From: Deltaproteobacteria bacterium
GTDB lineage: Bacteria > Desulfobacterota > Syntrophia > Syntrophales > Smithellaceae
DNA length: 41,430 nucleotides
Assembly (NCBI GenBank): GCA_012729055.1
Contig: JAAYDW010000017.1
Coordinates: 1-41,430, forward strand
Reading direction: 5' to 3'
Part shown: positions 1-41,430 of the stretch, piece by piece
Layout: each line of letters starts with the position of its first letter
How positions within the stretch are numbered: position 1 is the stretch's first letter
The notes under the pieces: generated by a model
What the model was told of the DNA's origin: nothing
Database searches by the model: none
What the model saw: only the letters and a program-made list of their open reading frames with translations
Translations under genes and position numbers: made by a program

Positions 1-1
1 C

Positions 2-55
2 ATCTGCGTCATGAGGCTGTATCAGGAAGCGAAACAAAAAATGAAGGAGTTGTAG
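2..55 (+). CDS. C-terminal end of an unidentified upstream gene
   Basis: One reading frame is open from the window edge to a TAG at 53-55 and encodes 17 residues ending in a lysine- and glutamate-rich helix-like tail (LYQEAKQKMKEL). A strong intrinsic terminator follows within 40 bases, which fits the end of a real gene. The fragment is too short to identify. A gene of coenzyme A or folate metabolism would be plausible next to panC, but nothing visible proves it. Confidence 0.5.
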   Translation: MCVMRLYQEAKQKMKEL

Positions 56-91
56 CCGCTGCGAAAAAAATCATGATCTGTGAAAATAGAG

Positions 92-126
92 AGCCCCCCG
101 GAGTCGTTGCGATCCGGGGGGCTTTT
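92..126 (+). terminator. Rho-independent terminator of the upstream gene
   Basis: A perfect 11-bp stem (AGCCCCCCGGA at 92-102 with TCCGGGGGGCT at 113-123) around a 10-nt loop is followed by a short T run. It lies 37 bases after the stop of the partial gene and insulates it from the panC promoter. Confidence 0.9.
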
Positions 127-138
127 GTAAAAAATTTC

Positions 139-167
139 TTGACAAAGAAAAACCTTCCTGTTAGTGT
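139..167 (+). promoter_or_regulatory. Sigma70 promoter for the panC leader
   Basis: A perfect TTGACA (139-144) is separated by 17 bases from TAGTGT (162-167), predicting transcription start near 174. It sits directly after the preceding terminator, so it is probably the promoter of panC-panD or of a short RNA ending at 256. Confidence 0.7.
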
Positions 168-173
168 GCCGCA

Positions 174-256
174 CGCTTGGATCCGAAAGGACTGAGACGA
201 AGGAAATCTGAAAAAAACATGTTCAGCCTCTCGTCTTGCGGCGAGAGGCTTTTTTT
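174..256 (+). promoter_or_regulatory. Attenuator-like 5' leader upstream of panC
   Basis: The predicted transcript from the 139-167 promoter runs about 80 nt and ends in an intrinsic terminator just before the panC start. It contains a UCC-GAAA-GGA mini-hairpin near 183-192. AGACGA (195-200) can pair with TCGTCT (231-236), which invades the 5' arm and loop of the terminator, so terminator and antiterminator forms are possible. I recognise no known riboswitch class. It could equally be a stand-alone small RNA. Confidence 0.45.
226..256 (+). terminator. Intrinsic terminator abutting the panC start
   Basis: GCCTCTCG (226-233) pairs perfectly with CGAGAGGC (242-249) around an 8-nt loop, followed by seven T (250-256). 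It ends eight bases before the panC ATG. The only purine-rich ribosome-site-like stretch (GAGAGG, 243-248) lies in its 3' arm, so the hairpin could affect both transcription and translation of panC. Confidence 0.75.
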
Positions 257-264
257 ATGAAAGC

Positions 265-1122
265 ATGAAAGTAATAGAATCCGCAAAAGAAATGCAGTCT
301 CACTCGGAAAACATCAGACTTTCCGGGAAGAAGGTTTCTTTTGTCCCCACGATGGGCTACTTTCACGAAGGTCACCTCTCGCTGATGAGAGAAGCCCGCC
401 GCCTGGCGGACGAGGTCATCGTCAGCATTTACGTCAATCCCACACAGTTTGGCCCCAAAGAAGATTTTTCGAAATATCCCCGCGATTTTGAACGGGACGC
501 CCAGATGGCCGGAAGCGTCGGTGTCGATGTGATCTTTTGCCCCTCCAACGAGGACATGTATCCCGCCGGCTACCAAACCTATGTCGAGGTCGGGCAGGTG
601 ACAAAAAATCTTTGCGGCGTCTCCCGTCCCGGGCATTTCCGCGGTGTCGCCACCGTCTGCTGCAAGCTCTTCAATATCGTAAAGCCGCATTGCGCGGTTT
701 TCGGGAAAAAGGATTTTCAGCAGCTGGCGGCCATCCGGCGCATGGTGACCGATCTGAATCTGGACCTGGAAATTGTCGGCATGCCGACGTTTCGGGAACC
801 GGACGGCCTGGCGATGAGTTCGCGCAACGTGTATCTGAGCCCGGAAGAACGGGTCTCGGGCCTTACGCTGGTCGGCGCCCTGAAACTGGCGCAGAAACTT
901 TACGCCGCGGGTGAAAGAAAGGCGGATGTGATCATCGGTCAGGCGCAAAGGCTGATTGCCGGCGCGCCCTTCACCGATATCGATTATGTGAAAATATGCG
1001 ACACGGCCACCCTGGAGGATGTCGTCGATATTCAAGGGGAAGTCGTCATGGCTCTGGCCGTCAAAGTGGGGAAAACCCGATTGATTGACAATTCCGTTTT
1101 GGGCGAAGAGCTCAGGGCGTGA
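265..1122 (+). CDS. panC: Pantothenate synthetase
   Basis: This cytoplasmic enzyme joins pantoate and beta-alanine using ATP, forming pantothenate for coenzyme A synthesis. The 285 residues match the family length. The PTMGYFHEGH segment (residues 28-37) holds the HxGH nucleotide-binding motif, and MSSRN (184-188) is the KMSKS-like loop. The ATG at 265 gives the expected N terminus. A three-codon frame (257-268) ends in a TGA overlapping this ATG, and no good ribosome site lies at normal distance, which is odd. panD follows after 30 bases and supplies beta-alanine. No panB is visible. Expression is probably controlled by the leader at 174-256. Confidence 0.96.
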   Translation: MKVIESAKEMQSHSENIRLSGKKVSFVPTMGYFHEGHLSLMREARRLADEVIVSIYVNPTQFGPKEDFSKYPRDFERDAQMAGSVGVDVIFCPSNEDMYPAGYQTYVEVGQVTKNLCGVSRPGHFRGVATVCCKLFNIVKPHCAVFGKKDFQQLAAIRRMVTDLNLDLEIVGMPTFREPDGLAMSSRNVYLSPEERVSGLTLVGALKLAQKLYAAGERKADVIIGQAQRLIAGAPFTDIDYVKICDTATLEDVVDIQGEVVMALAVKVGKTRLIDNSVLGEELRA

Positions 1123-1152
1123 TATTCTAAAGACAGGAGAAGACTGACACCC

Positions 1153-1512
1153 ATGCAGAGATTCATGATGAAATCCAAGATCCATCGCGCCACGGTTACG
1201 GACGCCGACCTGCATTACGAGGGCAGTATTTCCATCGATGAACGGCTGATGGAAGAAGCCAACATGGTGCCTTACGAACAGGTTGACATCTATGACGTCA
1301 ACAACGGCGAGCGTTTCTCGACATACATCATCAAGGCCAAGCGCAACTCGGGAACGATTTGTCTCAACGGCGCCGCCGCCCGGAAAGTTGCCAAGGGCGA
1401 TCTGGTCATCATCGCCACCTATGTTGCGGTGGACGACGAAGAGGCAAAAAAATGGAAACCGAAGTGCGTTCTGGTGGATGCCGGAAATAAAATCAAAAAA
1501 GTTTCCAAGTAG
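1153..1512 (+). CDS. panD: Aspartate 1-decarboxylase (pyruvoyl-dependent)
   Basis: PanD decarboxylates aspartate to beta-alanine, the partner substrate of PanC. The proenzyme self-cleaves between Gly and Ser, and the ADLHYEGS segment places Gly24-Ser25 at the same numbers as in the E. coli enzyme as I recall it. This supports the ATG at 1153 over the ATGs at codons 5 and 6. Later family segments RFSTY, NGAAAR and GDLVIIATY are present. The 119-residue length is typical. An AGGAGA (1135-1140) lies upstream at a slightly long spacing of 12. It is probably co-transcribed with panC and is followed by a terminator. Confidence 0.96.
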
Positions 1513-1538
1513 TTCTTCAGGGTACCTTTTGAAAAAAG

Positions 1539-1569
1539 AGCACCTCCGCGGCTTTCCGGGGGTGCTTTT
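1539..1569 (+). terminator. Rho-independent terminator after panD
   Basis: AGCACCTCCG (1539-1548) pairs with CGGGGGTGCT (1557-1566) with one G-U pair, followed by a T-rich stretch. It starts 26 bases after the panD stop and ends the pantothenate unit. Confidence 0.85.
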
Positions 1570-1600
1570 CTTGTCTTTGGGGCTCCGGACGGGAAAGCTG

Positions 1601-1629
1601 TTGAACTCGCTTCCAGGGTATGCTAACGG
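1601..1629 (+). promoter_or_regulatory. Possible promoter of ahcY
   Basis: TTGAAC (1601-1606), a 17-base gap and TAACGG (1624-1629) preceded by TGC (extended -10 type) lie between the panD terminator and ahcY. The -10 is weak. A short inverted repeat AACGG/CCGTT (1625-1640) overlaps it. Location supports it more than sequence does. Confidence 0.35.
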
Positions 1630-1670
1630 TAAGCGCCGTTAAAAATCACTTATGAACAGGGGGAGGAAAT

Positions 1671-3095
1671 ATGACCGTACAGGAACTTGATAAAAACCTG
1701 AAATATAAAGTCGCGGATTTGTCTCTGGCCGATTGGGGGAGGAAGGAAATGCAGCTCGCGGAAAACGAGATGCCCGGCCTCATGGCAGTGCGGAAAAAGT
1801 ACGGACGCCAGAAGCCCCTTGCCGGAATGAAGATCACGGGTTCGCTGCACATGACCATTCAGACGGCCATGCTCATTGAGACGCTCAAGATTCTGGGCGC
1901 GGATCTGCGCTGGGCGTCCTGCAACATTTTTTCCACGCAGGACCACGCGGCGGCGGCCATCGCCAAAGCCGGCAAGGCGGCCGTTTTTGCCTGGAAAGGC
2001 GAGACGCTCGAGGACTACTGGTGGTGTACGGAACAGGCGCTGACCTGGCCGGACGGATCGGGTCCCGATCTGATCGTTGACGACGGTGGCGACGCGACGC
2101 TGTTTGTTCATCAGGGCGTCAGAATCGAAAAAAATCCGAAGCTGCTGCGGCAGAAGGCGGAAAACAGGGAAATGGCCATCATTCTGTCGCGCCTGGAACA
2201 ATCCTGCAAAAAAAATCCGACGCGCTGGCAAAAGGCGGCGGCCCGCATCCGGGGCGTTTCGGAGGAAACGACCACCGGCGTACACCGCCTCTACCAGATG
2301 CAGGCGGCGGGCGAACTTCTTTTTCCGGCCATCAACGTGAACGATTCCGTGACCAAGTCGAAATTCGACAATCTCTACGGCTGCCGTGAATCACTGGCGG
2401 ACGGCATCAAGCGGGCGACGGATATCATGGTGGCCGGCAAGATTGTCGTAGTCTGCGGCTACGGAGACGTGGGCAAAGGCTCAGCCCAGTCCATGCGCGG
2501 CTTCGGCGCGCGTGTGATCGTCACGGAAGTTGATCCCATTTGCGCCCTGCAGGCGGCGATGGAAGGATACGAGGTGAAGTCCCTGGAAGAAGCGGCGCCT
2601 TACGCGGATATTTTCGTGACGGCGACCGGATGCTGCGACGTCATCACCGGAAAGCACATGGAGATGATGAAAGACGAGGCGATTATCTGCAACATCGGCC
2701 ATTTCGACAGCGAAATCGACATGCATTACCTCGAAACAAGCAAGTTCTGCCGGAAGGAAAACATCAAGCCGCAGGTGGATAAATGGACGCTGAAATCCGG
2801 CCGATCCATCCTCGTGCTGGCCGAAGGTCGGCTCGTCAATCTGGGCTGTGCGACGGGGCATCCGAGTTTTGTCATGAGCAACAGCTTTACCAACCAGACG
2901 CTCGCGCAAATCGAACTGGCCACGAAGAAGCACGCCGTAGGCGTCTACACGCTGCCCAAGAAACTTGACGAGGAAGTCGCCCTGCTGCACCTGGCGCGTC
3001 TGGACGCCAGAATTTCGAAGTTAACGAAAAAACAGGCGGCTTACCTGGGCGTTCCCGTCGAGGGACCCTTCAAACCCGATCATTACCGGTACTAA
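1671..3095 (+). CDS. ahcY: Adenosylhomocysteinase (S-adenosyl-L-homocysteine hydrolase)
   Basis: This NAD-dependent cytoplasmic enzyme splits S-adenosylhomocysteine into adenosine and homocysteine, removing the inhibitory product of methyl transfer. The 474-residue product has the Rossmann motif GYGDVGKG (residues 263-270) and the family C terminus ending PDHYRY, which closes the active site of the neighbouring subunit. Other family segments include [11 protein letters not shown] near residue 62 and [14 protein letters not shown] near 394. A strong GGGGGAGG precedes the ATG. It is a single-gene unit bounded by terminators. No SAH riboswitch core was found upstream. Confidence 0.97.
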
Positions 3096-3109
3096 GCCGT
3101 CGGTTGCAG

Positions 3110-3146
3110 GCGCCTCCTTCCCGGCAGGGAGAGAGGCGCTTTTTTT
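3110..3146 (+). terminator. Rho-independent terminator after ahcY
   Basis: GCGCCTC (3110-3116) pairs with GAGGCGC (3133-3139), with a smaller inner CCC/GGG pairing, followed by seven T (3140-3146). It lies between convergent ahcY and lptG. On the minus strand the hairpin lacks a T run, so it probably stops only the plus transcript. Confidence 0.88.
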
Positions 3147-3149
3147 GTT

Positions 3150-4229
3150 TCAGGTCCGGATGCGGGAAAACAGATAGGCGGCCAGCCCGGCAAACAAAAG
3201 GTTGGAGGCCCAGGCGGCCAGTGTTACGGGCAGAATGCCCGACCGTCCCAGAGACATGCAAAACGCGTGGACGATCCAGTAGGAAAAGCCGATGAAGATT
3301 CCGGCGGCCAAACTCTGCATCAGGCCGCCGCTGCGTTCCGAGCGCACCGAAAACGACATGCCGATAAAAACGAGAATGACGCAGACAAACGGAAACGCGA
3401 GTTTGCCCTGCAGGTCGACCCGATAGCGCGCCACGTCGTACCCTTCCGCTGAAATTTTATTGACATAGCGATTGAGCTCGAAATACCCCATTTTTTCCGC
3501 GTCCTTTTGAATGATTTTGAAATCACCGGGTTGTTCGCGAATGTCGATGACCTTTTCCTCCGACCACTCCAGGGACGGCGCGCGGTTTTCATCGAATGTC
3601 GTCACGAGCAGATGGGAGAAGATCCAGCGGTTGTCCTTCCAGGCAGCCTCGCGCGCATCGATGCGCATTTTCAGCGTGAAGTCGGGATGCAGACGATGAA
3701 TCGTGATGCCGCGCAGAATGTTTTTTTCGACGTCGAACATTTTAAAATTGTAAATGGCGTTGTGGCCGCGGTACCAGATTTCGTCCTGCTTGAAAAATCC
3801 CATGGCCTTTTGTTTCTGCACCTCCACCTTGATGAGATGCTCCGTTTTCTGGATGGAAGCCGGCGTAACGAGTTCCGTGAAGAAAAATAAAAAGACGCCG
3901 ACGAGAATTGCCACGCCCAAGGCGGGAAGCGCCATGCGGTAGAGGCTGACGCCGTTGGCTTTCATGGCTGTGATTTCACTGAATTTGGACAGGAAACTGT
4001 ACGTGAGGAGCGTGGACAGCAAAATGGCGGCGGGCAGGGTCAGGGAAACGATCATGGGAATCGAATAAAAAAAGTAAGAGGCCATTTGCGCGGGCGTGGC
4101 CTGATTGCTGAGAAACATGCGGATTTTTTCGAAAAAATCAACAATCAGGTAAAGCGCGATAAAGGTCGCGCAGGTGATGAGGAAGAAGCGCAGAAATTCC
4201 TTCAGGATGTACTTATCGAGCAGTTTCAC
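3150..4229 (-). CDS. lptG: LPS export ABC transporter permease LptG
   Basis: LptG with LptF forms the inner-membrane permease that, powered by LptB, extracts lipopolysaccharide and passes it to LptC and the periplasmic bridge. The 359-residue protein has the YjgP/YjgQ layout: an N-terminal helix after MKLLDKYILKEF, paired helices near residues 55-110, a periplasmic beta-rich domain about 125-265, and three C-terminal helices. The start is a GTG overlapping the stop of the upstream gene as GTGA, with GAGG eight bases before it, so the two are translationally coupled. Assignment as LptG rather than LptF rests on second position, smaller size and N terminus; the paralogues are similar. Confidence 0.88.
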   Translation of the reverse strand: MKLLDKYILKEFLRFFLITCATFIALYLIVDFFEKIRMFLSNQATPAQMASYFFYSIPMIVSLTLPAAILLSTLLTYSFLSKFSEITAMKANGVSLYRMALPALGVAILVGVFLFFFTELVTPASIQKTEHLIKVEVQKQKAMGFFKQDEIWYRGHNAIYNFKMFDVEKNILRGITIHRLHPDFTLKMRIDAREAAWKDNRWIFSHLLVTTFDENRAPSLEWSEEKVIDIREQPGDFKIIQKDAEKMGYFELNRYVNKISAEGYDVARYRVDLQGKLAFPFVCVILVFIGMSFSVRSERSGGLMQSLAAGIFIGFSYWIVHAFCMSLGRSGILPVTLAAWASNLLFAGLAAYLFSRIRT

Positions 4230-5395
4230 CGGTTGACCTCATCTTTGTCCCTGATTTCCCGGACATAAGCGGCAAGCCGCTGGAAGAGGGATATTTCCTT
4301 GGCGGACAGGTAAAAAAGGACCACGCCCAAAACGGCGAAAACAACATTGGGCGTCCAGACGCCGACAACCGGGGCCAGCCGGCCGGTTTCCACCAGGGCT
4401 TCACCGCCGATCCGCAACAGGTAGTAGGTGGAGACGATGATGATGCCGACGGCAAAGCCGCGGGATTTGACGGCGCGGTGGCTGGTGATGCCCAAAGGCA
4501 GCGCCAGCAACCCGAAGAAAATGCAGGACAGGGGGATCGAAAACTTCTTGTGTACTTCAATGGCCAGTTCCCGGACCTCCGCGTCTTTCATTCCCGGTTC
4601 ACGCATCCGCGCCAGAAGCTCGGTGAGCGTCATGTCCGTGCTGGACTTGTGTTCGTCGGTAATCGCTCTGAACGTTGTGGATAAATCCAGATTGACATCA
4701 TAGGACGTGAAATCGACTTTGCGGTAGTTTTTCAGGTCGGGGCTGACCGTATGAATCGAGCCGTTTTCCAGCCGCAGTTTGACGATCATCAGTTTGGAAT
4801 CCGCAACGAGGTAGGCCTTTTTCGCCAGGACCGTGTTGGGCTCGCCGATGATGCGGGTATCCGAAATCAGCACGCCCTCCATGTATTCGCCGTCCACCGG
4901 AATCTTGTCGGCGTAGATTAAAATGCCCTTGAAGTCCGCGTTGAAGACTTTTTCCTTGATGCCGATGCTTGCGTTTTGCGTGGCCAGTTGAAAGAGCAGC
5001 TTCTTTACGGCGAAATTGCTCTGCGGGACCAGAAAAAATCCGATGAGGATGGCGCAGGTGAAAGCCAGAAGCGAGGCAAAGGCCACGGGAAGGAACATCT
5101 GCACCAGGCTGACGCCCGACGCCTTGAGGGAGGTGATTTCATTGTCGGCGGAAAACCGGCCCATGGCGATCAGAATGGAGACCAGAAGCGCGATGGGAAT
5201 GGTAAAGAGCAGAAAATTGGGCATGATGAGGACGATCAGATGGCCGACGTCCACAATACGGATGCCCTTGTTGACCATCAGGTCCATGATCTGGAGAATT
5301 TTCCCCATCAGCAGGACGAATGTCAGGACAAACAGAATAATGAAGAAGGGGACGGCAATCTCCCGGAATATGTAGCGGTGAATAATTTTATTCAT
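4226..5395 (-). CDS. lptF: LPS export ABC transporter permease LptF
   Basis: This is the partner permease of LptG in the lipopolysaccharide export complex. The 389 residues show an N-terminal helix (about 14-34), a helical pair around 50-120, a periplasmic jellyroll-type domain (about 130-265) and C-terminal helices (about 275-370). The segment FSADNEITSLKASGVS (near 85-100) is typical of the family coupling region facing the ATPase. The gene is first in a two-gene operon transcribed away from the aminoarabinose operon, and both act on LPS. No clear ribosome site precedes the ATG at 5395. Confidence 0.88.
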   Translation of the reverse strand: MNKIIHRYIFREIAVPFFIILFVLTFVLLMGKILQIMDLMVNKGIRIVDVGHLIVLIMPNFLLFTIPIALLVSILIAMGRFSADNEITSLKASGVSLVQMFLPVAFASLLAFTCAILIGFFLVPQSNFAVKKLLFQLATQNASIGIKEKVFNADFKGILIYADKIPVDGEYMEGVLISDTRIIGEPNTVLAKKAYLVADSKLMIVKLRLENGSIHTVSPDLKNYRKVDFTSYDVNLDLSTTFRAITDEHKSSTDMTLTELLARMREPGMKDAEVRELAIEVHKKFSIPLSCIFFGLLALPLGITSHRAVKSRGFAVGIIIVSTYYLLRIGGEALVETGRLAPVVGVWTPNVVFAVLGVVLFYLSAKEISLFQRLAAYVREIRDKDEVNR

Positions 5396-5439
5396 GGTGT
5401 CTGCATAAAATTTTTGGGAAAACTAACATGTATCGATGA

Positions 5440-5455
5440 TTTTGCACAAGCAAAA
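5440..5455. repeat. Operator-like palindrome between lptF and the Ara4N operon
   Basis: TTTTGC (5440-5445), ACAA and GCAAAA (5450-5455) form a perfect inverted repeat with 6-bp arms in the 191-base divergent region (5396-5586). It lies about 45 bases upstream of lptF and 50 bases upstream of the -35 at 5505. The size fits a dimeric repressor or activator site. No known box was recognised. Confidence 0.4.
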
Positions 5456-5504
5456 CATGCGTCCTTCAGAAAACAGATTTTATGAGCAACATCGTATTGT
5501 TTTA

Positions 5505-5533
5505 TTGACAGTCGGAGGCATTTTGCCTATATT
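5505..5533 (+). promoter_or_regulatory. Strong sigma70 promoter of the glycosyltransferase/arn operon
   Basis: TTGACA (5505-5510), exactly 17 bases, then TATATT (5528-5533): six of six and five of six consensus matches. Start is predicted near 5540, about 47 bases before the first ATG. Because the following nine genes overlap or nearly touch, this probably drives all of 5587-15477. Confidence 0.85.
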
Positions 5534-5586
5534 CCTGTCACATTTTTTAACGCTTTCCTGTCGAAGAGAAGGGAATTTTGCACATC

Positions 5587-6816
5587 ATGAAAGTCGATAC
5601 CATGCGCCGGATAGATTACTACGCGGGCGTTCCCCTCTGTTTTCTCGGAACGCTGCTCGTGAAACTGGGCCGTCTGTTCGGCAGTTCCCCCCGCCGGGCG
5701 CCGGCAAACGTTCTGCTCGTCGAGTTGTCGGAAATGGGCAGCGCCATTCTGGTGGATCCGGCCATGAGGAAACTGCGCCGGGAAACGGGCGCCAGTCTTT
5801 ACTTTGCCATTTTCAAGAAAAACAAGGCGAGCCTCGATCTTTTGAAGACCGTCCCGGATGAAAACATTTATACCATTCGGGAAAACAGCATGCTGCTTTT
5901 TGTGCTGGACACGCTGAAATTTTTTTTCTGGACGCGCCGGAAAAAAATCGACGCCGTCATCGATCTGGAATTGTTTTCCCGCTTTACGGCGCTGCTTACC
6001 GGTTTTTCCGGCGCGTCGACGAAAGTGGGATTTCACGCTTTTTTTAACGAAGGCCTCTACCGCGGCGGTTTTCTTACCCATCGCGTCGCCTATAATCCCC
6101 ACATTCATATCGCGGCAAACTTTATCGCGCTGGTGAACGCCCTCATGGCGGAAAAAGAAGAGGTTCCCTATTCCAAGGCCAGGGTATCCGCCGGGGAACT
6201 CGTCCTGGCCAAAACGACGGTTTCCGCCGGAGAAAAGGAGGCGGTGCGGGACATCATCCGCTCTTCGTATTCCGCATTCGATCCGCAAAAGGATAAAATC
6301 GTGCTCATCAATCCCAACGCCAGCGAACTGCTGATTCAAAGACGCTGGCCGCCGGCCCACTATGCAAGGCTGATCCGGATGATTCTGGAAAAGCATCCTC
6401 GGGCGCTGGTTCTCATCACCGGCGATCCCCGCGAGCGCGAGGAAGCGGAGGAGCTGAAAAATCAAGTCGGCCACGACCGGTGCGTAAATTTCGCGGGGAA
6501 AGTCCGCTTTGCCGAGCTTCCCGCCCTCTACAATGTTTGCGAATTCATGGTCACCAACGATTCGGGACCGGGCCATTTTGCCGCCGTGACGGACATGCCG
6601 ACCTTTGTTCTCTTCGGTCCGGAAACGCCGGCGCTTTATGGATCGCTGGGCCGGACCACGCCGATTTTTGCGGGACTCGCCTGCTCTCCCTGCGTGAGCG
6701 CGGCAAACCACCGCAAAACCGCCTGCCGGGACAATGTCTGCCTGCAGGTGATTCAACCCGAAGACGTCTTTGCCGTTATCGCCCCCCATCTGGAGCGCAT
6801 TCATGCCCAAAACTGA
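5587..6816 (+). CDS. Glycosyltransferase family 9 (heptosyltransferase-like) protein
   Basis: Family 9 enzymes such as WaaC and WaaF add heptose to the LPS core from ADP-heptose. The 409-residue product has a hydrophobic N-terminal stretch (about 12-32, YYAGVPLCFLGTLL), an N-terminal domain beginning VLLVELSEMGSA, and the C-terminal nucleotide-sugar motif TNDSGPGHFAA followed by FVLFGPETP. Near the C terminus a cysteine cluster (CSPC, then two more Cys) is often seen in this family. ATG 5587 has AAGGGA 12 bases upstream; a TTG at 5578 and an ATG at 5602 are alternatives. It heads the operon, suggesting a role in LPS core or O-chain assembly. Sugar specificity cannot be read from the sequence. 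Confidence 0.85.
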   Translation: MKVDTMRRIDYYAGVPLCFLGTLLVKLGRLFGSSPRRAPANVLLVELSEMGSAILVDPAMRKLRRETGASLYFAIFKKNKASLDLLKTVPDENIYTIRENSMLLFVLDTLKFFFWTRRKKIDAVIDLELFSRFTALLTGFSGASTKVGFHAFFNEGLYRGGFLTHRVAYNPHIHIAANFIALVNALMAEKEEVPYSKARVSAGELVLAKTTVSAGEKEAVRDIIRSSYSAFDPQKDKIVLINPNASELLIQRRWPPAHYARLIRMILEKHPRALVLITGDPREREEAEELKNQVGHDRCVNFAGKVRFAELPALYNVCEFMVTNDSGPGHFAAVTDMPTFVLFGPETPALYGSLGRTTPIFAGLACSPCVSAANHRKTACRDNVCLQVIQPEDVFAVIAPHLERIHAQN

Positions 6817-8248
6817 CCTGCGGATATGGATCCTGATCGGCGGCTTTTCCCTCGTTCGCCTGATCGTGGCGCCTTTTTTCGGCCTGGGCGTGGATGAGGC
6901 CCATTACGTTCTTTATGCGGAATACCTGGACTGGAGCTATCTGGACCATCCGCCCCTGGTAGGCTGGCTGCATACTCCCTTTTATTATATTTTCGGCGCC
7001 AATGAATTTCTGGCCCGCCTGCCGGCCGTTCTTCTTTTTGTAGGCACGTCCTGGTGCTGCTACCGGTTCATGCTCCGGGTGACGCAGTCGGCGCGCCTGT
7101 CCCTCTGGGCCGTTTTTGCGCTCAACGGCTCCTTTATGCTGAACGCCCTGGGGCTGATGCTGCTGCCCGACTCCATCCTGCTGTTGCTGGTTTTTCCGCT
7201 GATTTTCACCGCCCGGCGCCTGGTGAACGAAAAAAAGCCGCTGGACTTTCTGTGGCTGGGCGTTCTTCTGGGATTGATGGGGCTTGCCAAATACACGGCC
7301 ATCTTACTGGTGCCGCCGCTTCTCGTCTTTTTCGCGCTCAAAAAAAGATACGACATCCTTTTCTCACCCTACATGTTTCTGGCGGCGGTTATTGCTCTAC
7401 TGATGATTACGCCGGTAGTCTACTGGAATGCCGTTCATGACTTCGCCAGTTTCAAATACCAGGGCGCCCATGTTTTCGGCTCGCTGACAAAGGGCCTGGA
7501 AAACTTTTTCGTGTCGCTTGCGGCGCAGTTCGGCGCCTACAGCCCTTTTCTGTTTGTTGTCGCCGTCTACGGTTTTTTCCAGGCCCTGAAGGCCAGGGAA
7601 GACGAATTGCGCCTGGCCGTTTTGTTCGGCGCGACAATCATGATTTTCTTTCTGGCGACTTCCGTTACCGAAAAAACGCTGCCGCACTGGCCGTCGATTT
7701 TCTACCTGCTTTTCATTCCGGTCGGGACAGCTTACTTGTTGAGGTCTCCGGAAAAATGGAAAAGAAATTTCCTCTATATCGGAGCGGGCGTGAGCCTCCT
7801 GGTCCTGCTGCTGATTTACGCGGAGCTCGCGGGCAAATTTGTTCCTTTCCCGGATTATCGGTCGCCGTTCCGCGATATTTACGGCTATCCGGAAATTCTG
7901 GCGCGCGCGGATGAAGCGGTGAAGCAAAATCCGTCGCCGCGGCCCAAGGCGCTGGTCGTGATGAACTGGACGATGGGCAGCCGGGTGATGTATTACAATC
8001 TTCCCTACGGACATGACGTATTTGTTTTCGATTTCCGTCCGGATCAGTTCGATATCTGGCAGACCAAATCCATGACGGGATATGATTTGCTGTTTCTGAA
8101 CACCCATTTCGACCGTCTCGACGTCGGGCGCTTTTTGCGCTGCGACAGCGTCGCTGACGCAGGCCAAATGAATTTGGAGATAAACGGCAAAAAGGTGAAC
8201 CGCGTGGAATATATCTGGTGCGGCAATTACCAGGGGATCAAAAAGTGA
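6803..8248 (+). CDS. GT83-type (ArnT/PMT_2) membrane glycosyltransferase
   Basis: This polytopic inner-membrane protein (481 residues) belongs to the family that transfers sugars from a polyprenyl phosphate to lipid A or LPS core on the periplasmic side. The first loop carries the acidic pair in GVDEAHY and the family motif DHPPLVGW; many hydrophobic helices follow, then a soluble C-terminal domain of about 130 residues. The ATG at 6803 overlaps the preceding gene by 14 bases and has GGAG at seven bases; an in-frame TTG at 6770 is less likely. A second GT83 gene lies two genes downstream. The two are clearly different in sequence, so this one may use another sugar or acceptor. Confidence 0.82.
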   Translation: MPKTDLRIWILIGGFSLVRLIVAPFFGLGVDEAHYVLYAEYLDWSYLDHPPLVGWLHTPFYYIFGANEFLARLPAVLLFVGTSWCCYRFMLRVTQSARLSLWAVFALNGSFMLNALGLMLLPDSILLLLVFPLIFTARRLVNEKKPLDFLWLGVLLGLMGLAKYTAILLVPPLLVFFALKKRYDILFSPYMFLAAVIALLMITPVVYWNAVHDFASFKYQGAHVFGSLTKGLENFFVSLAAQFGAYSPFLFVVAVYGFFQALKAREDELRLAVLFGATIMIFFLATSVTEKTLPHWPSIFYLLFIPVGTAYLLRSPEKWKRNFLYIGAGVSLLVLLLIYAELAGKFVPFPDYRSPFRDIYGYPEILARADEAVKQNPSPRPKALVVMNWTMGSRVMYYNLPYGHDVFVFDFRPDQFDIWQTKSMTGYDLLFLNTHFDRLDVGRFLRCDSVADAGQMNLEINGKKVNRVEYIWCGNYQGIKK

Positions 8249-8871
8249 AAAAGAGATGGATCGCCCTCATTATTATTTTGTCGAGCGCATTATTATGCGG
8301 TGTGTCCTACGCCTTCTGGGATATCCCGCTCGCGTATTTCTGTCTTTACATGAATCCGGCGATCCTGGACGTTGCCGACGTCATCACGCAGGCCGGCGAT
8401 TCCTTATGGTATTATGTCCTGCTTATTCCTGCGTTTGTGCTGATGCGGGTTGTAAAGAAAAACGAACTTTGGTCCTCCCGGATTCTTTACGTTTTTCTGT
8501 CTCTGACCCTGTCCGGCATTTTCAACGCTGGACTCAAATGGCTGGCGGGCCGGAACCGGCCGGTCAATCTTTTCGAAGACGGCCTGTTCGGGTTTACCTT
8601 TTTTCAAATTGACTTTATTTACGAATCGACATCTTTCCCTTCAGGGCACTCGGTGACAGCCTTTGCCGTGGCCACCGCCGTCGGCTTCATCTTTCCCCGT
8701 TGGCGGATCGCGGCATTTGTCGGGGCGGCCCTGATTGCCGCCAGCCGGGTTCTGCTTACGGCTCATTTTTTAAGCGATGTCATTGCCGGAGCGGCGGTCG
8801 GAACTCTCTGCGCGCTGGGGGTTAAATACTGGTTCGACAGGATACATGTTGATCTTCAAGAAAGTGTGTAG
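8245..8871 (+). CDS. PAP2-superfamily lipid phosphatase
   Basis: PAP2 enzymes remove phosphate from lipids such as lipid A (LpxE, LpxF), undecaprenyl pyrophosphate or phosphatidylglycerol phosphate, usually with a periplasm-facing active site. All three signature segments are intact: K-(x6)-RP as KWLAGRNRP, PSGH in SFPSGHSVTA, and SR-(x5)-H-(x3)-D in SRVLLTAHFLSD. About five or six membrane helices are visible in 208 residues. The GTG at 8245 overlaps the previous stop as GTGA and has AGGGG eight bases upstream. Location between two lipid A-type glycosyltransferases suggests lipid A or undecaprenyl-linked dephosphorylation, but the substrate is not proven. Confidence 0.85.
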   Translation: MKKRWIALIIILSSALLCGVSYAFWDIPLAYFCLYMNPAILDVADVITQAGDSLWYYVLLIPAFVLMRVVKKNELWSSRILYVFLSLTLSGIFNAGLKWLAGRNRPVNLFEDGLFGFTFFQIDFIYESTSFPSGHSVTAFAVATAVGFIFPRWRIAAFVGAALIAASRVLLTAHFLSDVIAGAAVGTLCALGVKYWFDRIHVDLQESV

Positions 8872-10546
8872 ACAGACGATGCAAAAACGATATGTCCTGT
8901 TGATCATTCCCCTGATTCTGTACGTTGCGCTGCTGGGCGTTTTGCCGCAGATGGAGCCGGACGAAGCGCGCTACAGCCTCATTGCCAGCGCGATGAACGA
9001 AACGGGCAATTTCGTGACGCCGCACATCAAGTCCACGATTTACCTTGAGAAGCCGCCGCTGGTGTCCTGGGTGACGGCCGTCTTCTTCAAAATCTTCGGT
9101 GAAAATGATTTTTCCGCCCGGCTTTTCATCGGCCTTTGCGCCTGGGGCTGTATTGTGCTGACCTTTTTTATCGGACGGCGTTTCCGCGATGAAAGGACGG
9201 GTCTGTATGCGGCGGCCCTCCTGACCGTGTCCGTTTTTCCGTTTGTGCTGGGCCGGATCAACATTCTCGACATGCCGCTTACGCTGTTCATCTCTCTTTC
9301 CGTCTGGTTCGGCTACCTGTCCGTCAGTCCGGGCGGCAGGCCCTACCTGTCCTGGCTGTTTTATCTGTCCTGCGCTCTCGCCTTCTTAACCAAGGGGATC
9401 ATCGGTGTGGTCTTTCCTTTCGCTATTCTCGTCCTCTGGCTGGTCTGGGCCAGGCGCTGGCGGCAGATCCTCAAGCTGGTCTCTCCGGCGGGCATCGGAA
9501 TCTTTCTTCTTGTCGTTACGCCCTGGATTTATCTGGCGCAACGCGAAAACGCGGACTTTCTGTGGTTTTTCTTCGTGCGCGAACATTTCCTGCGTTTTAC
9601 AACGCAGATGCACGGCAAGACGGAGCCGTTTTATTACTTTGTGCCGATTATTCTGGCCGGCACACTGCCCTGGTCGATTTACCTGATCCGGGCGTGGGGA
9701 CACCATTTCCGGACCTATGTTTTTCAAAGGGATGACAACAAGCTCTTGGCCGTGTGGTTTTTGTTTATTTTCCTTTTTTACACGGCTTCTTCCTCCAAAC
9801 TCGCCCCCTATATCGCGCCGGTATTTCTGCCCGTGGCGCTCTGGGCCGGCAATCTCTTTCGCCATGCCGACGAAGCTCTCCCGGATCTGGCCGGGAAAAG
9901 AAAAATCATTTACCGAACGGTTTTGCTCCTGTTCTTCCTGATCGTTCTTGTCGCCTGTCTGCTGCCGCCTTTTTTGAAGCAGTATTCCGATCCGTCCAGG
10001 GGGCTGGTGGTCATGACGTCTGCGAGCTGGTGGCTTTACATCATGCCGTCGCTCCTGGCGGCGGGACTGATGGTTTTTCTTCCGGACCGCGTGGCCCGGA
10101 AAAAAGGGACCGGCTGGTTTTTCAGCATTTATCTGCTCTCAGGGCTTTTGCTGGCCGGCATGCTCTTTCCGCTCAATGATTTTCTGGCGCCTTACCGCAG
10201 CGCGCTCGTTGTCCGCGAGGCGATTGCCCGCCATCTGCCGGCGGGCACGCCCCTGTACCAGTATCGCGTCAATTTTTACGGAATTGATTTTTACAACCGG
10301 ATCCGGACGCCGGTGGTCGAGGATTTCGGAGAATTGATTGACGGCATCGCCAAAATGCCTCCCGCCGAGCGGAAAAAATATTTCTTGACGCCGGTCGAAT
10401 TCATCGAAAAAGTATCCGGAGAAAAAGAAGTGTACTGCATCACGCAGCATCAGGACAAATTGAAGCAGCTGCAATGGAAATACGACTCCGTCGATATCCT
10501 CTGGGAGAACGGGGCGTTTTATCTGTTGCGTATCCGCAACCCGTAA
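8846..10546 (+). CDS. arnT: Undecaprenyl phosphate-aminoarabinose:lipid A transferase (ArnT-like)
   Basis: ArnT moves 4-amino-4-deoxy-L-arabinose from undecaprenyl phosphate to lipid A phosphates on the periplasmic face, lowering negative charge. The 566-residue protein begins with a helix, then a loop with the catalytic-type acidic pair in MEPDEARYSLIA and EKPPLVSW, then about a dozen hydrophobic segments and a C-terminal periplasmic domain, as in the GT83 family. The ATG at 8846 overlaps the PAP2 gene and has AGGA at short spacing; ATG 8879 is a plausible alternative. Its place directly before arnB makes it the better ArnT candidate of the two GT83 genes. Confidence 0.82.
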   Translation: MLIFKKVCRQTMQKRYVLLIIPLILYVALLGVLPQMEPDEARYSLIASAMNETGNFVTPHIKSTIYLEKPPLVSWVTAVFFKIFGENDFSARLFIGLCAWGCIVLTFFIGRRFRDERTGLYAAALLTVSVFPFVLGRINILDMPLTLFISLSVWFGYLSVSPGGRPYLSWLFYLSCALAFLTKGIIGVVFPFAILVLWLVWARRWRQILKLVSPAGIGIFLLVVTPWIYLAQRENADFLWFFFVREHFLRFTTQMHGKTEPFYYFVPIILAGTLPWSIYLIRAWGHHFRTYVFQRDDNKLLAVWFLFIFLFYTASSSKLAPYIAPVFLPVALWAGNLFRHADEALPDLAGKRKIIYRTVLLLFFLIVLVACLLPPFLKQYSDPSRGLVVMTSASWWLYIMPSLLAAGLMVFLPDRVARKKGTGWFFSIYLLSGLLLAGMLFPLNDFLAPYRSALVVREAIARHLPAGTPLYQYRVNFYGIDFYNRIRTPVVEDFGELIDGIAKMPPAERKKYFLTPVEFIEKVSGEKEVYCITQHQDKLKQLQWKYDSVDILWENGAFYLLRIRNP

Positions 10547-10556
10547 AGGATGAATG

Positions 10557-11705
10557 ATGAATATTCGCAAAGAGTTTTTACCGTTTAGCCGCCCCTCGAT
10601 CGGCGAGACGGAAGTCGACAGCGTGGTTGCCTGTTTGAAATCAGGCTGGATCACCACCGGGGCGATCTGCAAGACGCTTGAGGACCGGTTTTGTGAATTG
10701 ACCGGCGCGTCCGGAGCCGTCACCCTCAGTTCGGCCACGGCCGGCATGCATCTGATGCTGAAGCTTTTGGAGCTGCAACCCGGCGATGAAATTCTGACGC
10801 CGTCGATGACCTTTGCCTCCACCATCAACATGATTTTGCTGCACGGGGCCAAACCGGTTTTTGTCGACATCGAATACGACACACTCAATGTGAATGCCGC
10901 CTGCCTCGAGGAAAAAATAACGCCGCGGACACGGGCGATCATTCCGGTGCATTTCGCGGGCGCCCCCGCGGATATGGATTCCATTCTCCTTCTGGCCCGC
11001 AAATACCGTCTGGGCGTGATTGAGGATGCGGCGCACGCGGTCGGAACCTACTATAAAGGCGTCCATGCCGGCGGTTTCGGCCGGCCGGCGATTTTTTCCT
11101 TTCACCCGATCAAAAACATCACGACCGGCGAAGGCGGTCTTGTTTCGCTAAACGACCCGGATCTGGAAAAAAAATTGCGTCTCGCCCGCTTTCATGGAAT
11201 AGAGCGAGACGCGTGGAAAAGATACGGGAAGGGGGGCAATCCCTCCTACGATATCGTGGAGCCGGGCTACAAGTACAATCTGCCGGATCTGCTGGCGGCG
11301 CTGGGCGTGGCGCAGTTCGACCGGTGGCGGGAACTCAACGACCGGCGCCGGATGCTGGCGGAGCTTTATCGCGACGGCCTGCGGGGAACCGTTGGCCTGG
11401 ATCTGCCGCAGGTTCCTTCCTATGATCATGTCCACGCCTGGCACCTGTTCATCGTCAAGATCAAGGGGATGTCCCGCGACCTGTTCATGCAGAAACTGGC
11501 GGATTACAACATCGGCTACGGCCTGCATTTTCCGCCCGCGCATGAGCTGTCCTGCGTGGAGGCAAAGGCGGGCGGCGGCGGGCCTCTTCCGGAAACGGAG
11601 CGGGCGGCGGATAAAATCATTTCTCTGCCTCTGTTTCCGGATATGACGGAGACGGACGTCCAATACGTTTGTGAGGCCATAAAGGAGATTTTGAAAAATG
11701 TCTGA
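10557..11705 (+). CDS. arnB: UDP-L-Ara4O aminotransferase ArnB
   Basis: ArnB is a PLP enzyme of the DegT/DnrJ/EryC1 family that converts UDP-4-keto-pentose to UDP-L-Ara4N using glutamate. The N terminus FLPFSRPSIGETEV and the segments LKSGWITTG, SSATAGMH, IPVHFAGAPAD, IEDAAHA and GYKYNLPDL are ArnB-like. The PLP-binding lysine is in FHPIKNITTGEGG (residue 186). The length of 382 matches E. coli ArnB. AAAGGA lies six bases before the ATG at 10557; an ATG one codon earlier (10554) is also possible. The stop overlaps the next start by eight bases. Confidence 0.95.
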   Translation: MNIRKEFLPFSRPSIGETEVDSVVACLKSGWITTGAICKTLEDRFCELTGASGAVTLSSATAGMHLMLKLLELQPGDEILTPSMTFASTINMILLHGAKPVFVDIEYDTLNVNAACLEEKITPRTRAIIPVHFAGAPADMDSILLLARKYRLGVIEDAAHAVGTYYKGVHAGGFGRPAIFSFHPIKNITTGEGGLVSLNDPDLEKKLRLARFHGIERDAWKRYGKGGNPSYDIVEPGYKYNLPDLLAALGVAQFDRWRELNDRRRMLAELYRDGLRGTVGLDLPQVPSYDHVHAWHLFIVKIKGMSRDLFMQKLADYNIGYGLHFPPAHELSCVEAKAGGGGPLPETERAADKIISLPLFPDMTETDVQYVCEAIKEILKNV

Positions 11706-12648
11706 TATACGGATCTCGGTGGTCATTCCGGTGTACAACGAGGAAGCCAACCTCAAGGCGCTGATGGACCGGCTGTTGCCTGTCATGGAGTCTCTGTCCA
11801 GGCCGTTTGAAATTATCCTGGTGGACGACGGCAGCCGCGACGCTTCACTTGCTCTGTTGAAGGAATTCACCGCGCACCCGTCCGTTCGCGTGGTGGAGCT
11901 CACGCGCAACTACGGCCAGCACGCCGCCATCATGGCGGGATTTTCGGTCGTCCGCGGCGATATCGTGCTGACAATGGATGCGGATCTGCAAAACCCGCCT
12001 GAGGAAATTCCCAACCTGGTGCGGGTGATGGAAGAGGGGGACTACGATGTCGTCGGAACCATCCGCAAGGGACGCAAGGACTCTTTCCTGCGCATTTTCC
12101 CTTCCAAGATTGTCAACATGGTGGCGCGGAAGATTACCGGCGTCAGCATGCGCGACTGGGGCTGCATGCTGCGGGCCTACAATCGGTCCGTGGTGGAGCG
12201 GATGATCGCCTGCCACGAACAGGCGACTTTCATTCCCGCCCTGGCCACCGTTTTCGCCAAGCGCGTCACGGAAATCGAAGTGGCCCACGAAGAACGGTTC
12301 GGCGGAAAATCCAACTATCCGTTGAGGAAGCTCATCAATTTGCAGTTCGATCTGGTGGCGTCCTTCTCGGATTTGCCCATCAAGCTGATCATGTACGGCG
12401 GAATTCTGATGTCGCTTCTGGGGGTCTGCTTCGGCGGGTTTCTGGCGTTCGCCCGACTGGTTTACGGCGTGCGCTGGGCGGCGGAAGGCATTTTTACGCT
12501 CTTTGCAATTTTATTCGTGTTTGTCGGCCTCCAGTTTTTTGCCCTGGGCGTGATCGGAGAGTATATCGGCAGGATCTTCCGGGAAGTCCGTAAAAGGCCT
12601 GAATACGTCATCGAACACATTTACAGCCGGGAAGAGGACCGCCGGTGA
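11698..12648 (+). CDS. arnC: Undecaprenyl-phosphate Ara4FN transferase ArnC
   Basis: ArnC is a family 2 glycosyltransferase that places the formylated aminoarabinose from UDP onto undecaprenyl phosphate on the cytoplasmic face. The N-terminal GT-A domain has SVVIPVYNEE, VDDGSRD and the DAD metal motif in MDADLQNPPEE. The segment MRDWGCMLRAY is characteristic of ArnC. Two C-terminal membrane helices (about 235-260 and 270-295) anchor it. At 316 residues it is close to the E. coli enzyme (322). AAGGAG at 11682-11687 precedes the ATG, which lies within the arnB gene end. Confidence 0.94.
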   Translation: MSDIRISVVIPVYNEEANLKALMDRLLPVMESLSRPFEIILVDDGSRDASLALLKEFTAHPSVRVVELTRNYGQHAAIMAGFSVVRGDIVLTMDADLQNPPEEIPNLVRVMEEGDYDVVGTIRKGRKDSFLRIFPSKIVNMVARKITGVSMRDWGCMLRAYNRSVVERMIACHEQATFIPALATVFAKRVTEIEVAHEERFGGKSNYPLRKLINLQFDLVASFSDLPIKLIMYGGILMSLLGVCFGGFLAFARLVYGVRWAAEGIFTLFAILFVFVGLQFFALGVIGEYIGRIFREVRKRPEYVIEHIYSREEDRR

Positions 12649-13565
12649 AAGCGATTGTTTTGGCCTATCACAATATGGGGCTTGCCGGTCTGGCCGCCCT
12701 CGAGAGACACGGCTTTGAGATTGCCGCCGTTTTTACGCATGAAGACGATCCGCAGGAAAACTGCTGGTTCGGCTCCGTGAAAAGCTGGGCGGAAAGCAGG
12801 GGGGTCGACTGCTTCACGACCGATGCGATCAACGCGCCGCAGTGGATAAAAAAAATCGCCGGTCTGAAACCGGATGTCCTTTTTTCTTTTTATTACCGGA
12901 AAATGATCCGCCCGGAGCTCCTGGCGATTCCGCGCATCGGCGCTTTCAACCTGCATGGATCGCTTCTTCCGGCTTACCGGGGCAGATGTCCTGTTAACTG
13001 GGTCCTGGTCAATGGAGAGGAAGAGACGGGCGTTACGCTGCATGTCATGGTGGAAAAACCGGATGCGGGCGACATCGTCGGCAGCAGGGCCGTGAAAATC
13101 GATTTCGAGGATACGGCGAGAACCCTGTACGACAAGCTTTGCGCGGCGGCCGGCCGGCTGCTCGACGACGTGCTGCCGGATATGGTGCAGGGCCGGATTT
13201 CGCATCGCAGGCAGGATTTGTCCCGGGGCAGTTATTACGGCGGACGGAAGCCCGAGGACGGGCGCATCTCCTGGGACTGCACCGCCGTCGGGATCTACAA
13301 TCTGGTCCGCGCCGTGACGGACCCCTATCCGGGAGCGTATGCCTTTGCGGACAGCGGCGAGAAAGTTCTGATCTGGCGGGTCCGGCCGGTTCCGTTTGCG
13401 GCCGACGGCAAGCCGGGCGACGTGATTTCCGACGGCCAATCCGTGCTTGTGAAAACCGGGGATGGTGCTATAAGGCTCCTGGACATCGAAGTATCCGGTT
13501 TAAGAATGAAGGATGCCGACATCGGGACATACTTTAAAACGGGAAAGGTGAAAAAACTGACATGA
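12645..13565 (+). CDS. arnA (formyltransferase part): UDP-L-Ara4N formyltransferase (stand-alone ArnA N-terminal domain)
   Basis: This enzyme formylates UDP-L-Ara4N with 10-formyl-tetrahydrofolate, a step that pulls the pathway forward. Catalytic residues Asn102, His104 (GAFNLHGSLLP) and Asp140 (EKPDAGD) sit at exactly the E. coli ArnA numbers as I recall them. The formyltransferase domain (about 1-200) is followed by its C-terminal beta subdomain (about 205-300). In E. coli this is fused to the dehydrogenase; here the protein stops after 306 residues and the dehydrogenase is a separate gene overlapping by ATGA. The GTG start overlaps the arnC stop as GTGA. Confidence 0.93.
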   Translation: MKAIVLAYHNMGLAGLAALERHGFEIAAVFTHEDDPQENCWFGSVKSWAESRGVDCFTTDAINAPQWIKKIAGLKPDVLFSFYYRKMIRPELLAIPRIGAFNLHGSLLPAYRGRCPVNWVLVNGEEETGVTLHVMVEKPDAGDIVGSRAVKIDFEDTARTLYDKLCAAAGRLLDDVLPDMVQGRISHRRQDLSRGSYYGGRKPEDGRISWDCTAVGIYNLVRAVTDPYPGAYAFADSGEKVLIWRVRPVPFAADGKPGDVISDGQSVLVKTGDGAIRLLDIEVSGLRMKDADIGTYFKTGKVKKLT

Positions 13566-14596
13566 AAATTTTGATACTGGGCGTAAACGGTTTTATCGGA
13601 CACCATCTGGTCAACCGGATCCTGGACGAAAAGCCCGATTGGCAGGTATTCGGCATGGACCTGGGAACGGAACGGATCGGCGCGGCGCTGAACAACCCGC
13701 GGTTCAATTTTCTGGAAGGGGATATTTCGATCAACAAGGAATGGATTGAATACCACATCAAGAAATGCGATGTAATCATGCCGCTGGTGGCGATTGCCAC
13801 CCCGAAAGCTTATGTGGAGGATCCCATCGGCGTCTATCATCTGGATTTTGAAATGAACGTCAACATCATCAAGCAATGCGTGAAGTATCACAAGCGCGTT
13901 GTCTTTCCCTCCACGTCGGAGGTCTATGGGGCGTGCAACGATCCGGAATTCACGGAAGACGAAAGCTATCTGGTCGTGGGGCCCATCAGCAAGGAACGCT
14001 GGATTTACTCCTGCTGCAAGCAGCTGCTCGATCGCGTGATCTACGCTTACGGCACCCGGGGTCATCTCGAATTCACCCTTTTCCGGCCGTTCAACTGGAT
14101 CGGGCCGCGGCTGGATTCGCTCGATACGGCCAAGGAAGGCAGCTCGCGCGTCGTGACGCAGTTTATCGCCGAACTGCTTTTGAAGCGGCCGATCAACCTG
14201 GTGGACGGCGGCCGGCAGAAGCGCTGTTTTACCTATGTCGATGACGGCATCGCCGCCCTCATGAAGATCCTGGAAAACGCCGGCGACATCTGCAAAAACC
14301 AGATCATCAATATCGGCAATCCGGACAACGAATGCTCCGTGAAGGAACTGGCCGCCATTCTGAAAAAAATGTTCCAGGAGCACCCGGATCACCGCCGCGA
14401 TACGGTTTATTCGGACATCATCGAAGTGCCGGCCGATCGTTTTTACGGCAAAGGCTACCAGGACATTTATACACGCAAGCCCAGCATCGAAAAAGCCAGA
14501 ACACTGCTCGGCTGGGAGCCGAAAATCGATCTGCACGAGTCTCTGCGTCTGACGCTCAATTCGTTTCTGGAAGAAAACAAGGTCGTCCTCCTGTGA
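13562..14596 (+). CDS. arnA (dehydrogenase part): UDP-glucuronate oxidative decarboxylase (stand-alone ArnA C-terminal domain)
   Basis: The enzyme oxidises and decarboxylates UDP-glucuronate to UDP-4-keto-pentose, the substrate of ArnB. It is a short-chain dehydrogenase/reductase: GVNGFIG (residues 7-13) binds NAD, STSEVYG carries the Ser/Glu pair (119-120) typical of ArnA, and the catalytic Tyr149 and Lys153 are in YSCCK. The arginine of TRKPS near the C terminus corresponds to the ArnA decarboxylation arginine. The 344 residues match the ArnA C-terminal half. ATG 13562 overlaps the formyltransferase stop, so the pair is translationally coupled and could form a complex like the fused enzyme. 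Confidence 0.93.
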   Translation: MKILILGVNGFIGHHLVNRILDEKPDWQVFGMDLGTERIGAALNNPRFNFLEGDISINKEWIEYHIKKCDVIMPLVAIATPKAYVEDPIGVYHLDFEMNVNIIKQCVKYHKRVVFPSTSEVYGACNDPEFTEDESYLVVGPISKERWIYSCCKQLLDRVIYAYGTRGHLEFTLFRPFNWIGPRLDSLDTAKEGSSRVVTQFIAELLLKRPINLVDGGRQKRCFTYVDDGIAALMKILENAGDICKNQIINIGNPDNECSVKELAAILKKMFQEHPDHRRDTVYSDIIEVPADRFYGKGYQDIYTRKPSIEKARTLLGWEPKIDLHESLRLTLNSFLEENKVVLL

Positions 14597-14619
14597 ACGG
14601 CTTTTCGGGATAGGTGTTT

Positions 14620-15477
14620 ATGGCTGTGCTGGGTTTGAAGATCGACGTGGACACCTACTGGGGAATGAAAAACGGTGTGCCCCGTCTACTGCGCGTTTTG
14701 AAAGATTTCGACGTCCGGGGAACGTTTTTCCTGAGCATCGGTCCGGACAACTCCGGACGTGCCGCACTGCAGCTCATCAAAAATCCTCTCTTCCTCAAAA
14801 AAATGCTGCGGACCAAAGCCCCTAGCCTTTACGGCTGGAAGACCGCCCTTTACGGAACGCTTTTGCCGGCGCCGATGATCGCCCTGTCCTTTCCCGATGG
14901 CGTCCGTCAAATCCTCGACGAGGGCCACGAGGTTCAGTTTCACGCCTGGGATCACCGCCGCTGGCAGGATGAACTGCCGGAGAAATCTGAAAAGTGGATT
15001 GTCGACTGGTTTGAAAAAGGGATTGAAGGCTATGGCAGGCTCACCGGACGAAAGCCTACGGCATTTGGCGCCCCGTCCTGGTTGATCGACGACCGCGTTT
15101 TGAACGTTATTAAAAGATATTCTTTTGAGTACCTCAGTTGCACACGCGCGAAAACGCCTTTTTTGTATGAAACTCTTCCTGTCCCGGAAATTCCGTCCGA
15201 TCTGCCTTGCTTCGAAGAGCTCGGTTCGGGAGATGATGTGGCCGTCCTCGCGGGTCTGCTGAAAGACGGAAAAAATCACGTCCTTCCGGTTCATGCCGAG
15301 GTTGAGGGGGGAATTTATGAGGAAAAATTTCGGAGGCTTCTGAAAAATGCGCTCGCGGCGGGGGCGAAAGTTACGCAAATAATTGAATTAAAAGAGACAT
15401 TGGATATAAACCTCCTTGTGCGGCGACGACACGAAATGGCGCTTTTACCGGGCCGGCATTCGCCCTGTGCTGTATAA
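14620..15477 (+). CDS. arnD: Undecaprenyl-phosphate Ara4FN deformylase ArnD
   Basis: ArnD removes the formyl group from the undecaprenyl-linked sugar so that Ara4N can be moved to the periplasm and used by ArnT. It is a polysaccharide-deacetylase-fold protein: the metal Asp of LKIDVDTYWG, the HAWDHRRW segment supplying His ligands, and FGAPSW are visible. Length is 285 residues (E. coli 296). GGGATAGG lies just before ATG 14620; a GTG at 14614 is the alternative. The basic C-terminal tail (RRRHEMALLPGRH) shows no recognised function. It is last in the operon, and no arnE/arnF flippase follows. Confidence 0.92.
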   Translation: MAVLGLKIDVDTYWGMKNGVPRLLRVLKDFDVRGTFFLSIGPDNSGRAALQLIKNPLFLKKMLRTKAPSLYGWKTALYGTLLPAPMIALSFPDGVRQILDEGHEVQFHAWDHRRWQDELPEKSEKWIVDWFEKGIEGYGRLTGRKPTAFGAPSWLIDDRVLNVIKRYSFEYLSCTRAKTPFLYETLPVPEIPSDLPCFEELGSGDDVAVLAGLLKDGKNHVLPVHAEVEGGIYEEKFRRLLKNALAAGAKVTQIIELKETLDINLLVRRRHEMALLPGRHSPCAV

Positions 15478-15555
15478 ATCATCGATTTATCGCAACGATA
15501 TTGTTTGCCTCCGGTTTCGGCGTCGAATGGCCGATAAAAACGGAGTGACTTATGC

Positions 15556-15584
15556 TTGACTTTGATTTTTTGCTGTGTTAGCTA
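15556..15584 (+). promoter_or_regulatory. Probable promoter of the M23 peptidase gene
   Basis: TTGACT (15556-15561), 17 bases and a weak TAGCTA (15579-15584). The -10 lies inside the perfect 10-base palindrome GTTAGCTAAC (15577-15586). The 158-base gap 15478-15635 otherwise shows only a short inverted repeat at the arnD stop (TAAATC/GATTTA, 15475-15489) and no clear terminator. Confidence 0.45.
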
Positions 15585-15635
15585 ACCAAACAAAAAAGCG
15601 GCATATCATTCTGATCTGCAATTCCAGGGAGGAAG

Positions 15636-16541
15636 ATGTCGGATAATTTCTTTACACTGATGATTATCCCGCGCAGGAAAAGTCCGGTCACTCAGATATC
15701 ACTTTCGAGCAATCTGGTGCGCGGCCTTTTCATCGGATCCATTCTGGCCGTCCTTCTGACTCTGTATGTCATTTACGATTACGCGAGCATTCAAAGAGAC
15801 AGGGCTGAGCTTGCCCGCCTCCGGCAGAAAACCGTCCAGCAGTCCCAAGAGATCACCGAACTGGCCGCCAAGGTTGATGCCTTTGCCGACCGCATGGAAG
15901 AATTCAGGCAGTTTGACAAGAAGATCAGGATTCTTGCCGCCAATTCCGTCGGGCGGGACAGGAAAATCCCTCTCGGCATCGGAGGATCGAATAATGAACG
16001 GATTCGTCTTCAGGAACTGATCGGCAGCGAAGACACCCGGCTGGTTTCCGAAATCCACCAGGGCATCGGCCGTTTGAACGGCGATGCCAACGAGCAGGAA
16101 CGAAGTTTTGGGGAGCTTTTAAAATTTCTGCAGGAACAAAAGTCGCTTCTGGCCGCAACGCCATCCATCTGGCCGGTTCGGGGATGGGTGACTTCAGAGT
16201 TCGGCATCCGGGATAATCCGTTCGGTTCCGGCACCGAATTTCATAAAGGCATCGATATCGCCACGCGCCTGGGAAGAGAAATTCAGGCGTCCGCCGACGG
16301 TCTGGTCATTGATGTTGCGCATCGCTCCGACGACGGCAATATCGTGAAAATCGATCATGGATACGGTGTCATATCCTCATATGCGCATCTCTCCAAATTT
16401 GCCGTCAAACAGGGGATGCGGGTGAAGCGGGGCGATGTCATCGGATTTGTAGGCGACACCGGTCGGAGCACAGGAGCCCACCTGCATTACGCCGTTTATG
16501 TCAATCATGTTCCGGTCAATCCAAGAAAATACTTGAAATAA
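15636..16541 (+). CDS. Membrane-anchored M23-family murein peptidase
   Basis: LytM/M23 metallopeptidases cut peptidoglycan cross-bridges. The 301-residue protein has a basic N terminus, one membrane helix (about 27-47), a coiled-coil stretch (about 50-90), a linker and a C-terminal M23 domain (about 180-300). The zinc ligands are intact: His and Asp in FHKGIDIA and the HxH in GAHLHYAV, so it should be active rather than a regulator of the EnvC/NlpD type. GGGAGGAAG precedes the ATG. It lies upstream of secA, an arrangement I recall from deltaproteobacteria. The catalytic domain should be periplasmic. Confidence 0.9.
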   Translation: MSDNFFTLMIIPRRKSPVTQISLSSNLVRGLFIGSILAVLLTLYVIYDYASIQRDRAELARLRQKTVQQSQEITELAAKVDAFADRMEEFRQFDKKIRILAANSVGRDRKIPLGIGGSNNERIRLQELIGSEDTRLVSEIHQGIGRLNGDANEQERSFGELLKFLQEQKSLLAATPSIWPVRGWVTSEFGIRDNPFGSGTEFHKGIDIATRLGREIQASADGLVIDVAHRSDDGNIVKIDHGYGVISSYAHLSKFAVKQGMRVKRGDVIGFVGDTGRSTGAHLHYAVYVNHVPVNPRKYLK

Positions 16542-16562
16542 TCAAAGAACCTGAATTAGTAT
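16533..16562 (+). promoter_or_regulatory. Possible promoter of the secA leader
   Basis: TTGAAA (16533-16538), an 18-base gap and TAGTAT (16557-16562) overlap the end of the M23 gene. Start would fall near 16569, just before the ribosome site of the 12-codon frame at 16594. Match quality is moderate. Confidence 0.4.
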
Positions 16563-16593
16563 TGCATCGTTCAGCCCAGAGGAAGGATCTCTG

Positions 16594-16632
16594 ATGGCTG
16601 CAAAAGTCCGGGTAAGGCGTTGGCCCCAATAA
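16594..16632 (+). CDS. Candidate 12-codon leader ORF upstream of secA
   Basis: ATG at 16594 opens a 12-codon frame encoding MAAKVRVRRWPQ, ending in TAA at 16630-16632. A strong ribosome site, AGAGGAAGGA (16578-16587), lies six bases upstream, better than that of several real genes here. The last codons fall in a CCCC/GGGG hairpin (16624-16639) followed by T5, so ribosome position could affect downstream structure. It has no signal peptide and does not resemble SecM. Whether it is translated is unknown; a chance ORF is quite possible. Confidence 0.35.
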   Translation: MAAKVRVRRWPQ

Positions 16633-16660
16633 ATAGGGGTTTTTATAGAACGATTAAATG

Positions 16661-16669
16661 TGTTACAAT
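16661..16669 (+). promoter_or_regulatory. Extended -10 promoter element for secA
   Basis: TGT followed by TACAAT (16664-16669) forms an extended -10 with five of six core matches. No good -35 is seen at 16641-16646. Predicted start is about 16676, inside the hairpin that follows, giving a leader of about 34 bases before the secA ATG. Confidence 0.5.
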
Positions 16670-16672
16670 CCG

Positions 16673-16698
16673 CCGGTACAAACTACCGGTTTTTTTTT
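16673..16698 (+). terminator. Terminator-like hairpin just before secA
   Basis: CCGGTA (16673-16678) pairs with TACCGG (16684-16689) around CAAAC, followed by nine T (16690-16698). The secA ribosome site GAAGG starts at the next base. The stem is short (6 bp) but the T run is strong. It should end read-through from the M23 gene and leader, while the promoter at 16664 starts within it and would escape. Confidence 0.6.
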
Positions 16699-16709
16699 GA
16701 AGGTGATTA

Positions 16710-19229
16710 ATGCTGGATGCAATTCTCAGAAAGATTGTCGGAACCAAAAATGATCGGGAACTGAAAAGGCTGGCCGTCCTGCTTCAGGAAGTCAACAGCT
16801 TTGAAGCAGGCATGATGTCGCTCAGTGACGCGCAATTAAAGGAAAAAACACCCTATTTCCGGGAAAAACTTCAAGGCGGCCTGTCGCTGGATGACATTCT
16901 TCCTGAAGCGTTTGCCGTGGCCCGGGAAACCGCCCGCCGGACGCTGATGATGCGCCCTTTTGATGTTCAGGTGATCGGCGGCATTGTTCTGCATGAAGGC
17001 AGAATTGCGGAAATGAAGACCGGCGAAGGCAAGACGCTGGCCGCCACGATGCCTCTGTATCTGAATGCCCTGGAAGGCAAGGGGTGCCACGTCGTGACCG
17101 TCAATGACTATCTGGCCCGGCGCGACGCTGAATGGATGGGGCCCATCTACCAGTTTCTGGGGCTTTCCGTGGGGGTGATCATTCACGGCATGGACGACGA
17201 CGAGCGGCGTAAAGCGTACGGCGCGGACATTACCTATGGAACGAACAACGAATTCGGCTTTGATTACCTGCGGGACAATATGAAATTCAGCCTGGAAGAT
17301 TATGTACAGCGGGAATTCAACTATGCCATTGTCGACGAAGTGGACAGTATTCTCATCGACGAAGCCCGCACGCCGCTCATTATTTCCGGCGCCTCGGAGG
17401 AATCGACGGATAAGTATTACCGGATCAACCAGATTATTCCCCGTCTGAAACGGGAGTCGGACTACACCATTGAAGAAAAAAGCAAAACCGTTGTCCTGAC
17501 GGAAGAAGGCGTGGCGACTGTCGAAAAACTGCTCAATGTTCAAAACCTCTATGAACCGAGAAACATTGAAATCGTCCATCACGTGAATCAGGCCCTGCGG
17601 GCCCATACGCTGTTCAAACGCGATGTGGATTATCTGGTCAAGGACGGGCAGGTCATTATTGTTGATGAATTCACGGGGCGCGTCATGCCTGGCAGGCGCT
17701 ACAGCGATGGATTGCACCAGGCGCTGGAAGCCAAGGAAAAGGTTAAAATCGAAAAGGAAAACCAGACGCTGGCGTCCATAACCTTCCAGAACTATTTCCG
17801 GATGTACAAAAAACTGGCGGGAATGACCGGAACCGCCGACACGGAAGCGGAGGAATTCCGGAAAATTTACAATCTTGACGTGGTGGTGATGCCGACCAAT
17901 ATGCCGATGATCCGCCAGGATCACAATGACCTTATCTACAAAACGGAAGAGGAAAAAATCAAGGCGGTGATTGAGGAAGTCAAAGCGCTGCACGAGGCCG
18001 GGCGCCCCGTTTTGATCGGCACCATTTCCATCGAAAAATCCGAGCTCCTGAGCAAGTATCTCGCACGGGCCGGCGTAAAACACCATGTCCTCAACGCCAA
18101 GAACCATGAAAGGGAAGCGGAAATCGTCGCCCAGGCGGGGCAAATGGGCCAGGTGACGATTTCGACCAACATGGCCGGCCGCGGCACGGACATCAAGCTC
18201 GGTGAAAAAGTCGCCGAACTCGGCGGGCTGCATATTCTGGGAACGGAAAGGCATGAAAGCCGCCGTATCGACAATCAGCTGCGCGGACGGTCGGGACGTC
18301 AGGGAGACAACGGTTCGTCGCGCTTTTATCTTTCCCTGGAAGACGATCTGCTTCGAGTCTTCGGAGCGGACCGCATCTCCTCGGTTATGGACACGATCGG
18401 CATCGATGAGGGGCAGCCGATTGAGCACAAGTACATTTCGCGCGCCATTGAAAACGCACAAAAACGGGTGGAAGGACAGAACTTCGACATCCGGAAACAT
18501 CTGCTCGATTATGACAATGTGATGAACAATCAGAGAAAGGTCATTTACGAGCAGAGGAAAAAAGTTCTTCGCGGAGAGGACTTATGGTCAGACGTTGAAG
18601 AAATGGTTGAAGAAATATCCGGCGATCTGATCGAGGAATTCACCGGGGAAAAGAAACATCCGCAGGACTGGGACCTCAAATCCCTGGAAGAGGCGCTGTA
18701 CAAACAGTTCAATCTGCGAATAGATCTCGCACAGGCGAAAGAGCTGAACTCCCCTGAAGCCTTGAAGAGTTTTGTCGTCGGGAAGGTTCTGGCTTTTCTG
18801 AAGGATAAGGAACAGGAATTCGGCGCGGATCTGATGGCGTATCTGATGAAGGTCATCATGTTGCAGGCGATCGACTCCCACTGGAAAGAGCACCTCCTGT
18901 CCATGGATCACTTAAGGGAAGGCATCGGCCTGCGCGGTTACGGCCAGAAGGATCCGGTCCGTGAATATCAGCGCGAAGGATACGCCATGTTCATGGAGAT
19001 GATCAGCCGAATTAAAATGGACACACTGGAGAAACTCTGCCTGGTTCGGATCCAGAAAGAAGAGGAAGTGGAGGAAATCCGGCAGAAGCAAAAGCAGGAT
19101 TACGTCTTAAGCCGGGGCGAAGATACGCCGGCCAAGCAAACCATTAAACGCGAAGGCGCCAAGGTCGGACGAAATGATCCGTGTCCGTGCGGCAGTGGGA
19201 AGAAATATAAAAAATGTTGCGGTGCATAA
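16710..19229 (+). CDS. secA: Preprotein translocase ATPase SecA
   Basis: SecA drives protein export through SecYEG by ATP hydrolysis. The 839-residue protein has Walker A MKTGEGKT (102-109), the DEAD-type segment [13 protein letters not shown] (near 208-222), the preprotein cross-linking domain, the second helicase domain with [12 protein letters not shown] and [20 protein letters not shown], the scaffold/wing region, and a C-terminal zinc motif in [14 protein letters not shown] that binds SecB or ribosomes. It is shorter than E. coli SecA (901), mainly in the linker before the zinc motif. GAAGG lies six bases before the ATG. argJ follows after 25 bases. Confidence 0.98.
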
Positions 19230-19254
19230 GTTTTTCGATGAAGGAGTGGCGGTA

Positions 19255-20454
19255 ATGGTGAAAGCTACATATCAAATAAGCGTTCCCGGTTTTTTGGCCA
19301 ACGGAATTTCCGCGGGCATTAAAGGCGGCGAAGAAAAGGATCTGGGACTGATCTATTCCACCGTTCCAGCCAGGGCGGCGGCGATGTTCACCAAAAACAC
19401 GTTCAAGGCGGCGCCGGTGCTGATCGATGCCGAACGGATCAAGAGGGGCACAGCCCAGGCGATTCTTACCAACAGCGGCTGCGCCAACGCCGCCACGGGC
19501 AAAGAAGGCATGACCGACGCACTGGCCGTCTCCTCTTCCGCGGCAAAACAACTGAAAATCCCGGAGGAACATCTGCTGGTTTGCTCGACCGGTGTAATCG
19601 GCAGAAGGCTGCCGGTGAAGAAAATCGAATCCGGCATCGGCAAGCTTATCAAGGGGCTAAACGAATCGGGCATAGAGGACGCCGAGGCGGCGATGATGAC
19701 CACCGACAAATTTCCCAAGATCGCCATTCGCAAGGGTATTGTCGGCGCTAAAGACATCACAATCTGCGGTATTGCCAAGGGCGCCGGCATGATCGAGCCG
19801 AATATGGCGACGCTTTTAACCTATGTCATGACCGACGCGCTCATCGACGCCAAGGCGCTCAACACCGTCTTTCATCAGGTGATCGATTCCACGTTCAACG
19901 CCATCAGCGTCGACGGCTGCATGAGCACCAATGATACGGCCATAATCCTGGCCAACGGCCTGGCCGGAAACAATCCGCTTGAACGAGCTCAGGCCCGGTT
20001 GCAGAGGTTCCGGGAGATGCTGACGGATGTGCTGGCCGAACTATCCCAGGCGGTGGTGAAAGACGGGGAGGGAGCGACCAAATTCATTACTGTCGTCGTG
20101 GACGGCGCCAAATCGAAATCGGACGCCAGACGCGTCGCGTATTCGGTCGCCAACTCCAATCTCGTTAAAACCGCGTTTTTCGGCGAAGACCCCAACTGGG
20201 GCAGAATCATCGCGGCTGTCGGCGCGTCGGGCATTCCGCTCGAAAAGGAAAAGGTGACGCTGTCCATCGGCCAGATGACCGTCTTTGCGCAGGATACGCC
20301 GGCCAACATTTCAGCCGCGAAGCTGAGGGATATTTTTCGAACCGGCCAGATCGAAGTGCGTGTTGGTCTCGGCAGCGGCGACAAGTCCTACTCGGTTTAT
20401 ACGTCCGATCTTTCATACGATTATGTCAAGATCAACGCGGATTACTCGACGTGA
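19255..20454 (+). CDS. argJ: Glutamate N-acetyltransferase / N-acetylornithine acetyltransferase
   Basis: ArgJ recycles the acetyl group from N-acetylornithine to glutamate in arginine synthesis and, in bifunctional forms, also uses acetyl-CoA. It is an Ntn-type enzyme that cuts itself before a Thr nucleophile: the segment KGAGMIEPNMATLL places this at Thr186, giving alpha and beta chains. GCANAATG near residue 78 and the C-terminal DPNWGRI and YDYVKINADY segments are also typical. The length of 399 residues is normal. ATG 19255 has AAGGAG eight bases upstream. It is probably co-transcribed with secA. Mono- or bifunctionality cannot be told from the sequence. Confidence 0.96.
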   Translation: MVKATYQISVPGFLANGISAGIKGGEEKDLGLIYSTVPARAAAMFTKNTFKAAPVLIDAERIKRGTAQAILTNSGCANAATGKEGMTDALAVSSSAAKQLKIPEEHLLVCSTGVIGRRLPVKKIESGIGKLIKGLNESGIEDAEAAMMTTDKFPKIAIRKGIVGAKDITICGIAKGAGMIEPNMATLLTYVMTDALIDAKALNTVFHQVIDSTFNAISVDGCMSTNDTAIILANGLAGNNPLERAQARLQRFREMLTDVLAELSQAVVKDGEGATKFITVVVDGAKSKSDARRVAYSVANSNLVKTAFFGEDPNWGRIIAAVGASGIPLEKEKVTLSIGQMTVFAQDTPANISAAKLRDIFRTGQIEVRVGLGSGDKSYSVYTSDLSYDYVKINADYST

Positions 20455-20504
20455 GATGAATTCATAAAATCTCTTAATTTTATTGCCGAAAAAGTTATTT
20501 GCGC

Positions 20505-20533
20505 TTGAACAATTAGCGGATTTGTGTTAAGTG
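20505..20533 (+). promoter_or_regulatory. Promoter of the rpsB operon
   Basis: TTGAAC (20505-20510), 17 bases, TAAGTG (20528-20533) preceded by TGT. Upstream lies an A/T-rich tract with a perfect inverted repeat ATAAAAT/ATTTTAT (20464-20483), which could act as an UP element. Start is predicted near 20540, leaving a leader of about 95 bases before rpsB. Confidence 0.55.
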
Positions 20534-20551
20534 CCGCAAAATTTCACACAT

Positions 20552-20607
20552 CCCCCGATTGACGGCATGTTGCTTGAAGTTCAAGTGTGCCGGAAAGACG
20601 ACGGGGG
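20552..20607 (+). promoter_or_regulatory. Structured 5' leader of rpsB (possible S2 autoregulation site)
   Basis: CCCCCG (20552-20557) pairs with CGGGGG (20602-20607). Inside it CGGCA (20563-20567) pairs with TGCCG (20588-20592), and CTTG (20573-20576) with CAAG (20582-20585). This makes a bulged three-helix stem-loop 16 bases before the rpsB ribosome site. rpsB operons in gammaproteobacteria are autoregulated through a leader structure; that this one acts likewise is inference. Confidence 0.5.
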
Positions 20608-20634
20608 TGGCGGAAAAAAACAAAGGAGAAAATT

Positions 20635-21450
20635 ATGTCAGCCATTTCAATGAAACTGTTGCTCGAAGCCGGCGTCCATTTCGGACACCAAACCAACAAA
20701 TGGAACCCCAAGATGAAGCCCTTTATTTTCGGGGCCCGCAACAACATCTACATCATCGATCTGCAGCAAACCGTGGGCATGTTCCAGTCGGCCTATAACT
20801 TTGTCGTGGATACGGTAAGCCAGGGCAAGGATATCCTGTTTGTCGGAACCAAAAAACAATCTCAGGAAGCGATTCGCGAGGAAGCGACGCGCTGCGGTAT
20901 GCCCTTTGTGAATCAGCGCTGGCTGGGCGGTATGCTGACCAATTTTGTTACTGTCAAGAAAAGTGTCGACCGCCTCAACAACCTCAATAAAATGTTTTCC
21001 GACGACTCCATTAAAGCATTTCCCAAAAAGGAAATCAGCAAGCTCCAAAAAGAGATGGAAAAACTGGAAAACGTCCTGGGCGGCATCAAGACCATGAAAT
21101 CCCTTCCATCCGCGGTGTTCATCGTGGATCCCAACCGGGAGCACATCGCCGTCAAGGAAGCGAAGAAACTCAAGATTCCCCTGGTCGCCATTGTCGACAC
21201 CAACTGCGATCCGACCGATATCGACTATGTCATTCCGGGCAACGACGACGCCATCCGGGCGATAAAGCTGTTTTCTTCGAAATTCGCCGACGCCGTGGCG
21301 GAAGGCAAAAAGCGGTTTGAAGAAAAACTGGCCGCCGAATCCAATAAAGAAGCGGGGACGGCTGCGGAAGAAAACAAGGACGCGGAAGCGGACATTCCCG
21401 AAAGCGTCGAAATGGAGAGCGGTGCGCCGGCTCCGGCGGACCCGCAATAA
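20635..21450 (+). CDS. rpsB: 30S ribosomal protein S2
   Basis: S2 is a small-subunit protein needed for binding S1 and for initiation. The 271 residues show the family pattern: [22 protein letters not shown] at the start (residues 6-27), then [37 protein letters not shown], and [20 protein letters not shown]. An acidic, alanine-rich C-terminal extension of about 40 residues follows the conserved core, which is common outside the enterics. ATG 20635 has AAGGAG six bases upstream; an in-frame TTG at 20587 has no such site. It is first in the rpsB-tsf-pyrH-frr operon. Confidence 0.98.
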
Positions 21451-21512
21451 ATCCGCAGGAAGCGACTTACAAAAAATAGTGAACAGGAACAGAATTCTAG
21501 GAGGATAGAACA

Positions 21513-22118
21513 TTGGAAATCACTTCATCAATGGTAAAAGAACTAAGAACGAAAACCGGCGCCGGTATGATGGACTGCAAGGAAGCGCTTGCGGCGGTGG
21601 ACGGTGATTTTGAAAAAGCAATCGACTTTTTGAGAAAGAAAGGCCTTTCCGCAGCCACGAAACGGTCGTCCAAGGCGGCCAAGGACGGAACGGTCGCTTC
21701 CTACATCCATATGGGCGGAAGAATCGGCGTCATGGTCGAAATCAACTGTGAAACGGATTTTGTGGCGAAGACCGATGATTTCCAGACGATGGCCAGAGAC
21801 ATTGCCATGCACGTTGCCGCCTCCAATCCCCAGTACGTGCGCTCTGACGAAGTTCCCGAAGAAGCGCTCGAACGAGAAAAGGAAATTTATCGCAGCCAGC
21901 TGCGCGAAGAGAAAAAACCGGAAAAGATCTGGGACAAGATCATCGAAGGCAAACTGAAAAAATATTATGAAGATGTCTGTCTGGTCGATCAGAAATTCGT
22001 CAAGAATCAGGACATCACCGTGGGAACGCTGATCAGCAACATGATCGCCAAGACGGGCGAAAATATCGTCATCCGCCGTTTTGCGCGCTTCCAGCTCGGC
22101 GAGGAAATAAAAAAATAA
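21513..22118 (+). CDS. tsf: Elongation factor Ts
   Basis: EF-Ts exchanges GDP for GTP on EF-Tu. The UBA-like N-terminal domain reads [19 protein letters not shown] (residues 8-26), and the nucleotide-exchange motif TDFVA lies in [15 protein letters not shown]. The 201-residue length fits the short form found in many bacteria (E. coli 283). The start is a TTG with a perfect AGGAGG (21499-21504) eight bases upstream; the ATG at 21531 would lose the first six residues. The stop overlaps the pyrH ATG by one base. Confidence 0.96.
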
Positions 22119-22843
22119 TGAGCGAAAAGAAAAAAGCCGCTTACCGGAGAATTCTTTTGAAGCTCAGCGGTGAAGCTCTTCTGGGCCGGCAGTCCACCGG
22201 CGTTGATCCGGAAGTGGCCAATTACATCGCCGATGAAATAAAGTCCCTGGCCGATCTCAATATCCAGATCGGCGTCGTCATCGGCGGCGGCAACATTTTC
22301 CGGGGTATTGAGGCCAGCGCCAAAGGCATGGACCGCACAACCGCCGATTACATGGGCATGCTGGCCACCGTCATCAACAGCCTGGCGCTACAGAGCGCCC
22401 TTGAAACGCGCGGGCTTGCCACGCGCGTTCAGACGTCGATCGAGATGAGGGAGATTGCCGAACCTTTCATCCAGAGAAGGGCCATCCGGCATCTGGAAAA
22501 AGGACGCATCGTCATCTTTGCCGGAGGAACGGGCAATCCTTATTTTTCAACGGATACGGCCGCGTGCCTGCGGGCGATGGAGATCCGAGCGGACGTGATC
22601 ATGAAAGCCACGAAAGTCGACGGTGTCTACAGTGCGGATCCTGTCAAGGACAAGTCCGCGGTGATGTTTAAAAAAATAAGTTATATCGATGTGTTGACTA
22701 AAAACCTTAAAGTAATGGATTCAACGGCCATTACGCTTTGCCGTGACAACGCTCTGCCGATCATTGTTTTCAATTTGCAGAAAAAAGGGAACATTCGGGG
22801 GGTCATCTGTGGTAAAAAAATTGGCACTTATGTAGGAGAGTGA
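22118..22843 (+). CDS. pyrH: Uridylate kinase
   Basis: UMP kinase phosphorylates UMP to UDP and belongs to the amino acid kinase fold, not the adenylate kinase fold. Seen: [11 protein letters not shown] near the N terminus, [45 protein letters not shown], and [13 protein letters not shown], all family signatures, in 241 residues. The ATG shares one base with the tsf stop. The end overlaps the ribosome site region of frr. The product supplies pyrimidine nucleotides and responds to GTP and UTP in characterised relatives. Confidence 0.97.
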
Positions 22844-22845
22844 TC

Positions 22846-23403
22846 ATGAAAGAACAGATTTTCGCGATATTCAAAGATGAAATGGAAAAAACCATATCTT
22901 CTCTGGAAAAGTCGTTCAGCCGGGTGCGCACCGGCCGGGCGTCCGTTTCGCTGCTGGACGGGATCAAGGTGGACTATTACGGCACACCGACTCCGATCGC
23001 TCAGGTGGCCACGCTTTCTGTTCCCGAGAGCCGCCTCATTGTCATTTCGCCCTGGGATATCACAGCCATCGGCGCCATTGAAAAGGCCATCCAGAAATCC
23101 GATCTGGGGCTGATGCCCTCAACCGACGGCAAAGTGATTCGTCTTTCCATTCCGCAGCTCACCGAAGAACGTCGCCGGGAACTGGTCAAGGTGGTGAAAA
23201 AAATGGCGGAGGAAGGGAAAATCAAGCTGCGCAACGGACGGCGCGACGCCAACGAAGCCTTGAAAGATTTGAAAAAGAACAATAAAATGTCGGAAGACGA
23301 ACTCCATACCGCCCAGGACGAGGTGCAGAAACTGACGGACCGCTACATTGAAAAGACCGATAAAATTCTGGCGGCCAAAGAAAAAGAAATCATGGAGATT
23401 TAA
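22846..23403 (+). CDS. frr: Ribosome recycling factor
   Basis: RRF with EF-G splits the ribosome after termination. The 185 residues match the family length exactly. Family segments [23 protein letters not shown], [16 protein letters not shown] text and [16 protein letters not shown] are present, forming the L-shaped coiled-coil protein. ATG 22846 has AGGAG seven bases upstream; a GTG at 22840 is too close to that site. It is last in the translation operon, and a terminator-like hairpin follows 27 bases later. Confidence 0.97.
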
Positions 23404-23430
23404 AAACCGGCTGTTGGGAAAACATCTCAC

Positions 23431-23461
23431 AATGGGGAGTCAAAAGCTCCCCATTTGTGTT
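23431..23461 (+). terminator. Terminator-like hairpin between frr and uppS
   Basis: AATGGGGAG (23431-23439) pairs perfectly with CTCCCCATT (23447-23455) around TCAAAAG, followed by a broken T tract (TTTGTGTTT region). It probably reduces, rather than fully stops, read-through into uppS, because no clear promoter was seen before uppS. Confidence 0.7.
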
Positions 23462-23481
23462 TGAGGTCAAGACAGATCACG

Positions 23482-24219
23482 ATGGTGAACATTGATAAAA
23501 ACAGGCTGCCGAGGCATATCGCCATTATCATGGACGGCAACGGACGATGGGCCAAACAGCATGCCATGGGCCGGATCCGCGGGCACAGGAAAGGCGCCCA
23601 GGCCGTGAGGACAACGGTGACGGCGTGCCGCGAGATCGGTATTGCGTATCTCACGCTGTTTGCGTTTTCTTCGGAAAACTGGGGCAGGCCCGGCGAAGAG
23701 GTCGACGCGCTCATGAACCTGCTGGCCGATTATCTTGATCGGGAAGCGTCGACCCTCCAGGAGAGGGAAATCCGTCTTGCCGCCATCGGCGACATCGACA
23801 AGCTGTACCCGCCCGTGCGGCACAAGCTTTTGGACATCATGAAGCTCACCGAGCGAAACGACAAGATGGTTTTGAACCTGGCGCTCAGCTATGGAAGCCG
23901 CGACGAAATCGTCGGAGCGGTGAGAAAAATGGTTGCGGACCAGCAAAGCGGCAAACTGAGCGTCGAAGACATCGATAAGGACAGGCTTGCTGCGTATCTA
24001 TATACCGCCGCCATGCCGGATCCCGATTTGCTGATCCGCACCAGCGGAGAATACCGGATCAGTAATTTTCTGCTGTGGCAGCTGGCGTATACCGAACTTT
24101 ACTTCACGGACGTTTTGTGGCCGGATTTCAAGAAGAGCGATTTGCTCGCGGCGATCGCCGTTTATCAGCGGCGCGAAAGACGTTTCGGGCTTACAAGCGA
24201 GCAGATTTCAGGCAAATAG
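23482..24219 (+). CDS. uppS: Isoprenyl transferase (undecaprenyl diphosphate synthase)
   Basis: UppS extends farnesyl diphosphate with cis-isoprene units to the C55 carrier lipid used for peptidoglycan, O-antigen and, here, Ara4N transfer. The catalytic Asp is in HIAIIMDGNGRWA near the N terminus; later FAFSSENWGRP, LALSYGSRDEIV and DPDLLIRTSGEYRISNF carry substrate-binding residues. The 245-residue length is typical. ATG 23482 starts a family-like N terminus but has no good ribosome site; a TTG at 23455 is the alternative. cdsA follows after 25 bases. Confidence 0.96.
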   Translation: MVNIDKNRLPRHIAIIMDGNGRWAKQHAMGRIRGHRKGAQAVRTTVTACREIGIAYLTLFAFSSENWGRPGEEVDALMNLLADYLDREASTLQEREIRLAAIGDIDKLYPPVRHKLLDIMKLTERNDKMVLNLALSYGSRDEIVGAVRKMVADQQSGKLSVEDIDKDRLAAYLYTAAMPDPDLLIRTSGEYRISNFLLWQLAYTELYFTDVLWPDFKKSDLLAAIAVYQRRERRFGLTSEQISGK

Positions 24220-24244
24220 CCTTCCGGACAAAGGGGAAAAAAAC

Positions 24245-25060
24245 ATGGCGGGCAAAAATGGGAACCTGCAAAGATGGCTGACCGGCCTTGTTTTGGCCGT
24301 GATTCTGCTGGCCATCATTTTTTTCGGCTCCGTGGAAATCCTTGCCGCGGTGATTGCGCTGGCCATTGTCGTCGCCGTCTGGGAATACAACAGTATTGTT
24401 TTCGGCAAGGGGTTTCTCAAGGAAAAAATCGAAAGCATGATCTTTGCCGCGCTGATTCCCGCCGTAGCTCTGGCGGGCAGCGCCGAAATGATGATCGCTT
24501 TCCTGGCGTTTGCTACGATGGTCGTTTTCATGGTGTTTCTGTGGCGGGTTGCCGAAAGCACGTTCGACCTGTCTTCCGTTCTGAAGGTCGTTTTCGGAAT
24601 GGTTTATCTTCCCCTTCTGACCTCGCACTTCATTCTTCTTCGGAAGCTCGAGGGCGGCGCTTCCTGGATTCTGCTGGTGCTGGTGATCGGCATCGTGGGG
24701 GACACGGTGGCGATGTATGTGGGCAGGGCTCTGGGGAAGAGGAAGCTGATTGTCCTGGTCAGCCCGGGCAAGACCGTAGAGGGAACCATCGGGCTCATCC
24801 TGGGCGCCACGCTGGCTGCCTGCGCCTTCGGATTTTTCATTTTTCCGGAAATCGCACTCGGGCACTTCTTCATTCTGGGCTTCGTGGGCAGCATTATCGG
24901 CCAGCTCGGAGATCTTAGCGAGTCCGTCATCAAAAGAAATTTCGGCAGGAAGGACGCAAGCACGCTGCTGCCGGGACACGGCGGTCTCATGGATCGTCTG
25001 GACTGTCTGATCTTTGTCGCTCCCTTTGTGTATTATTACCGCATTTTTGTGATTGGCTGA
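24245..25060 (+). CDS. cdsA: Phosphatidate cytidylyltransferase
   Basis: CdsA makes CDP-diacylglycerol from phosphatidic acid and CTP, the branch point of phospholipid synthesis in the inner membrane. About eight hydrophobic segments are visible in 271 residues. The C-terminal signature is intact: SPGKTVEG, then LGDLSESVIKRNFGRKD, then LLPGHGGLMDRLD, including the acidic metal ligands. The stop and the dxr ATG share bases (TGATG), so the two genes are coupled. Confidence 0.96.
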   Translation: MAGKNGNLQRWLTGLVLAVILLAIIFFGSVEILAAVIALAIVVAVWEYNSIVFGKGFLKEKIESMIFAALIPAVALAGSAEMMIAFLAFATMVVFMVFLWRVAESTFDLSSVLKVVFGMVYLPLLTSHFILLRKLEGGASWILLVLVIGIVGDTVAMYVGRALGKRKLIVLVSPGKTVEGTIGLILGATLAACAFGFFIFPEIALGHFFILGFVGSIIGQLGDLSESVIKRNFGRKDASTLLPGHGGLMDRLDCLIFVAPFVYYYRIFVIG

Positions 25061-26226
25061 TGAAAAAAATTACGATTCTGGGATCAACGGGTTCCATCGG
25101 GCAAAGCGCTCTTGACGTCATCGCCGGCCATCCGGAAAAGTTCGGGGTGGCGGCTCTTGTTGCCGGACGCAACGTTCGCCTGCTGGCGCGACAGATTACA
25201 ACATTCCGTCCGTCCGTCGTCGCCGTGCGCTCGAAAAAAGAAGCGGATGGTCTTTTACGGCTCTTGGGGACGAAAAACCGCGTTTCCGTTCTCTACGACG
25301 AGTCGGGCGTTCTGGAAGCCGCCGCGTATGACGGCGCAGATATGGTTGTTTCCGCCATTTCCGGAGCGGCGGGGCTCAGGCCCACGCTGGCGGCAATGGA
25401 CGCGGGGAAAAATATCGCATTGGCCAACAAGGAAACCCTGGTGGCGGCCGGGCCGGTAGTCATGAAAAAAGCCAGGCAGAAAAAGATCGCCCTTCTTCCG
25501 GTGGACAGCGAGCACAGCGCGATTTTTCAATGCCTGGCCGGACAAAAAAAGGAAAATCTGAAACGGATCATTCTCACGGCGTCCGGCGGCCCCTTTTTAA
25601 ACGTCTCCCGGGCGGAACTTAAAAACGTGACGCCGGCGCAGGCGCTCCGGCATCCCCGGTGGAAAATGGGTCCGAAAATCACGATTGATTCCGCATCTCT
25701 GATGAACAAAGGGCTGGAAGTGATCGAGGCCCAGTGGCTGTTCGGTCTGGACGTCGACCGCATTGATGTTTTAATTCATCCGCAAAGCGCGGTGCATTCG
25801 CTCATTGAACTCGTTGACGGATCGATGCTGGCGCAGCTGGGAATCGCCGACATGCGGATTCCGATCGCCTGCGCGCTCAGCTATCCCGACCGCATGGAAA
25901 ATTCGCTGCCTGGCCTGGACTTGGCCCAGGCGGGACCGCTGGATTTTGCGCACCCGAATCTGAAAAAATTTCCCTGTCTGCGGCTCGCCTACGAAGCGGC
26001 GCGGCTGGGCGGCACGGCTCCGGCGGCGCTTAACGCGGCCAATGAAGAGGCGGTCGGCGCATTCCTCGAAAATAAAATTTGCTTTACCGATCTTCCGAAA
26101 GTAATAGAAAAGGTGCTGAACCGGCATGCGGTCAAACCAAATCCGTCCCTGGAGGATATTCTGCGGGTGGACGGGCAATCCAGAGCGCAGGCCCAAAGCG
26201 TCTTGCGGACGCTGAAGAAAGGATAA
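25060..26226 (+). CDS. dxr: 1-deoxy-D-xylulose 5-phosphate reductoisomerase
   Basis: Dxr converts DXP to MEP with NADPH, the committed step of the non-mevalonate isoprenoid pathway. NADPH-binding motif GSTGSIGQSALDV (residues 8-20); ANKETLVAAG; the metal and substrate segment LPVDSEHSAIFQCL; SASLMNKGLEVIEA; and HPQSAVHSLIE are all seen. The length of 388 is normal. It supplies precursors for UppS two genes upstream, so the cluster links carrier-lipid and membrane synthesis. Confidence 0.97.
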   Translation: MKKITILGSTGSIGQSALDVIAGHPEKFGVAALVAGRNVRLLARQITTFRPSVVAVRSKKEADGLLRLLGTKNRVSVLYDESGVLEAAAYDGADMVVSAISGAAGLRPTLAAMDAGKNIALANKETLVAAGPVVMKKARQKKIALLPVDSEHSAIFQCLAGQKKENLKRIILTASGGPFLNVSRAELKNVTPAQALRHPRWKMGPKITIDSASLMNKGLEVIEAQWLFGLDVDRIDVLIHPQSAVHSLIELVDGSMLAQLGIADMRIPIACALSYPDRMENSLPGLDLAQAGPLDFAHPNLKKFPCLRLAYEAARLGGTAPAALNAANEEAVGAFLENKICFTDLPKVIEKVLNRHAVKPNPSLEDILRVDGQSRAQAQSVLRTLKKG

Positions 26227-26230
26227 AAGT

Positions 26231-27322
26231 TTGGTTACTTTAATTTCATTTATCATTTTACTGGGCATCCTGATTTTCGTGCATGAACTGGGGCACTTCC
26301 TGGCTGCCCGTATCGGCGGCGTGGGGGTCTTGAAATTTTCCCTGGGATTCGGACCGAAGATTTTCGGCAAAAAAATCGGAGAAACGGAATATGTCGTTTC
26401 CTGGATTCCTCTGGGCGGTTTTGTCAAGCTGTTGGGAGAATCCGGAACGGAAGAATTGCCGCCGGAAGATGAAAAACGGTCTTTTTTCAAACAGCCGACC
26501 TGGAAGCGCCTGCTCATTGTTCTGGCCGGCCCCGTGTTCAATTTTCTCCTGGCGATCGTCATTTTCTTCATCGTTTACATGTATGGGCTTCCCAATCTTG
26601 TTCCCGTTGTGGGCCAGATGTCCAAGGATTCGGCCGCAGCGGAGGCCGGCATTGTCGCCGGAGATCAGATCGTCTCGCTCAATGATCGAAAGATCACCTA
26701 CTGGGATGAAATCAAGCCGGTGATTGTCGAATCCCGGGGCGCCTCGGTCAAAGTTGTTGTGGTCCGGGGTGCGGAAGAAAAGGTGTTTACCGTCACGCCG
26801 AAATTATCCAAAGCCAAAACGATCTTCGGCGAAGAGGAAGAGGCTTATCTGATCGGAATTGCGCCGGCGGGCAAGACGGTCATTGAAAGAAAAAATCCGT
26901 TTTCAGCCATGATGTCCTCGGTTGACAAAACCTGGGAAATCAGCAAACTCACGGTGATCTCCGTCGTCAAAATGATTGAAGGGGTCATTTCACCGCGAAC
27001 GCTGGGCGGCCCCATTTTCATCGCCCAGGTGGCGGGCAACCAGGTCAGGGAAGGGATCATCCCCTTTATTTTATTTATGGCCGTGCTCTCCATCAATCTG
27101 GGGGTCATCAATTTGTTTCCCATTCCCGTGCTGGACGGAGGGCACATCTTCTTTTATCTGATCGAAATGGTGACCCGCCGCGAAGTTCCGATGAAAATCA
27201 GGGAAATTTCCCAGCAGATCGGATTTGTGGTGCTCCTGATGCTGATGCTTTTCGTTATCATGATCGATATTGAGCGGCTCAATATCAAACCCATAAACGA
27301 TGTTTTGAAATTTTTTAAGTAA
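26231..27322 (+). CDS. rseP: RIP metalloprotease RseP (site-2 protease)
   Basis: RseP cuts membrane proteins such as anti-sigma factors and leftover signal peptides within the inner membrane. The zinc motif HELGH is at residues 18-22 in the first helix, and the third ligand segment [12 protein letters not shown] is in the C-terminal part. One PDZ domain is visible (about residues 118-190), as in the shorter RseP forms; E. coli has two. The 363-residue protein starts at a TTG with AAAGGA eight bases upstream. The last helices lie near 325-350. Confidence 0.94.
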
Positions 27323-27323
27323 T

Positions 27324-28016
27324 ATGCTGATTCTTGCTTTTGACATCTCCTCGAAAACCGCCGCGGTGTCCCTGTTGCGGGACGATGCGGTGCTCTGCGA
27401 CGCCGTGATCGACAACGGTCTGAACGCCTCGGAAGTGCTGCTGCCGGCCGTTGACGACGCCTGCCGGGTTGCCGGTGTTGCGCCGGGGGACATTGACTTG
27501 TTCGCCTGCACGCTCGGGCCGGGTTCCTTTACGGGGCTGCGCATCGGACTGAGCACGCTCAAGGGATTCATGCTGGCGACGGGCAAGCCGGCCGCGGGCG
27601 TATCCTCGCTTGCCGCGCTGGCTCTCAATGTGCAGGAAACCGGAAAAGTAATCGGCGCCATGGTGGATGCCGGCCGCGGACAGGTCTATCTGGCCTACTA
27701 TCGTTACGGAAGCGACGGCCTCTTACGGCAGCTGGCGCCGGAACGGGCGATCGCTCCCGGTGACATCGCGGATGTCTGCGAAGAAGGGGTGATTTATGTC
27801 GGCTGTGGAGCGGTCAAATACGCAGACGCGCTTCAGGCCCGTCGGATAGGGAGAGACACCATTGCCCCCGAGGAGAAGCAGTTTATCTGTGCATCATCCG
27901 TGGGACGCCTGGCGCTTCTGAAATATCGCAGCGGCGATCTTTTGGACTTAATCAAGGCCGTTCCTGTTTACCTTCGTTCCGCGGACGCCGTGCAGAAAAA
28001 AAAGCCGCTGCTCTAA
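27324..28016 (+). CDS. tsaB: tRNA threonylcarbamoyladenosine synthesis protein TsaB
   Basis: TsaB is the non-catalytic partner of TsaD in making t6A37 on tRNAs that read ANN codons. It has the ASKHA fold: [16 protein letters not shown] at the N terminus and [17 protein letters not shown] near residues 70-86, a strong family signature. Length is 230 residues. The ATG starts two bases after the rseP stop with no ribosome site, so translation probably depends on coupling. It is last in the uppS cluster. Confidence 0.94.
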
Positions 28017-28062
28017 CGACCTTGCGCGCCGGCTTTTCCCGTCAAACAGTGCAATGCCGTCA

Positions 28063-28093
28063 CCGGAGACGCCTCCGGCCGACGGCCGGATTT
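28063..28093 (+). terminator. Overlapping hairpins after tsaB (possible terminator)
   Basis: TCCGGCC (28074-28080) pairs with GGCCGGA (28084-28090) around GAC, followed by TTTCTC. A second hairpin, CCGGAG (28063-28068) with CTCCGG (28073-28078), shares bases with it. The T run is short. It lies in the 112-base gap between convergent genes, where a terminator is expected. Confidence 0.45.
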
Positions 28094-28128
28094 CTCGAAA
28101 TTCCATCCGGCGACGACTTCAAATGATG

Positions 28129-28527
28129 TCACAGGGCAATTCTTTTAAGAATGTGGTCTTTGATTTCGTTCCAGATCAGCACGGGATCCGCCTGAGGTGA
28201 AAGGGTCAGCTGCGGATTTTTTTTGAGAATTTGAGCGGCCCAGAATCCGGCCGATTTGTTGGCGCTTTCGCGGTTGAAGGATTTTACCTGTTTCAAGATA
28301 TCCCGGGGAACGGCCAGTTGAATTCGATGTCCGCCGACGACAATCTCATCATCACTTTCGGCGCAGAACGAGGACGCAGCGCCATCCGGGCCGGGAACTG
28401 CCGGGGTTTGGCGCGCGCTGTCCGGCGGGGCCCCAGCGGCCGCTGCCGCGGAAATGTCCGTTTCGCTTTGCAGGGGCGGAGAATCCAGACCTTCCGACGT
28501 CGGCTTTATGAACTGGTTGTTGCTCAT
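28129..28527 (-). CDS. Hypothetical protein, 132 residues
   Basis: I do not recognise this protein. It is predicted soluble, with no membrane helix or signal peptide. Residues 1-60 are rich in Ala, Pro, Ser and acids and look disordered. Residues 60-132 look folded: EIVVGGHRIQLAVPRDIL, then FNRESANKSAGFWAAQIL, then a helical end DPVLIWNEIKDHILKRIAL. AGGA lies eight bases before the ATG and a promoter-like pair lies upstream on the same strand, which support a real gene. A longer plus-strand frame (28231-28911) overlaps it but also covers the Crp-family gene, so it is taken as a shadow. Confidence 0.6.
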   Translation of the reverse strand: MSNNQFIKPTSEGLDSPPLQSETDISAAAAAGAPPDSARQTPAVPGPDGAASSFCAESDDEIVVGGHRIQLAVPRDILKQVKSFNRESANKSAGFWAAQILKKNPQLTLSPQADPVLIWNEIKDHILKRIAL

Positions 28528-28615
28528 GTTCGGGTTCCTGTGTGTTGGTCTTATCCGGATCGAGGGACTCGAATGGGTGCTATCTTACCCCAAGAAAAAA
28601 TAAAAATACAGTCCC

Positions 28616-28644
28616 AAAATAATGACGGACCGGCCGCAGCTCAA
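28616..28644 (-). promoter_or_regulatory. Probable promoter of the 132-residue protein gene
   Basis: On the minus strand TTGAGC (28644-28639), 17 bases, TATTTT (28621-28616). Start would be near 28609, about 80 bases before the ATG. The 179-base gap 28528-28706 holds nothing else clear. Confidence 0.4.
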
Positions 28645-28706
28645 AAACGTGAAAGAGGGAATATTTACTTTTGGCGCCCGGCTGGAATCGTCCGGTCGGG
28701 CAAAAT

Positions 28707-29405
28707 TCACGAAAGAGACTTTTTGCTGAAAAAAGACGGCGTAAGCAGAATGTATTTGCGGTCAATCATTTCAATTTCACCGGCCTTTGCCATCGCGCTG
28801 AGAATCCGGCTGGCTGTTTCTCGCGAAACGGCGGCGAAGTTCGCCAGGTCCTGGTGCGTGAGCTTGGTGCTGATGAGGACGCCGCTTTTTGTCCGCGTTC
28901 CGAATTTCTGACTGAAAATTTTCAGGGCTGCGCGGACTTTGTCTCCGGCTTCCGTACATCCCAGGACGTTCAGGACGGTCCAGGCATCGCGCAGGCGGGA
29001 GCACAAAAGCGAAATCAGCTCATGCATGCTTTTTTCGTTGGTAAGAATGTACCGGGTGAAATTTTCCCGTTTAATGAAACCGATCGCACAGGAATCCATC
29101 GCCACGACCGTTGCCGGAGACGTCTTGCCGTCCAGAATGGCCATTTCGCCGAAGTAGTCATATTTTTTGTGGATGGACAGCAACAGCTCTTTTCCTTCTT
29201 TGTTGTGGCGGATGACCTTGACTCGGCCTTCGATCACAAAGAAAAAATAATCCGGTTGTTCATTTTCCAGGAGAATGGTCTGGTTTTTGGAAAAGGACCT
29301 GACCGTGACGATGGATTCGATTTCCGATAACTCGTCCGCCGGAAGGCAGGCCAGAAAGGGGATGCCGCTGCAAATTTTAGAAAAAACGTCCGTGTTAAAT
29401 TTCAT
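28707..29405 (-). CDS. Crp/Fnr-family transcriptional regulator
   Basis: The 232-residue protein has an N-terminal cyclic-nucleotide-type beta-roll (about 15-120), a long dimerisation helix (about 125-150) and a C-terminal winged helix-turn-helix with LTHQDLANFAAVSRETASRIL (182-202), typical of DNA-binding Crp/Fnr proteins. The phosphate-binding cassette reads FGEMAILDGKTSPATVV (85-101): the Arg-Ser that contacts cAMP in Crp is Ser-Pro here, so classical cAMP binding is doubtful. Cysteines at 12, 20, 106, 135 and 150 do not match the FNR cluster spacing. AGGA precedes the ATG. Ligand and targets are unknown. It is divergent from the cyclotransferase gene. Confidence 0.9.
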   Translation of the reverse strand: MKFNTDVFSKICSGIPFLACLPADELSEIESIVTVRSFSKNQTILLENEQPDYFFFVIEGRVKVIRHNKEGKELLLSIHKKYDYFGEMAILDGKTSPATVVAMDSCAIGFIKRENFTRYILTNEKSMHELISLLCSRLRDAWTVLNVLGCTEAGDKVRAALKIFSQKFGTRTKSGVLISTKLTHQDLANFAAVSRETASRILSAMAKAGEIEMIDRKYILLTPSFFSKKSLS

Positions 29406-29423
29406 GGTATTTTCCTACTGTAA

Positions 29424-29452
29424 AATTTAAAAGATAGCAAACACTTTATGAA
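29424..29452 (-). promoter_or_regulatory. Weak promoter candidate for the Crp-family gene
   Basis: Minus-strand TTCATA (29452-29447), 17 bases, TAAATT (29429-29424), each four of six matches, about 20 bases before the gene. It lies in an A/T-rich divergent region (29406-29528). Confidence 0.25.
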
Positions 29453-29528
29453 GGAGTTTATCCGGTGTATAGAAATGTTTGAATCGGCAAAAGAGAGGGA
29501 GGGTTTCGTGGAAGCCGGGAAGAATCGG

Positions 29529-30380
29529 ATGAAGAAAACTCGTCGGGTCGGGCGGATATTGCGGGTCGTCCTTGGGTTTGCACTGGCCGGACTGCTTCTG
29601 TCCGGGGCGGTTCAGGCGCATGACGCGCCGGAGGGCAGCTTCGGGTTCTCGCATCTTCGGACAACCCGGGTGCCAATCGCATCGGTTGAGGTCGTCCGGA
29701 CCTATCCGCATGATCCCGGCGCTTTTACCCAAGGGTTGTTTTTTCACCGCGGATTTTTTTTTGAATCTACGGGACTCGCAGGCCGATCTTCGCTTACACG
29801 CCGGGATGTCGCAACCGGAAAAATTCTGGATTCGGTTTCCCTGGCCGGAGAATATTTCGGTGAAGGGCTGGTTTTGTTTCAAGACAGGATTTACCAGCTC
29901 ACGTGGCAAAACGAAACCGTTTTCATCTACGACGCCCGGACGTTTTGCCTTCTCCGGAAATTGCGCTATTCCGGGGAAGGGTGGGGACTGACGACGGACG
30001 GTAGGCGCCTGCTGATGAGCAATGGGACATCCACCCTCACGTTTCGGGATCCCGGGTCGTTTAAAATCCTCCGGAAAATCCACGCGCAGGACGGAGAAAC
30101 TCCGGTGGACCGTCTCAATGAACTGGAGTTTGTCCGGGGGGAAATCTGGGCGAATGTCTTTACCACGGACCTGATTGTGCGGATTTCACCGAAAGACGGC
30201 CGGGTGAAGGGCTGGATCGATTTGTCCGTCCTGCGCTCGTATCTGCCCGCGCATGCTTCCGTCGATGTTCTGAACGGCATCGCCTGGGACGCCGGAAGCG
30301 GCCGCCTTTTCGTCACGGGAAAGTACTGGCCGTACGTTTTTGAAATCCGTCTGTCCGGGGCGTCCGGACGTCGGCCTTAA
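29529..30380 (+). CDS. Secreted glutaminyl-peptide cyclotransferase (plant-type beta-propeller)
   Basis: Glutamine cyclotransferases of this type turn N-terminal Gln of peptides into pyroglutamate. Family segments include TYPHDPGAFTQGLFF, FFESTGLAGRSS, EYFGEGL, YQLTWQ, LLMSNGTSTLTFRDP, LNELEFVRGEIWANV and NGIAWDAGSGRLFVTGKYWP. ATG 29529 is chosen because GGGAAGA lies five bases upstream and it gives a clean Sec signal peptide: MKKTRRVGR, a hydrophobic stretch, then AVQA before HDAPEG. An ATG at 29448 would add 27 residues before the signal. The mature protein of about 253 residues should be periplasmic or exported. Its neighbours give no clue to the substrate. Confidence 0.85.
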   Translation: MKKTRRVGRILRVVLGFALAGLLLSGAVQAHDAPEGSFGFSHLRTTRVPIASVEVVRTYPHDPGAFTQGLFFHRGFFFESTGLAGRSSLTRRDVATGKILDSVSLAGEYFGEGLVLFQDRIYQLTWQNETVFIYDARTFCLLRKLRYSGEGWGLTTDGRRLLMSNGTSTLTFRDPGSFKILRKIHAQDGETPVDRLNELEFVRGEIWANVFTTDLIVRISPKDGRVKGWIDLSVLRSYLPAHASVDVLNGIAWDAGSGRLFVTGKYWPYVFEIRLSGASGRRP

Positions 30381-30385
30381 TTCAC

Positions 30386-30414
30386 TTGACCACCCAAGGC
30401 TTTTGCATTATAAG
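30386..30414 (+). promoter_or_regulatory. Sigma70 promoter of adk
   Basis: TTGACC (30386-30391), 17 bases, TATAAG (30409-30414): five of six matches in each box. Start is predicted near 30421, about 42 bases before the adk ATG. Confidence 0.8.
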
Positions 30415-30462
30415 CCCCGCAGCTCGAAAACATTCACCATTTTTTAGTTTTGGGAGGAAGAC

Positions 30463-31110
30463 ATGAGAATCATATTACTGGGAGCGCCCGGCGCGGGCAA
30501 GGGCACGGTGGCCAAACTGCTTGCGGAAGTCGACGGGTCGGTGCAGATTTCAACGGGCGATATCCTGCGCTCCGCCGTGAAAGAGGGCGCCACTCTGGGC
30601 AGAAAAGCCAAGGAATACATGGACCGGGGCGACCTGGTGCCGGATGCGCTGATTATGGATATTATGGAAGCCAGGCTTCAGGAACCGGATTGCCGGAAGG
30701 GATTCATTCTGGACGGTTTCCCGCGGACCATTCCACAGGCCGAGGAACTCAAAAAACTTCTCGCCAGACTGGGGATCCGTCTGGACTTTGTGGTGAATCT
30801 GGATGTGCCGCGCGACGTCATCCTCGACCGCCTGACCACGCGCCGTACCTGCTGCAATCCGGCCTGCCAGGCCATTTACAACGTGAAAAGCAACCCTCCC
30901 AACGAAGACGGCACCTGCACCCTGTGTCACCACGAGACCATTCAGAGAGACGATGAGACGGAAGAAGCGATCAACAACCGTCTGGAAACCTATACTTCGA
31001 AGACCGCTCCGCTCATCGGCTACTATGAAAAGGAAGGCCTGCTGAAAACATTCCTGTCGCTCAGCTCAAAAGACACGGTGGCCGATATTAAAAAGGCTTT
31101 GGAAGCCTAA
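30463..31110 (+). CDS. adk: Adenylate kinase (long form with cysteine LID)
   Basis: Adk interconverts ATP and AMP with two ADP. P-loop GAPGAGKGT (residues 7-15), AMP-binding QISTGDILR and GFILDGFPRT, and the LID domain with four cysteines in the zinc pattern (RRTCCNPAC then CTLC) are present. The LID also has the extra insert of long-form enzymes. Length is 215. GGGAGGAAG precedes the ATG. Only 13 bases separate it from the helicase gene, so they may share the promoter at 30386. Confidence 0.97.
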   Translation: MRIILLGAPGAGKGTVAKLLAEVDGSVQISTGDILRSAVKEGATLGRKAKEYMDRGDLVPDALIMDIMEARLQEPDCRKGFILDGFPRTIPQAEELKKLLARLGIRLDFVVNLDVPRDVILDRLTTRRTCCNPACQAIYNVKSNPPNEDGTCTLCHHETIQRDDETEEAINNRLETYTSKTAPLIGYYEKEGLLKTFLSLSSKDTVADIKKALEA

Positions 31111-31123
31111 GCGTCTGGCATCC

Positions 31124-33091
31124 ATGATTGACTATGAAAAAGAGCTGAATCCGGAACAGTACCGCGTTGTCACGGAAAAGGGCGGGCCGCTTCTTGTTCT
31201 TGCGGGGGCGGGAAGCGGCAAAACGCGGACGCTGACCTACCGTGTCGCCTATCTGCTCGACGCCGGGGTGCGGGCGGAAAATATCCTGCTTGCGACCTTT
31301 ACCAACAAGGCCGCCCATTCCATGCTCAGACGCGTCGAAAGCCTCGTAGAAACCTACACCGGCAAAATGATGGGCGGCACGTTTCATTCCATCGCCCACC
31401 GTTTTCTGCGCAGCTACGCCTTTCGTCTGGGCTACGCGCCCGGTTTTTCCATCCTGGACAGCGAGGACGCCCGCCAGCTCATTGCCCATGCAATGGCCGA
31501 GATGAAAATCGATACCAAGCTCGGCAAATTCCCCAAAAACACCATTGTCGCCGAAATTCTCGGTCTGACGGTGAACACGCAAACGTCGCTTGAGGACGTG
31601 CTTATCAACCGGTATCCTTTCTTCCTGCATCTGAGCGCGGAAATCGCACAGATTGCCTGCCTCTACGATCAGAAGAAGAAAGCGCTCAATGTCATGGATT
31701 TCGACGATCTCCTGGCCAACTGCCGCCGGCTCTTGCAGGAGCATCCGGATGTTCTGGAGACGCTGGCCGGCCGCTTTCATCATGTTCTCGTCGACGAATA
31801 TCAGGACACGAACCTCATTCAAGCGGACATCGTGGACCTCCTGGCCTCGGGGCACCGCAACCTGACGGTGGTGGGCGACGATTCGCAAAGCATCTATTCC
31901 TTCCGCGGCGCCAATTTCGAAAACATCATCGATTTTCCCAAGCGCTACCCGGACTGCCGGATCTTCAAACTGGAAACCAACTACCGCAGCACGCCGGAAA
32001 TCCTGCACCTGGCGAACCTGAGCATCAACAATAATGAAAATCAGTTTCCCAAGGCCCTCAAGGCCGTTCGTCCCGAAGGCATGCGGCCGGTCATCCTCAC
32101 GGCGCAAAACGTTCTCAAGCAAGCCGACTTTGTCGCGCAGCGGGTGGTCGAATTGTTCCGCAGCGGCGTGCCGTATTCCGAAATCGCCGTGCTTTACCGG
32201 GCGCATTACCATTCCATGGAAGTGCAGATGGAGTTTGTGAGGCGCGACATTCCTTTTGAAATCCGTTCCGGCATTCGGTTTTTCGAGCAGGCCCACATCA
32301 AGGATGTGACGTCCTACATGCGTGTACTCGTCAACGGCCGCGACGAACTGGCCTGGCGCAGGCTGTTAATGATGTATCCGAAAATCGGCAAGGCCACCTT
32401 TGAGAAAATCTGGCGCTGGCTGGGCCGGCAGGATTCTCCGGTGGAAGCGCTTCTCGCGGAGGAATTTCTGCGGACGGTTCCGAAGACGGCCGTAGACGGC
32501 CTGGCAAAGTGCCGGCGGACGTTTCTGGCCCTTACGGCGCTCGACGTTCCCGACAGGATACCGGAAAAAATCATCGCAACGCTGCTTGACCAGGGAAATT
32601 ACCGCGCGTATCTTCAGGATACGTATTCCGAAGCGTCCGCCCGCGAAGAAGACCTGATCCAACTTGGCAACTTTTCGGCCAGGTTCGCAACGATGGAGGA
32701 GTTCCTAAACGAACTGGCCCTGCTCACCAACATGTCCCGGGAAGAGGAACTGGATGAGCGCTGTGAAGACAAGGTGATTCTGAGCACCATCCACCAGGCC
32801 AAGGGGCTTGAGTGGTCGTACGTTTTTCTGATCTGGTGCGCCGACGGGATGATTCCCCTGAACCGGGCGCTCAAAGAGCCGTCAGGAGAGGAGGAGGAAC
32901 GCCGGCTGTTTTACGTGGCCGTCACCCGCGCCAAGGATCAGCTCTACCTCAGTTATCCGGTGCTGGATTACTCCCGCGCCTCCGGGACTTTCTCCCTCAG
33001 CCCGTCGCGCTTCATCAGCGAAATTGCGCCCGGATCCCCGAAAGACAAACAGCGTCCGTTCGAGCAGTGGACGCTGTTTGACAATGATTGA
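31124..33091 (+). CDS. UvrD/PcrA-family ATP-dependent DNA helicase
   Basis: Superfamily 1A 3'-5' helicases act in repair and in removing proteins from DNA. The 655-residue protein has motif Ia/I LNPEQYRVV and AGAGSGKT (about 27-34), motif II VDEYQDTN, motif III GDDSQSIYSFRGA, motif IV ETNYRS, motif V ILSTIHQAKGLEW and motif VI FYVAVTRAKDQLYL. It is slightly shorter than UvrD, PcrA or Rep (about 670-740) and lacks an obvious extended C-terminal tail. The ATG has no good ribosome site. Which of UvrD, PcrA or Rep it equals cannot be decided here. Confidence 0.93.
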   Translation: MIDYEKELNPEQYRVVTEKGGPLLVLAGAGSGKTRTLTYRVAYLLDAGVRAENILLATFTNKAAHSMLRRVESLVETYTGKMMGGTFHSIAHRFLRSYAFRLGYAPGFSILDSEDARQLIAHAMAEMKIDTKLGKFPKNTIVAEILGLTVNTQTSLEDVLINRYPFFLHLSAEIAQIACLYDQKKKALNVMDFDDLLANCRRLLQEHPDVLETLAGRFHHVLVDEYQDTNLIQADIVDLLASGHRNLTVVGDDSQSIYSFRGANFENIIDFPKRYPDCRIFKLETNYRSTPEILHLANLSINNNENQFPKALKAVRPEGMRPVILTAQNVLKQADFVAQRVVELFRSGVPYSEIAVLYRAHYHSMEVQMEFVRRDIPFEIRSGIRFFEQAHIKDVTSYMRVLVNGRDELAWRRLLMMYPKIGKATFEKIWRWLGRQDSPVEALLAEEFLRTVPKTAVDGLAKCRRTFLALTALDVPDRIPEKIIATLLDQGNYRAYLQDTYSEASAREEDLIQLGNFSARFATMEEFLNELALLTNMSREEELDERCEDKVILSTIHQAKGLEWSYVFLIWCADGMIPLNRALKEPSGEEEERRLFYVAVTRAKDQLYLSYPVLDYSRASGTFSLSPSRFISEIAPGSPKDKQRPFEQWTLFDND

Positions 33092-33108
33092 TTTCCTTCT
33101 TTTTCCGA

Positions 33109-34881
33109 TCAGACGATCTTAAGAGAAAGTTCCATGAGCTGTTCGATGCTCACCCGGGACGGCGCGTCGGACATCAGACAGGCTGCCTTTTGTGTTTTCG
33201 GGAAGGCGATCACATCGCGGATCGATTCCGCACGCGTCATGATCATGGTGAGCCGGTCCAGGCCGAATGCCAGACCGCCGTGGGGCGGCGCGCCGTATTC
33301 GAGGGCGTCAAGAAGAAATCCGAATTTGCCTTTGGCGTCTTCCTCGCTCAATCCGAGCGCGCTGAAGACCCGGGCCTGAATGTCCTGGCGGTGGATACGG
33401 ATGCTTCCTCCGCCGATTTCCGAACCGTTCAGCACCAGGTCGTAGGCGCGGGCCCTCACTTTTCCCGGATCGGTCGTCATGAGAGGAATGTCTTCCAGGA
33501 ACGGCGACGTGAAAGGATGGTGGGTGGAAACATAGCGCTTTTCCGTTTCCGAATACTCCATGAGCGGGAACTCCGTAATCCAGGTGAAAGCCAGGGCGTC
33601 CGGATCGATCAGGTTCAGCCTTTTTCCCAGATGCAGGCGCAGGTTCCCCAGAGCGTCGTGGACCACTTTCGGCATGTCCGCCACGAAAAAGAGAACGTCT
33701 CCTTCCCGGGCGTTCATGGTGTGGCCGATGGCGGCCGCTTCTTCAGGCTTCAGAAACTTGAAGATGGGGGACGTCCAGTCCGCGGCGTTGACTTTCGCCC
33801 AGGCGAGCCCCTTGGCGCCGTATACCGCAACGACGTCGGCCAGGCCGTCGAGATCCTTGCGCGAGAGCGCGGCGGCGGAATCGGCTTTGATCGCTTTAAC
33901 GACGCCGCCGGCGGCCGCGACTTCGGCAAACAGCTTGAAACCGGAATTTTTCACAATCGGAGTGAGGTCCACGATTTCCATGCCGAAACGGATGTCGGGA
34001 TTGTCCTTGCCGTAGCGGTTGATTGCGTCGGCGTATTTGAGCCGCGGGAAGGGCAGGGGAAGATCCCTGTTCAGACAGGCTTTGAAGATTGCTTTCATCA
34101 ATCCTTCCATCATCTGCATGATGTCTTCTTCCGTGATGAAGGACATTTCCACGTCGATCTGCGTGAATTCGGGCTGCCGGTCGGCGCGCAAATCTTCATC
34201 GCGGAAGCATTTCGCGATCTGGAAATAGCGGTCGAAGCCGGAAACCATGAGCAGTTGCTTGAAGATCTGCGGCGACTGCGGCAGGGCGTAGAAGGCGCCC
34301 TTGCTGATCCGGCTGGGAACCAGGTAGTCGCGCGCGCCTTCCGGCGTGCTTTTGCCCAGAAACGGCGTTTCCACTTCAATAAAGCCGTTATCGTTGAAGT
34401 ACTGCCGCGTGGCGATCGCCAGCTTGCTGCGCAGGATCAGATTTTTCTGAACGGCCGGGCGGCGCAGATCCAGATAACGGTATTTCAGCCGCACGTTTTC
34501 CGAAATGTCTTCCTCGTCGAAGGAGAAGGGCGGCGTTTTCGATTCGTTTAAGATTTCCAGTTTGGAAATGACCACCTCCACCTGGCCCGTGGCAAGGTTG
34601 GGATTGTCCATGCCTTCCGGACGCCGGCGCACTTTGCCTTTTACCGCCAGAACGTATTCGTTGCGGATCTTATGCGCCTCGCCGTGGACGGACTCCCCGG
34701 CTTCGGGATTGAAAACGATCTGGACGATGCCTTCCCGGTCGCGCAAATCGACGAAGATCACGCCGCCGTGATCGCGCCGGCGCTGCGCCCAGCCGAATAA
34801 AATCACTTCCCGCCCGTCATCGGACACGCTGACCTGTCCGCAGTAATGCGTTCTTTTTTCTGTCGAAATAAACTGGCTCAC
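33109..34881 (-). CDS. aspS: Aspartyl-tRNA synthetase
   Basis: This class II synthetase charges tRNA-Asp. The 590 residues have the N-terminal OB-fold anticodon domain (about 1-110, with [11 protein letters not shown] and FVDLRDREG), motif 2 region [21 protein letters not shown], the bacterial GAD insert (about 290-410) and motif 3 [12 protein letters not shown] near 530. The start is a GTG with GAGAGG upstream, seven bases after the hisS stop. Whether it is tRNA-Asp-specific or also charges tRNA-Asn cannot be decided; no gatCAB or asnS is in the window. It converges with the helicase gene across 17 bases with no visible terminator. Confidence 0.97.
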
Positions 34882-34888
34882 AAATGAA

Positions 34889-36151
34889 TTACCTCTCTTT
34901 TAAAATGTTCTTTAAAGCCTGCGCGATGCCTTCCAGCGGCAGACTTTTCTGTTCTTTCGTGTTCATGTTGCGCAGCTCGGCGCGGTTCTCTTCGATTTCC
35001 TTGTCTCCGAGAATCAGCGTGTAGGCGCTGTTCAATTTGTCGGCCCGCTTCATCTGGCTTTTCAGGCTTTTGTCGGCGTAGTCCATGGCCGCGGAAAGTC
35101 CGGCTGCGCGCAGTTCATTGGCCAGGCGAAAGCCCTGTTGCTGCGCGCGGGCGCCCAGCGCGGCGACGAAGATGTCCGTGCGGAAAAAACTGTCGGCGCG
35201 CGGCGGCAGGCAGGCGATGAGCCGTTCCATGCCGATGCCGAAACCGATGCCGGGCACGTCCGGTCCGCCCAGAAAGCGGACGAGGCCGTCGTAGCGGCCG
35301 CCGCCGGCCAGCGAATTTTGCGCGCCCAGGGCCCCCGATTTGACTTCAAAGGCGGTTTTCGTGTAGTAATCGAGCCCCCGGACCATTTTGGGGTTCAGCG
35401 TAAATTCCAGCTGCAGATCGGAAAGCAGCGCCTGGACGGAAGAGAAATGCTGTTCGCAATCCGGGCAAAGATAATCCGTAATCCGGGGCGCCCCGTCAAT
35501 CACCGAAGCGCAGGTTTCCACCTTACAGTCGAAGACCCGAAGCGGATTGGTGCCGATGCGGCGCAGGCAGTCCGGACAGAGAGCCTGTTCCGATCCCTTG
35601 AGATAATCCACCACCGCCCGTGAAAAGTCAGGACGGCAGGTCCGGCAGCCCAGCGAATTGATCTCCAGGGAAAGCTCAGCAAGACCCGCCTCTTTTAAAA
35701 AATGGGTCAGCATGAAAATGACTTCCGCGTCGGAGGCGGGAGAATCGTCGCCGAACACCTCTACGTCGATCTGATGAAACTGACGGAAGCGGCCTTTTTG
35801 CGGACGCTCCCGGCGGAACATGGGACCGATGGTGAACAGTTTGGTGACCGGTTCGACGCCGGCGAAATTATGTTCGATGTACGCGCGGATGACCGAGGCC
35901 GTCGCTTCGGGGCGCAGCGTCAGCAGTTCGTCATCGCGGTCGCAAAACGTGTACATTTCCTTTTCCACGATATCGGTCGTTTCTCCGATGCTGCGCTGAA
36001 ACAGAGACGTCTTTTCCATGATCGGCACGCGGATTTCACAAAAGCCGAACCGTTCGAAGATTCTGCGGGCCGAAAGCTCCACCTCACGCCACACGGGGGC
36101 GTCCGCCGGAAGAATGTCTTTCATCCCTTTAACGGCTGTAATTTTTTCCAT
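34889..36151 (-). CDS. hisS: Histidyl-tRNA synthetase
   Basis: This class II synthetase charges tRNA-His. The 420-residue form begins [15 protein letters not shown], the family N terminus, and carries motif 1 near residues 40-65, motif 2 [20 protein letters not shown], the histidine motif [12 protein letters not shown], and motif 3 [11 protein letters not shown], then a C-terminal anticodon-binding domain. A CxxC-type insert (CPDC, twice) lies near 190-240. ATG 36151 with AGGA seven bases upstream is preferred over ATG 36205, which adds an unusual N terminus. It forms an operon with aspS. Confidence 0.96.
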
Positions 36152-36244
36152 AATCCTGTCCTGTATCCCGTCGGGCGAAACGGGGATGCGGCAATTTTGC
36201 TGCAAACGACCCGCGGGATTTGAGTTTCACAAATAAATCGGTAG

Positions 36245-36273
36245 CTTCTAGCATATCAGCCGGGGGTTGGCAA
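36245..36273 (-). promoter_or_regulatory. Probable promoter of hisS-aspS
   Basis: Minus-strand TTGCCA (36273-36268), 17 bases, TAGAAG (36250-36245) preceded by TGC. It lies between the comEC stop and hisS and predicts a leader of about 85 bases, too short to be a T-box. No T-box motif was seen. Confidence 0.5.
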
Positions 36274-36284
36274 TGAAATATTAT

Positions 36285-38774
36285 CTAGGGAGATCTTCCG
36301 AGGCGCTCTTTTGTCAGCCAGGGCGCGACCTTGAGCCTCCTGCCGTCGGAGGTCATTCGAATCGCTCCGTCCCGGTCCGTGCGGAACACCAAAACACCAA
36401 AAGCGTCAAAACGTTCGAGCACGTCGGGATGGGGATGGCCGAAAATATTCTTTCCGCCGGCGCTGACGACGGCATAGCGGCAGGCCGTCGCCCTGATGAA
36501 ATCCCGTGAACTGGAGTGAAGCGAACCGTGGTGCGGCACGAAAAGTACGTCGCTTCGGAGATCGCCGCCGGCGCGGATCAAATGAGCTTCCACGCGGGCG
36601 GAAATATCGCCTGTGAAGAGAAAGCTTGTTGAACCGAAGGTTATTTTCATCACCAGGGACGCATCGTTGGTTTCGTCGAAGGAGTCAGGTACATAGACGC
36701 GGTCCGGCGGATGCAGAGGCCACAGGCAACGGAGACGAACGCCGGCAAGCTCCTCCGGAGGGGACTGGGCGGACCAGTCTCTGATCCTCACGCGGCGGGC
36801 GCTCAAGGTTTTTTCCCAGAGGCGGTAAAGATCGTCGTCCGCTTTCCGTCCGGTGCACCAGACTTCGCGGACGGCAAAGCGCTCGACAATATAAATCAAT
36901 CCCTGCAGATGGTCCGGATGGGGATGCGTCAGAACGGCGATGTCGATCTTACGGACGCGACTCGCGTAAAGGAAGGGCGCGACAATAAACCGGCCCGCGT
37001 CGAACGCGCTGTCGGAAAAACCGCCGCCGTCAATCAGCATGGTGGTTCCTCCGGGAAACCGGACGAACGTGGCGGCTCCCTGTCCGACATCAACGGCCGT
37101 CACTTCGAGGTTTGAAGAAAAGCGATCCCGGCCATACCCGTATGCAATGTCGGCGATCATCAGGGCCAGGACGATGGTCAGAGCCCATTTGGCGCGGGTC
37201 CGACGACGTGATGCAAATTCCTCGGCAGGAGGATTTCGCATCAAAGCGGCCAGATGAACAAGGAGAAAAAGAAAAGCATAAAACAGGATGATTTCGGCGG
37301 GATGGGGTTTGATGAAATTGAAAGAGGACCAGGACAGAGACGCCAGCGAATGAATGATCCGGATGGCGATGCCGGCGAAGAAGGAAGCGACGCTAATCAG
37401 ACCGCCGGCCAGCCAGGGAGAAAAGAGAGCGGTGAGAATAAACGCCATGGCCGGAATGAGCGCGAACACGCCCAGCAGAGGAACCACCGCCAGATTGGCG
37501 ATCAGTGTGACGGCGGAAACCTGGTTGAAGTAGTAGACGAGAATGGGCAGCGTGCCCAGTGTTGCGGCGGCCGATACCAGGATAAACAGGTAGACGCGGC
37601 GCAGGATGGCCTGGAGAACCAGGGGCGCCCGGGAAGGCAGCGGAAGAGTGCTGAAGCGGGGGACAATGGCGAGAATGGCGAAAACCGCGCTGAAGGACAA
37701 CTGGAAGGAGATGTCGAAAAGAGCCGCCGGAGAGGCGATCAGAATGCCGAGCGCCGCGCCGAAAAGAATATTGAAAAGGTCTCTTTGTTTTTCCAGCCAC
37801 AGCGCGGCGAGAAAGGCCAGCGCCATTAATGCCGCCCGGACAACGGTCGTTCCCATGCCCGCCACCAGCGCGTAAAGCAGCACCGGCGCGAAAGCCGCAG
37901 CGGAGGCGGCCTTGAGGATGTTGAATCTCAGCATGAGATATTCCGATGATTTCAGGGCGCTCAGAATCAGGAAAAAGGCGGCAGCCGCCACCAGGCCGAC
38001 GTGCAGACCGGAAATGGCCAGGATGTGCGACGTGCCGGTTTTGGCAAAATCATCGCGAACATCCTGCGGAATGGCTTTTGCCCGGCCGATGATCATGGCG
38101 GCAAGAATTTCCCGTTGCGGCGTCGGCGCGTGGGCGTTGATCATTTCCTGCAGATGACGGCGGAAATTTTCCAGTCTCAGTCGCAGGCCGCCGTCCGTGT
38201 TCCGGCGGATCAGGACAGAACCGGCGCGGTCGGCCACAAACACGGACGCAGAGATCCCCCGGCGGTGAAGATGCCGCTCATAGTTGAAGCTGCCCGGATT
38301 CTGAAATCCACGGATTTTCCGAATCTCGCCGGAGAAACGGATAAAGTCGCCGTGCCGGTAATCGGTTTCCAAAGGAACGATCAGGCGCACATTGCCGGTC
38401 ACGGGGAAATAGGTGCCGTCCGTGAGAAGGCGTCGGCAATTTACCACCAGCGCGGCGCGAAACGGCGGCAGTTCCTCAATAGAAAGAACCGCGCCTTCCA
38501 CGCAGAGGCGGCCGCGGCCGGCGTGGTGAAGGATATGCCGGTCTCCCGTCGCTTCGAACGACTGCTTCTGGATGCTGAAAAAACCGACGATCAGCAAAAA
38601 GATCAGGATGAAGACAAATGACAGACGGTTGTTTCCCCTGCGGAGGCATAACAGCAAAAGCGACAGGACGGCTGCCGCCGCTGCCAGAACAAAAGGCAAG
38701 GCAGCAGCCACGTTGTCGCCGGCCAGGATGCCGGCCACAATGGCAATCAGCGGATAGAGCAGGGGCCTCTGCAT
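36285..38774 (-). CDS. comEC: ComEC/Rec2 DNA uptake channel protein
   Basis: ComEC carries single-stranded DNA across the inner membrane in natural transformation. The 829 residues show an N-terminal pair of helices and DUF4131-type OB region (about 1-200), the central competence domain with SHILAISGLHVGL (about 250-262) and about ten helices, and a C-terminal metallo-beta-lactamase-like domain (about 560-829) with VDVGQGAATF, the HPHPDHLQG metal motif and VPHHGSLHSSS. All metal ligands appear intact, which suggests an active nuclease domain. GAGG lies seven bases before the ATG. It is divergent from pilS, whose product class controls type IV pili, which act in DNA uptake. Confidence 0.93.
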   Translation of the reverse strand: MQRPLLYPLIAIVAGILAGDNVAAALPFVLAAAAAVLSLLLLCLRRGNNRLSFVFILIFLLIVGFFSIQKQSFEATGDRHILHHAGRGRLCVEGAVLSIEELPPFRAALVVNCRRLLTDGTYFPVTGNVRLIVPLETDYRHGDFIRFSGEIRKIRGFQNPGSFNYERHLHRRGISASVFVADRAGSVLIRRNTDGGLRLRLENFRRHLQEMINAHAPTPQREILAAMIIGRAKAIPQDVRDDFAKTGTSHILAISGLHVGLVAAAAFFLILSALKSSEYLMLRFNILKAASAAAFAPVLLYALVAGMGTTVVRAALMALAFLAALWLEKQRDLFNILFGAALGILIASPAALFDISFQLSFSAVFAILAIVPRFSTLPLPSRAPLVLQAILRRVYLFILVSAAATLGTLPILVYYFNQVSAVTLIANLAVVPLLGVFALIPAMAFILTALFSPWLAGGLISVASFFAGIAIRIIHSLASLSWSSFNFIKPHPAEIILFYAFLFLLVHLAALMRNPPAEEFASRRRTRAKWALTIVLALMIADIAYGYGRDRFSSNLEVTAVDVGQGAATFVRFPGGTTMLIDGGGFSDSAFDAGRFIVAPFLYASRVRKIDIAVLTHPHPDHLQGLIYIVERFAVREVWCTGRKADDDLYRLWEKTLSARRVRIRDWSAQSPPEELAGVRLRCLWPLHPPDRVYVPDSFDETNDASLVMKITFGSTSFLFTGDISARVEAHLIRAGGDLRSDVLFVPHHGSLHSSSRDFIRATACRYAVVSAGGKNIFGHPHPDVLERFDAFGVLVFRTDRDGAIRMTSDGRRLKVAPWLTKERLGRSP

Positions 38775-38785
38775 AGGTGATCCTC

Positions 38786-38803
38786 ACCGTCGCAGGCGAC
38801 GGT
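38786..38803. repeat. Perfect palindrome between comEC and pilS
   Basis: ACCGTCGC (38786-38793), AG, GCGACGGT (38796-38803) is an 18-base perfect inverted repeat in the 107-base divergent region (38775-38881). It could be an operator for the divergent promoters or a hairpin just upstream of the comEC ribosome site. Confidence 0.5.
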
Positions 38804-38811
38804 TCTAAGGA

Positions 38812-38840
38812 TTGGCAAAAGCAATAAAATATTATAGTAT
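38812..38840 (+). promoter_or_regulatory. Promoter of pilS-pilR
   Basis: TTGGCA (38812-38817), 17 bases, TAGTAT (38835-38840); TATAGT (38833-38838) is a second -10 reading at 15 bases. Start is predicted near 38847. Confidence 0.55.
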
Positions 38841-38856
38841 CGAAAAAGAGATTCAA
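38831..38856 (-). promoter_or_regulatory. Promoter of comEC
   Basis: A perfect minus-strand TATAAT (38836-38831) has TTGAAT (38856-38851) upstream, but at only 14 bases. It overlaps the pilS promoter base for base, so the two could compete for polymerase. Confidence 0.45.
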
Positions 38857-38881
38857 ATTAAAAACGATTCGGCAAACATCT

Positions 38882-40570
38882 ATGCATCGGCACGCAGCTG
38901 GAGAGGAAAGAACGAGGCAGAGGCTCAGAGTGTTGATTGTCAGCAGAGTGAGCCTGCTGTCCCTTATGCTTCTGATGACCTTTTTTCTGGTCACCGTCTC
39001 GCAGTGGATTTCCGTCTCCCGGGAACTTCTGCGCATCGTTTATGCCGTTTTTATCGTGATGTTTCTTTTGTCGATTGTTTATACGCTTCTTTTAAAAAAA
39101 GAAAAGTACTTTTGGGGCAACATTTATCTCCAGCTTATCGCCGACATTGCGCTGGTTTCCTTTCTGGTTTACCTCACGGGAAGCATCAGCAGCAACTATT
39201 CGCTCATTTACACCCTGATCATTATTTATTCGGCGATTTTTCTGGGACGGCAAGGCGCGCTCATCACCGCGTCCGTATCCGGCGTGGCCTATGCCGTTTT
39301 GCTCATCCTTGAATATACCGGCGTTGTTCCGTTCGAGTACGCGGTCGGACACAACAACGCAGCCCAGCCGAGCGATATCCTGATGCGCATTTCCGTGAAC
39401 ATTCTCTCCTTTTACATCGTGGCTTTTCTGGCCAGTTTTGTCGTCGAGCAGGAGAAGAAAACCCGGTCGCTGCTCGAGGAAAGGGAGTCCGCCTTCGATC
39501 AGCTGGACCGTCTTTTCCGCAGCATCGTCGAATCGCTGGATACCGGCGTTCTGACCACCACGCTTCACGGAAGGATCAAAACCTTCAACCGGGCGGCGGA
39601 GATGATCACCGGAGCGACGTTCAGAGCGATTGAGAATCGTCATGTCCTGGAGATATTTCCGGAATTCCATGTTTTTTTTGACAGCTATCCGGTCGATGTG
39701 ATCAGGAACAGGCGGGAAGTGAAAATTTCCGGCGGCGCGGGCCGGTCCGTTCCCCTGGGGTGCGCCATCTCTTCTCTGCGCGACGGCCGGGGAGAACAGA
39801 TCGGCTATATCCTGATCTTTCAGGATCTGACGGAGATCAAGCGCATGGAGGATGATCTGGAAAAAAGCAGGAGGCTGGCGCTGATCGGCGAAATGGCGGC
39901 CGGTCTGGCGCATGAAATGAGAAATCCTCTGGCCTCCATCACCGGATCTATTCAGCTTTTGGCCGCAACCACCCGCATCCAGGAAACAGACAAACGCTTG
40001 ATGCAGATCATTCTGCGCGGGAAGGATCAGCTGGACAACTTTGTCCGGGGATTTCTGATGCTGGCCCGTCCGGTTCCGGAAGTTCGGGAGCCCGTCAACG
40101 TCGGGGAGGTTGTCCGGGAAGTTCTGGAACAGATCAAAGCCTCGAGCGAGTGGGCCGACCACATCCGGCTCGTCACCCGCTTTTCCGAAGCTTCGCCTGT
40201 CCTGGCCAACAAGGAGCAGGTCCGACAGGTAATTCAGAATCTGCTGCTCAATGCCGTGCAGGCCATGGAAAAAGAAGGCCGGTTATGTCTTGAAATTTCA
40301 CCCGTCATCCTGGAAGATGGCCATCCCTACACGGCGCTTACGATAGAGGACGAAGGATGCGGCATTGAGGAGAAGGATTTGCGAAATGTGTTTGAACCTT
40401 TTTTCACGCAGAAGGAAAAGGGAACGGGCCTGGGGCTTGCCGTCGTCAGCCGCATTGTCGACGGTTACGGCGGCAGGATAAAACTGGAAAGCCGGATTTC
40501 TCAGGGGACGACCGTCACCGTCTGGCTGCCCTGCGGCCCGGTTGCATCACGAACGGAAGGAGCGACGTAA
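38882..40570 (+). CDS. pilS: PilS/NtrB-type sensor histidine kinase
   Basis: This membrane kinase probably phosphorylates the response regulator encoded next. The 562 residues show an arginine-rich N terminus, six hydrophobic helices (about 20-190), a short linker, a PAS domain (about 210-330), and a kinase core: HisKA with phospho-acceptor His344 in HEMRNPLASITG, the N box QNLLLNAVQAM, and G boxes DEGCGIEEKDL and GTGLGLAVV. The six-helix plus PAS layout is PilS-like. ATG 38882 has no ribosome site; a GTG at 38930 has AGAGG six bases upstream but would drop the basic N terminus. Signal unknown; symbol by family and partner. Confidence 0.85.
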   Translation: MHRHAAGEERTRQRLRVLIVSRVSLLSLMLLMTFFLVTVSQWISVSRELLRIVYAVFIVMFLLSIVYTLLLKKEKYFWGNIYLQLIADIALVSFLVYLTGSISSNYSLIYTLIIIYSAIFLGRQGALITASVSGVAYAVLLILEYTGVVPFEYAVGHNNAAQPSDILMRISVNILSFYIVAFLASFVVEQEKKTRSLLEERESAFDQLDRLFRSIVESLDTGVLTTTLHGRIKTFNRAAEMITGATFRAIENRHVLEIFPEFHVFFDSYPVDVIRNRREVKISGGAGRSVPLGCAISSLRDGRGEQIGYILIFQDLTEIKRMEDDLEKSRRLALIGEMAAGLAHEMRNPLASITGSIQLLAATTRIQETDKRLMQIILRGKDQLDNFVRGFLMLARPVPEVREPVNVGEVVREVLEQIKASSEWADHIRLVTRFSEASPVLANKEQVRQVIQNLLLNAVQAMEKEGRLCLEISPVILEDGHPYTALTIEDEGCGIEEKDLRNVFEPFFTQKEKGTGLGLAVVSRIVDGYGGRIKLESRISQGTTVTVWLPCGPVASRTEGAT

Positions 40571-40571
40571 C

Positions 40572-41430
40572 ATGGCAAAAATTCTGGTGGTGGACGACGA
40601 TCAGGGAATGAGGGAATTCATGGAAATCATGCTGACCCGGGAAGGGTACGATGTCACGTGCGCAGACAATCCCGTCAAAGCGATCAGTCTCTTCCGCAAG
40701 AATGCGTATGATCTGGTTATCACCGACCTGAAAATGCCCCGCATCGACGGCATCGAATTTTTGAAAACCGTCAAGGACCAGCGGCCGGAAACGGTTGTTG
40801 TCCTGATCACCGCTTACGCCTCCGGAGAGACGGCGGTGACCGCCATGAACGAAGGCGCCTATGACTATGTCGAAAAGGGCGGCAATATCGAGGAACTCAA
40901 ACAGATTGTCCGGCGGGCTCTGGCGAAGAACGGTTTGCCGGGCGAGGCGGCGCCGGCAAAAAAGGAAACGGCCGGTGAATCTTTCTGCGGAATGATCGGC
41001 GTGAGCCGGGAAATGGCGAAGATATTCGCCACTATTCGCAAGGTGGCCGATACCCCGGCGAATATTCTTATTTTGGGCGAGAGCGGTACGGGAAAGGAAC
41101 TGGTCGCCCGCGCCATCCATGAGAATTCTTCCCGGTCGAAAATGCCGTTTATGGCGATCAACAGCGGCGGCATTCCGGAAACACTTCTGGAAAGCGAACT
41201 TTTCGGCTACATGAAAGGCTCCTTCACCGGCGCGTACGCCGACCGGGCGGGACTTTTCGAACTGGCCCGGGGCGGCACGGTGTTTCTCGATGAAATCGGC
41301 GAGCTCCCGCCGGTCCTGCAGGTCAAGCTCTTGCGGGTGGTTCAGGAAAAGACATTTCGCCGCATCGGCGGAGCGGAAGACATCAAAGTGGACGTGCGGA
41401 TCATCTCCGCCACCAACCAGAACCTGAAAG
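40572..41430 (+). CDS. pilR: PilR/NtrC-type sigma54-dependent response regulator (3' end beyond the window)
   Basis: Only the first 286 codons are visible, open at the window edge. A receiver domain (1-120) has the acidic pocket VVDDD and phospho-acceptor Asp52 in [12 protein letters not shown]+ domain starts near residue 140: Walker A GESGTGKE (169-176), the sigma54-contact loop GSFTGA (216-221) in place of the usual GAFTGA, and Walker [11 protein letters not shown]. The DNA-binding end is missing. The ATG starts one base after the kinase stop, so the pair is coupled. Sigma54 activators of this type with a PilS partner usually switch on pilin genes. Confidence 0.88.

Follow-up and report, generated by a model that had tools for sequence, protein, structure and literature searches.

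Does an Ara4N operon that stands beside the genes of the LPS exporter also leave its mark on that exporter? The question is raised by a contig of a bacterium of the syntrophic Smithellaceae (Syntrophales; the window, a stretch of 41,430 nucleotides), in which a nearly complete gene set for capping the lipid of the outer membrane with a positively charged sugar lies back to back with genes of the exporter of that lipid. To our knowledge, the choice of LptB2FG among lipid A variants is understood mainly through one Burkholderia suppressor and proteobacterial structures, and an earlier study reportedly dealt with the substrate-selecting residues of the exporter.

The operon and its neighbourhood

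Nine co-directional genes with overlapping or closely spaced ends occupy 5587-15477 on the + strand, in the order GT9, GT83b, PAP2 and arnT-B-C-formyltransferase-dehydrogenase-D, all with intact motifs, and lptFG is divergent from them. Predicted features are as follows.

3150..4229, − strand: lptG, LPS export permease; TIGR04408, 304 bits, above the cut-off of 240
4226..5395, − strand: lptF, LPS export permease; TIGR04407, 262 bits, above the cut-off of 230; residues 252-253 are Ser-Thr
5396..5586, no strand: divergent intergenic region between lptFG and the arn operon; aligned with five relatives, mean column identity 83%
5505..5533, + strand: sigma-70-like promoter, TTGACA-17-TATATT; 11 of 12 consensus positions
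5587..6816, + strand: GT9 (heptosyltransferase-like) glycosyltransferase; PF01075, E 2e-26; below every NCBIfam equivalog cut-off
6806..8248, + strand: GT83b, second GT83/PMT_2-type transferase; PF13231, E 5e-26; no NCBIfam match
8218..8871 (start uncertain), + strand: PAP2 phosphatase/phosphotransferase; PF01569, E 8e-26; KX6RP, PSGH and SRX5HX3D in the translation
8879..10546, + strand: arnT; best NCBIfam NF009784, 178 bits, below the cut-off of 567; 5ezm ArnT, E 1.8e-39
10554..11705, + strand: arnB; 1mdo ArnB, E 9e-113; NF008658, 452 bits, below the cut-off of 631
11698..12648, + strand: arnC; 9bhc ArnC, E 6e-100; NF007986, 384 bits, below the cut-off of 529
12645..13565, + strand: formyltransferase half of arnA, a separate gene; 8gjh ArnA, E 1.9e-85; NF005414, 368 bits, above the cut-off of 316
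13562..14596, + strand: dehydrogenase/decarboxylase half of arnA, a separate gene; ArnA, E 6.5e-134; NF008872, 525 bits, above the cut-off of 294
14614..15477, + strand: arnD deformylase; 8t0j ArnD, E 1.4e-40; NF011923, 196 bits, below the cut-off of 382

A preliminary description had named these nine genes and read them as an Ara4N operon, and both identifications are borne out. Pfam and NCBIfam return GT9, PMT_2, PAP2, PMT_2 (ArnT best), ArnB, ArnC, formyltransferase, ArnA-type dehydrogenase and ArnD (with queries that opened at 8239 for PAP2 and 8867 for arnT, neither a start codon), and the best solved relatives are ArnA for both halves, ArnB, ArnC, ArnD and an ArnT. The likely arnT start is ATG 8879, as relatives open with MQK, and PAP2 may start at GTG 8218 or further downstream. 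ArnT, ArnB, ArnC and ArnD score below the enteric equivalog cut-offs, and only the formyltransferase and dehydrogenase exceed theirs. The PDE and EKPP motifs of ArnT align with 5ezm, the PLP-site lysine of ArnB aligns with 1mdo, and the catalytic residues N102/H104/D140 of the formyltransferase half align with 8gjh ArnA. Catalytic motifs are conserved in the alignments of both ArnA halves, ArnB, ArnC, ArnD and ArnT; the three PAP2 signatures are motifs of that family. The enzyme activities that we infer are those of the Arn pathway. The order arnT-B-C-formyltransferase-dehydrogenase recurs in all 20 relatives' regions, far beyond chance, with arnD next in 17 of them (the L052 region ends too early, and L047 and L058 have no arnD in the 4-6 kb read downstream).

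The three leading genes had been described as LPS-core genes built into the pathway. This is not supported, since GT9-GT83b-PAP2 occurs without arn (G021, G070, G071) and arn without GT9-GT83b-PAP2 (G008, G012); the trio is a separable module, and may be a separate envelope-glycan module inside the arn transcription unit.

The promoter hexamers TTGACA and TATATT are invariant in 6/6 aligned intergenic regions, the sigma-70 scan as a whole giving four sites against 5.5 expected in shuffles. Because this promoter is near-consensus and conserved, unregulated expression is predicted, which agrees with the earlier suggestion of constitutive or co-regulated lipid A modification. The supposition of an anaerobic lineage also stands, as the named relatives are Smithella, Smithellaceae and Syntrophales, which are anaerobic.

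The divergent lptFG pair and its covariation with arn had been overlooked in the first reading. Of the 24 arn+ family genomes that are readable here (8 of 32 were left out because of contig ends or because no lptG was found), 22 have no more than about 0.5 kb between the lptF start and the arn transcription unit; the two exceptions are G023, with a gap of ~3.4 kb, and G027, with the genes apart. In other families, lptF is upstream of arn in G037, G043, G056 and L124; in G037 and G043 the next matched gene follows at a distance of at most 1.0-1.3 kb.

UDP-glucuronate supply and the flippase

Neither arnE/arnF nor ugd lies within the operon. The statement that ugd is missing proved incorrect for the genome, which encodes a 458-aa UDP-glucose dehydrogenase on another contig (G000:C35), beside a UDP-glucuronate-decarboxylase-like gene; this step of the Arn pathway is thus represented. 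A second arn locus with ugd and arnE/F, proposed as the possible real pathway, was not found in the genome, where the ArnA-type dehydrogenase count is one and a second match, of 80 bits, is the decarboxylase-like gene on C35.

The claimed absence of arnE/arnF, and with it an unrecognised flippase, withstood a search with the ArnE model: none of 59 genomes (own included) exceeds its 92-bit cut-off, the top score being 54 bits in the arn-negative G038. The genome described here has a single SMR gene, between kdsC and lptC, which scores 17 bits against ArnE. It was rejected as the flippase, since the distribution of SMR genes over the 59 genomes does not track arn. At E 0.001 there is no SMR match in 14 arn+ genomes (G011, G012, G019, G024, G025, G027, G028, G029, G032, G043, G044, G046, G047, G048), and there is one in arn- genomes such as G003, G006, G010 and G018. 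GtrA was also rejected, having no match in the own genome and a scattered distribution over 12/51 family genomes; neither SMR nor GtrA genes track arn across relatives. In the regions of the 20 relatives the operon contains no small membrane ORF (L049 has one of 149 aa downstream), and none occurs in the vicinity of arn in the named loci L120-L142. The scan itself works, because it gave such ORFs between arnT and arnB in the beta/gamma loci L174, L179, L190, L191 and L197. The flippase candidates covered were SMR, GtrA and small membrane ORFs. Together, these results define a gap, an intact-looking Ara4N pathway with no recognised flippase, common to other deltaproteobacterial loci.

Covariation of LptF with arn

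On the SecA+AHCY tree of 46 genomes, arn status changes eight times, at least six of them on well-supported branches. G002 and G003 are incomplete, and the LptF of G003 is broken and misaligned at the tested columns; the changes number 7 (6 well-supported) without G003, and 6 and 5 without both. Losses alone suffice in the fitted model of this history. Within the family, arn status has thus switched no fewer than five or six times, apparently through loss, and we infer loss rather than gain. Such repeated coming or going of a capping operon amounts to a natural experiment, for which a residue pair can be named.

This pair, LptF 252-253, lies in the segment that links the periplasmic jellyroll to TM4 (AlphaFold2 model with mean pLDDT 84.9, matched by solved LptF chains at Z 18.5-28.4). 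Thr253 is present in 26/28 arn+ and 0/15 arn- family members (0/14 without the misaligned G003), counts that omit arn+ G001, G014 and G067 and arn- G020, G033, G061 and G072 (no LptG match) as well as arn+ G064 (gap at the columns). In other Syntrophales families, where the support is weaker, Ser252 is found in 8/8 arn+ and 1/11 arn- genomes and Thr253 in 5/8 and 0/11; once the arn+ exception L124 is counted, the arn+ figure is 8/9 for Ser252 (Fisher p 9e-4) and 5/9 for Thr253 (p 0.008), both p values uncorrected for kinship, with G048, G050, G042, G036 and G054 likewise omitted at the order level. The arn+ exceptions at 253 are G028 and G046 (Val), G068 and G035 (Arg), G047 (Ala) and L124 (Gly252/Ala253), and the arn- genomes G006, G026, G073 and G051 have Ser252. 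The signature follows arn rather than GT9-GT83b-PAP2, as seen by comparing G021, G070 and G071 with G008 and G012.

In the pair test within the family, 4.9 of 6 independent pairs change in the same direction and none in the opposite one (p 0.0625; 0.125 without G002 and G003). On a wider LptF+LptG tree, whose long branches are possibly misplaced, 4.5 of 7 pairs agree, none oppose and 2.5 show no difference (p 0.0625); order-level pairs alone are too few. Among 548 columns, Thr253 has the highest Pagel likelihood ratio (27.4), followed by Ser252 (27.3), Ala272 (24.0) and LptG Lys35 (21.5), against a maximum of 9.6 over 89 columns of the AHCY control, in fits that hit parameter bounds. For Thr253, chosen as the best among many columns, the family-wise p over 5000 simulated trait histories is 0.006, and that of the AHCY control is 0.45. 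G003 is included in the SecA+AHCY tree, the pair tests and the wider tree, and excluded from the Pagel fits and simulations. P. aeruginosa LptF S246 belongs to the same segment of this periplasmic domain and contacts bound lipid in simulations (PMC12738788). We found no earlier report of covariation between arn and LptF in the open-access literature, as judged from titles and abstract starts.

Two LptG positions were rejected as markers. Asp31, considered first as a marker of dependence on Ara4N, which aligns with the Burkholderia LptG D31/Klebsiella K34 position, is Asp or Glu in every arn+ and arn- genome read, and position 34 (Glu versus Gln/Ala/Asn/Ser), discriminating in a small sample, is Glu in 8/14 arn- genomes of the whole family.

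A model for capping and export

We slightly favour a model in which Ara4N capping is constitutive and the LPS exporter has become adapted to lipid A that carries the cap. The operon would encode the Ara4N pathway minus flippase and Ugd, with Ugd, encoded elsewhere, providing UDP-glucuronate. The ArnA dehydrogenase half, ArnB, the formyltransferase half, ArnC and ArnD would then make undecaprenyl-P-Ara4N, a flippase of unrecognised family would turn it over, and ArnT would transfer Ara4N to the lipid A phosphate(s). The operon, which diverges from lptFG, is probably always on through a strong sigma-70 promoter; with continuous expression, we propose, LPS leaving the inner membrane would therefore normally be Ara4N-capped. 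LptB2FG appears adapted to this cargo, Ser252-Thr253 being kept with arn and replaced once arn is gone, with Lys the commonest substitute at 253, and the covariation may reflect contact with Ara4N-capped lipid A. A bolder version, which we put forward tentatively and hold to be somewhat less probable than its negation, is that the Syntrophales exporter is specialised for Ara4N-LPS, with LptF Ser252-Thr253 and Ala272, perhaps together with LptG Lys35, forming a cap-accepting site, arn loss forcing or allowing rebuilding there, and the flippase lying outside SMR and GtrA.

The strongest competitor, which we consider rather unlikely, is an ordinary Arn operon with no tie to export, its adjacency to lptFG being ancestral chance and the LptF change part of a general envelope change in arn- lineages. 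The 25 arn- residues at 253 (without G003) are mixed (Lys 12, Asp 4, Glu 2, Ser 2, Arg 2, and one each of Asn, Gln and Gly), and so fit relaxed constraint as well as a specificity switch; the repeated arn changes fit relaxed constraint too. The background association of LptF and LptG also exceeds that of AHCY (median Pagel 4.3 for LptF versus 3.0). However, the association is focused, being stronger in LptF 246-290 than in the remainder (Mann-Whitney p 6e-4), with 7/8 top columns of the pair scan within 251-281, and Ser252 persists in five arn+ genomes in which arn is unlinked from lptFG (G027, G044, G046, G047, G049), as well as in G035, where the two are on different contigs.

Less probable still is another acceptor, a core sugar or another glycan reached via ArnT or GT83b in place of lipid A phosphate. 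The operon does carry two GT83-type enzymes and a GT9, its ArnT lies far below the enteric equivalog cut-off, and B. cenocepacia places Ara4N on inner-core octulosonic acid as well (PMC5377068). Yet only one of the two GT83-type enzymes matches the ArnT model, and arn persists without GT9-GT83b in G008, G012, G016 and G017. Finally, exchange or loss of lptFG and arn as one block, with the LptF residues hitch-hiking, is quite improbable. The two do stand side by side in the majority of readable arn+ genomes, and some exchange may happen, as G028 and G064 are joined on the LptFG tree, unlike on the SecA+AHCY tree. Against it, many LptFG groupings agree with the latter by inspection, the five unlinked genomes retain Ser252, and in arn- G002, G006, G010 and G018 the arn site is empty with lptFG still beside the same neighbours.

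Comparison with known systems

The gene order had been presented as special, but arnT-B-C-formyltransferase-dehydrogenase-D with split ArnA is a common layout already known outside enterics. Enteric arnBCADTEF (pmrHFIJKLM) shares orthologous enzymes B, C, A, D and T, and differs from the Smithellaceae operon, in the enteric loci compared, by its fused ArnA, B-C-A-D-T-E-F order and two flippase genes. Geobacter arn clusters (L149-L151, L153, L154, L156, L158, L160) likewise have no ArnE/F match and no small membrane ORF nearby, and those read whole (L149, L150, L151, L153, L160) share the T-B-C-formyltransferase-dehydrogenase order; they differ in that no lptF/lptG match occurs within at most 10 kb, often less, on each side. 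In Burkholderia (B. thailandensis BTH_I2196-I2189; B. cenocepacia), arnT is upstream of arnB-arnC-(I2191)-arnA-arnD with ArnA in parts (PMC7835334, PMC5377068). The arrangement is matched here, except that in Burkholderia arnT is accompanied by an ArnE/F-like gene and the locus forms two transcription units, whereas the Smithellaceae operon has no SMR gene, GT9-GT83b-PAP2 in front and lptFG divergent. Furthermore, Burkholderia LPS export needs Ara4N, a need bypassed by LptG D31H, at the position equivalent to Klebsiella K34 (PMC5377068 and PMC5548808, the latter for the equivalence). If the bolder version of our model is true, the cap-accepting site would be a second selectivity site, one that evolved in nature, in addition to this LptG D31/K34 position.

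An Intact arn Operon Adjoins lptFG

The source assembly (3.36 Mb, completeness 100), of which the window is contig G000:C81, has Smithella sp. D17 and Syntrophales MAGs among its relatives, which are anaerobic syntrophs. In the window, lptF and lptG lie upstream of the arn operon and are divergently oriented:

3150-5395, minus strand, lptFG, genes of the LptB2FG LPS exporter
5505-5533, promoter-like TTGACA-17-TATATT
5587-15477, plus strand, nine-gene operon ending in arnT-B-C-fmt-dh-D (fmt and dh, the formyltransferase and dehydrogenase halves of ArnA)

The nine genes of the preliminary description were each identified by family and structure searches, and all six arn enzymes retain the motifs taken as catalytic, namely PDE and EKPP in ArnT, the PLP lysine in ArnB, N102/H104/D140 in the formyltransferase, and PSTSEVYG and RKPSI in the ArnA-type dehydrogenase. 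The formyltransferase and dehydrogenase pass the cut-offs of their own NCBI models; bit scores of ArnT, ArnB, ArnC, and ArnD fall below the NCBI enteric equivalog cut-offs, as expected given the distant lineage. Three genomes with arn (arn+) carry a second arnT-like gene, about 45% identical (G067, L267:5502-7166, adjoining arnD; G008:C2; G011:C393), and at L047 (G023) and L058 (G043) no arnD was found in the 4-6 kb read 3′ of the dehydrogenase gene, the other arn genes being present.

Within the family, arn is present in 32 of 51 genomes (31 called by the dehydrogenase, G016 by arnT) and absent in 19 (arn-), some of them incomplete assemblies. lptF lies no more than about 0.5 kb from the arn transcription unit in 22 of the 24 arn+ genomes readable on both sides, a count that leaves out the 8 of 32 that could not be judged; in the other two it is about 3.4 kb off (G023) or elsewhere (G027). 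The empty site is seen in four arn- genomes (G002, G006, G010, G018), where lptG-lptF is followed directly by M23 and secA genes. Both hexamers of the promoter-like sequence are invariant across six aligned intergenic regions, and we call it a promoter because of its position and conservation, not the scan match itself, since the scan found 4 sites versus 5.5 expected in shuffles and a single match is not unusual.

GT9-GT83b-PAP2 (GT83b, a second GT83/PMT_2-type transferase) is a separable envelope-glycan module. The 25 arn+ family genomes in which the sequence 5′ of arnT was read comprise 18 with the complete module, five with part of it (PAP2 alone in G016 and G017; GT9 alone in G068; GT9 plus a short match to PAP2 in G025 and G059), and two with none of it (G008, G012). 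G021, G070, and G071 carry the module and lack arn.

Precursor Supply and Flippase Candidates

A ugd gene, at first thought missing, sits on contig C35 of the same genome (L001:685-2061, minus strand), adjoining a UDP-glucuronate-decarboxylase-like gene. Against one group of PDB UDP-glucose 6-dehydrogenases, which we take to come from humans and other animals, its product scores about 543-567 bits; the entries ranked after these, presumably bacterial, reach no more than 263 bits. Judged by these similarities, the product appears to be an animal-like enzyme in a bacterium.

The reported absence of arnE holds, as none of 59 genomes, the source included, reaches the ArnE model cut-off. The source genome has only one SMR-family match, which looks Gdx/SugE-like on visual inspection (contig C21, L009:1465-1788, minus strand). 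It belongs to a cluster resembling kdsA-kdsC-lptC-lptA, where a kdsC-like and an lptC-like gene, both also named by eye, flank it. Similar-scoring SMR genes occur in many same-genus genomes, arn present or not, and the gene was rejected as the arn flippase because its presence does not track arn across relatives; GtrA, a small flippase family, was rejected on the same ground. An ORF scan of the arn clusters of 20 relatives' regions and of the named loci L120-L142 found no small membrane ORF within them, and the same scan does show one in beta- and gammaproteobacterial arn loci.

LptF Residues Covary with arn

LptG was compared first because LptG D31 ties Ara4N to export in Burkholderia (PMC5377068, PMC5548808); LptG Asp31 does not separate arn+ from arn- genomes here and was rejected as a marker. 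In a column scan of LptF, LptG, and the control AHCY, the top columns were LptF T253, A272, and S252, and none of the best 25 came from AHCY, which is more conserved and has fewer columns on offer. arn status changes eight times on the SecA+AHCY tree of 46 genomes, at least six of them on supported branches (five without the incomplete G002 and G003). Six independent pairs are available for T253: 4.9 go with arn in the same direction and none in the opposite one (p = 0.0625). T253 also ranked first among 550 columns in a pair scan, with seven of the eight best columns within LptF 251-281, the residue scored being the commonest in arn+ genomes, a choice that favors positive values generally. 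Pagel likelihood ratios over 548 columns, from fits that touch parameter bounds, were highest for T253 (27.4), S252 (27.3), A272 (24.0), and LptG K35 (21.5), against at most 9.6 among 89 AHCY columns. Under simulated arn histories, family-wise p values were 0.006 for T253, 0.027 for A272, and 0.031 for S252, with the best AHCY column at 0.45; LptG K35, fourth in the Pagel scan, was yet not significant (0.16). The tree behind these p values was a quick maximum-likelihood one, and the model a simple one with two states.

LptG (3150-4229, minus strand) has Lys at position 35 in 29/29 arn+ and 5/14 arn- family genomes, and Arg in the other nine. With support 100, the LptF+LptG tree places the LptFG proteins of G028 (L239, genus g7) and G064 (L250, g2) as sisters; the SecA+AHCY tree does not, a discordance that suggests exchange of the lptFG block.

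Other Syntrophales families played no role in choosing the LptF columns. There, with kinship ignored, S252 is found in 8/8 arn+ versus 1/11 arn- genomes (Fisher p = 1.2e-4) and T253 in 5/8 versus 0/11 (p = 0.005). An arn+ genome added later (L124) has Gly-Ala at 252-253, and its inclusion gives 8/9 for S252 (p = 9e-4) and 5/9 for T253 (p = 0.008), kinship again ignored. The wider LptF+LptG tree offers 7 supported pairs; 4.5 of them show the same direction and none the opposite.

The AlphaFold2 model of LptF (mean pLDDT 84.9; about 57 at residues 241-250, just N-terminal of the site) matches solved LptF chains with Z 18.5-28.4. In the model, residues 252-253 follow the last jellyroll strand (224-236) and precede a long helix (271-302) that we take as TM4; A272 sits at the N-terminal end of this helix. 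T253 aligns, in a sequence alignment weak in this loop, near P. aeruginosa LptF R251, five residues from S246 (our own numbering of that chain). S246 contacts bound lipid in simulations (PMC12738788).

Possible Coupling of Capping and Export

Lipid A may be capped constitutively, LptF 252-253 could sense the Ara4N cap or the bare phosphate (arn- genomes have Lys at 253 more often than any other residue, 12/25, G003 left out), and LPS export and capping would be coupled as in Burkholderia. The main rival, to which we give about half the weight, is relaxed constraint on LptF after arn loss. Mere linkage is argued against by S252 being retained in five arn+ genomes whose arn genes lie apart from lptFG.

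Comparison with Known arn Operons

Gene order was compared across 80 named loci, several cut by contig ends and some without an arnT or arnB match. The enterobacterial order is B-C-A(fused)-D-T-E-F. Most loci of beta- and gammaproteobacterial relatives read T-[E/F]-B-C-fmt-dh(-D), and T-B-C-fmt-dh(-D), with no match to E/F, prevails in deltaproteobacteria; a few loci deviate (L144, L145). The order described at first as different is indeed unlike the enteric one; it is not special, since this comparison and the B. thailandensis operons identify it as the common non-enteric order minus the flippase. Those operons have an equivalent arrangement (PMC7835334) and, unlike the window operon, carry an ArnE/F-like gene after arnT.
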